A program made the position numbers and the translations under genes. Shown piece by piece: positions 1 through 64,000 of a stretch of DNA of 64,000 nucleotides. Within the stretch, counting starts at the first letter, position 1; every line of letters starts with the position of its first letter. This DNA is from Candidatus Thorarchaeota archaeon (lineage in GTDB: Archaea; Asgardarchaeota; Thorarchaeia; Thorarchaeales; Thorarchaeaceae). Below the pieces are notes generated by a model. The model saw nothing but the letters and a program-made list of their open reading frames with translations. It was not told the origin of the DNA and did no database searches. The stretch covers positions 157,980 to 221,979 of the forward strand of contig JAIZWL010000002.1 in the NCBI GenBank assembly GCA_021498125.1, written 5' to 3'.

Positions 1-102
1 GCAGGAAAATTACACATCGTTTCAACAGAACATCCGGCTGGAGACCAATTGGATCATATCAGTGGCATTGCTGCAATTCTCCGGTTCAGGATTGACCAGT
101 GA
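1..102 (+). CDS. pelA: Pelota-like mRNA surveillance protein, C-terminal end (partial)
   Basis: Reading frame open from the window edge, ending TGA at 100-102. The 33 visible residues contain an HPAGDQLDHISGIAAILRF stretch like the end of the eRF1 domain 3 fold in pelota/aRF1 proteins. The chain stops shortly after this motif, as in pelota rather than aRF1. In the family, pelota (Dom34) works with aABCE1 to rescue stalled ribosomes. The gene is convergent with the next one with no spacer between the stop codons. Only the tail is visible, so aRF1 remains a less likely alternative. Confidence 0.7.
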   Translation, partial: AGKLHIVSTEHPAGDQLDHISGIAAILRFRIDQ

Positions 103-1227
103 TCAGAGAGGCTCAAAGAGAGTCTGAAAACGATCCCATGAGGGGTATTCAAAAGCAATACCCATCTCAAGGTCGAGATCCATATGGAGAGATTCCCGCA
201 ACATGGGAGCTATCTCATCCAATATCCAAGGAGCTATCTCAATACGATGATGGGCACTGTCAATATTCATTAATTCTTGAGGCACATCAAACTCTTTCTG
301 CAGAGTGCTGGCAATCTTATGCAATGAGGATTCATCAAGCAGAGAGCCATGTGGGGCACGAATCAACCCTAGAATAAGGAGGGGGTCATCATCGTCAACT
401 TCTTCAAATTCTCGTTTGACATGTTCGAGGCGTCTCCAGAGCCGGTTACGCATCTGAATTGCATCCTTAAAGGAGGCAGAACAAAAATGAAGCGAGATTT
501 TATCCAGAGCAGAAGCGCCCCATTGCAGTATCGCTTCAGCAGCCTCTGCACTCCCAAAAATACTGGCGGAGGATAGTGTTCGAAGTCTATAACCATGTTT
601 ACGGAGATTATCAAAATTTGTTTCACTTGACTCCAGCTCATTGAGATTCACAAATGACAAACCCATGTCTTGCGCCCGAAGGATTGTTTTTTTGATGCGA
701 TCCACTCGATCGGGGAGAACAGGAATCTCTAGACCAACATGCAATCCAATATCGCGGGCTGCCTCTATACCAGACCAATCATTGCTCTGTGGATGAAAAC
801 GGATCTCGTCAAGACCCGCATCATGAAGCTGCTTCATCACTGAGGCAGAGGCATTCGATTGGGAGGTATAGAGATGAATATGAAAATCAGACCCAAAATG
901 GTTCTTTAGCATGCGAATATAATGGAGCGTTTGTTCCAACTTGCAGAGGGGATCACCACCACTGATCCCTGCACCTTCAGCCCCAATGGCCAAAGCCTCG
1001 GCAAGAACCGTGTCATCATCAAAAACAGGGGTTTCATCCGCAAATACAACATCCTTATTCGCCTTTTCTTCGGAGAGGGGGCAATAGAAGCATGAGGCAC
1101 TGCAGAGGCCTGTGACAAATAGGACCATTTTAGATCCGCGTGTGCAAAGAACACAGCCTTTAGGAAGATCACCTAGTACTAACGACCCGCCAGGCTTCTT
1201 GCGTATTTTTCGATTCAATAGAGTCAA
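103..1227 (-). CDS. Radical SAM protein (COG2108-like)
   Basis: 374 residues. Cys42, Cys46 and Cys49 form the CX3CX2C motif that binds the radical-SAM 4Fe-4S cluster, followed by a GGDPL stretch expected for SAM binding. An additional Cys25/Cys28 pair precedes it. The start is TTG at 1225-1227, overlapping the TGA of the upstream nucleotidyltransferase by 4 bp, so the two are probably translationally coupled. The type resembles archaeal proteins related to pyruvate-formate-lyase activating enzyme, whose substrate is unknown. The neighbouring tRNA thiolase makes an RNA-modification role conceivable, but this is only inference. Confidence 0.8.
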   Translation of the reverse strand: MTLLNRKIRKKPGGSLVLGDLPKGCVLCTRGSKMVLFVTGLCSASCFYCPLSEEKANKDVVFADETPVFDDDTVLAEALAIGAEGAGISGGDPLCKLEQTLHYIRMLKNHFGSDFHIHLYTSQSNASASVMKQLHDAGLDEIRFHPQSNDWSGIEAARDIGLHVGLEIPVLPDRVDRIKKTILRAQDMGLSFVNLNELESSETNFDNLRKHGYRLRTLSSASIFGSAEAAEAILQWGASALDKISLHFCSASFKDAIQMRNRLWRRLEHVKREFEEVDDDDPLLILGLIRAPHGSLLDESSLHKIASTLQKEFDVPQELMNIDSAHHRIEIAPWILDEIAPMLRESLHMDLDLEMGIAFEYPSWDRFQTLFEPL

Positions 1228-1925
1228 CCTCCACGACGCTCGATTGTTCGGCGGAGCGCAGGGATACTATCACGAAGATGCGCTGCAACCTCTTCAAAAG
1301 TCGTACCTTCAGGGACAGGGCGTTTTAGAAAGACTCCTGTCCGGCCTACTTCACTACGCCGAGTCAAGACACGTACACGCTCCTGGGCAATATCAATGGA
1401 AACACCTAGAGCCTTTGCGACTTCGTGCTCGTGACCGATCACTCCATGTTCAATATGGCCATCAGAGGTCGGCTCGATAAGAAGAAGGCGTTTATCGACT
1501 CCGGGAACACGGTCATCATTATGGACTTGCTCAGCAGATAAGAAACCACCCCACTTATAGAAGTCGATCTCACGTGACCACATTTTGAAGAGGGGGAAAG
1601 TCACAACAATATCGTTGGCAAGATGAAGATGCGCCTTGAGGACGGAGGAGGGAGTCGCTTGGACAACCTCACGATAGATCCAAGAACCTACGGCAAGCTC
1701 AACGCGATAACTGGGAATTGACATAGGAATAATGATATCGACATCGGAAGTAGGACTGACATCTCCTCGTGCAACCGATCCGTATACAAACGACTTGATA
1801 CCAGCTTCCTCTAGTGAGGACATAACTTCGAGTGCCCATGCTCTCAACTGACGGAGCATACCCCAATGAGCGCCGTCATAAACAACTGATCGTGATTCGT
1901 GTAGAACCTCGGGACGTTTGCTCAC
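1224..1925 (-). CDS. MNT-type nucleotidyltransferase domain protein
   Basis: About 233 residues from the chosen start. A GSVARGD motif near residue 49 followed by SDVD (Asp61, Asp63) is the minimal nucleotidyltransferase signature: a Gly-Ser that holds the nucleotide and two metal-binding aspartates. A TTG start at 1955 is also possible but would overlap ttuA/ncsA. The GTG at 1923-1925 lies six bases after an AGGTGAG SD and just clears the upstream stop, so I prefer it. The C-terminal half contains a VAKALGVSIDIAQERVRVLTRR segment that looks helix-turn-helix-like. Substrate unknown. Confidence 0.75.
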   Translation of the reverse strand: MSKRPEVLHESRSVVYDGAHWGMLRQLRAWALEVMSSLEEAGIKSFVYGSVARGDVSPTSDVDIIIPMSIPSYRVELAVGSWIYREVVQATPSSVLKAHLHLANDIVVTFPLFKMWSREIDFYKWGGFLSAEQVHNDDRVPGVDKRLLLIEPTSDGHIEHGVIGHEHEVAKALGVSIDIAQERVRVLTRRSEVGRTGVFLKRPVPEGTTFEEVAAHLRDSIPALRRTIERRGG

Positions 1926-1932
1926 AATTGCC

Positions 1933-2862
1933 TCACCTGTTTTCAATCTCTTCAAGTAGTTGGCACACCTTGCAAATACGGCCAGTAGTAGGAGAACCGC
2001 AACGCTCGCAAATTCCTTGGGTCATTGTAGGAACCGTACTGCTCAATGCATCAGCGATCTTATCTCCGGAATGAAGAACCGCCAAAAGGGTGCCCGGTCG
2101 TTGATACTCCATGTCACCCAAGAAGGCACGTACATCGTTGCGATAGGCCTCTGAGGCATATGGACAAGGAATATCGTGAAAAGGAAGACCTGTAAAGTGA
2201 GCATATGCGACGATATCGCGTTCAGACAGTTCCATTAATGGCTTGACACGCGGGACAAATCCGGCAATAGCAAACTCTCTAAGCCGATTGGATCGGGCAA
2301 TACGCAGAGCATCGCCCCTCATGATATTCATCAATATTGTCTGTGCCTCGTCATCAAGATTATGACCAGTTGCAACTACATCAACATCGAGTTCGCGGGC
2401 GGCCTCATTAATTGCATGGCGCCGCAGTACACCGCAATACGAGCAGGCGCCAGTCCCCGATCCATCACGCCCCTGAACGATCGAATCCAATGTATGTCCA
2501 TACAGTCTATCAAACGAAACAACATACAAGTCTAAATCAAGTGATTTTGCAAGTGCGTTTGCAGCATCAAGAGCCTTATCACGATAGCCGTTTATGCCCT
2601 CGTCAATGGTAAAGGGATGAAGTGTGGTCTTGGGGAATTCTGCCTCGATTTTGTTGAGGAGATCTAGCAGAACGGCACTGTCCTTGCCCCCCGAGATGGC
2701 GACCCCGATACGATCGGTCTCTCGAAACATCTTTCTCTTGTTGATTGTTCGGCGGACACGTTGTAGCGTGGTCTGAACAAGACAAGACTGGCAGAGAGCT
2801 TCGGAGGTATATCGTCGAAGGTATATAGCGGGGGCCCCGCATTTTGAGCAAGTAAGAGCCAT
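1933..2862 (-). CDS. ncsA: tRNA 2-thiolation protein (TtuA/NcsA family)
   Basis: 309 residues. The N-terminal zinc finger is Cys5/Cys8 and Cys24/Cys27. The PP-loop SGGKDS is at residues 57-62 and binds ATP. A central CSYC and a C-terminal CERC...CKVC zinc ribbon complete the TtuA/Ncs6/CTU1 pattern. These enzymes adenylate and thiolate tRNA uridine (U34 or U54), using sulfur from a ubiquitin-like carrier. The ATG follows a GGAGGA SD. It is the first gene of a three-gene minus-strand set. Whether position 34 or 54 is modified cannot be told by eye. Confidence 0.88.
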   Translation of the reverse strand: MALTCSKCGAPAIYLRRYTSEALCQSCLVQTTLQRVRRTINKRKMFRETDRIGVAISGGKDSAVLLDLLNKIEAEFPKTTLHPFTIDEGINGYRDKALDAANALAKSLDLDLYVVSFDRLYGHTLDSIVQGRDGSGTGACSYCGVLRRHAINEAARELDVDVVATGHNLDDEAQTILMNIMRGDALRIARSNRLREFAIAGFVPRVKPLMELSERDIVAYAHFTGLPFHDIPCPYASEAYRNDVRAFLGDMEYQRPGTLLAVLHSGDKIADALSSTVPTMTQGICERCGSPTTGRICKVCQLLEEIENR

Positions 2863-2917
2863 CAGTTCCTCCCCAAGAACTGATGACCCTTATTAGTTAA
2901 GATTTGCCACATGACCA

Positions 2918-4120
2918 TCAAAATAGGCCTTTTCCAAGCAACAGACTGAAACCAATGCTCAAGAGGATCATGAGCGTGGAGATGATCCGCAAGGGCCACA
3001 TAATCATCTTGATCGTATGCTCGTTATCAGTGACCAGACTCAGCGCATTGGATAGAAGCTTATCACCATCAAGAATAGGGATTGGCAGGAGATTGAATAA
3101 CGCCAGAGAGAAGAGGATGATAAACGTCCATGTGAAAATCTGTTGTAGATGAAATGGAAACATGGGGCCACCGGGAACCCATTCCCAACCGGGCTTCGGG
3201 CTCCAATAATCGGAGCCATATATCCCGATATAGCCCCGTGTAGCATTCGCTTCACTAGATGCAAGCGTTATAGTAACATTACCATGTGCAAGTGTAGAGA
3301 TAATGAGAGTACTTCCCGCAGTAGTCTGTGCCATGTACTGCGAAACATTATACCAAGTGGATATTTTTGTACCGTTTAGAGCCGTGATGACATCCCCGAC
3401 TTCAAGAGCTTGTGATGCGGGGCTTTCTGGAGCAATATCATAGATATAGGCCCCACTGGGAGGATTATAGCCCACCGACATCAGTGCACCGAAGTTTACA
3501 AGCAGAAGCAAAAAGAGGAATGCAAAGATCATATTGGAGTAAGACCCTGCTGCAAGAAGGCGCATTCGCGCCTGCGGGGTTGCCTCTTTTTCAAATACTT
3601 CTTCGTCAGGCTCGACAAATCCTCCAAAGAGAACAAGAAAGAAGAGAAGACCTGAACTCTTGATAGGGATATCATCTCGTGCTGATGCCAAGCCGTGGGC
3701 AAACTCGTGAGTTATAAGGGCAATGCCAAGCCCAATCAACATATAGATGATTGGAAGACCAGTGATCGTGACTCCAGGGATAATGGGAACAACACCACCG
3801 GCGTTAGCAGGGACAACAAAGAATTTGATGAGATTATCAAGAAACATCCAGAAACCAAAGATCATCCCCAAAAAACCCGCAACAACTCCTACATTGAAGA
3901 ACATACGTGGAAACTTCTTTCCTGCACGTGTGAGAAAGGCATTGAGCCGTTCGGTCTTGAATAGGATCATGAAGGGGGTTCCAGCCTCTATACCTCGTTC
4001 CTTAAGCTTGTCAGGGCCAATAGCCTGTGCTATGATGTATATTACGAGGTAAATGGCGATAATAATTGCAAAAAATGTCAGCGCTTCCAAATAATTCACG
4101 TTCCCAATGGCACTTCGCAA
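2918..4120 (-). CDS. Site-2 protease family zinc metalloprotease with PDZ domain
   Basis: 400 residues, multi-pass membrane protein. HEFAHG at about 138-143 is the zinc-binding HExxH of S2P/RseP enzymes, and NLLPIPILDG near the C-terminus supplies the third ligand motif. Between them is a PDZ-like stretch (APESPASQALEVGDVITALNG). The family cleaves transmembrane substrates inside the bilayer. The TTG at 4118-4120 gives the longest form; a GTG at 4097-4099 is an alternative and neither has a clear SD. The apparent mobile unit begins about 55 bp upstream and has moved this gene away from S6e. Confidence 0.88.
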   Translation of the reverse strand: MRSAIGNVNYLEALTFFAIIIAIYLVIYIIAQAIGPDKLKERGIEAGTPFMILFKTERLNAFLTRAGKKFPRMFFNVGVVAGFLGMIFGFWMFLDNLIKFFVVPANAGGVVPIIPGVTITGLPIIYMLIGLGIALITHEFAHGLASARDDIPIKSSGLLFFLVLFGGFVEPDEEVFEKEATPQARMRLLAAGSYSNMIFAFLFLLLLVNFGALMSVGYNPPSGAYIYDIAPESPASQALEVGDVITALNGTKISTWYNVSQYMAQTTAGSTLIISTLAHGNVTITLASSEANATRGYIGIYGSDYWSPKPGWEWVPGGPMFPFHLQQIFTWTFIILFSLALFNLLPIPILDGDKLLSNALSLVTDNEHTIKMIMWPLRIISTLMILLSIGFSLLLGKGLF

Positions 4121-4184
4121 AAATTCGGAGAAGCATACGATATAATGATTGTGAAGTGAACATGCAAGTAAGATATTGCATATC

Positions 4185-4317
4185 GGCTCTGTGTGAAAAG
4201 TCTGTACGATAGGAGGTTATGAAAAGTATGGAATCCAGTTTGTGTCCGGATTTGAAACTCTTCGAGATTCATTCTGACTTGAATGATCTATGTCTGTTGG
4301 ACTTTTCACACAGCTCC
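4185..4317 (+). repeat. MITE-like element copy 1
   Basis: About 133 bp with terminal inverted repeats: left GGCTCTGTGTGAAAAGTC, right GACTTTTCACACAGCTCC. Internally it shares TATGAAAAGTATGG and other blocks with copy 2 (inverted) and copy 4 (direct). The inner (right) flank does not repeat the left flank TTGCATATC. That fits this copy being one end of a larger unit rather than a solo insertion. Confidence 0.85.
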
Positions 4318-4378
4318 CATAGCAAGTAAAACAATTAAAAAAGGAGGGCGAATTTCGCCCCCTCATCTGGATTTTAGA

Positions 4379-5032
4379 CTATGTGTAGACCATAATTTCT
4401 GATACATCAAGATTTACAGGATTGCCAACACCTACTTGGCTCCAAGCATTGGCCTCGCCATCAAGATATATGTAGAGCTGAACTGCCACTCGATACCATG
4501 TACCACTTTGTATAGTATGATCAAAAAGTACACTGTGTTCAGCACTCATACTTTTGATGCCCTTTTCGGTATTGTGACCACCCCACCAAGGGGTAGTAAC
4601 ACTCAGAGCAAAACCTGAACTGTGTGATTCCAGACCTGAATAGCTATCTGTATAGAGCACATATCTAACTTCAATTTTAGCAGTTCCTATAGGGTAATTG
4701 GTCTCAATCATATAACTAAGACACCATGTTGTTGCAACTCTGAGATAACCCGCGGATTCAGGGGCCTTAAATCGCATTACGACCTCCATTTGACAATATT
4801 CGGGGCCAAATGGAACATTATGATCACCACATACCTCAACGGAGCCAGAACTTGCATCATGGTTTATCTTGTAGAAACAAATAGGAGGGTTTCCCACAGT
4901 TCGTGCATCAGAATACCCTGATGTATCGGTCTGAGAAATAGTAAATGCTGCACTCACGTTTGTTGTGGATATAAGAACAAACACAAGTATTACAAAGACG
5001 AATTTTAGTTTGGATCTTTTTGAATGTATCAT
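4379..5032 (-). CDS. Secreted protein of unknown function
   Basis: 217 residues beginning with a basic stretch and a hydrophobic signal sequence (about residues 8-28, then an Ala-rich cleavage region). The rest is polar and beta-rich with several aromatic residues and no C-terminal membrane anchor. I recognise no family. It is the most 3' gene of the cargo, about 100 bp downstream of the membrane protein and ABC genes. It could be a substrate or accessory of that transporter (inference). Confidence 0.55.
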   Translation of the reverse strand: MIHSKRSKLKFVFVILVFVLISTTNVSAAFTISQTDTSGYSDARTVGNPPICFYKINHDASSGSVEVCGDHNVPFGPEYCQMEVVMRFKAPESAGYLRVATTWCLSYMIETNYPIGTAKIEVRYVLYTDSYSGLESHSSGFALSVTTPWWGGHNTEKGIKSMSAEHSVLFDHTIQSGTWYRVAVQLYIYLDGEANAWSQVGVGNPVNLDVSEIMVYT

Positions 5033-5137
5033 CTAGAACACCACACATTCCGATCACTATCAGTATGATAGCATATTCGGATTCAGAATGTGAAGTATTA
5101 TACGTTCGTTAACATCTGAATTAATAGTACGGCAATA

Positions 5138-5656
5138 TCAGACCCGCCCCTTACAAAGTGCATCTATTGTCCCACGGTTTCGACACATCCTACAAAGGTA
5201 TATTCCAAATCCCAAAATCTCCGAGATGACAAAGAGAAGAAGTGGAAAAACATAAGGGGTTACTCGTGAGATCTGGATGTCGTAACGCATATTGGATATC
5301 TCAGGACTGGAGATATTTGGCAGGATAACAACACTATACCAGCCAGGGCGCGGTAACGCAATAGTGCCTGTAAAGTTTGCTACGTTCTCTACAGAAAATA
5401 TTGGTTCTAGATTGGTCATTGACCCCGAATGGACCAAAGTAACAGTGTCGGCATAGGTCAAGACGTACAGGGAGAGATTCCTACCCACAACATCCTCACC
5501 TCTTGCATCCACATAGAGATCACCAGAGCCATCGACGAGAAAACATTGATAGTCGCCACGGTTTATTAGTCGTCCATCAATTGTGGTACTTCCCGGAATA
5601 AAGGCGGCAATCAGAAACGCAAGACCCAACACAACAAGAAATCGTTCTAGACGCAT
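5138..5656 (-). CDS. Membrane-anchored exported protein, unknown function
   Basis: 172 residues. An N-terminal hydrophobic segment (about 5-25), an extracytoplasmic beta-rich region with a predicted Asp-Gly-rich strand pattern, and a second hydrophobic span near 130-152, then a short basic cytoplasmic tail with a CRMC pair. The ATG has a strong AGGAGGAGG SD. It lies 18 bp downstream of the ABC permease gene, so it is probably co-transcribed with it. Not recognised. Confidence 0.6.
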   Translation of the reverse strand: MRLERFLVVLGLAFLIAAFIPGSTTIDGRLINRGDYQCFLVDGSGDLYVDARGEDVVGRNLSLYVLTYADTVTLVHSGSMTNLEPIFSVENVANFTGTIALPRPGWYSVVILPNISSPEISNMRYDIQISRVTPYVFPLLLFVISEILGFGIYLCRMCRNRGTIDALCKGRV

Positions 5657-5674
5657 AAAACAAATTCCTCCTCC

Positions 5675-6484
5675 TTATGCCTCCATTTTCTTAAAGTAGT
5701 CGACTCCTATAATCATAAAAATACCACTCGCGATAATAGAAACCATGATTCCATAAACAAGGGCGACTAGCAGAGGAACGAAAAAGTCTTCTTGAATATA
5801 CTGGATGAGTATAATACTAGGATTGAGAAATGATGCAACACCAGCAGGGACGGATCTGAAATAAGATAGGGCCTGCATCGCAATAGATACACCAATTCCC
5901 CCAAAAAGCGATGCTGGAAGACTCTTTGATAGTATTGCAATAAGTGCAGTGACTGTAGATACAAAGAGTAAAGGAGCCCAGACTACAAGGATGCAGAGAA
6001 TCAAGATATCCATGCGGACTGGTCCCGGTTCAAAAGTGATAAGTCCAAGAATGAGAGAGAGCGTGGCGGTTCCACAAGTGGCGATGAGGACTATCAGTTC
6101 CTTTGAGAGGAGCAACTGCGATCTGGCAATGGGATAGGAACATAGTGTCCGAAACATTCCTTGATCCATATCTCTCGCAAAGCTGAGTGAAGTGAGAAGT
6201 GGGACCAAAAATGACAGAAATACCGACATTCTCAGAGACCATCCTCCTAAGTGATAGGCGGCGTGCAAGGCAATCCATTGATTGATTGCAGCCACAAGAG
6301 CCGCGGATTCGTTCGCTGAAAGAGTGGGCAGTATAAGATAATGAGCTGCTAATGGGGTACTTGCCATAAAATAGAATGCCAGAAGAATAGTTACCGCAAT
6401 AATGCCCTCTAAGAAGGGAAAGGAATAATGTGTTGTGAGTTCAAAAGTCAACAGAACTTTGAATCGCTTCAGTCTACGGTTCAT
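5675..6484 (-). CDS. ABC-2 type transporter permease
   Basis: About 269 residues with six hydrophobic spans. The arrangement of a long second extracytoplasmic loop and an FARDMDQGMFRTL motif after the second span is typical of ABC-2 permeases of the NatB/YhaP sort. I place the start at the ATG 6482-6484, eight bases after GGAGGTC; an upstream in-frame ATG at 6508 lies deeper in the ATPase gene. It overlaps the ATPase reading frame by 11 bp. With that ATPase it should form an exporter or membrane-remodelling complex; substrate unknown. Confidence 0.8.
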   Translation of the reverse strand: MNRRLKRFKVLLTFELTTHYSFPFLEGIIAVTILLAFYFMASTPLAAHYLILPTLSANESAALVAAINQWIALHAAYHLGGWSLRMSVFLSFLVPLLTSLSFARDMDQGMFRTLCSYPIARSQLLLSKELIVLIATCGTATLSLILGLITFEPGPVRMDILILCILVVWAPLLFVSTVTALIAILSKSLPASLFGGIGVSIAMQALSYFRSVPAGVASFLNPSIILIQYIQEDFFVPLLVALVYGIMVSIIASGIFMIIGVDYFKKMEA

Positions 6485-7394
6485 TTGTAATGACCTCCAT
6501 ATATGCATCCACCAATGTGCTCGCCCGCTGAATAGAATAGATGTGGCAATTCACACGAGAAGCTAGGTCTCTTAATTTCTGTTCAAACGTGCTAAGGTCA
6601 TCAAGGGTATAGCTAAGAGTCACCGTGTTGATACCAGTCACTCGTATCCCCCCCACACCCTGAATCTGTTCCAACAACGAAGCAAGTTGTTGTGGGCGAT
6701 CCGTGTCTATTCGATACCGCCCTTTGGTATGACGCCGGATCAAGTCAACAGTCCTGCCGCTCTCCAGAATTACACCTCCACGAATTAATGCAATACTATC
6801 GCAGATGCGTTCAAGTTCTGCGAGAACATGCGAAGACACAATAAATGACGTTCCTAGGTCGTTGTGTAGGTCTAAGATTAACCTGATGATCTCTTCACGA
6901 CCTACTACATCCAAATTACTTGTTGGCTCGTCAAGAATTACTAACTCAGGCTCACTAATTAGAGCTTGAGCAATACCAAGTCGTTGGAGCATCCCAGCAG
7001 AAAGAGTGCCAATTTTGCGATGCGCAGCAGCCGAAATGCCCACTGCTTCTAAAAGCACCATGGGATCCGTGCCGCCCTCATATATATCTTGAACCACGTG
7101 CAAAAATTGTAGTGGAGTCAATCTCTTCGGATAAGTGGGGTGTTCATGGAGGACACCTAACCTCTCCCGTATCTGTAAAGAGTCTCTGACCACATCTATA
7201 TTCAGGACCTTAACCGAACCAGCATCAGGTTGAATAAGACCCAAGAGGATTCTAATAAACGAGGTCTTTCCGGCCCCATTTGGACCAATTAGACCGAAAA
7301 TACCCGGTTCTATGTCCAGTGTTAGCCCGTTAAGAGCTTTAACACTCTTGAACGTCTTTACAAGTTTAGTTGCTTTGACAATTGGTTCTGTCAC
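6474..7394 (-). CDS. ABC transporter ATP-binding protein
   Basis: About 306 residues. Walker A GPNGAGKT is near residue 37, the signature LSAGMLQRLG near 137, and Walker B LVILDEP next. A C-terminal extension of about 90 residues (DRPQQLASLLEQIQGV...) is usual for ABC-2 partners. The GTG at 7392-7394 is nine bases after GGAG. The TTG at 7407-7409 coincides with that SD and is less likely. First gene of the transporter set within the putative mobile unit; the permease follows with overlap. Confidence 0.9.
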   Translation of the reverse strand: MTEPIVKATKLVKTFKSVKALNGLTLDIEPGIFGLIGPNGAGKTSFIRILLGLIQPDAGSVKVLNIDVVRDSLQIRERLGVLHEHPTYPKRLTPLQFLHVVQDIYEGGTDPMVLLEAVGISAAAHRKIGTLSAGMLQRLGIAQALISEPELVILDEPTSNLDVVGREEIIRLILDLHNDLGTSFIVSSHVLAELERICDSIALIRGGVILESGRTVDLIRRHTKGRYRIDTDRPQQLASLLEQIQGVGGIRVTGINTVTLSYTLDDLSTFEQKLRDLASRVNCHIYSIQRASTLVDAYMEVITNEP

Positions 7395-7722
7395 GCACCA
7401 CAACTCCAACCCAAATTATCATATTATTTTATTGTTGCACTGTGACTAATAGTGAACAGGTATGCATCGCGAGGCATTCATTGATAAAATAGTTCCGGAG
7501 AGGCAGCAGCCCATTCATACATGGGCCTCCTAGAAACTGTTTTCAGTCCCATCAAAATAGCAAACATACCAGTTTCAACTATCACGATTGCATACCTTCC
7601 GAATTATCGATAGAAACGCACTGCATAACAGCAACCCGTTTGTTCATTGTATCTACATAGAGGTTTCGTAACTCTTCGGTTAATGAATGGACATAGTAGA
7701 ATGCAGTGCGAAAAAATATTTT
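7395..7722. other. Intergenic region with an inverted repeat
   Basis: About 330 bp between the ABC ATPase and the Lrp-like regulator. No convincing gene. The clearest structure is GCCCAT at 7509-7514 and ATGGGC at 7521-7526 with a 6-bp spacer, a possible operator for the adjacent regulator. The region should also hold the promoter of the ABC operon, but I cannot single out one TATA box. Confidence 0.4.
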
Positions 7723-8592
7723 TCACTCAATCAGACCAGATGTCGAATATAAAACATGTTTCATGACAATTGATAATCTAAGAGGCTTGACTCCAGCGAT
7801 ACACTGATAACAATCATAAAGTTCTAGTGCAGTTTCCATAGAGTGTATCAAGAAATGATCATAAACAGTTTTTTTGTCAGCCATAACTTCCGTCATAATA
7901 CGGTAACTTTTAGGCGGGTGGGATAATGAATTCAAAGAAGAGAGAGCAAGTGTGTCAATACAGTTCGTTTTAGCTTTGATAATAATCCCAATTTGTTTTG
8001 TTTTATGTTGGTTAATACGGATAGTAAATTTGATGTGTTCATCAGTCAGTAATCTATTGATAATTCGCCGCACTGATTTTGAGGATAGTCCAATAGTATC
8101 AGAAATTTCACTTGATGTGGAACGGGGCGATATAGCAAGACATCGTAATACATCCATAATTTTTTTACCATAATTACTATGTGGATATTTAGATTGTAAT
8201 ATCGTTTGAAGTTCTACCCGATTAACATCGGGCATATCACAAAGTTTCTTCTTAATACTATGAAAATCCATTTCATTTCGGACAAATGCATTGATTTGAT
8301 ATCCAGATTCAGAAATCTGCCATAATTCTGAAATAATCATGCATGGCAAAAGGTCTTCAATAAAAGAAGATACAGTTCTACAAGTCATGGTCAAATCAAA
8401 TTTAATTGGGTAAAATCCAAAAAAAAGAGGATTAATATCCATTGCAAAGCGAATTATATTTTTTTTTCGGAGCTTTGACACACGTTTGAAAACTGCAACA
8501 GTAGAAAGTGACAACTTATGCGCAATTTGACTATAGCTTATTCGACAATTCTCTCGAAGAAGGTCAATAATATTCCAATCAATAGAGTCCAT
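7723..8592 (-). CDS. Lrp/AsnC-like winged-helix transcriptional regulator with two HTH segments
   Basis: About 289 residues from the chosen ATG. The start MDSIDWNIIDLLRENCRISY and following SQIAHKLSLSTVAVFKRVSKL is an Lrp-type winged helix, and a second HTH (ISPRSTSSEISDTIGLSSKSVRRIINRL) lies in the middle. The rest may be two diverged RAM-like ligand domains. The ATG at 8590-8592 follows GGGGTG; upstream starts would extend the protein with no homology. The coding sequence is visibly AT-richer than its neighbours, consistent with horizontal arrival. Likely regulator of the ABC cargo (inference). Confidence 0.75.
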   Translation of the reverse strand: MDSIDWNIIDLLRENCRISYSQIAHKLSLSTVAVFKRVSKLRKKNIIRFAMDINPLFFGFYPIKFDLTMTCRTVSSFIEDLLPCMIISELWQISESGYQINAFVRNEMDFHSIKKKLCDMPDVNRVELQTILQSKYPHSNYGKKIMDVLRCLAISPRSTSSEISDTIGLSSKSVRRIINRLLTDEHIKFTIRINQHKTKQIGIIIKAKTNCIDTLALSSLNSLSHPPKSYRIMTEVMADKKTVYDHFLIHSMETALELYDCYQCIAGVKPLRLSIVMKHVLYSTSGLIE

Positions 8593-8685
8593 ACCAGCAC
8601 CCCTCAGCTCAATTGCTACCAATGCCATCTCGTTATAGACCGAACAAACCGACCACATAAGTCATATAAGTTCTTTGCCAAAATC

Positions 8686-8816
8686 GGAGCTGTGTGAAAA
8701 GTCCATAGACATAGATCAATCAAGTCCGCATAGAGCCTGCGGAGTTTTGAATCCGGTCATAAGATGAGCACCATACTTTTCATAATCTCGATTGCACTGA
8801 CTTTTCACACAGAGCC
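8686..8816 (-). repeat. MITE-like element copy 2 with target-site duplication
   Basis: 131 bp. On the minus strand it begins GGCTCTGTGTGAAAAGTC and ends with the matching inverted repeat. It is flanked by perfect 9-bp repeats GCCAAAATC at 8677-8685 and 8817-8825 (the match extends two more bases). Its inside resembles copies 1 and 4 in reverse orientation. It has no coding capacity, as expected for a non-autonomous element. Confidence 0.88.
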
Positions 8817-8825
8817 GCCAAAATC

Positions 8826-8957
8826 GGCGTTATGTGGAACGTCCACAGGTATGAACAGAATCAGTCAGAGCAGGATACCGATGTGGTTGGAATAGGGCGT
8901 TACGCTGAGGTGATTTGACCTCTTACAATCGTGCTTGGTGACTTTTCACACAGACCC
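8826..8957 (-). repeat. MITE-like element copy 3, diverged
   Basis: About 132 bp abutting copy 2's duplication. The right terminal repeat is intact (GACTTTTCACACAGACCC) but the left one is decayed (GGCGTTATGTGGAACGTCC against GGAGCTGTGTGAAAAGTCC). The interior aligns loosely with copy 2 in the same orientation. It is followed by TTGCATATC, the same 9 bases that precede copy 1. Decay of only the inner end is what is expected if outer ends alone are needed for movement of a composite unit. Confidence 0.7.
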
Positions 8958-9002
8958 TTGCATATCGAAAGCCTCATAAAGTGAATACAAATCGCTACTG
9001 CG

Positions 9003-9431
9003 TTGTCCATACTGGACGCCAAAATGAAAAATAGGTTGGCGAAAAAAGTGCCGTTCAAACTTGTAATTTCAGACCCTGAAACCGGAAAAGCAGTCCAGTA
9101 CGAGTTGGACGAAACAAAGAGTAACGCGCTAGTGGGTAAGACGGTTGGAGAAATCATCGAGGGGGATGCAATTGGTTTGCCAGGGTACAAGCTTAAAATT
9201 ACAGGTGGAAGTGACTCATCGGGATTTCCCATTCGCCCTGATGTTCATGGCAGTGGTAAGAAGAGGGTCCTGATTCGGGGGCCTCCTGGTTTTCATCCTA
9301 AGAGGCGAGGAATTGCACGCCGTAGAACCGTTCGTGGCAGAGAGCTTGATCGAAGCATTGTTCAAGTGAACATGCGTATTGAACAGAAGGGCTCAACTTC
9401 ACTAGAAGAACTTGTGATACAGGCTGCATAG
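9003..9431 (+). CDS. rps6e: 30S ribosomal protein S6e
   Basis: 142 residues from a TTG at 9003, or 135 from the ATG at 9024. VPFKLVISDPETGKAVQYEL and the RGPPGFHPKRRGIARRRTVRG basic stretch match S6e. The family usually begins just before the FKLVISDP strand, so the ATG at 9024 is a realistic alternative; neither has a strong SD. It heads a run of translation and transcription genes. The putative mobile unit ends about 36 bp upstream, so native promoter elements may have been displaced. Confidence 0.93.
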   Translation: MSILDAKMKNRLAKKVPFKLVISDPETGKAVQYELDETKSNALVGKTVGEIIEGDAIGLPGYKLKITGGSDSSGFPIRPDVHGSGKKRVLIRGPPGFHPKRRGIARRRTVRGRELDRSIVQVNMRIEQKGSTSLEELVIQAA

Positions 9432-9468
9432 TAGGCAAGTGCCTATACCTACAGCAATAGCAGTTAAT

Positions 9469-9507
9469 CTCCGCCGTTAGGACGGAGCAACCATATACTT
9501 CATATGG
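9469..9507 (+). promoter_or_regulatory. Two hairpins between rps6e and aIF2 gamma
   Basis: CTCCG (9469-9473) pairs with CGGAG (9483-9487), and CCATAT (9491-9496) pairs with ATATGG (9502-9507). They lie in the 126 bp spacer before the aIF2 gamma GTG. They may affect termination or translation of the downstream gene; no known motif is recognised. Confidence 0.3.
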
Positions 9508-9557
9508 GGTCTCAGTGAGAACCACATAACGACAAGGCCAGTGGAAGTGAATCACAA

Positions 9558-10799
9558 GTGACCAGAAAATACGAAGGGCAATCAGAAATCAATATTGGAG
9601 CACTTGGTCACGTTGACCATGGGAAGACCACACTTGTAGAGTTTCTCACTGGAGAATGGACTGATCGTCACTCGGATGAGATAAAACGCGGAATCTCAAT
9701 CAAACTCGGTTATGCAGCCACAACCTTGATGAAGTGCCCAAAATGCCCTGAACCTCAGTGTTACACGACCGCACATATTGCAAAAGATGGAAAGTGCCCT
9801 CACTGTGGAGAACCTCTCGAAATTCTTCGAGAAGTGTCGTTTGTAGATAGCCCGGGTCACGAATCGCTCATGGCCACATGTCTCAGCGGTGCAAGCCTGA
9901 TGGATGGTGCGATACTGGTCATTGCCGCTAATGAACCATGCCCGATGCCTCAGACGGCAGAACACCTGCACGCACTCGAGATAGTGGGTGTCAAGAGAAT
10001 AATAATAGTTCAAAATAAAATCGAACTGGTATCACCGGAACAGGCTAGAGAGCACTATCAACAGATCAAGGAATTCATCAAAGGCACATCAATAGAAGAT
10101 GCGCCCATTATACCAGTGTCAGCCGTATTTGGAGCAAATGTTGACCTGCTCATCCAGACGATCCAAGAGATAATACCCACACCTGAGAGAGATGAGAATG
10201 CGCCTCCGAAAATGTTTGTGGCGCGATCATTTGACATCAACAAACCAGGAACACTGCCGCAAGATCTCAAGGGAGGAGTAGTGGGAGGCTCAGTTGTTCA
10301 AGGACGCTTAAAGATCGGAGATGAGATAGAGATAGCGCCGGGTATGAAAACGGATAAGGGGTTCAAGCCAATTCGCGCCAAAATTGTCAGTCTTGTATCA
10401 GGAAGCGGAAATTACCTTCAAGAAGCACATCCAGGAGGACTCATAGGAGTCGGTACCAGCTTGGATCCATCAATCACCCGCGCAGACCGACTTGTAGGGA
10501 ATGTTGTTGGGAAGGTGGGCAAAATGCCCAAGACCGTCCACAAGCTCACAATACAACCACAACTGATGCAAAGAGTGGTTGGGATGGATACTGAGAAAGA
10601 GGTCGAGAACCTTCGACATAATGAACCGTTAATGCTTGTAGTAGGTACAGCAGCAACAGTTGGTGTGATCACACGCTTGCATGGTGACGAGATAGAACTC
10701 ACACTGAAGAGACCTGTATGTATAGAAGCGGGGCAACGAATTGCGTTAGGCCGAAGAGTCGATAATAAATGGCGTCTGATTGGACACGCAGTCATATGA
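9558..10799 (+). CDS. eif2g: Translation initiation factor aIF2 gamma subunit
   Basis: 413 residues. GHVDHGKTT near residue 16 is the P-loop, DSPGHE the G3 motif and NKIE the G4 motif. CPKC and CPHC form the zinc knuckle specific to e/aIF2 gamma. Domains II and III (beta barrels) follow. As the GTPase of the heterotrimer it carries initiator Met-tRNA to the small subunit. The GTG start at 9558 precedes [13 protein letters not shown]. The S6e - aIF2 gamma - PIN order is common in archaea. Confidence 0.97.
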
Positions 10800-10847
10800 T
10801 TCAAACATGCCAGAGTTTATACGAGAAGACATTCGCATAACACGTGA

Positions 10848-11261
10848 ATGCAATTGCCTCTGACGGTCATCATAGATACAAATTTTCTAGCAGCCCCGGT
10901 TCAGGCCGGGATTGATATTTTCAAAGAGTCCGAGCGTATCTTAGAACGCAAGATCGAGTTCCAAATTCTCAAATCAGTTGTAAAAGAAACCAATCGACGC
11001 TTCGCAAGACCACGCGATAAGAAAGAACGTATAGCATTTAATGTGGCAAAATCATTGATGGAGCGCTGTAAAATCGTAGAGGTCCCCGAACAATTCTTAC
11101 CGTTACCAGTGGATGATCAGATACTGGCATATGCAAAGCAGGTACGGGGGATCATTGCAACAAACGACAGAGACCTTAGACAACGTGCTCGACGGGCAAA
11201 AATACCAGTACTATTCGTACGAGGCAAAAAGAAACTTGAGCTAGAGGGATATACAGCCTGA
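10848..11261 (+). CDS. PIN domain protein (FCF1/UTP23-like)
   Basis: 137 residues. Acidic residues typical of a PIN nuclease are visible: Asp in VIIDTNFL, Glu in VVKETNRR, Asp in VDDQILAYA and the ATNDRDLRQRAR motif near the end. This compact archaeal PIN type habitually sits between aIF2 gamma and the Rpo7 gene and resembles the Fcf1/Utp23 rRNA-processing family. The ATG is at 10848. A ribosome-biogenesis endoribonuclease is the best guess; a VapC-type toxin is unlikely as there is no antitoxin partner. Confidence 0.85.
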   Translation: MQLPLTVIIDTNFLAAPVQAGIDIFKESERILERKIEFQILKSVVKETNRRFARPRDKKERIAFNVAKSLMERCKIVEVPEQFLPLPVDDQILAYAKQVRGIIATNDRDLRQRARRAKIPVLFVRGKKKLELEGYTA

Positions 11262-11444
11262 TGAGAATCGTTCAATGCATATTGCTACTCCGTTTTGTCC
11301 TGTCATAATGTTTTTATGGTGACTACGGGGTTGCACCGCTGAGCCGTCAGGTCAGTACCCTTGACCAGTTGGTCATGGACTGATTATTCTTACTATGGTC
11401 TCGCCAAAGGGCGGGATCGATGATGATGCAAGGAGGTCTCACCA
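11262..11444 (+). promoter_or_regulatory. Structured leader upstream of rpo7
   Basis: A 183 bp spacer with GGTCA...TGACC and CGCC...GGCG short hairpins and a T-rich TATA-like tract near 11310. AGGAGGT at 11431-11437 is the SD for Rpo7. I do not recognise an RNA family here. Confidence 0.35.
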
Positions 11445-12035
11445 ATTTACAAAATTGTCACGGTGAAGGATATCGTAAGGATTCCTCCATCTCAGTTCGG
11501 ACAGCCACTCGAAGAGGCTGCAATGGTTCATCTGCGGAAGGATCATGAAAATGTACTTGATAGAGATATTGGACTGATGATTGCAGTCATTGGCATAGAC
11601 GAGATTGGACTAGGCAGGCTTGTACCCGGTGATGGCGCAACCTACCACTCCGTGACGTATCGCGTTCTGGCATTCAATCCCGAACGTGGCGAAATAGTAG
11701 AGGGTAATGTTGTTGAGATCATGGACTTTGGCGCATTTATTAGAATAGGGCCTCTTGACGGACTCTGCCATGTAAGCCAAATTTGCGATGACTTTATCAC
11801 CCAAGATCAAAAAGGTAATTCATTGATGGGTAAGGAGACTGGACGAATTCTTCAGGAAGGAGATCAAGTCCGAGCCCGTATCACCACTATCAGCTTCGAT
11901 ACTGGAAGCAGATCAGGAAAACTCGGTCTCACGATGCGTCAACCATTCTTAGGGAAAATAGGACCCGATATTTCTTGGGTGGAAGAGGATGTCAAAATCG
12001 CGAGAGGCGAGGTAAAGAAGGAGAAAAAGAAATAG
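11445..12035 (+). CDS. rpo7: RNA polymerase subunit Rpo7 (RpoE')
   Basis: 196 residues if started at ATT 11445, 190 from GTG 11463. From ATT the protein begins I/M-YKIVTVKDIVRIPP, matching the conserved MYKL-type start of archaeal Rpo7/Rpb7, and ATT stands seven bases after GGAGGT. The N-terminal RNP domain is followed by an S1/OB domain (EGNVVEIMDFGAFIRIGPLDG). It forms the polymerase stalk with Rpo4. A Lys-rich tail ends the chain. The Spt4 gene follows 19 bp downstream, as in many archaea. Confidence 0.95.
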   Translation: MYKIVTVKDIVRIPPSQFGQPLEEAAMVHLRKDHENVLDRDIGLMIAVIGIDEIGLGRLVPGDGATYHSVTYRVLAFNPERGEIVEGNVVEIMDFGAFIRIGPLDGLCHVSQICDDFITQDQKGNSLMGKETGRILQEGDQVRARITTISFDTGSRSGKLGLTMRQPFLGKIGPDISWVEEDVKIARGEVKKEKKK

Positions 12036-12054
12036 TATAGGATGGTAGTTAGGA

Positions 12055-12267
12055 ATGGCACGTTTAAGAGCATGCAAACAATGTCATTATCTCACCACAG
12101 AGAGCGTCTGCCCAAATTGCAGAGGCACAAACTTTTCTACTTCCTATACAGGAATTGTAGTCATCCTTCCCGGTCGAGACCCCCATGAAGACCCTCGAAA
12201 GACATCGTATATCGCAGAACGGCTTAATATCGATAAACCAGGCAAATACGCCTTGAAGGTACGATGA
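12055..12267 (+). CDS. spt4: Transcription elongation factor Spt4 (RpoE'')
   Basis: 70 residues. A CKQC...CPNC zinc ribbon occupies the first 30 residues, then GIVVILPGRDPHED and the IAERLNIDKPGKYALKVR tail typical of archaeal Spt4. It binds Spt5 NGN to form the DSIF-like processivity factor. Length is normal. Confidence 0.95.
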   Translation: MARLRACKQCHYLTTESVCPNCRGTNFSTSYTGIVVILPGRDPHEDPRKTSYIAERLNIDKPGKYALKVR

Positions 12268-12372
12268 TAGTATCTTGCGAGTACATATGTCATTGGTGAA
12301 ACCTTTATTAGCCGACTCAAAGTCGAATGGCTGAATCGCCTTGGAAGCGGATCGAGTCTCAGAGTGATTAAA

Positions 12373-12669
12373 ATGAAAATTGAGATTCTTCAAGAACGGG
12401 ACAACAAGCCTCTAGGAAGAAGAGAGATTGACTTTAAGATAGACCACGTTGGAGAACCGACCCCCAGCAGACCGGATATCAAGGCGAAACTTGCAGCTCA
12501 GTTTGATGCGGATCCAACAACAGTGGTCGTGCGTAATATGCAGACTAATTTCGGGATAGGCCGAACTACAGGTTCAGCTAGAATCTATACTACTGCAGAG
12601 GCTGCACAGAAAATCGAAAATGAATATATTATCAAGAGGCATGAGCCCAAGAAGAAGGAGGGCAATTAA
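12373..12669 (+). CDS. rps24e: 30S ribosomal protein S24e
   Basis: 98 residues from the ATG at 12373, starting MKIEILQERDNKPLGRRE, the usual S24e N-terminus. A GTG nine bases upstream is possible but adds non-family residues. FGIGRTTGSARIY matches the conserved core. A TATA-like CTTTATTA precedes it by about 65 bp, so it may have its own promoter. S27ae follows immediately. Confidence 0.94.
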   Translation: MKIEILQERDNKPLGRREIDFKIDHVGEPTPSRPDIKAKLAAQFDADPTTVVVRNMQTNFGIGRTTGSARIYTTAEAAQKIENEYIIKRHEPKKKEGN

Positions 12670-12670
12670 A

Positions 12671-12829
12671 ATGTCCAGCACTCACAAGATGTACAAAGTT
12701 GACAAGGATGGCAAAGTAACATCTCTTAAGAGGCAATGCCCCCGTTGTGAAAAGGGCACCTATATGGCTGAGCACTACAACCGTTTTGCCTGCGGGCGAT
12801 GCGGGTATACTGAGTTCAAAAGAAAGTAG
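12671..12829 (+). CDS. rps27ae: 30S ribosomal protein S27ae
   Basis: 52 residues starting MSSTHKMYKVDKDGKV at the ATG 12671, one base after the S24e stop codon. The zinc ribbon is CPRC...CGRC, with FACGRCGYTEFKRK as the usual ending. A longer in-frame reading from 12620 overlaps S24e and is not needed. Kae1, often next in other archaea, is absent here. Confidence 0.93.
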   Translation: MSSTHKMYKVDKDGKVTSLKRQCPRCEKGTYMAEHYNRFACGRCGYTEFKRK

Positions 12830-12901
12830 AGCAATAAGGCTCTGTTAACAAACGAACCTATTGTGCGCTATTGAACCTGAGTTTTAAATAAGGCAGTCAT
12901 G

Positions 12902-13156
12902 CTATTCACCCACAATAGCCATGACCCATCTTACAAACAGAAGAAGACCCACAATAAGTATCAGCAAGATGTCAACAATAAAAAAACCTGGAAGAATTAG
13001 TTCAACAGTTGAAGCAAGAAGAAGAGAGATCGGGAATGTCACAATATAGGGGAGAGTCGCCACAGTTAATGAGATCTCATCACTTGAAACCATGGCATTG
13101 ACAAGTAGAATTATCCAAATTGAGTAAATTATACTTAACAGAACTAATTCAAACAT
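12902..13156 (-). CDS. Small three-span membrane protein
   Basis: 84 residues from the ATG at 13154-13156, seven bases after GAGGA; a TTG at 13201 would lengthen it without SD support. Three hydrophobic spans fill most of the chain, the last ending in VDILLILIVGLLLFVRWVM. This size and the Asp in the third span weakly recall MrpF/MnhF subunits of Na+/H+ antiporters, but no other Mrp subunit is near. Function unknown. Confidence 0.55.
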   Translation of the reverse strand: MFELVLLSIIYSIWIILLVNAMVSSDEISLTVATLPYIVTFPISLLLASTVELILPGFFIVDILLILIVGLLLFVRWVMAIVGE

Positions 13157-13253
13157 CAGTGGTTCCTCATAGTGAACAGTACTGGTATCATGTCGGTACA
13201 ACGATTAAAAAGGAGCGCGAAGAGAGAGAACAGAACATCCCCGTATAAAAAGC

Positions 13254-13260
13254 CTTAAAA
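13254..13260 (+). promoter_or_regulatory. TATA box of initiator tRNA
   Basis: CTTAAAA centred 26 bases before the tRNA 5' end, the usual archaeal TATA-to-start distance. Confidence 0.6.
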
Positions 13261-13282
13261 CCACTCTAATCAAAATTCTCTC

Positions 13283-13393
13283 AGCGGGTTGGGGAAGCCA
13301 GAGATTGGCGGACTCGGCTCCGAAATCGACAAAGTCTATCCCGCGGGGCTCATAACCCCGAGATCGGTTGTTCAAATCAACCACCCGCTACCA
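13283..13393 (+). tRNA. Initiator tRNA-Met (CAU), D loop interrupted by intron
   Basis: Acceptor AGCGGGT pairs with ACCCGCT at 13383-13389 (the A1-U72 pair is the archaeal initiator mark), followed by A and an encoded CCA. The anticodon stem is CGGGG/CCCCG with loop CTCATAA. The T arm is GGTTG-TTCAAAT-CAACC. The D stem GGGA/TCCC is separated by a loop about 32-33 bases too long. AGCC near the start pairs with a downstream GGCT, leaving AGA and CCG bulges like a bulge-helix-bulge site. One long or two short introns are possible and the boundaries are unresolved. Confidence 0.88.
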
Positions 13394-13421
13394 TTTCTTT
13401 TCTTTTTGCGAGTTTATTAAA

Positions 13422-13736
13422 TTAATCGGATGCTGTCTGCAATTGACCAATCACGAGAGGGCGCCCCTCAAAGATGGCAAGTAGAAGTTTCCGCCGCGCA
13501 CTGGCTAATAATCGCCACACCGTTCCGCGAGAGAGACCCATTGAAAGGCCAGCATCCTCTTGATAGAGACCATCTAAATCGACCAGCCTAAGTACTTCCA
13601 CCTCCGCAAGATCAAGGTAAATTGGTTCGTCATTAAGCTGTGGCTCGGGGGTCATTTGTTTTATCCCTGGCTTCTTTTTAATAATAGGCTGGATTGGAAA
13701 TCGACCACGGGAACCCCTACGACGTCTATGCATCAT
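13422..13736 (-). CDS. DUF134 (UPF0251) HTH DNA-binding protein
   Basis: 104 residues. A basic N-terminus, then LDLAEVEVLRLVDLDGLYQEDAGLSMGLSRGTVWRLLASARRKL, a sigma-70 region 4-like HTH diagnostic of DUF134. These proteins commonly sit next to NifX-domain and Mrp-like ATPase genes, exactly as here. It is divergent from the Gly-rich gene at 13846. A near-perfect inverted repeat just upstream of its start is a plausible autoregulatory operator. Confidence 0.88.
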   Translation of the reverse strand: MMHRRRRGSRGRFPIQPIIKKKPGIKQMTPEPQLNDEPIYLDLAEVEVLRLVDLDGLYQEDAGLSMGLSRGTVWRLLASARRKLLLAIFEGRPLVIGQLQTASD

Positions 13737-13745
13737 ATTTCACAC

Positions 13746-13769
13746 AATACTCCTACTCATGGGAGTATT
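13746..13769. promoter_or_regulatory. Inverted-repeat operator candidate
   Basis: AATACTCC (13746-13753) and GGAGTATT (13762-13769) are perfect 8-bp arms with an 8-bp spacer. They sit 10 bp upstream of the DUF134 gene and in front of the divergent Gly-rich gene, ideally placed to control both. Confidence 0.6.
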
Positions 13770-13845
13770 TGACATTATCTAGAGATTTAGAGCTACATTA
13801 ACAAAACTTATAGTGGGATTATGCACAAAAATAGATGGTGATAAT

Positions 13846-14175
13846 ATGAGCGGACGATGGTATTATGGCCGAGGTCGTGGATGGGGTGGGGGATCATATG
13901 GAGGCATGTGGCCCGGAAATGGCCCATTCCGAGACCTTCCACCTTGGGAGCGACCGGGATGGTTGTATGGCCCAGGCTCCTGCTGGACAATGGGATACTG
14001 GGGACAAGGCACAGGAACAGCCCCCCCCGCTTGGACGCCGCCAGCATACAATGAGGTCGAGGCTCTAAAGAGACAAAAAGATCTCATCGAAAACCAGCTT
14101 AAGGCCATGCAACAGACACTCGAACAAATCTCACGCAGACTAGAAGAACTTGGGAGTAGACCTGCAGAGGAATAA
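13846..14175 (+). CDS. Gly/Trp/Pro-rich small protein (DUF5320-like) with C-terminal coiled coil
   Basis: 109 residues from the ATG at 13846, four bases after GGTGAT. The first half is rich in Gly, Trp, Tyr and Pro (RGRGWGGGSYGGMWPG). The second half is a heptad-like helix (LKRQKDLIENQLKAMQQTLEQISRRLEEL). Proteins of this type accompany NifX/Mrp clusters in archaea and anaerobic bacteria; role unknown, perhaps metal or cluster binding by the coiled-coil oligomer. No cysteines other than one in GSCW. Confidence 0.7.
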   Translation: MSGRWYYGRGRGWGGGSYGGMWPGNGPFRDLPPWERPGWLYGPGSCWTMGYWGQGTGTAPPAWTPPAYNEVEALKRQKDLIENQLKAMQQTLEQISRRLEELGSRPAEE

Positions 14176-14197
14176 CCTCTACAGGCCAACTCCGGCC

Positions 14198-15064
14198 TTA
14201 TTTTGATGCAAGCGCAATAATTCGCTGCCACATTCCCTCAAGGGTATGTGTGATTGGATGGTCCGGTGCGAACTCTGGAAGAGTCTTTGCAGCGACCATT
14301 GATTTGGTCATCACCGAATCAAAAGGAATCGTTCCAAGGACCTCAATACCCTCTTCCTTACAAAAGGACTCAATCTCGTGTGTCATATCGGGATTCAAAT
14401 CAAACTTGTTGATTATGACAACGGGCGTGGTCTTGAACTGTTTCATCAAAGAGAGGACCCGTTTCATATCATGAATCCCAGACAAGGTCGGTTCGGTCAC
14501 GATCACTCCAAGATGAATGCCAGTAACTGTAGCAATAACAGGGCATCCTATCCCCGGAGATCCATCAATAAGGATTGTAGATAACTCGTATTTCTTACCC
14601 AGATCAAGTGCACGTTTACGCACTTCAGTCACGACTTTACCCGAATTGCCCTCCCCCGCATGTAATCGGGCATGAGCCATAGGACCATATCGGGTTTCCG
14701 ATTCAAATAGTAGACCAGAAACATTATCCTCCATGCGAACAGCGGTTTCAGGGCATACATATTCACAGACACCACAACCCTCACAAGCAATAGGGTCTAT
14801 CACTGGCGGATGTGCAGCATCATACCTGCAATGCTGCTCACAGAGGCCACAGTTAGTACAGAGCGATTCATCAATAATCGCCACTTTGGTCCCGATATAG
14901 TCCGATGTCGAGAGAATATTCGGTTGTAGAAGAATATGCAGGTCAGGAGCATCCACATCACAATCTGCAAGAACGATCTTCTTGGCAATCGAGGCAAAAG
15001 CAGCAGTAATAGTTGTTTTACCTGTTCCGCCTTTTCCACTTATGACAGCAATCTCTGTAGTCAT
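14198..15064 (-). CDS. Mrp/MinD-like P-loop ATPase with 4Fe-4S ferredoxin insert (A)
   Basis: 288 residues. The deviant Walker A GKGGTGKTTIT is near residue 10. An inserted two-cluster ferredoxin module follows (CTNCGLCEQHC and CEGCGVCEYVCP). ILIDGSPGIGCPVIA is the switch/Walker B region. This fused architecture is known from archaeal Mrp/NBP35-like proteins thought to carry or insert Fe-S clusters. It overlaps the next upstream gene's TAA by one base, so the two form an operon. The paired paralogue suggests a heterodimer. Confidence 0.9.
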   Translation of the reverse strand: MTTEIAVISGKGGTGKTTITAAFASIAKKIVLADCDVDAPDLHILLQPNILSTSDYIGTKVAIIDESLCTNCGLCEQHCRYDAAHPPVIDPIACEGCGVCEYVCPETAVRMEDNVSGLLFESETRYGPMAHARLHAGEGNSGKVVTEVRKRALDLGKKYELSTILIDGSPGIGCPVIATVTGIHLGVIVTEPTLSGIHDMKRVLSLMKQFKTTPVVIINKFDLNPDMTHEIESFCKEEGIEVLGTIPFDSVMTKSMVAAKTLPEFAPDHPITHTLEGMWQRIIALASK

Positions 15065-15903
15065 TAGCCTTTAACCTCCTTTACGATCCAATGATACATC
15101 TCAGCGAAACGTTCCTTCCACTCGGGTAATTCCTTGACAAAGGGAATTCCTTTAGAATAGTACTCTGCAATCTCGCGTGTAAAGGGAATCTCCAACAGAA
15201 TTGGAATGTGTTGTTCCTCACAATAAGATTTCACGCTATTATCACCAATACCTGCTTTGTTAATCACCACACCAAAGGGTATTTTGAGTTCTCTAACAAC
15301 ATCGACAGCCATAGACAGGTCATGTAGACCAAATGGAGTAGGCTCGGTCACAAGAATTAGAAAATCGGAATCACGCATGGTCTCTATCACAGGACAGGCG
15401 GTACCTGGGGGGGCATCAACAATGTTCAGATCCTCTTTGCTAATGTCATCCTTGACTGCTTTGATAACAGCAGTAGCGATTGGTTCACCAATATTGAGTT
15501 CACCAAACACAAGAGAGATCCCATTGGATTTAGTGAAATAAACTTGGCCCACGGGATGCCCTACTTCAGTTATCGCATTTTCTGGGCAGACTAATGCACA
15601 ACCTCCACATGAATGACACAACTCAGGATAGAGAACAACATCTGCCTTTCCTACAAAGATCGCATTGAATTGACAAAACTCTGCACATTTACCACAAAGT
15701 GTACACTTCTCTTTGTCTACAACCGGGACCGGAAGTTCTACAGTCCGGGAGGTTGTGTCTGTGGGGTGAAGAAGCATATGCACATTTGGCTCTTCAACGT
15801 CACAATCATAAATACGCGCGTTTTCAATAGATAAAGCAAGATTTACTGCAACTGTAGTCTTACCTGTGCCACCCTTACCTGAAGCAACAGTAATTATCAT
15901 CAA
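15064..15903 (-). CDS. Mrp/MinD-like P-loop ATPase with 4Fe-4S ferredoxin insert (B)
   Basis: 279 residues, paralogue of the neighbouring ATPase with the same layout: GKGGTGKTTVAVNLA P-loop, CTLCGKCAEFC and CHSCGGCALVCP cluster motifs, IVDAPPGTACPVIE switch. The two lie end to end (stop/start overlap at 15064), and 25 bp upstream is a NifX-domain gene. A paired cluster-carrier role fed by, or feeding, the NifX-like proteins is inferred. Confidence 0.9.
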   Translation of the reverse strand: MMIITVASGKGGTGKTTVAVNLALSIENARIYDCDVEEPNVHMLLHPTDTTSRTVELPVPVVDKEKCTLCGKCAEFCQFNAIFVGKADVVLYPELCHSCGGCALVCPENAITEVGHPVGQVYFTKSNGISLVFGELNIGEPIATAVIKAVKDDISKEDLNIVDAPPGTACPVIETMRDSDFLILVTEPTPFGLHDLSMAVDVVRELKIPFGVVINKAGIGDNSVKSYCEEQHIPILLEIPFTREIAEYYSKGIPFVKELPEWKERFAEMYHWIVKEVKG

Positions 15904-15928
15904 TTAAACCTCCATGAAATACATATGA

Positions 15929-16294
15929 TCACTGATGCGCCTCTAAACATCCCTCAGTAAGCTCATCTAGCTCGCCGTTAAGATATGCGTCGATGTTCTC
16001 ATCAACGCTGTCAGAACTTGCTCGCAATACTGCCACATTGACTGTCTGAAAACTGTCAAGCCCGCGAGGGCCCATTGCAGAAACAATGACTACATGAGGA
16101 TTGTATCGCAGGACGTTGTCGTGAGCATGGCCGCTGCCACCGCTGTGCTCCCCAGTATTTGGTTCGACAGATCTAGCAACAACAGTACCATCTTCTATGT
16201 CAATCAATGCGAAGAAAGGGGCTCGCCCAAAATGATTGGAAACCCGCGTACCGGATGAGTCTTCAGCAGGGATGAGAAGACGACGGATCATCAA
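15929..16294 (-). CDS. NifX/NifB-type dinitrogenase iron-molybdenum cofactor domain protein
   Basis: 121 residues. LLIPAEDSSGTRVSNHFGRAPFFALIDIEDG is the classic start of the NifX/NafY (DUF35-unrelated) cofactor-binding fold, and a GHAHDN segment supplies histidines. TTG start at 16292-16294, immediately adjoining the paralogue's stop. There are no nitrogenase genes here; such orphan proteins are generally linked to Fe-S or metal trafficking. Confidence 0.88.
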   Translation of the reverse strand: MMIRRLLIPAEDSSGTRVSNHFGRAPFFALIDIEDGTVVARSVEPNTGEHSGGSGHAHDNVLRYNPHVVIVSAMGPRGLDSFQTVNVAVLRASSDSVDENIDAYLNGELDELTEGCLEAHQ

Positions 16295-16756
16295 TCACCA
16301 CCCGCCACGTCCACGGCCGCCACCACGGCCCATACCTCGGCCGCCACCACGGCCATAGCCGCCACCACGGCCCATACCCATACCCATACCTGTACCAGAG
16401 GGCATATACGTCGGACCAGCGCCAGATGGAGGACTCAACGCGCCTCGGTTATATTGCTCAATTGCTTGTTGAACAGTACCACCAGTATTGAGAAGTATTT
16501 GAATTCCTGAACTCTGCAGAGCCGGAAATGCATTTGGCCCGACACTCCCAGTGATTACAACATTAACTCCTTTGGATGCCACATACTGTGATGCACGGAC
16601 ACCAGCACCACCAGCAGACATTGCAGCCTCATTTGGCACTGCCTCAAAGGCAAGTGTATCAGAGTCTACAAAGATAAAGTATGCACATCGCCCAAAACGT
16701 GGATCCACAGGAGCATCAAGAGTTGGTCCGGTGGAAGTAATACATAGTTTTGCCAT
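16295..16756 (-). CDS. NifX-type domain protein with Gly/Arg-rich tail
   Basis: 153 residues from the ATG at 16754-16756, five bases after GGTGA. The NifX fold (CITSTGPTLDAPVDPRFGRCAYFIFVD) is followed by a low-complexity tail of about 35 residues rich in Gly, Met and Arg. The tail's DNA shows short tandem GGC/CAC-rich repeats. First gene of a four-gene minus-strand operon with the second NifX protein and the two ATPases. Confidence 0.88.
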   Translation of the reverse strand: MAKLCITSTGPTLDAPVDPRFGRCAYFIFVDSDTLAFEAVPNEAAMSAGGAGVRASQYVASKGVNVVITGSVGPNAFPALQSSGIQILLNTGGTVQQAIEQYNRGALSPPSGAGPTYMPSGTGMGMGMGRGGGYGRGGGRGMGRGGGRGRGGW

Positions 16757-16884
16757 TAGTTTCACCTATAATTTGTTATGAATCAATATGCGCATATTGA
16801 TTCATAAAAACTCTTTGGAACGGTCATAACAACAACCATCTTTATCTTCAGTAAAGAACAGTGAATAGTCGGAAGTGTCAAAAT

Positions 16885-18102
16885 ATGGGTTTTAGTGTTG
16901 GGATTGTTGGAAAACCGTCATGCGGCAAGACATCGTTTACCAATGCCGCATGCATGACGGATTTCAAAATTGGAAGCTACCCATTCACTACAATCGAGGC
17001 AAATGTGGGAGTAGCTCATGTCAGAAGTCAATGTGCATGTACTGACTTCGGAGTAAAGGACAATCCAAAAAACTCGATCTGCATAGATGGCATTAGGCTA
17101 ATTCCAATCAAACTAATAGATGTGGCAGGTCTCGTTCCAGGAGCCCACAAAGGTCGGGGTATGGGCAATCAATTTCTTGATGACCTTCGTCAGGCCGACG
17201 TGTTAATTCACATTGTTGATGCTAGTGGATCCCTTGATGCAGAGGGGCAAGAGGTCCCTGCGGGGAGTTACGATCCTGTAGAGGATGTAAAGTTTCTAGA
17301 GGAGGAAATAACGGAGTGGATTCTTGCCATAATCACGAGTGATTGGCGAAGAATCACGGGGCGAGTCAGAGCCGAAGGGGCAAAGCTGGATGAGTTATTA
17401 GTAGAAAAGCTCTCGGGCCTGAAGATATCACGCAAACATATTTTGAAAGCATTGAGAGAAGCAGACCTAAAACCTGAAACCTCGGACAAGTGGAGCGATG
17501 AGGAACTGAAAAAATTCGCACGTGCTCTACAACGAGTGGCCAAACCAATCATCATAGCAGCCAACAAAATCGACAGACCTGGAGCATATGAGAATTTTGA
17601 ACGGCTGAGAGAGACGTTCCCAGACCTGCTGATCGTACCAGTTAGTGCTCTTGCAGAGAAGGTCTTGAAAGATTTGGATAAAAAAGGGATAATCAAATAC
17701 ATTCCGGGAAGCAAGGATTTCGAAATCATTGAGAGAGAGAAACTGAAATCACAAGAGCTGGCGCAACTTGAGAAGTTGAAAGAGGGCATCCTGAAAAAAT
17801 ATGGGGGAACCGGAGTACAACGCGTTCTAAACGATGCGGTATTTGGATTTCTTCATATGATCACAGTCTATCCAGTTCATGATGCAAACACATTGAGCGA
17901 TAGTGATGGCAATGTGCTCCCTGATGTCTATCTTGTCCCTGAAGGAACAACAGCAAAGGAATTTGCCGGTGTCATCCATACCGACTTGATGGAGAGCTTC
18001 ATTCATGCAATTGATGCTCGGACAAAGATGCGAATCTCTGACAAACATGTCCTCAAAGACCGCGATGTCATAAAAATTGTCAGTGCAAAGGGATCAAAGT
18101 AA
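16885..18102 (+). CDS. OBG-family GTPase (archaeal YchF/Ola1-like) with TGS domain
   Basis: 405 residues from the ATG at 16885; a GTG 24 bases upstream is possible. GIVGKPSCGKTSF is the P-loop, DVAGLVPGAHKGRGMGNQFLDDLR the G3 plus family-specific region, and ANKIDRPGA the G4. The C-terminal YPVHDANTLSDSDG...VLKDRDVIKIVSAKGSK is the TGS domain. The Cys-rich stretch after switch I (CACTDFG) matches the archaeal subgroup. These translation-associated GTPases bind ribosomes; exact role unknown. Confidence 0.92.
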   Translation: MGFSVGIVGKPSCGKTSFTNAACMTDFKIGSYPFTTIEANVGVAHVRSQCACTDFGVKDNPKNSICIDGIRLIPIKLIDVAGLVPGAHKGRGMGNQFLDDLRQADVLIHIVDASGSLDAEGQEVPAGSYDPVEDVKFLEEEITEWILAIITSDWRRITGRVRAEGAKLDELLVEKLSGLKISRKHILKALREADLKPETSDKWSDEELKKFARALQRVAKPIIIAANKIDRPGAYENFERLRETFPDLLIVPVSALAEKVLKDLDKKGIIKYIPGSKDFEIIEREKLKSQELAQLEKLKEGILKKYGGTGVQRVLNDAVFGFLHMITVYPVHDANTLSDSDGNVLPDVYLVPEGTTAKEFAGVIHTDLMESFIHAIDARTKMRISDKHVLKDRDVIKIVSAKGSK

Positions 18103-18111
18103 TCCAGACTA

Positions 18112-18648
18112 TCAATTCATCTTTGATCCAAGGGACCAATATTCTCCAGAGAGAGGGATATAGGTAAATAATTTGGCCAAAGAAACATCAAGGTGCCCTT
18201 CACCAGTCAGAAGATCATCATCAATATGAACAGCAACAACCTTCGCAATGAAGAGATCATGCGCACCAAGATGGAGTATGTTAGTTATCGTACATTCAAT
18301 ATTGACGGGGCATTCTTTAATCATGGGACTGCCCACTTTTGTTGATGGGAACTCGGTGAACCGACATTCTCTAAACTTATCATAGTCACGACCAGATTTT
18401 GTGCCACAGAAGATAACCGACTCCAGTTGGTCGGAAGAGGGGATATTAAGCACAAAGTCATGGGCTTTTTTCAGAAGTTCATAACTGTAGCGGCTCGGCC
18501 GAATTCCTACTGCGACAGTGGGAGGATCACTACAGATATTTGCAATCCAAGACAATGTGATAATGTTTGAACTGTCACCAGATTTAACGCTCAATAGAAC
18601 AACAGGAGCCGGAATGACTGCCGTCGATGGTTCCAATTCTTGTTTCAT
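18112..18648 (-). CDS. Flavin reductase-like domain protein
   Basis: 178 residues from the ATG at 18646-18648. Strand pattern PAPVVLLSVKSGDSSNIITLSWIANICSDPPTVAVGIRPSRYSYELL is the FMN-binding core of the flavin reductase/flavoredoxin family, with the NIPSSDQLE segment next. Convergent with the YchF gene (9 bp gap) and divergent from serA. Probably reduces FMN or transfers electrons from it; partner unknown. Confidence 0.87.
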   Translation of the reverse strand: MKQELEPSTAVIPAPVVLLSVKSGDSSNIITLSWIANICSDPPTVAVGIRPSRYSYELLKKAHDFVLNIPSSDQLESVIFCGTKSGRDYDKFRECRFTEFPSTKVGSPMIKECPVNIECTITNILHLGAHDLFIAKVVAVHIDDDLLTGEGHLDVSLAKLFTYIPLSGEYWSLGSKMN

Positions 18649-18755
18649 ATGCAAAAGTGAGCGAAACGTGTTTATCAACTAGTGGTTTCGTCATATTTAA
18701 GACCAAGCTATGTACGCGCTCGTGTGAACTCGAAATCCCAGTTGGAGGCAACAGA

Positions 18756-19667
18756 ATGGCACGAGTATTAGTAGCTGATCCAATCGCGGAATCCGCAGTA
18801 AAGAAGATGGCCGATGCAGGACTTGATGTCGTCATAAGAGATCAAGATACCGACGGTGCAATTGTAGAACAAATCAAAGGTTTTGATTGTATCATTGTTC
18901 GCAGTGCAACCAAGGTCACAAAGGAGGTCATTGATGCAGCAGACAAGCTTCGTCTAGTTGTTCGCGCAGGAGTAGGTCTCGATAATGTTGATCAAGAAGC
19001 TGCCAAAGCAAAGGGAGTCAAGGTCATGAACACACCTGAGGCCCCTACTGTGTCAGTAGCCGAGATGGTATTTGCACATATGTTTACACTTGCAAGAAAC
19101 ATGACACTCGCTGACAGCTCGATGAAGGATGAGCGGTGGGAGAAGAAGAAGCTGAAAGGCGTTGAGCTCTGGCAGAAGACTATTGGTATTATTGGATTTG
19201 GTCGTATCGGCCAAGAAGTGGCAAGAAGAGCCAATGCCTTTGGAATGCATGTTCTTGCGTATGATGTTGTTGATATTGACTCCGTATGCAAGGATCTTGG
19301 TGCAAAGAGATCTAGCCTTGAAGAAATTCTCAAAGAGGCAGATTATATCACACTTCATGTCCCATTAATCCCTCAGACAAGAGGAATGATTGGTGAAAAA
19401 GAATTCAAGATGATGAAGAAAACAGCATTCATTGTTAATACTTCTCGAGGAGGGGTCATTGATGAAAGGGCACTCCTCAAGGCCCTCGAGGAGGGAGAGA
19501 TTGCTGGTGCAGGGTTGGATGTATTTGAAGCCGAGCCTCCAACTGACTGGAGCCTGATAAAACATCCAAAACTTGTCGCAACACCACATCTTGCTTCAAC
19601 TACAGTTGAGGCCCAGGCCAGAGTTGGCGAACTGACTGCTGAAAAGGTCATCAATGAACTCACATAA
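18756..19667 (+). CDS. serA: D-3-phosphoglycerate dehydrogenase, short form
   Basis: 303 residues from the ATG at 18756, seven bases after GGAGG. N-terminal and C-terminal substrate-binding halves flank a Rossmann domain (GIIGFGRIGQEVARRANAFGM). Catalytic Arg is in NTSRGGVIDE, Glu in AGLDVFEAEPP, His in ATPHLASTT. It lacks the ACT regulatory domain of long SerA. It should oxidise 3-phosphoglycerate for serine synthesis; a related 2-hydroxyacid dehydrogenase specificity is not excluded. Confidence 0.85.
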   Translation: MARVLVADPIAESAVKKMADAGLDVVIRDQDTDGAIVEQIKGFDCIIVRSATKVTKEVIDAADKLRLVVRAGVGLDNVDQEAAKAKGVKVMNTPEAPTVSVAEMVFAHMFTLARNMTLADSSMKDERWEKKKLKGVELWQKTIGIIGFGRIGQEVARRANAFGMHVLAYDVVDIDSVCKDLGAKRSSLEEILKEADYITLHVPLIPQTRGMIGEKEFKMMKKTAFIVNTSRGGVIDERALLKALEEGEIAGAGLDVFEAEPPTDWSLIKHPKLVATPHLASTTVEAQARVGELTAEKVINELT

Positions 19668-19775
19668 ACTAATTCGAAATGAGTGACTAATCGCTATATC
19701 TTTAAGGAAACAGGGATGGCAGAGAAACAATTCAAGCTCATAAAGAGTATTGAATTCTGCCATTCCTTTGTGTTG

Positions 19776-19789
19776 GCGGATACGTCCGC
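19776..19789 (+). promoter_or_regulatory. GCGGA-TACG-TCCGC hairpin in the L15e leader
   Basis: A perfect 5-bp stem closed by a UACG (UNCG-class) tetraloop, about 70 bases before the L15e start. TTGGC and GCCAA flank it and could extend a second helix. It may mediate ribosomal-protein autoregulation (inference). Confidence 0.45.
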
Positions 19790-19858
19790 ATGGGATGTGG
19801 CCAAATAGGCTGAACCAAAAACACAGAAGAGCGATACACAGCAAAGGAAGGAATTACT

Positions 19859-20437
19859 TTGGCGTACAAACAAATGAATGAAGTCTGGATTAAGGAGCAA
19901 AAGGAACGCTCTGAAATTGTCAGAAGTAGACTGATTGTTTGGAGAAAACAGGGGACAATTGTAAGACTCGAGAGACCTACTCGTCTTGGACGTGCCCGCG
20001 AACTTGGCTACAAGGCCAAACAAGGTTACGTGGTTGTCAGAATTAAGACTGGAAGAGGCCCACGAGAAAAACCACGACCCAGAATGGGACGCAAACCACG
20101 TAGTCTCGGTGTCAGAAAATATACTCCACAAAAATCAAGGAAATGGATTGCCGAGGAGCGGGCGGCTCGAAAATTCCCAAACCTTAGAGTTCTCAACTCA
20201 TATTGGGTCGGATCGGACCACAAGTGGGTATTCTATGAAGTAATTCTAGTCGATCCGAACCATCCAGTGATATACAACGACCCCACCATTAATTGGATCT
20301 GCGACCCTACACAGAAAGGAAGGGTACACCGTGGATTAACATCTGCTGGAAAACGGAGCCGAGGCCTTCGGAGAAAGGGTAAAGGCGCCGAGAAGATACG
20401 ACCTTCGTTAGCAGCCCACAAGAATCGTGGTAAATGA
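19859..20437 (+). CDS. rpl15e: 50S ribosomal protein L15e
   Basis: 192 residues. The [28 protein letters not shown] start and the [10 protein letters not shown]...[24 protein letters not shown] core match L15e. TTG start at 19859 behind AAGGAAGGA. First gene of a tight operon with the RNA-binding exosome-associated protein and two RNase P subunits, a common archaeal arrangement. Confidence 0.96.
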
Positions 20438-20458
20438 GTTGTTGCAAGGAGCTAACAT

Positions 20459-20920
20459 ATGACCTTTGTTGAGAGAGTCGAGGCAAGAGCCTATTCACGA
20501 GCCACAGAGGTGGTCGAACGAGTGAAAAAGGCCATCTTGGCTCTCTTTCCAGAGGAACTTGAAAAGAAAGTGACCATAAAATCGGTCAAAACAGAGGGGC
20601 ATGCGCGAGTCCCAATCATTGTCATTACTGCACAGATCAGAGGGAAACATCAGGCACTTGTTACTCTTGAACATATTATCAAGCAGTTACCTGATGCCGA
20701 TAAACAAGAGATTGCCCATACAATAGAGCAGCGACTCAACGAGAAATGCATTTTATTCTTCAGGTTTGACAAACAAGATGCCTTTAGGGGAGACATCCAT
20801 CTTGCAACTAGACCAGACATGATCAGCGTCAAAGTATATCTGAGAGATCACCCAAAATGCAATAGAAAAGTCGTCATTAAGTTCATTCATGAGACCTTGG
20901 GAATAACGGAGAGAGAATAG
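20459..20920 (+). CDS. RNA-binding protein of COG1325 (exosome-associated)
   Basis: 153 residues. Sequence VERVEARAYSRATEVVERVKKAILALFP...HQALVTLEHIIKQLPDADKQEI fits the archaeal COG1325 family, which lies between L15e and RNase P genes and is predicted to work with the exosome. Mixed alpha/beta with no catalytic motif seen. Start ATG behind AAGGAGCT. Confidence 0.85.
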   Translation: MTFVERVEARAYSRATEVVERVKKAILALFPEELEKKVTIKSVKTEGHARVPIIVITAQIRGKHQALVTLEHIIKQLPDADKQEIAHTIEQRLNEKCILFFRFDKQDAFRGDIHLATRPDMISVKVYLRDHPKCNRKVVIKFIHETLGITERE

Positions 20921-20921
20921 A

Positions 20922-21611
20922 GTGGGAATAGATCTCAACGTTCAGATAGGAAAGAAGGATGTAATCGGGTTCGTGACTATGGCTGAACGTTTGAGTATAG
21001 ACTATATTATTGCTGCAAGGTCTCAAGGGGAGAAGATCTCAACTTCAAATGAACAGGTACAGATACTACCACGTACAGACCTTACAGGTAATACTCTCAA
21101 TGCATTAAGAACGCAGATAAATCAGACACGTAGAAGATCCATTATTGTGGCAGTCCCATTGAAAGGAATTAATATTGCAAATTGGGCAGCTGATGACGCA
21201 AGGATTGATGTGCTTACTCTCACAAGTAGAGAGAGGAAATATGGATTAAAAACGACAACTGCAAAATTGGCCGCGTCTTCGGGTATTGCCCTTGAACTAC
21301 CAATACGACCATTACTGACAAGCATGGGTTTCGAAAGGTCTAAGATTCTAAAGATATATCGTGAGGCGACGACGACCGCACTTGAAGCAGGGATGCAAGT
21401 TGTCTTGTCGAGTGGCGCCCAAATTCCAATCGAGATGAGATCCCCCGCTGCGATAAGGTATATTGGAACGGTTGTGGGTCTAACTAAGAAATATCTACAA
21501 GATGCAGAAAAATGGGCACATAAACGGATTCTCCAAAACATGAGTCGTATGGATAAGGACTTTATAGCGCCGGGAATTAGAATAATCAATCGGGGGGAAC
21601 ACGATTCATGA
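20922..21611 (+). CDS. rnp3: RNase P protein component 3 (Rpp30)
   Basis: 229 residues, GTG start one base after the preceding stop. Alternating strand/helix pattern of the Rpp30 TIM-like barrel with the ARIDVLTLTSRERKYGLKTTTAKLAASSGIALELPI core. It is a protein subunit of the tRNA 5'-processing enzyme. The last 4 bp overlap rnp2. Confidence 0.92.
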   Translation: MGIDLNVQIGKKDVIGFVTMAERLSIDYIIAARSQGEKISTSNEQVQILPRTDLTGNTLNALRTQINQTRRRSIIVAVPLKGINIANWAADDARIDVLTLTSRERKYGLKTTTAKLAASSGIALELPIRPLLTSMGFERSKILKIYREATTTALEAGMQVVLSSGAQIPIEMRSPAAIRYIGTVVGLTKKYLQDAEKWAHKRILQNMSRMDKDFIAPGIRIINRGEHDS

Positions 21612-21928
21612 AACCATACAGGAAACGCTATGTTCGATTTGAACTTGTGATGGAGGGAGATCAAGTTACTGACCAGCAAGTTGTGAATGCCATCAGAAAG
21701 AACTTGATGGGGCTCTACGGTGAGATTGCGGTTGCAGATTCTCGGGTCTATCTTCAGGACTATGATGAAGAGACTGGGCAAGGAGTGATTCAGGTCAACG
21801 AACAGATTTTAGAAAGGGTGTTGGCTGCCGCATCATTAATTTACTCTATCGAGGCAACAAAAATATCATTTATCCCAAAGACAACTTCGGGAACCATTCG
21901 AGCATTATCAAAGAAGCGAATCACGTAG
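21608..21928 (+). CDS. rnp2: RNase P protein component 2 (Pop5/Rpp14)
   Basis: 106 residues. KPYRKRYVRFELVMEGDQ and NLMGLYGEIAVADSRVYLQDYDEETGQGVIQVN match Pop5. It pairs with Rpp30 on RNase P RNA. Starts within the rnp3 stop (ATGA-type overlap) and converges with the JAMM gene with an 8-bp overlap. Confidence 0.92.
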   Translation: MKPYRKRYVRFELVMEGDQVTDQQVVNAIRKNLMGLYGEIAVADSRVYLQDYDEETGQGVIQVNEQILERVLAAASLIYSIEATKISFIPKTTSGTIRALSKKRIT

Positions 21929-22337
21929 TAATACAGGGGATTTCTACAACTATTGTATCAGTAAAATGAAACGCGTTGGAGATCCAAGCACCAGTCAAAT
22001 TACTTGCAATAATCCATACAACGGGGTTTAGTTTCATATATGTCATGTCGGTTGTGGATGGTCGTGGGGGTGCAGGATGAGAATGAAATATCCCAACTAG
22101 TTCGATCTTCTGCTGTTCTGCGCGAATAAGGAGTTCATATTCAGCAGCAGGATCTACTTCAAAACGTGTGGGAGAGTTTGCAATATTCTTCATCGGTTCA
22201 ACCGAGGTCACAATGGCAATACGGTCTTTTAGCACACCAAAGAGAAGCGCAACTGACTCATTTGGAAGACATTGTTCAGCGAGATCATAGAGCGCGGATA
22301 ATTCATCCGAGGGAATATGAATAGCAGAGATGTGCAT
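21921..22337 (-). CDS. JAMM/MPN+ metalloprotease
   Basis: 138 residues. Glu27 (PNESVALL), His85 and His87, Ser94 and Asp97 (HSHPAPPRPSTTD) form the complete JAMM zinc site seen in Rpn11 and archaeal Jamm1. Such enzymes cleave ubiquitin-like modifiers or process SAMP-type proteins. No ubiquitin-like gene is seen next to it, but the TtuA/NcsA protein in this window belongs to a pathway that uses one. Convergent, 8 bp overlapping, with rnp2. Confidence 0.88.
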   Translation of the reverse strand: MHISAIHIPSDELSALYDLAEQCLPNESVALLFGVLKDRIAIVTSVEPMKNIANSPTRFEVDPAAEYELLIRAEQQKIELVGIFHSHPAPPRPSTTDMTYMKLNPVVWIIASNLTGAWISNAFHFTDTIVVEIPCITT

Positions 22338-22350
22338 TATTCAAAACGCC

Positions 22351-22788
22351 TCAGAATGGAGATTTCACCGTTTCGAGGACAATACAGGTCTCTACTTCTC
22401 CGACACCAGGTACTTTTCCAAGACGACGCTCAAGAAAATCACGCAATTGCCCTAGGTCGTTCACTGTGACTTTAAGCATTAGCCCACAGGCGCCGTCAAG
22501 AAAATAGGCCTCATCGACTTCGTCATAGTTTCGGACAGTTTCCGCAATGATCGTTGCCTGTTTCATCATCGCCTTGACACGGATCATAGCACAAATGTGA
22601 CGGCCCATTTTCAGAGGATCAAGAACAACTGTAAACTGTTTAATGACACCTTCCTTCCGCAAACGTCTAACACGCCGCCGAACGGTGACCTCCGTCTTGC
22701 CCACAACTCCAGCAATGTCTGAAAAGGACATACGTCCATCCTGCTGTAAGAGGGAGATGATTTTTTTGTCGGTCTCATCAAGTTCCAC
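22351..22788 (-). CDS. Lrp/AsnC family transcriptional regulator
   Basis: 145 residues: N-terminal winged helix (ELDETDKKIISLLQQDGRMSFSDIAGVVGKTEVTVRRRVRRLRKEGVI) and C-terminal RAM ligand/oligomerisation domain (ICAMIRVKAM...YDEVDEAYFLDGACGLMLKVTV). Standard length. It lies 13 bp upstream of the JAMM gene on the same strand, so they may be co-transcribed. Confidence 0.92.
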   Translation of the reverse strand: MELDETDKKIISLLQQDGRMSFSDIAGVVGKTEVTVRRRVRRLRKEGVIKQFTVVLDPLKMGRHICAMIRVKAMMKQATIIAETVRNYDEVDEAYFLDGACGLMLKVTVNDLGQLRDFLERRLGKVPGVGEVETCIVLETVKSPF

Positions 22789-22928
22789 AGGTTCGACCTC
22801 TCTGGGTACACATTATTTGTTGTGGCCCCAAAGCACAGATGCGCGTATTCGTACATATACCTTCCGAAATGTGTACGAAGTCATTAATCAAAACACCCTT
22901 GCTGCGTGAAGACAAACATAATATCCCG

Positions 22929-23750
22929 TTATAAAATCTGTAACTCTTTTGTCAGGATACGCTCCTCTTGACTCGACATTACAATATAGAGCTCGATATG
23001 ATCCAAGAGCTGGGGCGCACTTCTAATTTTCTTTTCTAAAAGTTCTTGTATTTGGAATATCCCAGAGGCATTACTCATCTCAATCTCGATCCGAACTGTC
23101 TTGTTGGTCCCCCGTTTAATACGTACACGACGGATTGCCATAGCTGAGGCGGAATGAATATTCACACTGCCAGCCTCAAATGGAATTCTGGCTCGACCAG
23201 AGGTCATATCAAGAGCATCAGCCACACCAACCACTCCAGCCTCGATCGTTGTGGGGCGGATGAGTTTATCGTGCGCATAAATGGCATGAAGGACATGGCC
23301 TCTAACATGTACTTGTTTGTGCTTGTCATCAGGGTATATAGACTCAAGAAGTCGTTCAACTATGGGGGTTGCCAGAAAGACGGAAAATTCATTGTGTTGT
23401 TCCCGATGAACGCTCATCCCGATATCATGTAAATAGCAGCCAAGAAGGACTATCAATTGGGCATCTTGAAATGTGCCAGTTTCTTCTTGGACTATAGTAG
23501 GTTGAACCTTTGCACTAAGCTTGTCAAGTAGTTCAATCCCGTTTTTTGTGACGATCAATGAATGGATATGGCCATGGTCGCTATAGCCAAGTCTGTCAAT
23601 AGCCATTCGATTGGTATCTTCTAGTACTGTCTGAACCTCAAGATTAGACTCTAATGCGTCAAAGGCGGTCAAGCATAATGGATTCTTCTTGAACAGCCGA
23701 CGCACTCTATCACTCAGTGTAGCTCGCGAGTGCTTTTGTTGCTTTGCCAT
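22929..23750 (-). CDS. HD-domain phosphohydrolase
   Basis: 273 residues. HGHIHSLIVTKNGIELL and LGCYLHDIGMSVHREQH hold the H...HD metal-binding residues, and VADALDM is the third Asp element. The C-terminal part (IRRVRIKRGTNKTVRIEIEM) is a beta domain seen in archaeal HD proteins of unknown substrate. A nucleotide phosphohydrolase activity is likely but unspecified. ATG start with AGGTG nearby. The upstream region to tRNA-Leu is 150 bp. Confidence 0.85.
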   Translation of the reverse strand: MAKQQKHSRATLSDRVRRLFKKNPLCLTAFDALESNLEVQTVLEDTNRMAIDRLGYSDHGHIHSLIVTKNGIELLDKLSAKVQPTIVQEETGTFQDAQLIVLLGCYLHDIGMSVHREQHNEFSVFLATPIVERLLESIYPDDKHKQVHVRGHVLHAIYAHDKLIRPTTIEAGVVGVADALDMTSGRARIPFEAGSVNIHSASAMAIRRVRIKRGTNKTVRIEIEMSNASGIFQIQELLEKKIRSAPQLLDHIELYIVMSSQEERILTKELQIL

Positions 23751-23902
23751 TTTTTCACCTCTAAATTATTTCGCACATTTGGCTATCTACATTGTTATAG
23801 GGGCTCCTAATTATAGAACTACAAATGTATACTTGCACTATCAAAACATGATGCACATATGAGAACAAGTGGCGTATCTAAAAAGTAGTGGAAAGATGGA
23901 AG

Positions 23903-24019
23903 TGGTGCGGAGGGCGAGATGTATTCAGCAAGGGGATCACCCTACGCTTTTGAACTCGCGAACTTCTACAAGACCAGATCCTAAGTCTGGCGCCTTTGAC
24001 CTGGCTTGGCAACCTCCGC
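23903..24019 (-). tRNA. tRNA-Leu (UAG) with an intron in the T loop
   Basis: Reading the minus strand: acceptor GCGGAGG/CCTCCGC, A, encoded CCA. D arm GCCAAGCCAGGTCAAAGGC, anticodon stem CCAGA/TCTGG with TAG anticodon and a long variable arm. The T arm GCGAG-TTCAAAT-CTCGC is complete only if about 29 bases are removed between TTCAA and AT. GTTC pairs with GAAT and AGC with GCT, leaving AAA and ACA bulges, a good bulge-helix-bulge splice site. Mature length would be about 85 plus CCA. Confidence 0.92.
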
Positions 24020-24049
24020 ATGGTATATTGAAAAGTGGCAACCAAAGTC

Positions 24050-24058
24050 GTTTAAAAG
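24050..24058 (-). promoter_or_regulatory. TATA box of tRNA-Leu
   Basis: Minus-strand CTTTTAAAC about 31-39 bases upstream of the tRNA 5' end. Confidence 0.5.
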
Positions 24059-24087
24059 ATTACCATATTGAGAAGAAGAAGAGCAAG

Positions 24088-24222
24088 TTACTCCTTAACT
24101 TCCCAGAGATTACTGCACCGTGGGCAGCGATACGTCTTTTTGTATCCGCCACTACTCAAAGGTTCACGCTTTACAAGAGCAATATCTTTGTTCCCGCATC
24201 TTGGACAAGTCACATCTGTCAT
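24088..24222 (-). CDS. 44-residue zinc-ribbon protein
   Basis: Short reading frame from ATG (24220-24222) to TAA (24088-24090). Two Cys pairs, TCPRCGNK and YRCPRCSNLWEVKE, 24 residues apart, form a classic zinc ribbon like that of TFS or ribosomal zinc proteins. A GGTG lies 12 bases upstream of the ATG. The codon pattern and intact cysteines support a real gene of a size that is easily missed. It is divergent from S3ae and lies upstream of tRNA-Leu on the same strand. Partner unknown. Confidence 0.75.
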   Translation of the reverse strand: MTDVTCPRCGNKDIALVKREPLSSGGYKKTYRCPRCSNLWEVKE

Positions 24223-24428
24223 AACTTAGTACACCAAGTATAAACATTTGAAATGACATATCTAATTTGTTATGGGGGAGAATAGCAAGTAGAAGCGCGT
24301 ATCTTTAACCACGTCACAATGTTTTTATTCGCCTCGTAAGATGTCGCGCAGACCCCTAAGGCTGACCATAGGTGGTCGTGTTATTCTCTGGACTTGAAAT
24401 CAATGTCCAGTAAGAGCGTGATGAACAG

Positions 24429-25076
24429 ATGTCTTCAAGAAGCAGACAAGCAGCGGCCCGAACCCGTGACAAGTGGCGAGAGAAAGTATGGTACCAGATT
24501 CTGGCACCGGAATATTTTGACAACAAAGAGATAGGTCTCACACTGGCCAGCAATCCCGAACTATTGATAGGCCGCACCGTCCAACCCACGCTCTATGACA
24601 TCACAACTAATTTCGATCAGATACATGTCAAGTTAAAATTTAAAATCGTGGACATCGTTGGTCAGCAGGCAAAGACAATATTTCATGGCCATGAGTGGAG
24701 TTCGGACTATTTGAGAGGCCTAGTCCGAAGAGGGACATCTCGAATTGATTGGATCGGCCCTATTCTCACAAAAGATGACTATCTGATGAGAATCTCAGTC
24801 ATTGTCTTCACAACAACAAGGGCAAAGACAAGCCAAGAGAAAGCCGTTCGAAAAACAGTAGAGAGTGTCATTCGGGCTCATGCAAAGAAACATACATTCA
24901 ACGAACTTGTTCAGAAAGTCGTTCTTGGGGAGCTTGCTCAAGAGGTTAGAGAACAAGTCAAGGTGATCATCCCAATTAGACAGTGTGAGATTCGTAAGAG
25001 TAAGGTGCTCAAGGGACCCGAAGAGGTCAAAGCACGACGCGCCAGACTCAGACGGGGAACGGCCAAATCACAATAA
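24429..25076 (+). CDS. rps3ae: 30S ribosomal protein S3Ae (eS1)
   Basis: 215 residues. RDKWREKVWYQILAPEYFDNKEIGLTLASNPELLIGRTV matches the S3Ae N-terminus; the core GHEWSSDYLRGLVRRGTSRIDWI and ends in a basic tail. Monocistronic, with a T-rich promoter-like tract (TTTTTATT) about 100 bp upstream. Confidence 0.96.
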   Translation: MSSRSRQAAARTRDKWREKVWYQILAPEYFDNKEIGLTLASNPELLIGRTVQPTLYDITTNFDQIHVKLKFKIVDIVGQQAKTIFHGHEWSSDYLRGLVRRGTSRIDWIGPILTKDDYLMRISVIVFTTTRAKTSQEKAVRKTVESVIRAHAKKHTFNELVQKVVLGELAQEVREQVKVIIPIRQCEIRKSKVLKGPEEVKARRARLRRGTAKSQ

Positions 25077-25197
25077 AGTTTGGTCATTTAAAGAGAGATG
25101 CACGTGGAGCCGATAGAGGCTCCACTTATTTCTTGATATCTGAAAGATTATATGGCCGAGTGAAACTCACACCGCCACCTCAGTCAGGTGGAGTGAG

Positions 25198-25608
25198 ATG
25201 CCTCCTAAGGACATGAATATAATCGTATTTGGCTGCATGCAATGTATGTATGCCGCTGCAGACCTTGCAGGAACTATGAAGCTTCAATATGATGTCAGTG
25301 CTAGAATAATCCGAATGCCCTGCACGGCCAGACTTGACATCAACTTCGTACTAAAAGCACTCCAAGAAGGAGCTGATGGCGTTCTGGTAGTTGGCTGCCA
25401 CCCTGGAGACTGTGCGTACAAGACTGGAAATTTGGGGGCTGAAAGGCGGGTTCGCTTTGCACGTAAACTGATTGCTCAGTTAGGCCTCAATGAAAATCGT
25501 GTAAGAATGGTTTTTGTCAGTGCTGCTGAAGGAGACAAGTTTGCCAGTGAGATCAGTAAATTCGCAGAGGAGATTAGGGAGATGGGGCCCAATCCAATCA
25601 GATTATGA
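25198..25608 (+). CDS. MvhD-like hydrogenase/heterodisulfide reductase delta subunit (stand-alone)
   Basis: 136 residues. FGCMQCMYAAADLAG, MPCTARLD, GCHPGDCAYKTGN give the Cys set that binds a 2Fe-2S cluster in MvhD/FrhD proteins. MvhD normally links hydrogenase or formate dehydrogenase to HdrABC. Here it has no Hdr, hydrogenase or formate dehydrogenase neighbours, so its partner must be encoded elsewhere. ATG at 25198 after GGTGGAGTGAG. Confidence 0.88.
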   Translation: MPPKDMNIIVFGCMQCMYAAADLAGTMKLQYDVSARIIRMPCTARLDINFVLKALQEGADGVLVVGCHPGDCAYKTGNLGAERRVRFARKLIAQLGLNENRVRMVFVSAAEGDKFASEISKFAEEIREMGPNPIRL

Positions 25609-25616
25609 ATAGAATA

Positions 25617-25702
25617 TGGCGCCGAGGACGAGATTCGAACTCGCGAGCCACTGAGGGCAACGGTTTTCGAGACCGTCTCCGTAACCACTTGGATACCTCG
25701 GC
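25617..25702 (-). tRNA. tRNA-Ser (CGA)
   Basis: Minus strand: acceptor GCCGAGG/CCTCGGC, discriminator G, encoded CCA. Anticodon stem ACGGT/ACCGT with CGA anticodon. Long variable arm and T arm CGAG-TTCGAATCTCG. 86 bases, no intron. It lies 8 bp after the convergent MvhD-like gene. Confidence 0.93.
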
Positions 25703-25781
25703 ACTGAAATAACAGATTAACATGTATCTGTATGTATGAGCTGTATCTTGCCACTCAATTTAACATTAATGCTATTGGAAC

Positions 25782-27182
25782 TCATGTTTGTTGTTGTTGG
25801 GCTGCCTCAAGCGCCGCGTGCATCACATTACGCGCAGTGACAACCAGTCTATTCAGAGATCGCTCAGTTCTAGCCCCTGCATACAGACGGGCCTTAGGTT
25901 CGGTCCCAGAAACCCGAACTAGAACATAAGATCCATCAGTACAGTCCACACGCACACCATCAATGTCTAGAACCTTATCGACTCCAGAAATTTCTTCGGG
26001 AAGCATGGAAAGGACTTGTTGAATGAAAGAGCGTTTTAGCTTGTCAGGGCATTTAATGAATTCACGGACCATCGGATATTCGGGGATTGTAGCCATCAAT
26101 CGTTGACAACTCCCCGAGCCAAGTTCATCTACTAACTGAGCAAATCTCGAAGCGCCTGCAATACCATCCATCCATGGGCCCAGTTCCATGAATATGGGTT
26201 TCCAAGGTTCTGATGCAAAGATAATCTTTCCAGAGGCATCATGTGCAATCTTCTCTTGAAGAGATCCCAAGGGCATACGTACAACTTCACCACCTGCCTT
26301 TTCCACAACCTCATCGATTACACTTGAAGTGTCAATAGAAGTCACGACCACACCAAAGCCATGACGCTCAATTTCATCACGAGCAAAAAGGGCAATGACT
26401 CGGTTCTGATCAATAAACTGACCCGCCTCATCAATAACTGCCAATCTATCGCCATCTCCGTCATGGCAAAGAGTGACTGCATAATCCGAGCCTGCCGCCA
26501 TCTTCATGGTATCGGCGAGATTCTTGGGGGACGGCTCGGCGGGCCGACCCGGAAAATGACCATCTTGATGAGAATTAATTGTAACAACCGAAAATCCAAG
26601 ATCATGAAGAAGTGCAGGGGTATAGCCAGTTGCTGCCCCATTTGCAAGATCAAGTAACAACTTGGTGCCCTTGCTTTCAACACCTCGAGAGAGAAGGAAC
26701 TTCTTAACATATGAGAGATATTTCTCTTGAATGTCGAAATATCTCAGAGAGCCAATACGGTTCCAATCAGCCACAATAAACGCTTTACTTCGCAGTAGTG
26801 CTTCAATTTTAATCTCCTCTGATCGAATAAATTCACGACCGTTCACAAAGAATTTGAAACCATTATCCGTGGGAGGATTGTGACTTGCTGTAATAATAAC
26901 GGAGGAGTCAATTGAGGGAAGGGTGCTAGAGTATGCAACAGTAGGCATAGGGACTATTCCAAGATCAATGACATTAACACCAGTTGACAAGACTCCAGAA
27001 AGAAATGAGCTTCGAAGCATCTCACGTGAGGTTCGAGCATCGGTACCTATGGTCACCGTTCCGGAACCGTTTAAGATTGTGCCCAATGCACGACCAAGAC
27101 CTTGTGCGAAAGAGATGTTAATACGTGTAATATTGCCTCGAATGCCTGATGTTCCAAAGATTTTTTCTGTATCCGCAGTCAT
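25782..27182 (-). CDS. glmM: Phosphohexomutase (phosphoglucosamine/phosphomannomutase family)
   Basis: 466 residues from the ATG at 27180-27182, eight bases after GGAGAAAG. FGTSGIRG is the start motif, TASHNPPTDNG carries the phosphoserine, DGDGDR binds the metal, and RVSGTEPKARLYAG is the phosphate-binding end loop. All four domains appear present. Substrate (glucosamine-, glucose- or mannose-phosphate) is uncertain. It would feed sugar nucleotides for glycans. The tail is Gln-rich. Confidence 0.88.
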   Translation of the reverse strand: MTADTEKIFGTSGIRGNITRINISFAQGLGRALGTILNGSGTVTIGTDARTSREMLRSSFLSGVLSTGVNVIDLGIVPMPTVAYSSTLPSIDSSVIITASHNPPTDNGFKFFVNGREFIRSEEIKIEALLRSKAFIVADWNRIGSLRYFDIQEKYLSYVKKFLLSRGVESKGTKLLLDLANGAATGYTPALLHDLGFSVVTINSHQDGHFPGRPAEPSPKNLADTMKMAAGSDYAVTLCHDGDGDRLAVIDEAGQFIDQNRVIALFARDEIERHGFGVVVTSIDTSSVIDEVVEKAGGEVVRMPLGSLQEKIAHDASGKIIFASEPWKPIFMELGPWMDGIAGASRFAQLVDELGSGSCQRLMATIPEYPMVREFIKCPDKLKRSFIQQVLSMLPEEISGVDKVLDIDGVRVDCTDGSYVLVRVSGTEPKARLYAGARTERSLNRLVVTARNVMHAALEAAQQQQT

Positions 27183-27284
27183 TCTTCTTTCTCCACAATA
27201 CAAGTTCCTGCGCTAATCTCAGGCTCTAGAAAAGACCAATTGAGTCTTCCTAAATGAAGATGAACAGGCCCAACTACAAACCAC

Positions 27285-28259
27285 CTATTCCTGTGGCAGA
27301 GCAAGATCAACTATGTCCTTTGCGGCCTCCCCTATCTTTTGCATACTGTCAACAACAAGGAGATGCGATTGAGAAAATTTGTGAGGGGAGATAATGAGAT
27401 CGTGACGGAGCTGTGTGGCTGAAGAGATGAGGTCCTTCTCCGCCATCATGACCCACGAAACCTTTTTGGAGTCGAACTTGAAAAGATTAGTGACAGATTT
27501 TGTCAGCATCTCTTTTACAAGTGTGGCAAGTGGTTTAATCTTCTCAATGAGATGGGGGTCAAGCTGCTCGCCAGTTTGCGATGCTATATCTACCGCAAGA
27601 TCAGCGATCCGCTCGATATATTGCACGGCCAGACGGAAATCGAGAGCCTCTACTGGAGCTATATTCATCTTCTCCGAAATACTTGGATATTGAATAGCAG
27701 ATCGTAACTCGCGGACAATAAGGAAAAAGAGCCGGTCCACTTCTTCGTCGCGCTGTTGAACTTCAAGAGCTAATTCTTGATCCCCGTTATAGAATGCCGA
27801 AAGCGCATCATTAAGCATCCGTGTAGCTATTAGATTCATTCGTTTCATTGCCTTGTCAACAGGAATTGTGGACGGATCAACTAAACATTGCACAACAAGC
27901 TGATGGTCGTCCTCATCTGTCACCTCTAATGCAACAAACCTCTTGATGATATTTCGTAGTTCCATACGTTGAGCATTAGATATTGTGGACTCACTAACGA
28001 CGCGAATCTCATCAAAACCCAGCAGATATTTGCTTGTGATAGACCAACGTAGATTCGAAGTGATACTGACCGTTGTGGAACGCGGCACGCCTGCCTTTGG
28101 CAATCGTGGATCGATAATAAGACACCCGTCTTCTCTCTCGGAGATTACTACAGAATCGCCTTTCTTGAGATCGCGCCCCAGGACCCATTTTTTGGGGAGG
28201 ACCACCAAGAAAGAGCTTCCATCCTTACCACCTGTTTGCTGTAGTCGCCGGATCTCCAT
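27285..28259 (-). CDS. PhoU-domain regulator with N-terminal AbrB/SpoVT domain
   Basis: 324 residues. MEIRRLQQTGGKDGSSFLVVLPKKWVLGRDLKKGDSVVI is an AbrB-like swapped-hairpin DNA-binding domain. The remaining two-thirds is helical and PhoU-like (DEEVDRLFFLIVRELRSAI, FRLAVQYIERIADLAVDIA). The archaeal type is usually linked to phosphate transporter control; no pst genes are seen here. ATG with AAGG about seven bases upstream. Confidence 0.87.
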   Translation of the reverse strand: MEIRRLQQTGGKDGSSFLVVLPKKWVLGRDLKKGDSVVISEREDGCLIIDPRLPKAGVPRSTTVSITSNLRWSITSKYLLGFDEIRVVSESTISNAQRMELRNIIKRFVALEVTDEDDHQLVVQCLVDPSTIPVDKAMKRMNLIATRMLNDALSAFYNGDQELALEVQQRDEEVDRLFFLIVRELRSAIQYPSISEKMNIAPVEALDFRLAVQYIERIADLAVDIASQTGEQLDPHLIEKIKPLATLVKEMLTKSVTNLFKFDSKKVSWVMMAEKDLISSATQLRHDLIISPHKFSQSHLLVVDSMQKIGEAAKDIVDLALPQE

Positions 28260-28392
28260 TGTATAACCTTCTAGACACTAATCATCCCAAGTAGAACGTA
28301 CAATTCTTATTATGATTGCGAGAGGTAATAGAGTCAACAGCCACATCTGAATCTATATAGTTTGATAAGATTGTCAAGGACATGGTGTTCTA

Positions 28393-30024
28393 TTGAATCC
28401 CGCTACACGAAAAACTGTACTCAAGATGTTTATTAAATCGGGTCTACAGATTGCCCCAGATGCACTTGAACTAATAATCACGCTAGACACACCAATAAAG
28501 TGGGCAAATAAAATCATTCAGTCGAATATCGATGCGGCAGCTGTACCAGTAATTTCACGTGGGCTTATAGAAGAAATGATTCTCGTGAAATCGAAACAAA
28601 AACCTGTGAACGAATCACCTATACAAATGGAATCCTCGACGACTGAACAGGACTTGCACGATGCGGGAACCAAGCAGCAAAAACCAAGTAAAGAGGCAAT
28701 TCGAATACTCAAAAGCCCAACGATAGACATGGTGGGGTCACTCGGTCAAGTAGAGGATTTCCATGAACTCTTCATAGACAGATTTCATCAAATCAAGAAA
28801 ATATACATGGGACGGATTGACACGCGTAATGCCATTCCCATTAAATCTGCAATTATGAAAAAACAAGAATCCTTCAGAATCAAAGCATTGAAACGTAGAG
28901 AGGGAAAAAGGCAGAAACCAACGGAAACGAAAGTCATTGGAATGGTCAAGAGTAAGAGCATTTCCCGGTCAAAAAATATAATAATTGAGCTAGAAGACGA
29001 AGAGGCGTCAATGGTCTGTGTCATTCCGTCAGGGCGCAAAGGCATCCAAGGTAAGGAGCTGAGCAAAAAAGGAGAGGCAATACTTCTTGATGAGGTCATT
29101 TGCATTTCGGGCTATGTTGATCAGGATGGCAGACTGATTGCAGATGAGGTTCTTTTTCCAGATGTCCCGGCAGCCCGCGAGATTGGAAGATCTAAAAGAG
29201 AGGTCTATGCTGCATTTATTTCGGATCTTCATATTGGTAGCAAAGAGTTTCTAGAGGATGAATTTGACCGATTTATCGAGTGGCTAAAAGGAAAAGATGT
29301 ACCGGACAATAAACGGGAGATTGTCGAAAAGACGGAGTATCTCTTTATTGCCGGAGACCTCGTAGATGGAGTAGGGGTATATCCGGGTCAAGAAAAAGAT
29401 CTAGTGATACCAAGTATCCATGACCAATACGAACTTTTGGCCAGCAAGCTTGAAAGACTTCCCAAACATATTAAAATTATATCCATCCCGGGAAACCACG
29501 ATGCCTGTCGTCAGGCACTTCCAAAACCACCTATTCCTGAAGAATTCGCAGAAGCACTTTATTCATTGGGGGACAGAATATTGATGCTAGGAGACCCTAG
29601 CTTAATTTCAGTTGAGGGTGTAAAAATCTTGATGACTCATGGAGATTCTCTGGACGACCTTGTGACCCAGATTCCCGGAGCGTCATATCGACAGCCAGCG
29701 CTTCCAATGATAGAATTGCTCAAGAAACGACATCTCGTTCCCATGTATGGCGGAAAGACAGAACTAGCACCACTTCACAAGGATTGGATGGTCATTAACA
29801 AGGTACCAGATATTGTCCATTTTGGGCACGCCCATCACAATGCTGTCAACAATTATAGAGGGATACAAGTAATAAATTCTGGAACTTTTCAAAGCCAGAC
29901 GGATTTTATGAAAAAACAAGGAGTGATCCCCACACCAGGAATTGTGACATTTGTCAATCTTAGGAACGGTGCGCCAACTGTCGAGACCTTTTTTGATTTT
30001 TCAAAAATGATGGATGATCTATAA
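28393..30024 (+). CDS. polB: DNA polymerase D small subunit DP1 (3'-5' exonuclease)
   Basis: 543 residues. The calcineurin-like core carries DLHIG, GDLVDG, IPGNHD, THGD and FGHAHH, all metal-binding motifs intact, so exonuclease activity is expected. An OB fold (SRSKNIIIELEDEEASMVCVIP) precedes it, and an N-terminal helical domain plus linker fills the first 200 residues. TTG start at 28393 within a short AT-rich leader. The large subunit DP2 is not in this window. DP1 presence fits Euryarchaeota or Asgard-type archaea but not Crenarchaeota. Confidence 0.95.
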   Translation: MNPATRKTVLKMFIKSGLQIAPDALELIITLDTPIKWANKIIQSNIDAAAVPVISRGLIEEMILVKSKQKPVNESPIQMESSTTEQDLHDAGTKQQKPSKEAIRILKSPTIDMVGSLGQVEDFHELFIDRFHQIKKIYMGRIDTRNAIPIKSAIMKKQESFRIKALKRREGKRQKPTETKVIGMVKSKSISRSKNIIIELEDEEASMVCVIPSGRKGIQGKELSKKGEAILLDEVICISGYVDQDGRLIADEVLFPDVPAAREIGRSKREVYAAFISDLHIGSKEFLEDEFDRFIEWLKGKDVPDNKREIVEKTEYLFIAGDLVDGVGVYPGQEKDLVIPSIHDQYELLASKLERLPKHIKIISIPGNHDACRQALPKPPIPEEFAEALYSLGDRILMLGDPSLISVEGVKILMTHGDSLDDLVTQIPGASYRQPALPMIELLKKRHLVPMYGGKTELAPLHKDWMVINKVPDIVHFGHAHHNAVNNYRGIQVINSGTFQSQTDFMKKQGVIPTPGIVTFVNLRNGAPTVETFFDFSKMMDDL

Positions 30025-30047
30025 CTCATCTTAGAACGCCGAATACC

Positions 30048-30959
30048 TCAGTGCGCTCTAGTAGAAGGTCTAAACCATCCAATAATTCGTTCTAATTTAT
30101 ATTTGTAAAGTAATAGAGAAAAGATCACGATAGTTGCCATGAAAAAGATACCACTTAATGCGATTTGAAGAGGATCACGTGTAGGAGTATCAGGACCCTG
30201 CATGCCAGAAGAGGCCCCAAATTTGAAAGACTCGTTGAAGAAATTGATCAGTGTATGTGCAACTATTGTACCTGTGAGAGCAGTCGTACTTGTGAAACGG
30301 ATATAGTAGATTGCAAAGAAGAGTCCAAGAATACCTGAGAACACGACTGACACAAAAATATCTGAAATAAGCGCGGCGCCTGTCTTACCATTTGCAAAAG
30401 GCCAGCAAATATGCCAAAGACCAAAAAATGCAGCCGATAACAGCATGGACCGATTGATGCTCATACGGGTTCGGAAACCATGATAAAGAATACCTCTGAA
30501 GAGAGTTTCTTCCATGATTGCATTAATAAATACAAAAAGAAACTCATACCAGAGAAAATCAACAAATTGAATGTGAACCGTAAGCAGCGAAGAGGCTCCA
30601 GTCAAGCTAGCATAAAGAAGGGTGGGGAGAACTACTCCAGTAAAATAAAAGGATAGCCCCAATAATATACCAATTATCAGATTAGGGCGTAGATGTGCCC
30701 GAGTAAGCCCCAGAATAGGCTCAATCTCAGACCTGCGGTAAACCCAGAACACGCCTAATAATATTCCAAGGGGGAAAAGTTTGGAGGGGAGAATATTGAG
30801 AAGAGTACTGCCAAGCCCTAGCACAAAAATGTCTACAACCCGCCACACGATCCCAATCGAGAGAATAATAATTGAGAGAGAGAAGAGACTCATTCTTGTT
30901 AAGAGCGGGGGGCGAGTATCTTGGGGAGGTGTAGTGCGCACATCTGCGACTTGATTCAT
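30048..30959 (-). CDS. CPBP-family intramembrane metalloprotease
   Basis: 303 residues, eight hydrophobic segments. EETLFRG and a later GLWHI with an NFFNE-type end are the glutamate, arginine and histidine motifs of CAAX/CPBP proteases (Rce1-like). Four-base overlap with the upstream membrane gene. Substrate unknown; such enzymes process prenylated or peptide substrates or mature bacteriocin-like proteins. Confidence 0.85.
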   Translation of the reverse strand: MNQVADVRTTPPQDTRPPLLTRMSLFSLSIIILSIGIVWRVVDIFVLGLGSTLLNILPSKLFPLGILLGVFWVYRRSEIEPILGLTRAHLRPNLIIGILLGLSFYFTGVVLPTLLYASLTGASSLLTVHIQFVDFLWYEFLFVFINAIMEETLFRGILYHGFRTRMSINRSMLLSAAFFGLWHICWPFANGKTGAALISDIFVSVVFSGILGLFFAIYYIRFTSTTALTGTIVAHTLINFFNESFKFGASSGMQGPDTPTRDPLQIALSGIFFMATIVIFSLLLYKYKLERIIGWFRPSTRAH

Positions 30960-31657
30960 GATAGCCCCTCCACGTTAGAGGATATGACAGGTGTATCCTT
31001 GGACATTTTGACTGTTTCTGGCCGTTGCTGAGAGCGACTATGGCGACGCCAGGGATTTACAAGAGCAAGTCCTGCAACAATTGTACTGGCAGCATTGAAA
31101 ATACTATTGAGAATCAAATCCGTGGCTATGATTTGCCCGATTGATGCAAAAATCAGAGAAACAACCATAAGATCGCTCCGGACCTCCCGAAGTCTTTTGG
31201 TCTTCCATGTGATGGTAAAAGTTGCAGCCAATGTTACAGTAGTGACCAAGACTAATGGAACACATAGCAACAGAATCATCTCGGCTGAGGGAGATAGTAT
31301 AACAACCAAAGCCCAGTACAACCCGATGGCGAAAAGTGTTCGTGCATGAAGTTTCTGCCCGCGTGGCCACCAGATTTGAAGTAATGCCGCCAAAATAGGG
31401 AGAACCGTAGCCAAGATAACAACGGTGCGAATTTTAAATAAATCAAGAGTCATTCCAATAGAGGTAATTATTGGGAGTAATCGGATAAGATTGTTAACGG
31501 CATGCGCAATAAAAGTCACTCCAAAGACAAAAGGGAGATCAGAGAGCAATCGTTGCTCTTGCCTATGCCAAATCATAATGAGATAGACCCCAACAAAAAT
31601 GGAAATGAAGATGGTAACGAAGAGAAACATAATCTGATAGTCGAACAGAATCTGCAT
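30956..31657 (-). CDS. Polytopic membrane protein of unknown function
   Basis: 233 residues from the ATG at 31655-31657 (AAGGTGC seven bases before); a TTG at 31696 would add 13 residues. Seven predicted spans (for example YQIMFLFVTIFISIFVGVYLI and ALVVILSPSAEMILLLCVPLVLV) and a basic C-terminus. Overlaps the CPBP gene, suggesting the pair acts together, perhaps as sensor/anchor for the protease (inference). Confidence 0.6.
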   Translation of the reverse strand: MQILFDYQIMFLFVTIFISIFVGVYLIMIWHRQEQRLLSDLPFVFGVTFIAHAVNNLIRLLPIITSIGMTLDLFKIRTVVILATVLPILAALLQIWWPRGQKLHARTLFAIGLYWALVVILSPSAEMILLLCVPLVLVTTVTLAATFTITWKTKRLREVRSDLMVVSLIFASIGQIIATDLILNSIFNAASTIVAGLALVNPWRRHSRSQQRPETVKMSKDTPVISSNVEGLS

Positions 31658-31770
31658 GATGTGCACCTTACTATGACCTTCAAGACAATGAGCCATGTAG
31701 CTTCATTGTGCTCCGAGTTATTGTGAGTTGAGAACTACTTAAGGTCGTATACAATTTCAGTTGGAGTTCA

Positions 31771-32595
31771 ATGGCACATCAGATAGTACAAGTAGATGTA
31801 ATAACATCTAAACAGTCAATACGTCAAATTTTTACAGTCAAGGGGGAATTGAACACCATGAATCAGACTGAAACTCTCAAGCGTCTGGCTGAAATAATTG
31901 CAGGGGAGATTTGTCTCTCTGAGACCGAACCAGGAGGAGTAATGAGAAGATGGCGTGAGCGGTTTCAGGTATCTCAGAAAGATCTTGCCACTCACCTTGG
32001 GGTCTCACCATCAGTAATTAGTGATTATGAGAGTGGTCGTCGCAAGTCGCCTCGTGTTGAAACAATCAAACGATTTGTTGAAGGGCTCATTAGCATGGAT
32101 GCTGAAAATGGAGGGAGAATAGCTATGGCCCTTGAAAAACTCATTACGCCAGATATTGCATCCGAAGCAATCTTAGATAGTCGAGAATTTGGTGTACCAA
32201 TTCCCGCACATGTATTGACCGAACACCTTCAATGCAGAGTTCTCACACATAGTTCTCTTCTTGAACGGGATATCTATGGATACACGGCACTTGATAGTGT
32301 GCGTGCAATTGTATCACTTGCACCTCAACAGCTGCTACGATTGTATGGAGGCACGACCCAGAGGGCTGCGATTCTGACAAAGGTGTCAACTGGGCGATCG
32401 CCCATGGTTGCAATCAAAGCCAGTCAGATTGGCACCTCATCCGCAGTCAAACCCGCTGTCGTCATTCTCCATGGTGTCCAGAACCTTGATCCGCTAGCAG
32501 TCAAAATTGCAGACAGTATTCATCTTCCGCTTTGCGTTTCGGAGGTGGAGTCAGAGGAGCAGTTAATTCAAATCTTAAGATCCTTTAACAGGTGA
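31771..32595 (+). CDS. XRE-type HTH transcriptional regulator with C-terminal domain
   Basis: 274 residues from the ATG at 31771 (GGAG five bases before); a shorter form from ATG 31858 is possible. The HTH is MRRWRERFQVSQKDLATHLGVSPSVISDYESGRRKSP near residues 55-90. The C-terminal 130 residues (VLTHSSLLERDIYGYTALDSVRAIVSLAPQQLLRLYGGTTQRAAILTKVSTGRSP...) are found in an archaeal regulator family. A possible nucleotide- or ligand-binding site is suggested by its GGTTQRA loop. Target unknown. Confidence 0.82.
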   Translation: MAHQIVQVDVITSKQSIRQIFTVKGELNTMNQTETLKRLAEIIAGEICLSETEPGGVMRRWRERFQVSQKDLATHLGVSPSVISDYESGRRKSPRVETIKRFVEGLISMDAENGGRIAMALEKLITPDIASEAILDSREFGVPIPAHVLTEHLQCRVLTHSSLLERDIYGYTALDSVRAIVSLAPQQLLRLYGGTTQRAAILTKVSTGRSPMVAIKASQIGTSSAVKPAVVILHGVQNLDPLAVKIADSIHLPLCVSEVESEEQLIQILRSFNR

Positions 32596-32705
32596 ACTTG
32601 CCAGAACTCACACATTCAAATGACTTTGCTTATATTATATAAGCAATGTTTCCACTGACAGACGGGCCATTAATTCCAAATGTCCGCCCCAAATGAGGCT
32701 GCCCA

Positions 32706-34004
32706 ATGAAGAAATACATAGAAGTAAACGATCCAATCCACGGATTTATCGAACTTTCTGAATTAGAAACGAAGATAATTGATTCGGCACCATATCAACG
32801 CCTTCGAAGAATTAAACAGCTGTCAGGAGGGCATTTTGTATATCCCACAGCAGAACACACCAGGTTTGGTCACTGCATGGGAGCACTGTATTTAGCCTCG
32901 CGCCTGGGTGAAAAGTTACTGCCTTCAATTGGGTTGGACGAGGATACAATTCAGGATGTGCGTATTGCTGGACTTCTCCATGATATTGGCCATGGACCAT
33001 TTAGTCATGTATTTGAAGAAGCCCTAGTTGAGAGGAGAGGTCAGAATCATGAAGACATTACTGAGTGGATAATTCAAAAGAGCGTATTAGGGGACATCCT
33101 CACAGATGGGGGTGTATCTAGCAAAAAAATAGCAGATCTTGTAAGAGGTCGGTGGTCAAAGAAAAAAGATGCTGTTCCGGCGGGGATAGTCGCAGGGCAA
33201 ATAGATGTAGATAAAATGGACTATTTGGTACGAGACTCGTTTTATTGTGGAGTCAGTTATGGATTCATAGATGTGGATCGCCTCATCGATAGTGCCGAAG
33301 TTGGGGATGATTACATTATAGAATTTAACGTGGCTGCACGAGGAACTCTAGAGGCATTTCTGGTTGCCAGATATGAGATGTTCATGAATGTCTATTATCA
33401 CAAGGCGGTTCGCAGTGTAGAAGTGATGTTGGTCAAATTGATGAGAGCTGCGGATAATGCATTAGGTCTTACAACATTTCAGACACCCGAGGAATTTTTA
33501 GAACTTGATGACATATCTCTGATTTCACAAATTCGCGAATTGGACCCCTCTCTCTCTGAAGAGGCAACAGAGGCAGTAAGAATGGTCAAACGATTAGATT
33601 CACGAGACCTCTACAAGCCAGCATTTGAAAAAATCCTTCATACGGATGACAAATTTGTTTCCAAGGTTTTGACAAAGCATGATGTCCGAAAGAGTCTTGA
33701 ACGAGAGATTGCTGAAGCGGCCAAAATCAGCCCATCTGAAGTAATTGTTGATGTGCCAACCCTCCCGTCGGTCCCACATAACCCGCGCCAAATAGAGACC
33801 CCAATGGAGATCAATGTGTTTGAATTCGTGGAGGGCCAAAAGACAAGTCGAAATCTCTCAGTACTCTCCAAGATTGCTGAAATGATGAAAGGGTACCTTG
33901 ATGTGATTAGAGTATATACAAACAAGGAGCATCGGGCAATTGTCGAACGTGAGGCGCGTAAGTTGTTTCAGGAAACACCAACAGCTGCGCAGATACACAT
34001 GTGA
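32706..34004 (+). CDS. SAMHD1-like HD domain triphosphohydrolase (COG1078)
   Basis: 432 residues. DPIHGFIELSELETKIIDSAPYQRLRRIKQLSG and EHTRFGHCMG, then GLLHDIGHGPFSH, are the H...HD motifs and substrate loops of the dGTPase/SAMHD1 group, followed by the QIDVDKMDYLVRDSFYCGVSYG third-Asp motif. It should hydrolyse dNTPs or a related nucleotide. ATG at 32706 after GAGGCTG. Confidence 0.92.
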   Translation: MKKYIEVNDPIHGFIELSELETKIIDSAPYQRLRRIKQLSGGHFVYPTAEHTRFGHCMGALYLASRLGEKLLPSIGLDEDTIQDVRIAGLLHDIGHGPFSHVFEEALVERRGQNHEDITEWIIQKSVLGDILTDGGVSSKKIADLVRGRWSKKKDAVPAGIVAGQIDVDKMDYLVRDSFYCGVSYGFIDVDRLIDSAEVGDDYIIEFNVAARGTLEAFLVARYEMFMNVYYHKAVRSVEVMLVKLMRAADNALGLTTFQTPEEFLELDDISLISQIRELDPSLSEEATEAVRMVKRLDSRDLYKPAFEKILHTDDKFVSKVLTKHDVRKSLEREIAEAAKISPSEVIVDVPTLPSVPHNPRQIETPMEINVFEFVEGQKTSRNLSVLSKIAEMMKGYLDVIRVYTNKEHRAIVEREARKLFQETPTAAQIHM

Positions 34005-34084
34005 AGCAGGCAAACATAGTCTCAAAGACTTGTGGTGATTAAATACTCTGAACTTGGATATAATCCCAGAAGTCAACTGGGGCT

Positions 34085-35035
34085 ATGTGTTTGAAAAGTG
34101 AACTGAACGAGGCTCTTCAAGACATCCGAGAGATATCGGGTGTTGAAAACGTAGTACTTGTACAGCGAGATGGAGTTCCTGTTGCAAGTGCAGGTGTATG
34201 GTTTAGCAAGGAAGAGGTCTTTGCAGTCGCCTCATCCACCTGTGCGATCTATGGAGTTGCACGTATTGTACATGGGAACTTCAAATACCTACTCATGGAG
34301 AGCACAAACTCCAAGGTGTTCATTGCTTCCCTTCCAGGGGGCATCAATTATTTTCTCACTGTCACCACGGCTCCAAGAGTCAATCTCGCTGCCCTATTTA
34401 TTGAGATGAAACAGAATTTGTCACGTATTACATTTTTACTGAAACAACACCTCGAAAACAATCTCCCACCGTTACGAACCTATTCCTCTAATGAAACAGA
34501 CGATATTCTACAAGGATTTTCAGTCATTGAAGGCCACAAAATGCAGAACGATGTTTCATTTCCGGTCATCTCAATAGATCGCTCACGTGCCCTCGCACTT
34601 CGAGAGATTCTTCGACAGATCACAGATACAATTCCAGGTACACTGTCCGCATTCTTTACATTAAATGGCGGGATTCGCGTAAGTCTCACGGGATTCTCAG
34701 ATGACCGACTGGCAGCCATGACTTTTGCGTTGTATGATGCCTCTGAAAGAGTTATCCGTACTCTACGAAACACAAACCTTGAACGGGTCACTTGTGAAGG
34801 CGCACATGGACGCCATTTTATTTATGCGGTCCCCAATGGAGTATTCAGTCTCTGGGTATCTCATAATGCACAAAAACTTGGACTTGTCCGACTCTTGCTC
34901 AAACACTACATCACTGAGGCCAATCGGATTTTAGAAACAGTCGCTTCACAGTCAGAGATTCCTCAAGAACTCAAAGAATTGTTGTTGATGGGATCTATGG
35001 AAACTGGCAGGATTTTTACGAGGGGAGAGCCATGA
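34085..35035 (+). CDS. Two-domain roadblock/LC7 protein
   Basis: 316 residues. The N-terminal half (LNEALQDIREISGVENVVLVQRDGVPVASAGVWFS... SLPGGINYFLTVTTAPRVNLAALFIEMKQN) is a typical MglB/roadblock fold. The C-terminal half (AFFTLNGGIRVSLTGFSDDRLAAMTFALYDASERV...) looks like a diverged second copy. Such proteins act as GAPs or scaffolds for MglA/Arf-like GTPases, and one is encoded two genes downstream. ATG or GTG ambiguity is small; ATG at 34085. Ends in a 4-bp overlap with the next gene. Confidence 0.82.
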   Translation: MCLKSELNEALQDIREISGVENVVLVQRDGVPVASAGVWFSKEEVFAVASSTCAIYGVARIVHGNFKYLLMESTNSKVFIASLPGGINYFLTVTTAPRVNLAALFIEMKQNLSRITFLLKQHLENNLPPLRTYSSNETDDILQGFSVIEGHKMQNDVSFPVISIDRSRALALREILRQITDTIPGTLSAFFTLNGGIRVSLTGFSDDRLAAMTFALYDASERVIRTLRNTNLERVTCEGAHGRHFIYAVPNGVFSLWVSHNAQKLGLVRLLLKHYITEANRILETVASQSEIPQELKELLLMGSMETGRIFTRGEP

Positions 35036-35952
35036 GATATTCTATACTAGAGATGATAGACCTTCTGGACGATCAATTCCCTGTGTTATTGCATGCCGTA
35101 CTACATAGATTCCCCATTTTGGTGATTGGTGAAAATACTGAGAGTGTTGATGACTTTGTTGACAGTCTAGTCTCATTAGCACCTCATCGGCATCAGCTTG
35201 TCTTCTGGCGGGATTTCACAACTGAAGATGATATAATCTCTGTATGGATGGAAGAACGGCATAACTATGATGTTGCTCGTACGATTGTCTGTAGCAAATC
35301 CGCAAACATTCGTCTTGTATTAGATAGGATCTCTAACTTTACAGGATGGATAGTTGGGGTGCCCTTTGGCTCGCGTACACTCGGATTAAACATTGATGAG
35401 GCATTAGTACAACAGCTCTACCGTACAGTGGAACAGGAATCGCGCAATGTGGGAGTTCTAGAACTCAAAACACGATCGCAGGTTCAATTTCGAACCCTAC
35501 ACCCAATACAAAACAAACTCGAAGTCGAAAAGCATGTTGTTGATAAGATTCTGACTCGGAAAAAGCAATCACTAGAACGAATTAGAAGATTACTTAAGAA
35601 ATCAATTCGGGGGACAGCGGTTCCAGAAACGTTTGTGAAAGAATTACTTCAATTAAATGAGGAGGCAGTGCTAATTACTAAAGATATGTTCAATGAAGAG
35701 ATCAGTGGCTTCGTTCATGCGGCACATAGGGCCGCAACAATTCTTGCAAGAATACGTTTTGCAAGAGAGTTAGGAGCTCCTACTAAATTGACAGAGAGGA
35801 ACCTATTCGAGGCGATCGGTTGGGATATTGGGCATCTGGGAGAGATAATCCAGTTTGTCAACGCTGAATGGCATGAAGACTTTTCCGACTGCGTTAGTGG
35901 AGATACGTTCCTTGGGCTTGGAGCATGGGTTGATAGCATGTGGGGAGCATAG
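35032..35952 (+). CDS. Unknown protein of the roadblock-GTPase operon
   Basis: 306 residues, unrecognised. The N-terminal 130 residues show beta/alpha alternation (FPILVIGENTESVDDFVDSLVSL) resembling a P-loop fold whose Walker A is missing. A charged helical region (VEKHVVDKILTRKKQSLERIRRLLKKS) follows at about 160-190. Then an acidic helical C-terminus with LGAPTKLTERNLFEAIGWDIGHLGEII. Fixed between a roadblock protein (4-bp overlap) and an MglA-like GTPase (12 bp gap), so it is likely a component of the same switch. Confidence 0.7.
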   Translation: MRYSILEMIDLLDDQFPVLLHAVLHRFPILVIGENTESVDDFVDSLVSLAPHRHQLVFWRDFTTEDDIISVWMEERHNYDVARTIVCSKSANIRLVLDRISNFTGWIVGVPFGSRTLGLNIDEALVQQLYRTVEQESRNVGVLELKTRSQVQFRTLHPIQNKLEVEKHVVDKILTRKKQSLERIRRLLKKSIRGTAVPETFVKELLQLNEEAVLITKDMFNEEISGFVHAAHRAATILARIRFARELGAPTKLTERNLFEAIGWDIGHLGEIIQFVNAEWHEDFSDCVSGDTFLGLGAWVDSMWGA

Positions 35953-35963
35953 GAGGGCGAACA

Positions 35964-36542
35964 ATGATTGTAGACTATGGATCACGCACAATTGGATTGA
36001 AGATTGTATTTTTTGGCCCTGCGATGAGCGGGAAGACAACATCAATACGGTGGCTATTCTCTGCATTAGATGTCTTTGATAGACTCACTGCTATTGAAAA
36101 TACTGTAGGCCGAACAATGTTTTGCGATTTCGGAACCATTCCGATTCCAATTGCAGGAGGATGGTCGGTCAATGCACACGTATGGACTGCAACAGGACAG
36201 GACTTTTACAGATCGACTCGTGAGGTGGTCATGGTGGGCACGGACGGAGTCATCTTTGTGGCAGACTCGCAAAGAAGTCTGATGGATGAGAATAGAGCAA
36301 GCTGGAATGAACTAATGCTCTTACTCGAAAACGAATGCAGGTCATTGCCGATAGTTGTTCTCTTGAACAAGCAAGATATCCCAAATCCGATTGGCGAAAC
36401 CGAGCTTCGTAGATCGCTTGACATTCCAGATGCGATTCCGGTCTTCAGAACAGTCGCAAAAGAGGGCAAAAACATCATGGAGTCGTTCCAGGTTATTTTC
36501 CAGAGTGCAATCCGGTCAAGTGTTTTATCACAGTCATCCTAA
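35964..36542 (+). CDS. MglA/Arf-like small GTPase
   Basis: 192 residues from the ATG at 35964, six bases after GGAGGG. G1 is GPAMSGKT (about 18-25), G2 lies in ENTVGRTMFCDFG, G3 reads TATGQ (75-79) in place of DxxGQ, as in MglA, then FVADSQRS, and G4 is NKQD at 135-138. This pattern (RTxFxDF, TxxGQxFY) is MglA-like and not a canonical Ras. It would be controlled by the roadblock protein upstream. It acts at a membrane or in polarity in bacteria; function here unknown. Confidence 0.88.
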   Translation: MIVDYGSRTIGLKIVFFGPAMSGKTTSIRWLFSALDVFDRLTAIENTVGRTMFCDFGTIPIPIAGGWSVNAHVWTATGQDFYRSTREVVMVGTDGVIFVADSQRSLMDENRASWNELMLLLENECRSLPIVVLLNKQDIPNPIGETELRRSLDIPDAIPVFRTVAKEGKNIMESFQVIFQSAIRSSVLSQSS

Positions 36543-36616
36543 ATCTTTGCTAAAAGAATTGTATCTCGCTATGCTTATCACGGTGTAGTATAAAGTATAG
36601 CGAGGCGTGAATAGAT

Positions 36617-37381
36617 ATGTTCATTTCATTTATTGTAGGAACTGCCGGCTCAGGAAAATCATTGTTGACAGCCGCACTAGAAAAGTGGCTTATATCATTG
36701 GAGGCCAGCGTTGCCATTGTCAATCTTGACCCAGGTGTAGATAGCCCACCTTACACAAGCGATGTTGATGTGCGAGAGTACGTGGACTATAACGACATAA
36801 TCAGTACTTTTGGTCTTGGACCAAATGGGGCTCTTGTTGCAGCCATCGATATGGCAGTCAATCATGCCCAAGAGATGAGAGAGGAGATTATTGATACTGC
36901 TGCCGAGTACGTCATTGTCGATTGCCCCGGGCAAATGGAACTCTTTGCATACCGTAATTCGGGGCCGCTCATGGTCTCGGAACTTGCAGCCGACGACCCG
37001 GCCCTTGCGATATATTTGATGGATGCAAATATAGCACGCACTCCAGAGGGATATCTTTCATCATTGTTATTGGGAATCTCAATCAATATGAGATTTGGAC
37101 TACCTCAACTGAATATTCTTAGCAAACCAGATGTGCTAATAAACGACAAAGTCGTGGAGATTGCCTCATGGGGAGAAGAGCCATACCTTCTGGAAACCGC
37201 CCTATCCAATAGTGAACCCAGTATTGCACGTGAATATGCGGAGGCTGTATTACATATGCTTCAAGATCTTGGTGGAGGGACGGGCGTAATTCCTGTGTCG
37301 GCTAAACAAATGACAGGGATGGAGTCGCTGTATGGGGAGATGCAACAAATTTACCTTGGAGGGGACAACATAGAACATTAA
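36617..37381 (+). CDS. GPN-loop GTPase
   Basis: 254 residues. GTAGSGKS P-loop (8-15) and the diagnostic GPN tripeptide at 68-70 (FGLGPNGAL), then DCPGQME (G3) and a SKPDVL G4 near residue 170. In eukaryotes GPN1-3 help RNA polymerase II assembly; the archaeal homologue role is unknown. It is 74 bp after the MglA-like GTPase, perhaps with its own promoter. Confidence 0.92.
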   Translation: MFISFIVGTAGSGKSLLTAALEKWLISLEASVAIVNLDPGVDSPPYTSDVDVREYVDYNDIISTFGLGPNGALVAAIDMAVNHAQEMREEIIDTAAEYVIVDCPGQMELFAYRNSGPLMVSELAADDPALAIYLMDANIARTPEGYLSSLLLGISINMRFGLPQLNILSKPDVLINDKVVEIASWGEEPYLLETALSNSEPSIAREYAEAVLHMLQDLGGGTGVIPVSAKQMTGMESLYGEMQQIYLGGDNIEH

Positions 37382-37403
37382 AGATGATGGCAGGAATGAG
37401 GAC

Positions 37404-38411
37404 GTGAACAAGTATTTTTTAATAATCGGAGGGGAACAAACTAGTCTCGCAAGAGCAGAAATTGAGTCATTACTCAGGGCATATGACTCATCTATGACTG
37501 TGTCATGGAATGGACGGGTAGGTCTCATCAATGCCGTGCAAAATCCAATTCGATTTCTATTAGAGAGAGCAGCATACTTACGAGAGGCTGGTGAAATAAT
37601 CGGGATAATTCATCAAGATAGAGAAATAGATGAGAGCAATATTCGCGAGGCCGTAGCTGCCGATACCACCTTTTATGTACGAGGCTTTAATGTAGACCAA
37701 CCGCGTAGTGGGGGCCATAGCATATCGGTCGAAATTGGAAAAATAATGAAAAAGATCACACGGGCAAAAGTGTCATTTAGTGACAAAGGAGTAAGACTAC
37801 GTGCGATTGATATGGGCAATGAAATCATAATTGGCAAGGCAATCGAATCACGTACACGCAAGTTGCTCAAAATACGAAAAGGAAATGCGCGTGCGTTCTT
37901 TCATCCATCGGTTATGAATGCACCCCTTGCAAGAGCAATGTGTAATCTGGCTCAAGTGATGCCCGGACAAATCATGTTGGATCCGTTCTGTGGGGGTGGT
38001 GGAATTTTATGCGAGGGAGCTCAACTAGGTGCGAGTGTGATAGGTGTGGACATGAATTGGCGGCTTCTTCAGGGTGCTAAAAAGAACCTCTGGCAAATAG
38101 GAAACCGGTCAGGCGTGCTTGTTCAGGCAGACGCCCGGTCATTGCCGATTAGTCATGTCGATGCAGTTGTAACGGATCCACCTTACGGACAGACAAGCTC
38201 GACACGTGGAGATAGAGCTGATCATCTGGTAGACAGATTACTGGATGAGCTTGAAGGGGTCATGACAGTCGGAGGTAAACTATGCATATGTAGTGAAAAG
38301 AAAATGGCCATAGGAAACATCATTCATAATAAAGGGTTGACCGAGGATATTTGTATTTCAGTCCGAATACATAAAAAAATGATTAGAGAGATCAGAGTAA
38401 TCTCTTACTGA
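37404..38411 (+). CDS. trmG10: tRNA (guanine10-N2)-methyltransferase, Trm11/TrmG10 type
   Basis: 335 residues. N-terminal THUMP-like half, then a Rossmann methyltransferase with DPFCGGGGILCEGAQLGASVIGVDMN (SAM loop) and the catalytic TDPPYGQ. The family dimethylates tRNA G10 N2 in archaea. GTG start at 37404. Converges with UPF0201, overlapping by 7 bp. Confidence 0.88.
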   Translation: MNKYFLIIGGEQTSLARAEIESLLRAYDSSMTVSWNGRVGLINAVQNPIRFLLERAAYLREAGEIIGIIHQDREIDESNIREAVAADTTFYVRGFNVDQPRSGGHSISVEIGKIMKKITRAKVSFSDKGVRLRAIDMGNEIIIGKAIESRTRKLLKIRKGNARAFFHPSVMNAPLARAMCNLAQVMPGQIMLDPFCGGGGILCEGAQLGASVIGVDMNWRLLQGAKKNLWQIGNRSGVLVQADARSLPISHVDAVVTDPPYGQTSSTRGDRADHLVDRLLDELEGVMTVGGKLCICSEKKMAIGNIIHNKGLTEDICISVRIHKKMIREIRVISY

Positions 38412-38818
38412 AACACAATCTGACCATCTTTAGTTAATGGAGTGAACCAAGAGAGGAACTGCTGAAAATCGTCTTCATTCTCAAAGATAAAACGAATATC
38501 TATTGACCCCAATGGGGGAGCTTCGTCGTAGCTATCGACAATTCGAACACGCCCTATGTAGGCTGCCTGCTTATCCAACATCATAAGAGTAGCATGCCCT
38601 GTGGAATTGCCTATCAAATGTGACCTAACTGCATCTATAATTCGCTGTTCAAATATACGAGACCGAAACCAATCGAGATTGTGTAAGTTATCGGTAAAAG
38701 ACACCAGCAATGAATCAACACAATCAAACGAAAGAGCCGGAAAGAGATTAGTCAGTGCTGTATGAACTTTGCTCTCATCTTCGGTCGGAAAAAGAACGGT
38801 CTCAATCTCCAAATGCAA
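38405..38818 (-). CDS. UPF0201 family RNA-binding-like protein
   Basis: 137 residues from a TTG at 38816-38818, ten bases after GGAGG and just one base past the upstream stop; an ATG at 38881 would overlap the kinase-like gene by 62 bp and adds non-family sequence. Begins MHLEIETVLFPTEDESKVHTALTNLFP, the UPF0201 hallmark (COG1931), ending in IDIRFIFENEDDFQQFLSWFTP. Often adjacent to the UPF0200 kinase, as here. Function unknown. Confidence 0.82.
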   Translation of the reverse strand: MHLEIETVLFPTEDESKVHTALTNLFPALSFDCVDSLLVSFTDNLHNLDWFRSRIFEQRIIDAVRSHLIGNSTGHATLMMLDKQAAYIGRVRIVDSYDEAPPLGSIDIRFIFENEDDFQQFLSWFTPLTKDGQIVFQ

Positions 38819-38819
38819 T

Positions 38820-39362
38820 TCAAACAAGCCTCCGAGCTGCACGTCGTATGTTTTCTTGAAGAGAGTCAAGTGAACCTTCATTCACAATCATAATGTCCGC
38901 CAGAGCAATTACACCACCAAGACCAACAGAGATTTCGCGCATATCACGCTCACGGAAAGTTTCAAAATCCGGAGGAGAATCTTTACGCCCGCGACTCTGC
39001 AAGCGGGTAAATCGTGTCATCGGGGCAGAGTGCACACAGACAATCGTCACAGTATCAGAGAATTCTTTGAAGACATCTACTTCAGCCAGACTTCTACAAC
39101 CCTCGATAACAACCTCAGCAGCATCCAATGTATTGATGTGAGGTATGCATCTCTTAGCAACTGCACCAAGGCCGTCCATTTCACGCAATTCGAGCATTAT
39201 TTTTCGAGTGTTTAGGGGAGTAGGCTCTAAGCCACGGCTACGAACTTCAGAACGTATCACATCACCCATCACGATTAGTGGAATCTTAAATTCCTCATGC
39301 AGAATACGGGCCACCTCACTCTTTCCAGCCCCCGGCATTCCTGTGATAATCACAAACTTCAC
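38820..39362 (-). CDS. UPF0200 family nucleotide kinase-like protein
   Basis: 180 residues from the GTG at 39360-39362 (GAGGGAT five bases before); an upstream ATG overlaps the AAA gene. Starts VKFVIITGMPGAGKSEVARILHEEF, a P-loop of the adenylate/dephospho-CoA kinase class. A later VVIEGCRSLAEVDVF and RGRKDSPPDFETFRERD lid-like region fit UPF0200 (COG0237-related). Substrate unknown. Confidence 0.85.
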   Translation of the reverse strand: MKFVIITGMPGAGKSEVARILHEEFKIPLIVMGDVIRSEVRSRGLEPTPLNTRKIMLELREMDGLGAVAKRCIPHINTLDAAEVVIEGCRSLAEVDVFKEFSDTVTIVCVHSAPMTRFTRLQSRGRKDSPPDFETFRERDMREISVGLGGVIALADIMIVNEGSLDSLQENIRRAARRLV

Positions 39363-39378
39363 GCAAATCCCTCTGACT

Positions 39379-40506
39379 TCAAACCATATAATCCGGAGAT
39401 TCCTTTGATCTGATCTTTTCAAGCACAGCATTAACAATATGTGACGGTATCACATCCATGTCTGAAATCAATGCAATATGGAAGGATTCCTTTAATAGTC
39501 TATCACGAAGGTCGCGTCCGGAAAAGCCTTCAGTCCTTGCAGCCAATTGGGCTAAATCGGCTTCGAGAGGGATGGGGAGCCTAGATGCATACATCTTGAG
39601 CAACAACAATCGTTCTTTTACATCAGGCAGATTAAATTCAAACACAGCATCAAATCGACTACGTAGCGCTCGATCTAATAGCGGCAATGCATTTGTGGCG
39701 CCAATCACAACAACTCCGGAGGATTCATCGGTACTATCCAGCTCGCCCAATAATGCCGTGACTACTTCGGACACATCCCCTCTAATAGATTGGAAAGACC
39801 GTGCAAGTCCGATAGCATCAAGCTCGTCTACAAAAACAATACTTGGAGATTCTTCACGTGCCTCGTTAAAAAGCGTAGAGATTCTTCGGCCGCCGTCCCC
39901 CACATGAATTCCAATAAGATCTGATGCCTTTACTAAAAATATCTGCGCATTAGCCTCTTGCGCCAAAGCTCGTGCGGTCATGGTCTTACCTGTACCAGGA
40001 GGACCATGAAACAGGACTGCACGTGGAGACCATTCACCAAATCGAGCAGGATCCTTGAGATATTTCAAAATCAACATACATTTTCGTTTAACTTGTTCAT
40101 GCCCAACTATATCATTCAATGTGTAGCGTGAAGGAATAGGAGGCTTTGGAGCAACAGCGGATTTTAGTTGGATAGTAGTTGTACGGGTCACCACAGAATC
40201 TTCGGGAGTGACCTCGGCAACACGAAATGCAAAATCGGGCATTACATACCTGTCGAAGAGATACATCCCAGAATAGAGTACACTGCCCATCCATTGCTCA
40301 CGCGCATAATCCGTAAATAACTCTTGATTATCAATTTCAAGTCCAACAGGTTTGGGATCCCCTCGCAATCTAAAGGGATATCCGACTGGTTCAAGTACGA
40401 CCAACTCAGCACTTCGTACCTCATGATGCTTGTGTTTGCTTGCTTTCTTTGTGGAATCGCGGGATGAGGCAGGTAAATCCATACCTGATTCTTTTCGACG
40501 GGTCAA
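39379..40506 (-). CDS. AAA+ ATPase (COG1223 type, Cdc48/PAN-like module)
   Basis: 375 residues. Walker A GPPGTGKT, Walker B IVFVDELDAIG, sensor 1 GATNA, arginine finger region ALRSRFDAVFEFNLP, sensor-2 helix. An N-terminal 130-residue domain precedes the AAA module. The family is an archaeal single-AAA ATPase, possibly a proteasome or membrane-protease partner. TTG start at 40504-40506 nine bases after GGTGA; the ATG at 40482 is a shorter alternative. Confidence 0.87.
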   Translation of the reverse strand: MTRRKESGMDLPASSRDSTKKASKHKHHEVRSAELVVLEPVGYPFRLRGDPKPVGLEIDNQELFTDYAREQWMGSVLYSGMYLFDRYVMPDFAFRVAEVTPEDSVVTRTTTIQLKSAVAPKPPIPSRYTLNDIVGHEQVKRKCMLILKYLKDPARFGEWSPRAVLFHGPPGTGKTMTARALAQEANAQIFLVKASDLIGIHVGDGGRRISTLFNEAREESPSIVFVDELDAIGLARSFQSIRGDVSEVVTALLGELDSTDESSGVVVIGATNALPLLDRALRSRFDAVFEFNLPDVKERLLLLKMYASRLPIPLEADLAQLAARTEGFSGRDLRDRLLKESFHIALISDMDVIPSHIVNAVLEKIRSKESPDYMV

Positions 40507-40634
40507 GGTAATTAGTCACCAGCAAACACCACAAATGATTCTGCTTTAAGACTATCTTTCGTGACCTACAAACAAAACTGACATATTTGTTGACTCCCAG
40601 CTTTGCGTGTATATCGATAATAGGTGGAAATATA

Positions 40635-41198
40635 ATGAGTACAATGGTTCGAGCCTTTCTTAGTATAGATATTGAAGATCCTGCACTCGTATCAAGAATT
40701 GCACATATACAACAAAAAATCGATAGAGAAGCTGTAAAGATTAAGATGGTTGAACAAGAAAATATACATTTTACGCTCAGATTTTTAGGGGACACTTCAA
40801 CTGCCAAAATTGAACAGATTAGGGAACAGATGCAAGAGGTCACGTTTTCACCCTTTACCATTAGAATTGAGGGAGTCGGAGCGTTTCCGAGCATACAACG
40901 ACCAAGAGTCATATGGGTTGGAACAACGGAAAATCAAGACCGCCTACGTGCATTAAAGGAACGAGTTGATGAGGCACTGGGCAATCTCGCATATCCAATA
41001 GATCGCAAGTTTAAGGCACATGCCACGATAGCCAGAGTCCGTTCAGTATTTAATAGAGCGAGAATGATCACCAATCTTGAGATGCTTAAGGATGAGTCCA
41101 TAGGAACGATGACTGTGACCAGTTTTAGGATGAAAAAAAGCACACTCACTCCAAAGGGCCCAATCTATGAAACACTCTGGGAAGTTCCTGCAATATGA
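40635..41198 (+). CDS. thpR: RNA 2',3'-cyclic phosphodiesterase (ThpR/LigT)
   Basis: 187 residues from the ATG at 40635, seven bases after AGGTGG. HFTLRFLG and HATIARV are the paired HxTx motifs of the 2H phosphoesterases. Upstream in-frame starts would add 16 residues that look unlike the family. It opens 2',3'-cyclic phosphates on RNA ends, as made by the tRNA splicing endonuclease, which is relevant given the many tRNA introns here. Confidence 0.92.
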   Translation: MSTMVRAFLSIDIEDPALVSRIAHIQQKIDREAVKIKMVEQENIHFTLRFLGDTSTAKIEQIREQMQEVTFSPFTIRIEGVGAFPSIQRPRVIWVGTTENQDRLRALKERVDEALGNLAYPIDRKFKAHATIARVRSVFNRARMITNLEMLKDESIGTMTVTSFRMKKSTLTPKGPIYETLWEVPAI

Positions 41199-41241
41199 TG
41201 AATGTACTAAGACCAAACAAATGAAAAATCTAAAGACAATA

Positions 41242-41349
41242 TGGTGGGCCGGGGGAGACTTGAACTCCCGGTCTCTTGCAGCCTGGATCCCTAGCTAGTA
41301 TGCCGGGAATACCCCAAGCAAGAATCATACCAAGCTAGACTACCGACCC
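41242..41349 (-). tRNA. tRNA-Pro (GGG) with canonical 37/38 intron
   Basis: Minus strand: GGGTCGG/CCGGCCC acceptor (one G-U), A, CCA. D arm TCTAGCTTGGTATGA. Anticodon stem CTTGC/GCAAG with GGG anticodon in TTGGGG; about 30 bases lie between G37 and T38. TCCC...GGGA inside and TGGG/TCCA make the bulge-helix-bulge. T arm CGGGAG-TTCAAGTCTCCCG-type. The intron is at the usual archaeal position. Confidence 0.9.
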
Positions 41350-41417
41350 ATATCTAATTCGGGATGTGAAATAAAGATAAAGCTTGCCGTTTTGTGCAGT
41401 GATAATGCTCAATAGAC

Positions 41418-42497
41418 ATGGTATATACTATTTTAATGAGGAAGATGACAACTGACTTGATCTATCACGAGAGTTTCATTCAACATGTAATGTCCAGCGG
41501 GCATCCTGAACGGCCAGAGCGACTAGTTCGAGCATTAGAAGAGGTGAAACGGTCCAGATTGCTCGACAAAAAGGTACGTATGGTCGAGGCAATTCCTGCG
41601 GATTTATCAGAAATTTATCCGTTACATAGTATGCAGTATATCCGCGCATTGAAAGAAAAATCCGAGCGGGGTGGAGGATATTACACGGTGGATACGAGTG
41701 TCAATGAGCACACTTACACTGCAGCAATCCATGCCGCAGGTGGAGGGATTCTGGCGGTGGACAGAATACTACAGGGAGAGAGTGATAACGCATTTGTCTT
41801 ATGTAGACCACCCGGCCATCATGCTGAATACGAGCGAGCTTTTGGATTTTGCTTCATAAACAATATTGCTGTAGCTGCGAACCACCTTCTCACCAAACAT
41901 AAAATCAGGAGAATAATGATCGTAGATTATGATGCGCATCATGGGAATGGAACACAAGACATGTTTTATGACACGGACAAAGTCTTGTACATAGGGCTCC
42001 ATCAAGATGGGCGGACATTATTTCCAGGAAGTGGATTTGTGGATGAAAAAGGCGTGGGGGAAGGAGAGGACTATACAGCAAATGTACCTATGTATCCGGG
42101 TGCAGGAGGTAAATCGTATGACCTTGCCTTCACCGAGATCGTGGAACCGCTCGCAGAAATCTACAGACCCGAGTTCATTCTGGTATCGGCGGGTTATGAC
42201 TGCCATCAGGATGATCCTTTAACAATGCTGGGGCTTACACTTGAGGACATAGACATGATGAATCGGAGGCTTGTTGATCTCTCGAAAAGGTACTCTAAAG
42301 GCCATATTGCAATGTTCTTAGAAGGAGGATATAATTTGAATGCTGTTTCACTAGGCACTAGGATAACTCTAGAAGCGTTAGCTGGATCTGATTCAATAAT
42401 TCCTGAGGAGCCTCAGACAGAGAGCGATATTTGCATTTCACAGGTATCTGCAACAGTCAAAGACCTGAAAAAACAGATTCGGTCGCTTTTACAATAG
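41418..42497 (+). CDS. Histone deacetylase family protein (HDAC/AcuC-like)
   Basis: 359 residues. RPPGHHAEYERAFGFCFINNIAVAA contains the paired His; IVDYDAHHGNGTQDMFY the zinc-binding Asp/His; SAGYDCHQDDPLTMLGLT and LEGGYNL complete the active site. Possible substrates: acetylated Alba or histones, polyamines or acetoin metabolism. Start ATG 41418, or 41436/41445; a TATATAC tract overlaps the 5' end, so the shorter starts are possible. Confidence 0.93.
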   Translation: MVYTILMRKMTTDLIYHESFIQHVMSSGHPERPERLVRALEEVKRSRLLDKKVRMVEAIPADLSEIYPLHSMQYIRALKEKSERGGGYYTVDTSVNEHTYTAAIHAAGGGILAVDRILQGESDNAFVLCRPPGHHAEYERAFGFCFINNIAVAANHLLTKHKIRRIMIVDYDAHHGNGTQDMFYDTDKVLYIGLHQDGRTLFPGSGFVDEKGVGEGEDYTANVPMYPGAGGKSYDLAFTEIVEPLAEIYRPEFILVSAGYDCHQDDPLTMLGLTLEDIDMMNRRLVDLSKRYSKGHIAMFLEGGYNLNAVSLGTRITLEALAGSDSIIPEEPQTESDICISQVSATVKDLKKQIRSLLQ

Positions 42498-42523
42498 TAA
42501 TTGTGTGCATATCGAGTGGAAGA

Positions 42524-44764
42524 TCATTTTGAGTCAGGTTCAAAATCATCTAAAAGCATCTGAATTGGAGTGTCATCATCAATCAATACTTCGTCAACAG
42601 ACGCATCAGAGGCAATGCCATCACCCAATTGCGCTTTGATTGCTGAAGCAACTGTATCCCCAATTGTGGGGACACGAGCAATTTCTTCAATTCGACCAGC
42701 ATACAAGTCATCTATGGTCTTGAACCCATATTGATACAGCATACGCCCACGGACACGACCAATGCCTTTCAAGTTTACGAGTTCTATAATATCCTGTTTG
42801 ACCCCGTGTTTCAGACGTGTCTGGAGCTCTTTAAGAGGCGCAATATAGTGATTTGCACCACACACGCGCGCAATTTCTGAGGCGGAATAGGCCAACCATT
42901 CAGCAGTCTGGATAAAGCGATGAACATCCCCCATGCCGATACCATATCTTTCAGTAATCTCACGTTCGCCCCTCTCAGAGATCCAGTCCAGTAATATTCG
43001 TGCAGTCTTGATCTCACCCAGGAAACTAACATATTCGTTGGGTTCGTCCCAAGTGTCAGGAGAATCAATTAGCAAGTCATCAATGTGCTCCTCCACAAAA
43101 TAATCATAATCTTCGAGTTCTCTCCTCTGAACATATGTGACTGGTTGATCCGGAGAGTGGCAAATCAGGTGCAATAAGCCTAGTAATGAAGGGGTTTCTG
43201 AAGATTCCAAAACAGACAGCACATCACGAAATAGAATAGCCGTTTTGGGAGAGATGTACAATCGTGAAACCCTTGAACCAAATGCGGTTGGGGCATAGGC
43301 ACCCAGAGAGTCAAAAGTAATGAGATCGCCTGCCTGTAGGAATTCAAGGGCATGATCAATCTGCTGGGTAATAGTACTAAGAGAGAATTGCTGCCCAAAG
43401 AACGTTGCCGATATCAATCGGTCGATGCCTTCACGAGTTAAAGTAACACCTGTAGCGATAGATGCCAAGAGATGAAATTGCAATGCACTAGGAGCGGCCA
43501 GTTTCGATTTAATTGCCTCGGGTTCTGCAAGTACATAATTATCTAAGAGCATATCTCGTTCTTCAAATGACTTGGCAACAAGTATAGCTTCGCCATGATC
43601 ATCATACTTGGGGCGTCCAGCTCGTCCAGCCATCTGTTTATATTCAAGAACAGGAATGGGATAATTCCCGCGACTTGACTCGTAACGTCGATAATCACGA
43701 ATGATCGTTCTTCGCGCGGGAAGATTGACACCAGCAGCAAGAGTCGGGGTGGCAACAATCACCTTCAGCAAATTTTGCTTAAAACTATCTTCAACAAGAG
43801 ATCGCTCTCGATTCGTCAGACCTGCATGGTGAAATGCAACTCCCGATTTGACCAATTCTGACAGGATGCGAGACGCCTCAGGAGCAGAGGGGGTTCGAGC
43901 AATCCGTTTGGCCACAGTATCAAGTTTTTGCAGAGTTTCTGCATCAAGTGTTGCACGTACAACTCTAGTCAACGTCTTCCCCACAGCCACAGTAGAACGA
44001 CGACTTGATACAAACACTAAGACTTGCCCTTGGTCCCTGAGCGTGTCTGCAACAAGGTCTTTGACAGGATTAGAATATCTACAATCAATCGTTGTGCTAC
44101 TACCATCTGCAAAATGAATTACACCATCGAGTAGAACACCCTCTGCAAGGGGAACCGGTCTCCATTCGCTCTTAACAAGCTCTGCATCCAGCCATTGAGC
44201 TATCTCATCCGCATTCGATATTGTTGCACTTAGTGCAATAATCTGAACCGAGGGTAAGAGTTGACGAATCTTCGCCAAGACCATTTCCAAGGTGGGCCCA
44301 CGATGTTCATCATTGACCAAGTGAACCTCATCCACGACAACAACACTTACAGAGGACAACCAAGGGGGACTATGCCGTATCAGTGAGTCTGCACGTTCGG
44401 TGGTCAGTACAATAATGTCCGAATCGGCAAACTCTGTGCTGGTGCTATCATAATCCCCAATTGATAAAGAAGCAACGACTCCAAGAGAAGAATATTTTTT
44501 GAACTCAACATATTTTTCCCGTGCCAACGAGCGAAGCGGAGCAAGATACAACGCCTTTCCTCGACCCTCAGATATAGCCTTTAACATCGAGACTTCAGAT
44601 ACAAGGGTCTTACCTGCACTGGTAGGGATTGCCAGTACAAGATTTTGGCCTTCCAGTACTCTCGTCTTGAAGGCAGTCACTTGCGGTGGAAACAGAGTTT
44701 CAATACCGTGACGCTGTATAATGGCAATCAACCGCTTGTCGATTGGTACTTCATTAATATGCAT
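42524..44764 (-). CDS. hel308: Hel308-type Ski2-like DNA helicase
   Basis: 746 residues. Walker A IPTSAGKT (about 46-53), DEVH (about 140), SATISN, GVNLPARRTIIRDYRRY and QMAGRAGRPKYDDHGEAILVA motifs of RecA domains; winged helix and ratchet domains follow; a C-terminal HhH region (VNLKGIGRVRGRMLYQYGFKTIDDL) gives a brake/branch binding module. Unwinds lagging strands at stalled forks. The tail is acidic. The MCM gene is 29 bp upstream on the same strand. Confidence 0.94.
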   Translation of the reverse strand: MHINEVPIDKRLIAIIQRHGIETLFPPQVTAFKTRVLEGQNLVLAIPTSAGKTLVSEVSMLKAISEGRGKALYLAPLRSLAREKYVEFKKYSSLGVVASLSIGDYDSTSTEFADSDIIVLTTERADSLIRHSPPWLSSVSVVVVDEVHLVNDEHRGPTLEMVLAKIRQLLPSVQIIALSATISNADEIAQWLDAELVKSEWRPVPLAEGVLLDGVIHFADGSSTTIDCRYSNPVKDLVADTLRDQGQVLVFVSSRRSTVAVGKTLTRVVRATLDAETLQKLDTVAKRIARTPSAPEASRILSELVKSGVAFHHAGLTNRERSLVEDSFKQNLLKVIVATPTLAAGVNLPARRTIIRDYRRYESSRGNYPIPVLEYKQMAGRAGRPKYDDHGEAILVAKSFEERDMLLDNYVLAEPEAIKSKLAAPSALQFHLLASIATGVTLTREGIDRLISATFFGQQFSLSTITQQIDHALEFLQAGDLITFDSLGAYAPTAFGSRVSRLYISPKTAILFRDVLSVLESSETPSLLGLLHLICHSPDQPVTYVQRRELEDYDYFVEEHIDDLLIDSPDTWDEPNEYVSFLGEIKTARILLDWISERGEREITERYGIGMGDVHRFIQTAEWLAYSASEIARVCGANHYIAPLKELQTRLKHGVKQDIIELVNLKGIGRVRGRMLYQYGFKTIDDLYAGRIEEIARVPTIGDTVASAIKAQLGDGIASDASVDEVLIDDDTPIQMLLDDFEPDSK

Positions 44765-44793
44765 AATTGCCCACCAGACTATTCGAGAGAGAC

Positions 44794-46860
44794 CTAGGTC
44801 TGAGCACGCTTGAGCTTCCCTTCACGCGGATTGAAGAGAATACCCTCAGCCAATAATTTCTCAATCGTTTCTGCAACACGTTCACGAGGAATACCAGTGG
44901 CTGTGACTCTCTGAATTAACGCTTCTTCACTCACTGTAGATGTTCCCTCAGATTCAAACTCTCTCATAGCCTTGAGAATCACATCCGAGAGATTACGCTG
45001 AGTCGCACTCATTTTTGATACTAGTCGATCGATATCGATCTTGCCAGTCACTCGATCAAGAGCAACCATTCGTAACGACTGTTCCATCAAGTGAACAGAA
45101 GCCTCTGCATCTGCACGTGTGACCTTAGGACGTAAGGCCATCCGTGCTCTTGCCTCAGCAAGACGCACCAGTGATTCAAGCTGTCGAGCAGTTATTGGTA
45201 CAGGAGATGCACCATCTTCAGCCGTCTTACGCAAATCAACATAAAAATTCTCGATGACTTCTGCTGCCTCAGCTGTCAGAATTGGATTTTCACGAGAAGC
45301 ATAAGCTATGTATTTTTTCAGAAAATCGGGATGAACTGTAGCCACTTCATCGTGGATGGGAGTCTTCTGTCGTTGATGCATGCCAAGAATGAATTGAGCA
45401 AGTTCTCGGTCTTTTTGCGACTCGACAGTATCCACAAGTATCCAAATGAGATCAAATCGTGACAAGATCGTAAAAGGCAACTTGATATTATCTTGCACAG
45501 AGAGAGAGGGCTCGTAACGGCCAAGAGTTGGATTTGCAGCGGCTAGTATTGATGTACGGGCATTAAGCGTTGCAACAATTCCGGCTTTTGCAATACTCAC
45601 AGTATGTTGTTCCATTGCCTCATGAATGGCCGTTCGATCATTTGGGTCCATTTTATCAAATTCATCAATGCACGCAATACCTTGATCCGCAAGTACAAGA
45701 GCACCAGCCTCAAGAGTCATAGCTCCAGTATCGACATCTCTCACAACTGCGGCTGTAAGTCCCGCGGCGGTAGTTCCTTTGCCGGATGTGTAGAGACCAC
45801 GTTGAGCAAGACGCGATACAAATTTGAGAATCTGACTCTTCCCTGTCCCGGGATCTCCAATGACTAGAATATTTGATCTGCCACGAAGTCTAGTTCCATC
45901 AGGTAATGTTTTTCCAACACCACCAAAGAGAAGAAGCGCTATTGATTCTTTGATAAGTTCATGCCCATGAATAGAGGGTGCAATTGAGGCGTAAATGCGT
46001 TCATGAACATAAGGGTCGTCTGCAAGTTCTCGGATCTGACGTTCTTCTTCCTCAGTGATATCAAGTTCTTCAAATTCTTTCTCACCAATTTCGATACCAT
46101 TGGCTTCTACAAAGACGTTAAAGGTCGCCAGCCGTCCGCCTCTACGTGAGAAATCAGGGGCCGTTCGGAGAATCCCTGTGATCTTCACCAAATCTCCCGG
46201 ACGGGATAAATCAACAATATCCCCTTCAAGAATTACGTCTACAGAACGCGGCATCTGCCCTGGTGGGAGCTCCTCGGGCGACTCTTGTATTCGAACCTTT
46301 TGCCAATCAATAAATTGAGATTTTTCCGGAAGAAGCTTGATTGGAGTCTTCTTTTGGCACGTATCACATTGAAGAGGTTCTGTATATCGACCTTCTTCTT
46401 GCGCTTGGGGAATCTCCGTCCCACAGACACGACATTGAAAAACTGCTTCTACAAGGAGGGGTTTGACTTCACTTGCACGCATCATAATACCACTGATGTG
46501 AATTAGACGCCCTATATGCCGTGATCGTATTGTGCGGAGGGGGACATGCTCGGGATAATTGACAATTCTAAATTTAATAGCAGTACGATCAACAGAGTCT
46601 ACATAATCAGGGTCTTCAAGCTCTAGAATTGAGAGTAGAGCATTATTTGCAGTCTTCAAGAACCCACTAGGATCTTTTGCTGAAATCTCCATAAAGACGT
46701 TATCAAAGTTTACAAGATCTTGAAAGTCAACTGTCAACGAGAGTACTTGATCAAGTGACATTGTCTGTATCCGAGGGAGATAGACCAAATGCCCAGTTTC
46801 GTCCTTATACGAACGGAGAAAATCTTCAAGACGTTCTTGCAAGTCCTCATCAACAAACAT
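44794..46860 (-). CDS. mcm: Replicative MCM helicase
   Basis: 688 residues from the ATG at 46858-46860 (GAGGT nine bases before); TTG 46881 is an alternative. The N-terminal OB/zinc domain has CRVCG...CDTCQKK. Walker A GDPGTGKSQILK, Walker B CIDEFDKM, sensor 1 AANPTLG, arginine finger SRFDLIWIL. The C-terminal winged helix is present. It forms the homohexameric fork helicase with GINS, encoded just upstream. Confidence 0.97.
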   Translation of the reverse strand: MFVDEDLQERLEDFLRSYKDETGHLVYLPRIQTMSLDQVLSLTVDFQDLVNFDNVFMEISAKDPSGFLKTANNALLSILELEDPDYVDSVDRTAIKFRIVNYPEHVPLRTIRSRHIGRLIHISGIMMRASEVKPLLVEAVFQCRVCGTEIPQAQEEGRYTEPLQCDTCQKKTPIKLLPEKSQFIDWQKVRIQESPEELPPGQMPRSVDVILEGDIVDLSRPGDLVKITGILRTAPDFSRRGGRLATFNVFVEANGIEIGEKEFEELDITEEEERQIRELADDPYVHERIYASIAPSIHGHELIKESIALLLFGGVGKTLPDGTRLRGRSNILVIGDPGTGKSQILKFVSRLAQRGLYTSGKGTTAAGLTAAVVRDVDTGAMTLEAGALVLADQGIACIDEFDKMDPNDRTAIHEAMEQHTVSIAKAGIVATLNARTSILAAANPTLGRYEPSLSVQDNIKLPFTILSRFDLIWILVDTVESQKDRELAQFILGMHQRQKTPIHDEVATVHPDFLKKYIAYASRENPILTAEAAEVIENFYVDLRKTAEDGASPVPITARQLESLVRLAEARARMALRPKVTRADAEASVHLMEQSLRMVALDRVTGKIDIDRLVSKMSATQRNLSDVILKAMREFESEGTSTVSEEALIQRVTATGIPRERVAETIEKLLAEGILFNPREGKLKRAQT

Positions 46861-46944
46861 GGTAATCCAACCTCTGATCAAATACTGAAATCAATGTGAT
46901 ACTAATATTGCACATGACCAAAAATAACTGGCAATCCTTTGTAT

Positions 46945-47541
46945 TTAAGGGGCTTCCTCGCCCAGGTCGAGTTCATCCAGCACTGCGGCCTTCCAGCGGG
47001 TCAGCATTGCGGAGAGCTCATCACAGAGCCACTTTTCTTCAACAGTCATACGACGAGCCATATCTTGAGTAATACCCGCATTTGCAATCCGAAGAATCTT
47101 AGAGAGACGCGTATTCCGCAAGAAACTGGCAACTTTCCGGATTTTCTCTATCTCGTCATACGTTCGCGGATCAATTGAGGTGCGATCGCCCATTAATCTT
47201 CGAATTTTTTGGGTCAAAGCAATATACAGGTATTTTGAAGGGAGAGGACCATGAAGACCGCGTGGCTGCCCTCGTTCTTTATTGAAGAAATTCTGAATTC
47301 GGTGTACAGAGTCATAAGCATCCTCGGGAGACAGTTCAACAACCCCTTGAATAAGGAGGGTATCTAAGACCCAATTAGGCAAGTCCGCCTGAGACCCCGC
47401 CTTAAAGGGGCCATACGATTGACCTCCGGCCTCAAATTGAGGCGTACTCTGGAGGAACACGCAAGATCGAGACTCATTAAGAAATTCCATTCTAAAACGA
47501 AACAGGGGGCTTGTAACTTCATCATACTGATACATGGGCAA
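46945..47541 (-). CDS. gins51: GINS complex subunit (Gins51/15 type)
   Basis: 198 residues. Helical DPRTYDEIEKIRKVASFLRNTRLSKILRIANAG plus an ARRMTVEEKWLCDELSAML end give the GINS A/B domain pattern. TTG start at 47539, or ATG at 47533-47535 two codons on; no SD. GINS bridges MCM and GAN/RecJ in the archaeal CMG. Only one GINS gene is visible, which may form a homotetramer or have a partner elsewhere. Confidence 0.85.
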   Translation of the reverse strand: MPMYQYDEVTSPLFRFRMEFLNESRSCVFLQSTPQFEAGGQSYGPFKAGSQADLPNWVLDTLLIQGVVELSPEDAYDSVHRIQNFFNKERGQPRGLHGPLPSKYLYIALTQKIRRLMGDRTSIDPRTYDEIEKIRKVASFLRNTRLSKILRIANAGITQDMARRMTVEEKWLCDELSAMLTRWKAAVLDELDLGEEAP

Positions 47542-47897
47542 TCAGGTAGAGATGAAGGGGCGTTGCGATAAAATCATTGTCATCTAATGCCGATACCACA
47601 GGAAAATAAGTTGAGACCATTGCAGACAGGGTCTCAATTGGCGCTTAAATACTATCGAGCACGACATTCGAATGAGGCAAAACTAATACAGTACGAGGCC
47701 ACAATCAGAACTTTGGGAAGTTTACAAAACAATGTCATCCCACAAAATTCCAATTGCCAAATACATTGTAGTCAATCTCTGTATTCCAAGTAGCTTCACC
47801 AAAATTGAATCGAACATGACAAACAATTAAATCGAACTAATCTCGAAAGATGTTACTGGCTTCATACCCATATAACTAACGAACGGTGAATCATAAA
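47542..47897. other. Intergenic region between GINS and RfcS
   Basis: About 355 bp. TTGAGACC (47611-47618) and GGTCTCAA (47630-47637) are perfect 8-bp inverted arms with an 11-bp spacer, and CTTAAATA (47644-47651) looks like an archaeal TATA element. No supported gene follows closely; a short unrecorded transcript is possible. The last part is AT-rich with the RfcS promoter. Confidence 0.4.
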
Positions 47898-48842
47898 ATG
47901 GAAATGGATCTCTGGACAGAAAAATATAGGCCACAGACTTTGGGAGAAATTGTCGGGCAAGATAATGTGATCAATAGTCTCAAACATTTTGTTGAACGGG
48001 GTCGTGTTCCACATTGCCTGTTCAGTGGACCCCCGGGGACTAGCAAGACAACAGCAGCAATGGCCATGGCGCGGGATCTCTTCAAGGAGTCATTTGATGA
48101 CAATTTCATGGAACTAAATGCAAGTGATGAGAGAGGGATAGATGTGGTCAGGAATCAGGTCAAGCAGTTTGCACGATCCATTCCTGCAGGTGGTGCACCG
48201 TTCAAAATTTTAGTACTGGATGAAGCAGATCATTTAACTGCCGACGCTCAACATGCACTCAGAAGAACTATGGAGGCTTATGCATCCTCCTGTCGAATGA
48301 TTTTAATATGTAATTATTCTAGCCGAATAATCCCCCCAATTCAATCACGATGTGCTATTTTTCGCTTTTCTAGGTTAGAAGAAAAAGCAATATCAGAAAG
48401 AATAGAATATATTGCAAAACGCGAAAAGGTGGAGATTGAGCCCTCAGGAATTCAAGCGATATTGTATCTGGCGGAGGGCGATATGCGTGCAGCGATCAAT
48501 CTACTGCAGGCTGCAGCTTCGTCTACGAAAAAAGTCAACGAGGAAAACGTTTTTGCAATAGCAGGAAGAGCAAACCCACGCATCATCAAAGAGATACTGG
48601 CACTTGCAACCAGTGGAAAATACAAAGAAACTCTAGATATGATGAGAGACCTTCTATATCATGAGGGAATTTCGCCTCTGGATTTAACACGTCAACTTCA
48701 CAAAGAGTTAGCAACATTCGAGAATAGTCATAGAGTGGAGATTCTTGAGAGAACGGCGGAAACTGAATTTAGAATTACAGAGGGCGCTAATGGAGAGGTA
48801 CAATTGACGGCACTCATGGCATATCTCAGTACAAAAGAGTGA
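47898..48842 (+). CDS. rfcS: Replication factor C small subunit
   Basis: About 314 residues from the ATG at 47898 behind GGTGA (a GTG at 47886 overlaps that SD). LWTEKYRPQTLGEIVGQ, GPPGTSKTT, DEADHLT, ALRRTMEAYASSCRMIL and SRCAIF are RFC boxes. It forms the AAA+ clamp loader with RfcL and loads PCNA. Single RfcS; RfcL starts 10 bp after its stop. Confidence 0.97.
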   Translation: MEMDLWTEKYRPQTLGEIVGQDNVINSLKHFVERGRVPHCLFSGPPGTSKTTAAMAMARDLFKESFDDNFMELNASDERGIDVVRNQVKQFARSIPAGGAPFKILVLDEADHLTADAQHALRRTMEAYASSCRMILICNYSSRIIPPIQSRCAIFRFSRLEEKAISERIEYIAKREKVEIEPSGIQAILYLAEGDMRAAINLLQAAASSTKKVNEENVFAIAGRANPRIIKEILALATSGKYKETLDMMRDLLYHEGISPLDLTRQLHKELATFENSHRVEILERTAETEFRITEGANGEVQLTALMAYLSTKE

Positions 48843-48852
48843 GGGCCATACT

Positions 48853-50073
48853 ATGAAAACAGCACCTTGGCCAGAAAAATACAGACCGATCACCGCAAGT
48901 CAAATCGTGGGTAATGAAGAAGCACGAACTCAACTGACCACTTGGATAAAATCATGGTTGCAAGGGATACCTTCACGTCGAGCAGTACTGCTTTTAGGAC
49001 CACCCGGTGTCGGAAAAACTACAACAATCTATGCCTTGGCTAACGATTTGAATATGGAGCTAGTAGAGTTTAACGCAAGTGATAGACGCAATAAGGAAAT
49101 TATAGAAAGAGTCGTGTGGCGATCTGCCACTCAAGAAACTCTGGATGGCCGGAAACGAATCATATTACTTGAAGAGGTTGATGGGTTGTCGGGCACTGGG
49201 GACAGAGGCGGCTCAGGGGCAATTGCCAAGATAATACGAGAGACAATTCACCCCTTGGTCATGACCGCAAATGACCCAACTAGCCCTCGTCTTAAAGATT
49301 TGGAAAAAATCAGTCGCATTATAACATTTGAACAGATTTCGTTCGACAACATTCTTACAGTCTTGAAACGCATTTTAAAGGACACAGGCGCAGAAGTCGA
49401 TGAGGAACTTGTTGCAAGAATAGCAGATAGGGCAAATGGCGATCTGCGAGGGGCAATTGCTGATCTTGAAACCATTATAGAGGGAGAGATGGATAAAGAG
49501 GGGATCATAGGCGGACGAAACTCACGAGTCTCCATCGAACATACACTAAAACGAATCTTCATGACGACCGATCCCACAGTGGTTAGACAGGTCCTTAACG
49601 AGGCCGATAGCGATCAGGATGAACTTTTACTCTGGTTAGAAGAAAACCTTCATCTTCACTTAACAGACCCAACCGAACTTGCAAAGGGGTATGAAGCATT
49701 ATCTTTGGCCGATCAAGTATTGGGAAGGATTATGAATAGACAAAACTGGAAGCTCCTATCCTATTTTTATGACTATATCGCAATGGCGTTAGCACCTAGT
49801 CGAATAAAAACACCATTTAGATTAGTAAAATACAAACGACCAAGCTGGCCATTGATTGTGTGGAAGGGAACACGGGCATTAGACAAAAAAGCCCCACTAC
49901 TTTCGAGCCTATCAGAATTTACAGCGGTCTCAAGATATCGAATTCCAAGAATATATACACCGTACATTGAACAGATGTGCGAACGTGATCAGAGTAATTT
50001 AACCAAGATGGCAAAATGGCTTGGAATTAAACCGGACGCAATTGCTCCTCGGCCTCAGCGGAAAGCGAAGTGA
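48853..50073 (+). CDS. rfcL: Replication factor C large subunit
   Basis: 406 residues. WPEKYRPITASQIVGNE, GPPGVGKTTTIYALAND, LEEVDGLSG and RNKEIIERV fit RfcL, with a long C-terminal helical domain ending RPQRKAK. Its last 47 bp overlap the 3' end of truA on the other strand. Loader partner of RfcS. Confidence 0.96.
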   Translation: MKTAPWPEKYRPITASQIVGNEEARTQLTTWIKSWLQGIPSRRAVLLLGPPGVGKTTTIYALANDLNMELVEFNASDRRNKEIIERVVWRSATQETLDGRKRIILLEEVDGLSGTGDRGGSGAIAKIIRETIHPLVMTANDPTSPRLKDLEKISRIITFEQISFDNILTVLKRILKDTGAEVDEELVARIADRANGDLRGAIADLETIIEGEMDKEGIIGGRNSRVSIEHTLKRIFMTTDPTVVRQVLNEADSDQDELLLWLEENLHLHLTDPTELAKGYEALSLADQVLGRIMNRQNWKLLSYFYDYIAMALAPSRIKTPFRLVKYKRPSWPLIVWKGTRALDKKAPLLSSLSEFTAVSRYRIPRIYTPYIEQMCERDQSNLTKMAKWLGIKPDAIAPRPQRKAK

Positions 50074-50851
50074 GTGCGACCAGAAACCTTCTGAAAAAGT
50101 TAAGGCGTCCATTAATTATTTTTTGCATCCGCCGGACACCATATTTGTCAAGAATAAAATGAAAGGGAACAACGGACTCCATCAGAAAGAGGGCCTCCGG
50201 AGGGGCGGGGCGAATACCACTTGCAAGACGCGCCTTTGCGTGTACAATATTATTGACAGCATCTAAGTCTATTTGATGACGCCCAACGAGGAGTAGCAGG
50301 GAAGCTATATTTCGCACAAGTTTCCAGAGAAAGCTTGTGCCATGTACTTCGATTTTTAGGGACGTCTCGGTCGGAATGACTGCAACATTAAGAAGAGTTG
50401 TCGTTGTAGGGCGAAGACCATCACGCTTTGATAGAAATTTAAAGTCATGAACCCCCACTAGAAGCTGTGAGGCTTTTTGCATAAGAGAAATGTCAAAATC
50501 ATCATTGTGAGGGAGATAATATCGATAATATCTCGATAGAACGTCATGTCTTGGATTAAACTCATTGTGAATCTTACAAAATGCCCAGAGACCCATATCA
50601 GGTGGAAGATGTTTGTTTATGCCCATTACACTAAATGGCATATCGGTATTGATCATCACAACCTGCCCAATGCTATGAACTCCACGATCAGTCCTGCCAG
50701 AAAGTCGAACCGTCTTAGTGTCATGGGGTTCGCCACTCCAACGAGAGATTGCCGAGATTAATTCGCCCTGGACGGTACGAAGGCCCGGTTGTACCTGTGA
50801 GCCATGGAATCCATCCCCAAAATAAAAGAGACGCGCTAAGAATGCAGTCAA
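50027..50851 (-). CDS. truA: tRNA pseudouridine synthase A (TruA)
   Basis: 274 residues from a TTG at 50849-50851, six bases after GGTGAT; an upstream start at 50929 would overlap the ArsR-type gene. YFGDGFHGSQVQPGLRTVQGEL and the catalytic Asp in LSGRTDRGVHSIGQVV are diagnostic; FLWKLVRNIASLLL is the second motif. Modifies U38-40 of tRNA anticodon stems. Convergent overlap of 47 bp with rfcL. Confidence 0.92.
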   Translation of the reverse strand: MTAFLARLFYFGDGFHGSQVQPGLRTVQGELISAISRWSGEPHDTKTVRLSGRTDRGVHSIGQVVMINTDMPFSVMGINKHLPPDMGLWAFCKIHNEFNPRHDVLSRYYRYYLPHNDDFDISLMQKASQLLVGVHDFKFLSKRDGLRPTTTTLLNVAVIPTETSLKIEVHGTSFLWKLVRNIASLLLLVGRHQIDLDAVNNIVHAKARLASGIRPAPPEALFLMESVVPFHFILDKYGVRRMQKIINGRLNFFRRFLVALTSLSAEAEEQLRPV

Positions 50852-50873
50852 CTCTGAATCACCAATCGAAAGA

Positions 50874-51158
50874 TTAGGACTCCCATAAATCCAACAAAGC
50901 CCTGAAAGAACGTGCACGCAAGTCTTCAATTTTATAGCGATATATCTTAATCCGCCCGAAGATCTTCTCTTCTACTAAACCTGATTGAACAAGAACGGAA
51001 AGATGTGATTTTGTAGTACTGTGATTTAGACCAACACGCCGACAAATCTCGGAGATGTTCAATTCTTCTGAAAAAGCTAATTCCTTGAGAATCTTAATTC
51101 GCCCACGAGAAGAGAGCATATCTTCAATAGAAATTCGAGCAGCTGGCGACGATTCCAT
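50874..51158 (-). CDS. ArsR-type winged-helix regulator
   Basis: 94 residues. RISIEDMLSSRGRIKILKELAFSEELNISEICRRVGLNHSTTKSHLSVLVQSGLVEEKIFGRIKIYRY is an ArsR-type winged helix. Its start adjoins the cdc6 stop (1-bp overlap), so it is translated with the origin-binding protein. Not linked to metal genes; may regulate this locus. Confidence 0.87.
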   Translation of the reverse strand: MESSPAARISIEDMLSSRGRIKILKELAFSEELNISEICRRVGLNHSTTKSHLSVLVQSGLVEEKIFGRIKIYRYKIEDLRARSFRALLDLWES

Positions 51159-52375
51159 TACACCACCCCTGATTTAGATTCTATTAATTGCTGAAGAAAA
51201 CGCTCAAGCATTTCAGCAGGAACATCGGATAAGCCAACTAGAGTGGTCTGACCCCTAAGACCAACTCCAGAGCGTTTGGCATCAATTAAACCATGAGCGG
51301 CTAAATCTTGTACCCACTCCCATACTTGAGTATGGGAACGAGGCTCCTCACCATATTCCTCACAAATTGAATGGTACATATCTTCAATAGTGCCGGTCAT
51401 AACATAAGCATCACGACTCTCTTTGAGAAGACGAGCTGCGGCTAGAAGCAGCAGACGATTATGTAATGGAAGTGTAGCAAAGACTTCCTTTCTTAATTCG
51501 GGGTGCGTATCAGCTTTGGCTTGGCGAACATAATCAGGAATCACAACTGAGGCGCCCTCCCTATCAGCTTGCTTCCCCGCACGCCATAGAAGCTCAATTG
51601 CATAACGTGCATCTCCCCGTTCTGCTGCAATATCACAGATAAGCTGAATAGTTTCATTCATAACTGCGGATTCTACAAATGCTTGATCAACACGCTCTTT
51701 GAGAATATCATAGAGTTGACTAGAACTATATTTGCTGAAGTGCAGTATGTTTTGTTGGAGCGTACTTAGAGTGCTCCGATCGAGCATAGTTGCAAGAGGG
51801 ATATCACGACCGACTCCAATTACTGCAAGACGCTGTGGAGCATTTAAGCGGTCATCCATTAATCTTGTAAGATCATATAATATGTCAGGCCCTGCATGAC
51901 GAATAAAATAATCAAGTTCGTCAAGTATTAGCAGCAAATATCTGTCTTCGGCATCCAAGACTTCTACTAAAATCTGAAGTATTTCATGTGGTGAATGTCC
52001 GCGCCTAGGAAAGCTTGGTTTGAATTCACGTAGCATTCGAAGATAGACAAGATAGATGCTTTTATTCACACGACAATTAATATGAAGACTGTGTAAGCGA
52101 ATTCCGCGACGTTGCGCAACCTTAACGAGCTGATCAGCAAAACGCTTAGTCACGGCCGTCTTCCCTGTACCCACAGGACCTTCAATGATAAGACGTGGAC
52201 TTGTTGACCCAGGAGATTTAATCAGCGTCTTAAAACTTCGTGCAAGAACACGCTGCTCGTCTTCACGATGCGGTAAGCTTTCAGGCACATAATCAATAGA
52301 TAGTACCTGCTCTCTCTTGAAGACACTATCACGACTTAGCTCGTCTTCTACAAAGTCAATGAACTTGTCTGTCAT
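51158..52375 (-). CDS. cdc6: Orc1/Cdc6 origin-binding AAA+ protein
   Basis: 405 residues from the ATG at 52373-52375 (TTG 52387 upstream possible). IEGPVGTGKTAVTKRFADQL Walker A, LLLILDELDYF Walker B, sensor 2 GDARYAIELLWRAG, winged helix at the C-terminus (VWEWVQDLAAHGLIDAKRSGVGLRGQTTL). ACTTTTAAGC on the minus strand about 30-45 bp upstream resembles its TATA box. Initiators usually sit near an origin, but no repeated origin boxes were recognised in the 220 bp upstream. Confidence 0.95.
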   Translation of the reverse strand: MTDKFIDFVEDELSRDSVFKREQVLSIDYVPESLPHREDEQRVLARSFKTLIKSPGSTSPRLIIEGPVGTGKTAVTKRFADQLVKVAQRRGIRLHSLHINCRVNKSIYLVYLRMLREFKPSFPRRGHSPHEILQILVEVLDAEDRYLLLILDELDYFIRHAGPDILYDLTRLMDDRLNAPQRLAVIGVGRDIPLATMLDRSTLSTLQQNILHFSKYSSSQLYDILKERVDQAFVESAVMNETIQLICDIAAERGDARYAIELLWRAGKQADREGASVVIPDYVRQAKADTHPELRKEVFATLPLHNRLLLLAAARLLKESRDAYVMTGTIEDMYHSICEEYGEEPRSHTQVWEWVQDLAAHGLIDAKRSGVGLRGQTTLVGLSDVPAEMLERFLQQLIESKSGVV

Positions 52376-52387
52376 TCCGAGAACCAA

Positions 52388-52598
52388 TTCAAGAGAGCAT
52401 TATGTGCTTAAAAGTATTATCGGTTTGTTCGTTTAACAGAACGAGAGAGGCAGAGGTGGCCGAAAGTATTGGTGGCGAGCTCAAAACTCAAGATCCAAAT
52501 CACGGCCTAAGGGCTCATCGGGGTCATTGCTGTCATCACTCGCCAAGAAAATAAGTACAATTTTCCGCTAAAATAGATAACTCTTTGAAGAGGAGAGA
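52388..52598. other. Intergenic region upstream of cdc6 with tRNA-like remnant
   Basis: About 210 bp. Contains the cdc6 promoter (CTTTTAAG), a TCGTT-6-AACGA inverted repeat at 52429-52444 and, at 52450-52544, a stretch resembling the 5' half of tRNA-Leu(CAA) with a split anticodon stem (GGCGAG...CTCGCC) but no T arm or acceptor 3' strand. I see no protein gene. Confidence 0.35.
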
Positions 52599-52696
52599 TG
52601 GTGCGGCCGCCGGGATTTGAAGTCCCGCGAACTCGTGTTCGTCTCGGGTTGGAAGCTTGGGAGGCTTCCGTCCTAACCATGCTAGACCACGGCCGC
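52599..52696 (-). tRNA. tRNA-Gly (CCC) with an intron in the T stem
   Basis: Minus strand: GCGGCCG/CGGCCGC acceptor, A, CCA. Anticodon stem GAAGC/GCTTC, loop CTCCCAA. About 21 extra bases lie before TTCAAAT in the T arm. CCCG pairs with CGGG, CGAAC with GTTCG, with AGA and ACT three-base bulges: a textbook bulge-helix-bulge. After removal the T stem is CCGAG/CCCGG with one A-C mismatch. Confidence 0.88.
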
Positions 52697-52720
52697 TCAG
52701 CATTGATGCAGAGAGAGTAT

Positions 52721-52728
52721 GATAAAAG
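52721..52728 (-). promoter_or_regulatory. TATA box of tRNA-Gly
   Basis: Minus-strand CTTTTATC centred about 28 bases upstream of the tRNA 5' end. Confidence 0.5.
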
Positions 52729-52792
52729 AATATCGGCACTTGGCAATATCCTAAGCCTTATCTTGAATATGGTAAGCTTCAGAATGAGTCCC

Positions 52793-53914
52793 ATGATGCA
52801 TTCAAATAAATCAATTAAAAAATTCTGGCAAGGAAACCAAGCATGTGCTGAAGGAGCCATTGCGGCAGGTTGCAGATTCTTTGCAGGATATCCGATAACT
52901 CCAGCTTCAGAGATTGCGGAGATCATGTCCCAGCGCCTACCCGGTCTAGGAGGCACCTATTTACAGATGGAGGATGAAATAGGAGCCATTGCGGCAATTA
53001 TCGGTGCATCATGGGGGGGTCGCCTCTCAATGACAGCCACATCAGGACCAGGATTCAGTTTAATGCAAGAGAATATAGGGTATGCAATTATGACTGAAAC
53101 ACCCTGTGTAATCGTGGATGTGCAACGAACAGGTCCCAGTACAGGCCAGGCCACAAAAGGGGCGCAAGGCGACTTCATGCAAACAAGATGGGGGACTCAT
53201 GGAGACCATCAAAGTATTGTACTTGCTCCAAATTCGGCGCAGGAAATGTATGATCTAACAATTTTGGCATTTAGAATCTCAGAGCGGTTAAGGCACCCGG
53301 TCATTATTCTCTCAGATGAAATTGTCGCCCATTCACGGGAGAGCGTTATAATAAACCCTGAAGCAACCCAACTAGTAAAAAGAAGGTTTGCAGCACCAGG
53401 AGACCCCGCATACGATGGATGGGATAATGGACACGCAATAATGCCACGTTTTGGAGACGGCCATGATTTATTGATTACTGGATCCACTCACAATGAACAA
53501 GGGTACCGTAAAACTTCAGACCCACAGGTTCATGACAGGCTTGTTCGGCGTCTGGAAGAAAAGATAACTGCGGCCAAAGAGATGTTGACAGATGTGATCA
53601 TTACAGGTCCTGAAACAGCAGAGTGGGGTATTGTGTCCTTTGGAAGCACTTCTAGAACAGTAGAAGAAGTGATGGCAAAACACCCAAATCGGTTTCGTTC
53701 ATTACGGTTAAGGACGATCTGGCCGTTCCCAGATGAAGCGGTACGCGAATTTTCCAAAACAGTGGATCGATTACTTGTGCCCGAGCTCAATTTGGGACAA
53801 CTCTCAAGAGAAACTGAACGAGCAGCATCTAAATCAACAGAGGTCGTTTCATTGAATAAAGTGGGCGGCGGCCGGATGATTGAACCTGATGAGCTTGTCG
53901 GCGCATTATCTTGA
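52793..53914 (+). CDS. korA: 2-oxoacid:ferredoxin oxidoreductase alpha subunit (KorA-type), orphan
   Basis: 373 residues from the ATG at 52793 (other in-frame ATGs at 52769, 52784 and 52796; starts further upstream run into tRNA-Gly). WQGNQACAEGAIAAGCRFFAGYPITPASEIAEIM and MEDEIGAIAAIIGASWGGRLSMTATSGPG are the KorA pyrimidine domain; domain II carries LILSDEIVAHSRE-like features. No KorB, gamma or delta partner is nearby. Oxidises 2-oxoglutarate or another 2-oxoacid to an acyl-CoA with the missing subunits. Confidence 0.9.
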   Translation: MMHSNKSIKKFWQGNQACAEGAIAAGCRFFAGYPITPASEIAEIMSQRLPGLGGTYLQMEDEIGAIAAIIGASWGGRLSMTATSGPGFSLMQENIGYAIMTETPCVIVDVQRTGPSTGQATKGAQGDFMQTRWGTHGDHQSIVLAPNSAQEMYDLTILAFRISERLRHPVIILSDEIVAHSRESVIINPEATQLVKRRFAAPGDPAYDGWDNGHAIMPRFGDGHDLLITGSTHNEQGYRKTSDPQVHDRLVRRLEEKITAAKEMLTDVIITGPETAEWGIVSFGSTSRTVEEVMAKHPNRFRSLRLRTIWPFPDEAVREFSKTVDRLLVPELNLGQLSRETERAASKSTEVVSLNKVGGGRMIEPDELVGALS

Positions 53915-56199
53915 GTGTGCGGATTGGTATCATTCCCCGAAATAATTGTGATGACATCCAAATTGAGTGTAGTTCTAACCCATACAAAGATAGTGAATGT
54001 ATAATTAGAAGAAACATACCACACCCCATCAATTTCAAGATGTGCTACATGAAAACCAGGACTGACATCTAAATCAAATGGGATTTGCAACGTATCAGAA
54101 ATATTAACCGAAACTAATGAGGTATAGTCGGTCATATCATCAATCCAGAAGCTTACATTGATTTTATCGACAGGGCCACCATAAGATTCCCTGACCTCTA
54201 GATCTAACTCAACACCTTCTGCATAAAAAGCGGACAGACTGGAGAATTCTGCTTCCAACGAGTCATAAACAGCAATCTCGAAGCTAAAGTGATCATAGGG
54301 AATTAATGACTCGTTAAGAGAGATAATATGGATTATATGAGTTCCAAGTGTAGCTGAACTGCTATACAATAATGAGAAGTAAAAAGGGGCACCAATGACA
54401 ATACTCTGGGATTGATTAATCTGCCCTGTGTAATCAGCGATACGTAGAAGTGTGGAGTCACCATCAATCCAAGGGGATCCAATGGTCATATTTACATCAA
54501 TTGAAGAATTACGTAGACATGACAGTGGATAAGAAAGGGAATTCAGATATAATGGAATCAATATACTGAAATTAAAGGGCTTCATCAAACTATCCTGATA
54601 TTGATAGATACCTCCTTTTACAGTGAATCGAAGTGCGATTTGGGAGCCTGAAGGCATGTCGGATAAAGTCCATTCGAGCAGTGCAGCCCCCTCATTATTG
54701 GTCATATTGTTAACGAGATTTGTTCCATTAAAATATCCCAAGTCAATCCGCACTCCTGAGAGAGGATTTCCTTTAGGATCATACAATGAACAGGAGATTC
54801 CCGTGGGGACTCCCACGACTAGTTTTGAAGTATTCACCATTAAAACTGGTTTGAAATAGATAACAAGATTTGATATCGTGGAGGTGTCTTCGTAATAGAC
54901 TGATGAATTAATGTCAACTGTGAGCCTACTTATGCCCCACTTGTCATATGGAAGGAAAATATAACCTGTAAACCATCCAGTTTGATTTGTGTCACCTTGG
55001 ATCCAAGACGTGTAGTTATCAATCTCTAAACTAATTGAGAGATGCAAAAGTGCCACATCAGTACCTGTCAAATTGTCCAATACATGTACAGAGAGAGAAC
55101 AATTTGTTCCGGACAATGGCAGTGTATCATTGATCAGTACGGCTGAAACAGGACGGGGAATCACTGTTACATTAGCCAAAAAAAATGCAGTATAGTATGA
55201 ACTATGAACCGCAGTAAAATTAATTGTATACGCTCCGGGAGGGATTGGGAAAGAGATATTCCCCTTGTAACGCCCATTCCCCAAGGATGCCAGCTCTCCA
55301 TTTGAGAAAGACGAATTCCAGAACATTTTGCCTCCAAGAATGGGGGTACCTGTTTTTGTCTGGTGCACAAACTCAAAGAACGCACTTTCAACAAGATGAC
55401 CATCTGTGGACTGACAATGAATTAGGTCGGGATTTTGAATCGCCTGCAAAAACGACGGGGCTGGATCAACAATCAAGTCAAATGATTGTGAGAAGGGGAG
55501 AAAGTCCTCATTTCCGATTCCATATATTGTGATGTTATAGGTCGCTGGAACAAGATTATTGTCGGACCAATTGACGTTCAGGACACCCGCGAGATCAGTA
55601 GTAACATTTGACTCGTATAAGGAAATCGTCTCATTTGCAATACGAACAGAAACAGACTCGTTTGCGAGTACAATTGATGATGAATAAATACTGGTAATTT
55701 TGAACGCGAGAGAAATGTTTTGACCAACTTCAGAACGAAGCTCCGTTAACGGTGTGACTTCCAAATGCCCTCTCTTAATATCTACTACAACTGTTAAAGT
55801 GCCAGCATCAGAGTATCGTTCATCATAGAAGTCATAATTGAATTGTGTTGTAGCATGTGTACCATTAGTTCCAGGTGCAACGTCTTCGGGGATGATCACA
55901 TACGATGAATAGAGCGTTCGTGGGTCTGGAGACGAATCAATGTAGTACGCATCTGAATATACAGGCCCTTGAGCGGTTGTCACGTAAAATCCAACATGAC
56001 AATAACCAGGATCTTCAAAATCTGCAGTGAGATGTGCTGCCATGTGTATAGTTTCTCCGACCTCGTAGACCAATTTATCGGTTTCAAAAGAGGTCATTTC
56101 AAAGGTAGTGGCGTCAACTGGATGTATTACTACGATAAATAATAGTGCGGCGACTATAATGAGAGTAGGACCAATTAAACGCACAAATATCACCATCAA
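53530..56199 (-). CDS. Large surface protein, C-terminus apparently replaced by antisense korA sequence
   Basis: 889 residues as an uninterrupted frame. N-terminal signal helix (about 8-28) then repeated Ig/Big-like beta modules with many Asn-X-Ser/Thr sites. The last ~128 codons lie antisense to korA, and unlike the paralogue at 60573-62522 no C-terminal membrane span is present. The real gene body probably ends near 53915-53950. It looks 3'-truncated, or its anchor was lost when korA came to lie here. It would have been exported to the cell surface. Confidence 0.6.
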   Translation of the reverse strand: MMVIFVRLIGPTLIIVAALLFIVVIHPVDATTFEMTSFETDKLVYEVGETIHMAAHLTADFEDPGYCHVGFYVTTAQGPVYSDAYYIDSSPDPRTLYSSYVIIPEDVAPGTNGTHATTQFNYDFYDERYSDAGTLTVVVDIKRGHLEVTPLTELRSEVGQNISLAFKITSIYSSSIVLANESVSVRIANETISLYESNVTTDLAGVLNVNWSDNNLVPATYNITIYGIGNEDFLPFSQSFDLIVDPAPSFLQAIQNPDLIHCQSTDGHLVESAFFEFVHQTKTGTPILGGKMFWNSSFSNGELASLGNGRYKGNISFPIPPGAYTINFTAVHSSYYTAFFLANVTVIPRPVSAVLINDTLPLSGTNCSLSVHVLDNLTGTDVALLHLSISLEIDNYTSWIQGDTNQTGWFTGYIFLPYDKWGISRLTVDINSSVYYEDTSTISNLVIYFKPVLMVNTSKLVVGVPTGISCSLYDPKGNPLSGVRIDLGYFNGTNLVNNMTNNEGAALLEWTLSDMPSGSQIALRFTVKGGIYQYQDSLMKPFNFSILIPLYLNSLSYPLSCLRNSSIDVNMTIGSPWIDGDSTLLRIADYTGQINQSQSIVIGAPFYFSLLYSSSATLGTHIIHIISLNESLIPYDHFSFEIAVYDSLEAEFSSLSAFYAEGVELDLEVRESYGGPVDKINVSFWIDDMTDYTSLVSVNISDTLQIPFDLDVSPGFHVAHLEIDGVWYVSSNYTFTIFVWVRTTLNLDVITIISGNDTNPHTQDNAPTSSSGSIIRPPPTLFNETTSVDLDAARSVSLESCPKLSSGTSNRSTVLENSRTASSGNGQIVLNRNERNRFGCFAITSSTVLEVLPKDTIPHSAVSGPVMITSVNISLAAVIFSSRRRTSLS

Positions 56200-56480
56200 T
56201 CCATATTTTTACGAGGCTCGGATGATATCGAGATCAGGGCGCCATTACGTCAGCTTAGGCAAGTAGATCTTCGACCATATTTTATCCTCATCCTTTCGAT
56301 TGTGCGGAGCTATTTAATGTCCTATAGAGGCCATTTCGATAGTTGCGGGATACTCTAGTCAACATCACAATTATCACATACAAAGAAGAACCGCCAATTT
56401 GGAAAATTAGAGGCAATAACGACAGGTTTAATTCCAATTAGAGATTGGACCGCCATAACCTCGTTGGAGAGTATAGAAGA
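56200..56480. other. Divergent intergenic region before rpo8
   Basis: About 280 bp between the surface-protein gene and Rpo8, holding both promoters; several A/T-rich stretches (TATTTAATG near 56308) but no gene seen. Confidence 0.4.
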
Positions 56481-56846
56481 TTGGTTATCAGAATTAAAGA
56501 TGCAGTAATCGAGAGCATTTCGCCTACTGAAACAAAAAGACTCAAGCTCGTAAAGATATCATCAAAGACGGAGGGCGCCGAGCTATCTATAGAGTTACCT
56601 GATGCACTATGTGACATGATAAGTTCAAAAGATCGTATCAGTGTCATCATAGACGACAAACCCATCACAAAAGGTGATACTGCGCGCTTCTATGCACAAG
56701 GACGTGTATTCAAAACTAATGCTGAAAAGAAGTTTCAAGTAGTGGGTACCATTGGGGGTCTCCGCATGGTCCTCACATTAGCAAAACCCACACCTTCACA
56801 AAAACAGACTCTTGATGGACAGTCATATTATGTGGCGCTGTTGTGA
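56481..56846 (+). CDS. rpo8: RNA polymerase subunit Rpo8 (RpoG, Rpb8-like)
   Basis: 121 residues from a TTG at 56481, nine bases after GGAGAG; the longer form from TTG 56445 would add 12 residues. VIRIKDAVIESISPTETKRLKLVKISS, ELSIELPDALCDMISSKDRISVII and the end VVGTIGGLRMVLTLAK...SYYVALL match the Rpb8 OB fold and its GG-LRMxL signature. Rpo8 is found in TACK and Asgard archaea, not most Euryarchaeota. It adjoins TFB. Confidence 0.68.
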   Translation: MVIRIKDAVIESISPTETKRLKLVKISSKTEGAELSIELPDALCDMISSKDRISVIIDDKPITKGDTARFYAQGRVFKTNAEKKFQVVGTIGGLRMVLTLAKPTPSQKQTLDGQSYYVALL

Positions 56847-56985
56847 TCTCGTAAAACCACTAAAATGAGTAACACCAATAGTTTCAGTCAGCTCTCATTC
56901 TCTCTCAGCTAGCGTAACGTATTCGTTATAACAAACAAGGACAAGCTGAAAGGCTGTTAGATGATTACGCCCAACAAATAGTTGG

Positions 56986-58002
56986 GTGTGGTCATTGGTT
57001 GATCTGGTACAAGAAAATGTGGAAACGAAACCAGTCTGCCCAGAATGTCATGGGCAACTGACTACCAGTCAGGGATATATTGTATGTACATCCTGCGGTA
57101 TTGTTGTGTCAAGAGAATATGTATCTTCAACATATCGAATGGGCGAAGAAACAACGGCGGATGGGCCAGATGTAGGAATGTATGTGTCATTAGGCAGTCG
57201 CTTACATATTGTCGATGGAATGGGAAGCTATATCGGATTCCATAAGGATCGATTTCTCCGCGACATACATGGCCGATTACTCCCAGGCGAGTCTCAGAAA
57301 AAATATCGACGCCTCAAGACAATGTATTCTGCAAGAACTCGAATTGGTAAAGACGAAACAGTCTATAGAGCGTTAAGAGTTCTAAACAGAGTTTCAAAAT
57401 TACTTATGCTCACATCCCAAGTGCGGGATAGAACAGCTTATCTTTATAAAAAAATGGCGAGTAATCCCAGAACACAATCCTCGAACAATATTCTCCTAGT
57501 GGCTGTATGCCTGCTAATTGCAGTGCGTGAGTTTAAAGAGGGAGCCCCTATCACACTAGAAGAAATCGCCAATGTCTTTGCAAAGCTTGGGCACCGCATC
57601 AATATGCGTTCAATTGTTAGAGAGTCACTTCGACTGAAATCAATTATTGGTCACGCTCCATCAATACGGAGACCTGAAGACTATATCCCGAGAGTTGTTT
57701 CTGTATTAATGAACAATACGGAAATTGTAAAAAAGATAGTAAGTAGGGGATGGAGTGTCAATGAATATGAACAACGGCTACGCGAAGCAATTAAAAAAAT
57801 AATCGATCTGGTACCAGCTTCGAAACGAGGCGGGAGGAATCCGTTCATCTTTGCTGTGTCAGCATCATATGCTGCGGATCGACTAATATCAGTTGCAGCA
57901 GGACGACGAACTGTATTGACCCAGAAGCTTGCATCTAAAGCAACCGAAGTTGCTGAATATAGTATTAGGGATCACTATGGCATGATTAAAAAATATATTT
58001 GA
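56986..58002 (+). CDS. tfb: Transcription initiation factor TFB
   Basis: 338 residues. Zinc ribbon Cys18/Cys21 and Cys34/Cys37, the B-reader linker (RMGEETTADGPDVGMYVSLGSRLHIVDGMGSY), and two cyclin folds (TSQVRDRTAYLYKKMASNPRTQSSNNILLVAVCLLIA and the repeat near residue 230). It recruits polymerase to TATA-bound TBP. The B-reader is longer and unusual compared with standard TFB. GTG start at 56986 or TTG 56995. Confidence 0.9.
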   Translation: MWSLVDLVQENVETKPVCPECHGQLTTSQGYIVCTSCGIVVSREYVSSTYRMGEETTADGPDVGMYVSLGSRLHIVDGMGSYIGFHKDRFLRDIHGRLLPGESQKKYRRLKTMYSARTRIGKDETVYRALRVLNRVSKLLMLTSQVRDRTAYLYKKMASNPRTQSSNNILLVAVCLLIAVREFKEGAPITLEEIANVFAKLGHRINMRSIVRESLRLKSIIGHAPSIRRPEDYIPRVVSVLMNNTEIVKKIVSRGWSVNEYEQRLREAIKKIIDLVPASKRGGRNPFIFAVSASYAADRLISVAAGRRTVLTQKLASKATEVAEYSIRDHYGMIKKYI

Positions 58003-58163
58003 CCTTTATTAGCGGCCAATGCAACAAGTACAAACACAATTTCACGTGGAGATTATTACCAGTAGTATGTAATGTAATATCAAGTGTCATGACTTAGACC
58101 AAATGATCAGACCGCGAGAGTGTACATATCAAAATATCTGAAGCAGGCGAAACTGTATGGAGC

Positions 58164-59918
58164 GTGTGTTCATACATGACCACTATAACTGAGGCAACTG
58201 CCTCATTTAAAAAACAATCATCCAGCATAATCCTTTGCCACAAACACCGATGTAGTCATTGTGAATTTTTAAGAAGTGATGACAGTTGTGAGCAGATCGC
58301 TAAAATAAATAAAGAGAGAGAACAGGCGATTCTTGTCGAACAGTCACGAGGGCTTGTCCACATTCAACAAAACGGATTCACTAATAGGCCGCCTTGGAAA
58401 GTAGATAGTACACAAAAACATGAATCTAGTTCTGACCACATACAGATAGGAAATGAACAGTGGGAAACCATCTATCTTGGGGATGGTTATGGTCAGATGC
58501 TAAATCATCTGATTCTGGTATATCCAGTTGGACCGTACATTTCCCTCTTTGCAAAAGGAAACACGGGTAATGTCATTTATCGATCAGCCCCACGGATTAG
58601 AACACCTTTAGAGTTAGAAATTATTGACAAACTTCATACGAGCACATTACAGACCAGTCAGAAGATCATTCGCCTTGATTATCTTCTTTCCCAATGGCGT
58701 CAGTCAATCCTAACACGCATCAATAACGAACTACCAGAGATAAAAAAGGAGACCAAAGCCCGAATAGCAAGTATTGTTGCATATTCCCACAGTGTGCTTG
58801 GCCCCATATTTCCACTGATGTTAGACGAACTTATTGAAGATATATACTTGGACAGACCAGGAAGCAGGATATATTTTGATCATCGATTTCTAGGGAGGTG
58901 CACATCGTCCATTGTAATTCGTCAGGAGGATGCCAATAGGATAGTCACATTGCTTCGAGCAGAGAGCAATTTTCATCTCGACAGAAGAAACCCTTCAATA
59001 AAGACGGAACTTTTTCTCGAAAATAGTCGTCTTAGATTTTCAGTCACAATACCACCTTTAAGTTATGATGGATTTCATTTGGAAATACGGAGGGCGCGTA
59101 CTTCGCCGTTCACTATATTTGAACTTGTCAACAATGGAACATTATCGACTAAAGCCGCATCATTACTACTTCTGGCATTGATTGCCCGAATGAATATTAC
59201 CATTGCCGGGGAACCGGGATCGGGCAAGACGACCCTGCTAAATGCTCTAGACTACTGTACACCCCGAAGTTGGAGAAAAATCTATGTTGAAGATGCCATT
59301 GAGAGCAGGATTCAAAACGAACATCATCAGATAAGGTATCGAGTGAGCCCAGTCGATGAGATGGCGGCACGCTTTTCAAAAATTGATGAGATAACAAAAA
59401 GCCTTCATAGATCCCCAGATTACTTGATTCTCGGGGAGATTCAAACTGCGGAACATAGCAAGGCACTCTTTCAAGCATTAATGTCGGGGCTACGTTCTAT
59501 ACAAACATGTCATAGTTCTTCAGCCTCGGCCCTTGTTTCAAGATGGCGATTCGCTCATAGTATTAAAGAACATGCCATCGCCCTTATGGATTTGATAGTC
59601 ATTCTTGAACGGCCACAACCAGGAAGATCAAAACGCATTGTTAAGGAGATAGTAGAAATCCGGAGAGATGTTGAACAGGGCATACTAAAATTCAAGGGTC
59701 TCAATACTCTATATACTCATGATGCAGACGCAATTCGATCTTTGGCCGATGATGGCGCCATTTCAAGAAGGTCTCGGGAATATGGAGTAAATGACCCACG
59801 GGAATGCATTCGCGAACTATCGACTATTCTTGCACGGGACTTGACGCCCAGTATGGAAACACATTGGAAAATTGGGGAACTTCTTTGGGAAAACGGAAAC
59901 CCATTTTCATTCACATAG
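58164..59918 (+). CDS. Type IV pilus/archaellum-type secretion ATPase (TadA/GspE family)
   Basis: 584 residues. A Cys/His N-terminus (CHKHRCSHCEFLRSDDSCEQ) is a possible zinc-binding module, then ELPEIKKETKARI and IAGEPGSGKTTLLNAL Walker A at about 350, a degenerate Walker B LGEIQTAEHS and HSSSA His box. It powers pilin assembly. A pilin-like gene follows 230 bp downstream. No PilC/TadC-type membrane partner is visible in the window. GTG 58164 or ATG 58176. Confidence 0.85.
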   Translation: MCSYMTTITEATASFKKQSSSIILCHKHRCSHCEFLRSDDSCEQIAKINKEREQAILVEQSRGLVHIQQNGFTNRPPWKVDSTQKHESSSDHIQIGNEQWETIYLGDGYGQMLNHLILVYPVGPYISLFAKGNTGNVIYRSAPRIRTPLELEIIDKLHTSTLQTSQKIIRLDYLLSQWRQSILTRINNELPEIKKETKARIASIVAYSHSVLGPIFPLMLDELIEDIYLDRPGSRIYFDHRFLGRCTSSIVIRQEDANRIVTLLRAESNFHLDRRNPSIKTELFLENSRLRFSVTIPPLSYDGFHLEIRRARTSPFTIFELVNNGTLSTKAASLLLLALIARMNITIAGEPGSGKTTLLNALDYCTPRSWRKIYVEDAIESRIQNEHHQIRYRVSPVDEMAARFSKIDEITKSLHRSPDYLILGEIQTAEHSKALFQALMSGLRSIQTCHSSSASALVSRWRFAHSIKEHAIALMDLIVILERPQPGRSKRIVKEIVEIRRDVEQGILKFKGLNTLYTHDADAIRSLADDGAISRRSREYGVNDPRECIRELSTILARDLTPSMETHWKIGELLWENGNPFSFT

Positions 59919-60146
59919 GCAAATTACATGATAACGTTGTGGAGTATATTATTATAGTAATATTAGAATTTGTACTGAAAAGTAAAAGGAGTTTAAATTC
60001 ATGGGGCCTTAACAAAGACACGATACAGATGGTATGTATTAATCTGCTGTGACTTGGAAGTCTTTGAACCAAACAAAGGTGAATTGTTGCAGATTAAGAC
60101 AATATATACCACTGTACAAGTCATAGGAAATAACAGGTGAATATGA

Positions 60147-60350
60147 TTGAATCCCAAAAAAGTGATCAATGATGAAACAGGCGGCCCACTTGTGGAGGAG
60201 AGCCTTTTACTTGGTCTAGCGGTAGTAACAGTATCTATTGTGATTGCAGTGATACTTCAGGCTACAGGATGGGCTCAGGATGTGGTAACTAGTTTGTTAC
60301 AGATTCTCCAGAACAGTTGGGATGGCTTGACGAACATCGTTTCACCTTAG
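60147..60350 (+). CDS. Type IV pilin-like peptide
   Basis: 67 residues. TTG start with AGGTGA seven bases before. A short charged leader ending GG, then PLVEESLLLGLAVVTVSIVIAVILQATG: Gly-Gly/Pro cleavage with Glu at +4/+5 and a hydrophobic helix, as in class III (PibD/FlaK-processed) archaeal pilins. It follows the secretion ATPase gene. Confidence 0.65.
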   Translation: MNPKKVINDETGGPLVEESLLLGLAVVTVSIVIAVILQATGWAQDVVTSLLQILQNSWDGLTNIVSP

Positions 60351-60402
60351 TGAAATCTGCTGCTTATCACATACACGGGACAAATTTGTTTAGTCCGCAA
60401 GC

Positions 60403-60411
60403 CTTATTTTA
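60403..60411 (+). promoter_or_regulatory. TATA box of tRNA-Glu
   Basis: CTTATTTTA centred about 26 bases upstream of the first of two GCTCCGG copies (60433), and about 47 upstream of the second. Confidence 0.45.
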
Positions 60412-60453
60412 GGAACAATCTGAGAGAAGTCTGCTCCGGACTGCTGCATTACG

Positions 60454-60560
60454 GCTCCGGTAGACTTCATGGAACTACCATGAACGACCGACTGTAGTCC
60501 GGCCCAGCATAGGGGACTCTCGATCCCCTGACCCGGGTTCGAATCCCGGCCGGAGCACCA
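60454..60560 (+). tRNA. tRNA-Glu (CUC) with an intron in the D stem
   Basis: Acceptor GCTCCGG/CCGGAGC, A, encoded CCA. Anticodon stem GGGGA/TCCCC with CTC. T arm CCGGG-TTCGAAT-CCCGG. After GGTAG an extra 29 bases precede TGTAGTCCGG. CGGT/ACCG and TTCATGG/CCATGAA pair with AGA(C) and ACT bulges, a splice motif. The mature sequence GGTAGTGTAGTCCGG matches archaeal tRNA-Glu. A second GCTCCGG 21 bases upstream (60433) makes the true 5' end uncertain. Confidence 0.9.
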
Positions 60561-60572
60561 TTTGTCAACCAC

Positions 60573-62522
60573 CTAAATCATGGTTCTTCTTTTTCGGATT
60601 ACAGAAACCACAACAATAGTAATGGATAAAGTAATACTTGAAATAAATGGCCCCAACCCTACACCTTGCGAGGCCAACACTTCTGTGGATTCGATACAGA
60701 TATCATAGAAACCAGAAGCTGCTGCAATAGATGGGTCACCCAATATTTCGTAGAATAAACGATAGGTCCCGGATTGAAGAGGAATAGGAAGATGTAGAAC
60801 AACAATTCCATCATCTTGACTTGTAGCTTCCCCATCAACAGACATCCAAGAATAATGTAAGTCAACATTGGGAAGGTTTGAGCCGTTTAAGGCGAGTATC
60901 TGTAATTGGACTTTGACTTCTTTTAATACTGGTTGAACTACGAACTCGACAAGTTCTATGGCTGTGGGGATTTTCACTCGAACCTTGTAAGTAAACAAAA
61001 AAGATGAGGGTAATTCGAAGGAGCTAGGTAAAGTAGAAATGTTTAGACAATATGTCAACTCATACAGCGGCGCATCAAATATCACCCTAACATATCCATA
61101 TGGATCCGTTGAAACTTGCCGAACGTCTGACGTTGTAAGATTATAAACAAGTACTCGATTACCCCAAGGACCAGTTTCGTTTTCCACCTTAAAATAACAA
61201 GATATTTGTTGCCCGGGACGAGCATATCCTTGGATTGTGCTATTAACAAATATAATTTCTGGATGGGAATAATAGATAGTTTGGAACTCAAATGTAGAGT
61301 TGCATAAGAATTCATTATTTTTTATCGATAACGAGAGAACATGGTGGCCCGGAATTCCCCGTACAGGTATTCGAACAACATTATCACCAGATGAATCCAA
61401 TCCAGTCAAAATTGAGAGATTGGAATTGGCCTCAGATAAACTCAGGGACCCTGAAGTAATAGGTCGCCCAAGTAAATCACATGTATGTATGTAAAGTGTC
61501 CCCCATGACCCTAGAACTAATGGATGGGGCACAGTGACATTGATCAATAGAGGAGTGGTGACGCTGAAGTCGAAGTCGAAAGAGGAAGCGGAGTAACGAT
61601 CGCTACCCAGATACATAAAGCGAAGTGTATGCGAACCAACCGAAATATTCGAGGATAAATAAAGTTCAATGGTAAAATAACCAGTGTCATCAATAGAACA
61701 CGTTTGAAGTTCAAAGCTATCAAGCAATACATGAATTGATCCACCATGAACAAGTTCTGAAGCAGTAGTAAGAGAAAGGTTCAATGAGAGGGTTTGATTG
61801 ATCTCTATTGATTTGCTGTTGAAAGAGATCAAATCAAGGGAGGTGGAAATCTTCTGGAAGACAATCTGAAAATCAGATGATGCCGGGAGAATATAGGAAG
61901 AGGAGATACCAGAAAATGACACAGTCAACGTATTTTCGCCAAACTGTAGCCAAGAGGAATTACAATGAATTACAAAAACTGCTGTACCATTTTCATCAGT
62001 AGTGGCCATCTTGATTGCATTTGAGTTTGTGGTCAAAGAGATGCTCACATTGGACAGGGGATTCCCGAGGTCATCATGTAACTGAGCAGATATGTGCAAC
62101 AAATCACCGGGGGCAAGGTATGAGGCACCAATAGATACATCAAGATCACTGGAGGCCATAATATCCAACCAGATCCATTGAGCGCTTGGGGCCAAGGCGA
62201 GAGACGTATTCCCCCGAAAGGTTGTATTAACTAGAGTGGGTCCCAAATAATAGTCCTGTGGGATATTCCAACGAAAAATCGCCACTCCATCAGAGTCTGT
62301 CTTATTTGACCCAAGAAGTACATTATTGGTCTCGTCAAAAAACCAAATCACTTGATCATTTAGCGGGGTACCAGAAGGAATCGTTCCTCCAAGAGATGCA
62401 ACAAGAGTGATGGACCTTCCGCGTGAAACTACTACCGAGTCAGCAGCAACGACATCTAATGATGAACCAAACAGATAAATTGTCACTGCAAAGACAATGA
62501 GAATGAAAGGCCACTTCTTCAT
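60573..62522 (-). CDS. Surface protein with Ig-like repeats and C-terminal anchor
   Basis: 649 residues. N-terminal signal sequence (MKKWPFILIVFAVTIYLFGSS), several Ig/Big-like beta modules with N-glycosylation-type sites, and a C-terminal span (GPFISSITLSITIVVVSVIRKRR) with a basic end. Resembles the truncated 889-residue protein. Membrane-anchored adhesin or S-layer-type component is likely; the exact family is not recognised. Confidence 0.75.
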   Translation of the reverse strand: MKKWPFILIVFAVTIYLFGSSLDVVAADSVVVSRGRSITLVASLGGTIPSGTPLNDQVIWFFDETNNVLLGSNKTDSDGVAIFRWNIPQDYYLGPTLVNTTFRGNTSLALAPSAQWIWLDIMASSDLDVSIGASYLAPGDLLHISAQLHDDLGNPLSNVSISLTTNSNAIKMATTDENGTAVFVIHCNSSWLQFGENTLTVSFSGISSSYILPASSDFQIVFQKISTSLDLISFNSKSIEINQTLSLNLSLTTASELVHGGSIHVLLDSFELQTCSIDDTGYFTIELYLSSNISVGSHTLRFMYLGSDRYSASSFDFDFSVTTPLLINVTVPHPLVLGSWGTLYIHTCDLLGRPITSGSLSLSEANSNLSILTGLDSSGDNVVRIPVRGIPGHHVLSLSIKNNEFLCNSTFEFQTIYYSHPEIIFVNSTIQGYARPGQQISCYFKVENETGPWGNRVLVYNLTTSDVRQVSTDPYGYVRVIFDAPLYELTYCLNISTLPSSFELPSSFLFTYKVRVKIPTAIELVEFVVQPVLKEVKVQLQILALNGSNLPNVDLHYSWMSVDGEATSQDDGIVVLHLPIPLQSGTYRLFYEILGDPSIAAASGFYDICIESTEVLASQGVGLGPFISSITLSITIVVVSVIRKRRTMI

Positions 62523-63035
62523 TTTAGAACAATCTCTCCACTTCGTTCTTCGAATGTGAGTTCATAATCAAATCCAGTTTCTAAAACCAGACCTTCAGCA
62601 AATTCTGTAGATTCAGTCCTTCATACAAATTTTCAGTATTTAAACTCGGATTAACTTCAAGGTGAATGTAAACAGAGTTCAATTAATTCGAGGCATTATT
62701 AAAATAACAGAGATGTCAACAGAAGAGCAACGATGAAAAGTGAGGGAGATTGCGGACAGCAACGCCAAACTTGGATATTGTCGATAGGAGCTCTGTGTGA
62801 AAAGTCAGTATTATAGTGATTATGAAACGTATGAACAATATTTTGTGTCCGAATCCAAGACTCTTCAGAACCTATGCTGACATAAACGATCTATCAGAAT
62901 GGACTTTTCACACAGCTCCGTCGATAGGAGATTAAATACTTCAGACCGTATCTCACGTATGACCTTCACTATGACGGTGATGTAGTTACTGCCCACTGCC
63001 GTTGGTGGGCGGGCAATGGACATACCAGTCCAATA
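62523..63035. other. Intergenic region carrying MITE copy 4
   Basis: 512 bp without a protein gene. A MITE occupies 62789-62919. Before it lie the surface-protein promoter and AT-rich DNA with a TATA-like ATTTAAAC tract near 62638. After it, TAGGAGATTAAATACTTC near 62930 resembles a TATA box for the downstream gene. Confidence 0.5.
62789..62919 (+). repeat. MITE-like element copy 4 with target-site duplication
   Basis: 131 bp in the same orientation as copy 1. Terminal repeats AGCTCTGTGTGAAAAGTC and GACTTTTCACACAGCTCC. Flanked by GTCGATAGG at 62780-62788 and 62920-62928 (identity continues for two more bases). Confidence 0.9.
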
Positions 63036-64000
63036 ATGTCCAACGAACAATCAACGGTATTATTAGATGAATCCTACAAGATAGTGGTGCAGTTGGTGCG
63101 CGTATTTGCTTGGATTGGTAGTCTTCTGGTTTCAGTGATCTATTTAATTGGAGCCTATGCGCTTCCGTTACTTGGACTTGCTCAGACGCTGACAACAGGC
63201 TTCAAGATCTACGTGGAGATTCTTCTTTGTGTAATGGCCATTACAACCAGCCTTGCAATGGCAATAGATGAATTACATATGACTGGGGTGGAGATCGGAT
63301 ACGGCATCCATTATATTTATGTTAAAATTGAAAAACAGATTATAGGCACGCGATGCCTAGAATTATCCTCTCTAAAAGAAAGCATACCAGAAGAAATGGG
63401 GAAGCCACTCGAGTATGATACATCATTAATTATGGCAGTCCGTTCGGGAATGAACCAAAATGTAAACATTGCATACGAGGTGGGAGTAGTTGACAAACGA
63501 CCCTTCGTTAGACTCTTTATATCTTGTAGTGGCGAAAATATTGAGGACATAGACAAAATACTTCATAGAGAGGCGGCCCGGACAGAAGCAATTATTCTTG
63601 CAACTCTTGAACATGTAGAGATCAAACAGTTGAAAGGACCTGAATTGATTAATGCCTTCTTTTCGTTCTCGGAAATACCAAATGTCCAATATGTAAAGGA
63701 ACAACTAATTGAGAAACTGAACAATGGTTCGCTCAAAAGAGATGTCACGTTTAGACTTGATCAGGATGAGGAAAGTAAAAAATTCAAAGCTGATATATTT
63801 TGGCGATTAGAAGGAGCGCCCCGAAACACTCCCACGACAAACTCGACACAAATAGGGAAATTTCTTTCTGCGCTTCTTCAACAAGAACTCTCTGCTAGTT
63901 TAACCTGCGTGTTTACACCCGCGAATCCAAGCAGGAAGAGGAGAAGTCTTGAGGGACGATGGCAACAAATTCGCAGTAGAGAAAAAATCAAACGGGATAC
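63036..64000 (+). CDS. Membrane protein with cytoplasmic domain (partial, runs off window)
   Basis: Open frame of 321 codons from ATG 63036 to the edge with no stop, so the C-terminus is missing. Two spans near residues 23-47 and 55-75 (FAWIGSLLVSVIYLIGAYALPLLGL; ILLCVMAITTSLAMAIDEL) precede a soluble region with SLIMAVRSGMNQNVNIAYEVGVVDKRPFVRLFISCSGENIEDIDKIL. The N-terminal span pair and this beta/alpha segment recall the start of VirB4/HerA-linked membrane ATPases, but the ATPase part would lie beyond the window. Not recognised with confidence. Confidence 0.6.
   Translation, partial: MSNEQSTVLLDESYKIVVQLVRVFAWIGSLLVSVIYLIGAYALPLLGLAQTLTTGFKIYVEILLCVMAITTSLAMAIDELHMTGVEIGYGIHYIYVKIEKQIIGTRCLELSSLKESIPEEMGKPLEYDTSLIMAVRSGMNQNVNIAYEVGVVDKRPFVRLFISCSGENIEDIDKILHREAARTEAIILATLEHVEIKQLKGPELINAFFSFSEIPNVQYVKEQLIEKLNNGSLKRDVTFRLDQDEESKKFKADIFWRLEGAPRNTPTTNSTQIGKFLSALLQQELSASLTCVFTPANPSRKRRSLEGRWQQIRSREKIKRD

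Follow-up and report, generated by a model that had tools for sequence, protein, structure and literature searches.

How did five co-oriented genes come to lie between the S2P gene and rps6e of a Thorarchaeota (Asgard) genome, with a short inverted-repeat element at either end and the same nine bases beyond each? The window (the whole 64,000-nucleotide stretch analyzed, G000:C2:157980-221979, from a contig of 272 kb) belongs to a genome of 3.11 Mb in 14 contigs (G000). Relatives, all Candidatus Thorarchaeota, were gathered via eIF2-gamma and include three congeners (G001, G002, and G003), of which G003 is the closest compared. The relatives are metagenome assemblies, and G000 is probably one too. 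We conclude, with a probability of about 0.9, that window positions 4185-8957 are a composite transposon, both ends of which are transposase-less MITEs of an IS5-family IS.

Boundaries of the unit and its MITE family

The original prediction placed MITE copies 1 and 3 around the five genes and identical 9-mers just outside them. All four MITE copies that it listed were present, the genes (4379-8658, all on the minus strand) were intact, and the outer 9-mers agreed exactly (TTGCATATC) (Table 1). The layout required one correction: copy 2 lies directly beside copy 3, and thus the right end is a tandem of two MITEs, the outer of which alone bounds the unit. Neither bounding copy has a duplication of its own. 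Copy 1 is flanked by TTGCATATC on the left and by CATAGCAAG on its inner side, while copy 3 has GCCAAAATC as its inner flank and TTGCATATC as its outer flank. The decay reported for the inner end of copy 3 was also seen (GGCGTTATGTGGAACGTCC versus the 18-bp terminus), with both outer ends intact.

Table 1. Features of the composite unit, solo MITE copy 4, and intact IS copies in relatives (window positions unless a genome and contig are given)
Feature	Position	Strand	Details
Left 9-bp target duplication	4176-4184		TTGCATATC; exact match to 8958-8966
MITE copy 1, left boundary	4185-4317	+	Profile match E=1e-31; outer end GGCTCTGTGTGAAAAGTC intact
Secreted protein	4379-5032	-	217 aa; no Pfam family; 57% identical homologue beside the same exporter in G009
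Secreted/membrane-anchored partner protein	5138-5656	-	172 aa; conserved next to permease
ABC-2 type permease	5675-6508	-	PF12730 E=1.3e-5, slightly under curated cut-off
ABC transporter ATPase, drug/lantibiotic-exporter type	6474-7409	-	PF00005 E=1.9e-26
Lrp/AsnC-type winged-helix regulator	7723-8658	-	Two HTH regions; PF13412 E=1e-16
Copy 2 target duplication, left	8677-8685		GCCAAAATC
MITE copy 2	8686-8816	-	Solo insertion just inside copy 3
Copy 2 target duplication, right	8817-8825		GCCAAAATC; also copy 3 inner flank
MITE copy 3, right boundary	8826-8957	-	Profile match E=9e-16
Right 9-bp target duplication	8958-8966		TTGCATATC
MITE copy 4	62789-62919	+	Solo; duplication GTCGATAGG at 62780-62788 and 62920-62928
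Intact IS	G003:C2		999 bp, 304-aa transposase; at contig end
Intact IS	G007:C268		999 bp, 305-aa transposase; duplication GCCAAAGAG
Intact IS	G019:C103		998 bp, 309-aa transposase; duplication CTTTTTAGA

The MITE family was catalogued in G000 with an end-motif search and a profile built from 35 seed sequences, which together yielded 54 copies or remnants (about 50 in round terms), although strongly decayed copies may escape such searches. Full copies are mostly 130 to 133 bp. Perfect 9-bp target duplications were found at 23 or more of the 54 entries (at least), and 9 bp is therefore the duplication length of the family itself, as had been proposed from the duplications that do indeed flank solo copies 2 and 4.

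Copies 1 and 3 lie in inverted orientation, are 47% identical, and belong to separate subfamilies, the similarity between which lies mainly in the 18-bp ends. Copy 3 clusters with a subfamily other than that of copy 1 (73 to 79% identity to C1:990384, C1:1333446, and C10:5981), and solo relatives elsewhere in G000 reach up to 83% identity for copy 1 and 79% for copy 3. These comparisons bear on whether the unit might be one large transposon from a separate family, having ~130-bp inverted repeats but no longer its transposase, and not a segment between two MITEs. The outer ends function as one inverted-repeat pair, in keeping with such a transposon; however, both copies are full-length, two-ended MITEs with close solo relatives, their inner flanks differ, and both subfamilies include solo MITEs elsewhere in the genome that have duplications of their own. 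We consider a single transposon very improbable.

The empty site and the parent IS

The S2P-rps6e junction of G003 is uninterrupted and provides the predicted empty site: TTGCATATC occurs there once, followed by 17 identical bases (GAAAGCCTCATAAAGTG). When G003 was aligned to the G000 sequence minus 4185-8957 and minus one repeat, TTGCATATCGAAAGCCTCATAAAGTG of G003 equaled the right junction of G000, with 26 identical bases across it. G001, G002, and relatives further removed likewise have an uninterrupted junction, though their 9-mer itself has diverged. S2P adjoins rps6e in all 19 of the 19 relatives whose locus was read, which bears out the claim that the unit was inserted between the two genes.

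An alternative is that the module arrived by homologous recombination or on a plasmid or virus, that the MITEs inserted later and independently, and that the 9-mers match by coincidence. MITEs are numerous in G000, and the solo insertion at C3:141401 has a duplication (CTGCATATC) that is one base off, which points to some target similarity. However, for the 66 pairs of elements that share a contig and lie no more than 60 kb apart, the number of exact outer-flank matches expected by chance was 3e-4 (composition) to about 8e-4 (position-specific), and two were observed. Furthermore, neither copy 1 nor copy 3 has its own duplication, and the G003 empty site fits the breakpoints of the composite to the base. 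The pair counts and the empty site lead us to reject a chance origin of the identical 9-mers, and independent insertion, in practice refuted, is slightly less credible still than a single transposon. No copy of the whole unit at a second site is known. Equally hard to credit is homologous recombination of a resident MITE with a circular molecule bearing a MITE and the cargo, a route proposed for MITESen1 composites and some direct-repeat TIME-COMPs (PMC13367494), which would place a single copy of the duplication beyond either end. This route gives directly oriented, near-identical MITEs and is ruled out for this unit by the inverted orientation and 47% identity of copies 1 and 3, as is recombination between these copies.

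The MITEs and the full IS have the 18-bp end GGCTCTGTGTGAAAAGTC in common. As anticipated, these termini also occur on a full IS, which is degraded in G000 (1012 bp, C1:1490102-1491113, with a broken transposase frame) and intact, at 998 to 999 bp, in G003, G007, and G019 (Table 1). Further IS remnants lie in G000 at C3:188785, C7:124054 (contig end), C8:902, C11:48112, and C1:855807. No complete transposase gene was found in the G000 assembly, where the copies either carry frameshifts or are truncated, in one case at the end of a contig. Since family elements occur close to contig ends (C7:124054-124300, C8:902, C2:271846, and C14:3704), an assembly gap may hide an intact transposase copy.

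The transposase matched NCBIfam NF033579 transpos_IS5_2 (169.2 bits; cut-off, 140) and PF01609 (DDE domain), and the parent IS (~1 kb) is a member of the IS5 family. The parent IS has 9-bp duplications and GGCTCTGTG ends and may belong to the IS903-like subgroup of IS5, which is characterized by a 9-bp target duplication and GGC-type ends. A search of viral contigs for the transposase and the 18-bp end gave 0 matches, and no viral carrier was found.

The composite transposon is supported by the perfect outer repeats, the base-exact empty site, and the full IS sharing its ends. At the level of sequence, the insertion, the target duplication, the empty site, and the ends held in common with a full IS are all evident. 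Mobilization in trans is inferred from the ends held in common and from the length of the duplication. The most likely order of events would be as follows. Two MITEs of different subfamilies would have landed in separate events, inverted relative to each other, to the left and right of an exporter module already in place; the inner flanks CATAGCAAG and GCCAAAATC differ, as expected had copies 1 and 3 each inserted alone at the donor site. An IS5-family transposase, presumably supplied by an autonomous IS5-type copy now broken or unassembled in G000, would have paired the outermost 18-bp ends as one inverted-repeat pair and carried the entire segment into the intergenic region between the divergent S2P and rps6e genes, with staggered 9-bp duplication of TTGCATATC. 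The third MITE (copy 2) would have landed next to the right boundary afterwards. The cargo may have come from the same genome or from another lineage.

The cargo and further units in the genome

The five genes look like a module consisting of an exporter and its secreted substrates or partners. The best NCBIfam relatives of the ATPase were drrA and GldA, both below their cut-offs. The regulator gene has a GC content of 35% (28% at third positions) versus 44% for the window, lies far below the other cargo genes in this respect, and possibly had an origin separate from theirs. Across the family, the permease and partner protein co-occur in a patchy manner, in 12 of 38 other genomes searched, and none of the three congeners has them. 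The same five-gene order was found in another genus (G009:C91:1000-5100), with the ATPase 60% identical, the permease 40% identical, and the regulator about 25% identical over most of its length; no element of the MITE/IS family was detected in that stretch, which suggests that the exporter module probably predates the transposon. The original prediction had named a relative with the same five genes but no flanking elements as evidence against it, and G009 offers this in a weak form only (40 to 60% identity, another locus, another genus); it indicates that the cargo pre-existed and does not undermine the insertion. Among other Thorarchaeota genera, the exporter module also recurs in G005:C17 (ATPase, permease, and two secreted proteins); the regulator is present in the G009 module.

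Comparison of the outer 9-mers across all elements revealed a second unit of 22 kb (C1:855807-877831) with GTAGGTCTC on both sides, bounded on the left by a 178-bp internally deleted IS and on the right by a MITE. Its anatomy is that of the exporter unit, which adds support for the composite reading of the latter. The cargo comprises a CRISPR-Cas system of type III-B (Cmr1 [twice], Cas10/Cmr2, Cmr3, Cmr4, Cmr5, and Cmr6), a CARF-domain regulator, and a Mokosh-like pair, along with genes without a family. The pair consists of a helicase that matches Mokosh MkoA (E=3.7e-82) and of a nuclease of the PLD type that matches DrmC and MkoB. By eye, no CRISPR array was evident in its ~735-bp gap. In G002, the gene for myo-inositol-1-phosphate synthase adjoins that for an Ssb-like OB protein, the two genes that flank the unit in G000; since the exact GTAGGTCTC is not kept there, this second empty site rests on synteny and not on the repeat. 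G001 provided no usable sequence at this site. G002 lacks a Cas10 of this type, G003 has one with 55% identity, and its occurrence across the family is scattered. It appears that this CRISPR defense island of 22 kb was moved by the element family that also bounds the exporter unit.

A third candidate (C1:1357263-1360351; 3.1 kb) consists of two directly oriented MITEs and two membrane-protein genes. Its outer flanks, TATGACTCG and CATGACTCA, match at 7 of 9 positions, as a decayed duplication, with 0.09 matches expected by chance at this tolerance. The candidate splits fumC from sdhA; these genes adjoin each other in ten relatives for which the retrieved stretch includes both (three were aligned across the junction). 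It is a probable composite, for which the 9-mer evidence is weak and the broken synteny is the stronger argument; with its MITEs directly oriented, recombination with a circle is a possible origin here. At least one further composite from the same family, and probably two, are present in G000. By eye, the first cargo protein of the third unit has a caspase-like HG...C motif pattern, with no Pfam match.

Relation to known composites

MITE-bounded composites are known from bacteria as TIME-COMP and IMU (PMC13367494, PMC10969869). TIME-COMPs have Tn3-family ends and 5-bp (5-6-bp) repeats, measure about 1 to 11 kb, and carry antibiotic-resistance genes in bacteria (PMC13367494). The G000 units resemble them in that a transposase-less MITE pair bounds the cargo, the outer direct repeats have the length typical of the family, and mobilization occurs, or here would occur, in trans. 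They differ in their IS5-family ends, 9-bp repeats, Asgard host, and exporter or CRISPR cargo of up to 22 kb. Assignment to TIME-COMP failed, with an IS5-family parent and 9-bp repeats in place of Tn3 ends with 5 to 6 bp. In IMU and the MITE-flanked integrons of Acinetobacter, also bacterial, MITE pairs carry accessory genes (PMC13367494, PMC10969869), as in the G000 units, and the IMU composite was moved by a transposase supplied in trans, as would be the case here. IMU, however, is Tn3-derived, and the reported IMU composites have no flanking repeats, whereas the G000 unit is archaeal and of IS5 type, with 9-bp repeats.

Tn903 comprises two IS903 copies (IS5 family) with a 9-bp duplication and is bounded by full, transposase-encoding IS copies. 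On these generally known features, it would share IS5-family ends, duplication length, and inverted copies with the G000 unit, which is instead bounded by noncoding MITEs of two subfamilies. Tn7-like elements encode their own multiprotein machinery, unlike the G000 units, which have no recognizable transposase gene. Tn7-like transposons with defense cargo have been described (PMC8649781), and the second unit is similar in that it has defense genes on a transposon.

Among titles and abstracts, mostly from outside subscription journals, there were no archaeal MITE composites, Asgard MITEs, or CRISPR-Cas composites; provisionally, three features are new for MITE-bounded composites, namely, an Asgard host, an IS5 basis, and a CRISPR cargo. 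We give even odds to a broader reading, in which IS5-family MITE pairs of Thorarchaeota are a recurrent vehicle that carries whole modules, including >20-kb islands of type III-B CRISPR-Cas and Mokosh-like genes, between sites and perhaps lineages with no transposase gene aboard. The G000 units themselves indicate that miniature elements can move large gene cargoes in archaea and that the composite logic known from bacterial resistance genes operates with the IS5 family in an Asgard archaeon. Units of this kind, having no transposase gene, would be overlooked by standard annotation; MITE pairs with matching outer 9-mers offer a simple screen. For the archaeal group closest to eukaryotes, such units give a concrete route, open to testing, by which genes, including those of defense islands, may be gained in a patchy manner.

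A further pair of MITEs in G000 (C6:90311-90441 and 93508-93638) is inverted and, by eye, about 98% identical. The left flanks, GATTTGATG and CATCAAATC, are mutually reverse complementary, a signature of intramolecular transposition with inversion of the 3 kb in between and one that suggests that movement was replicative at least once.
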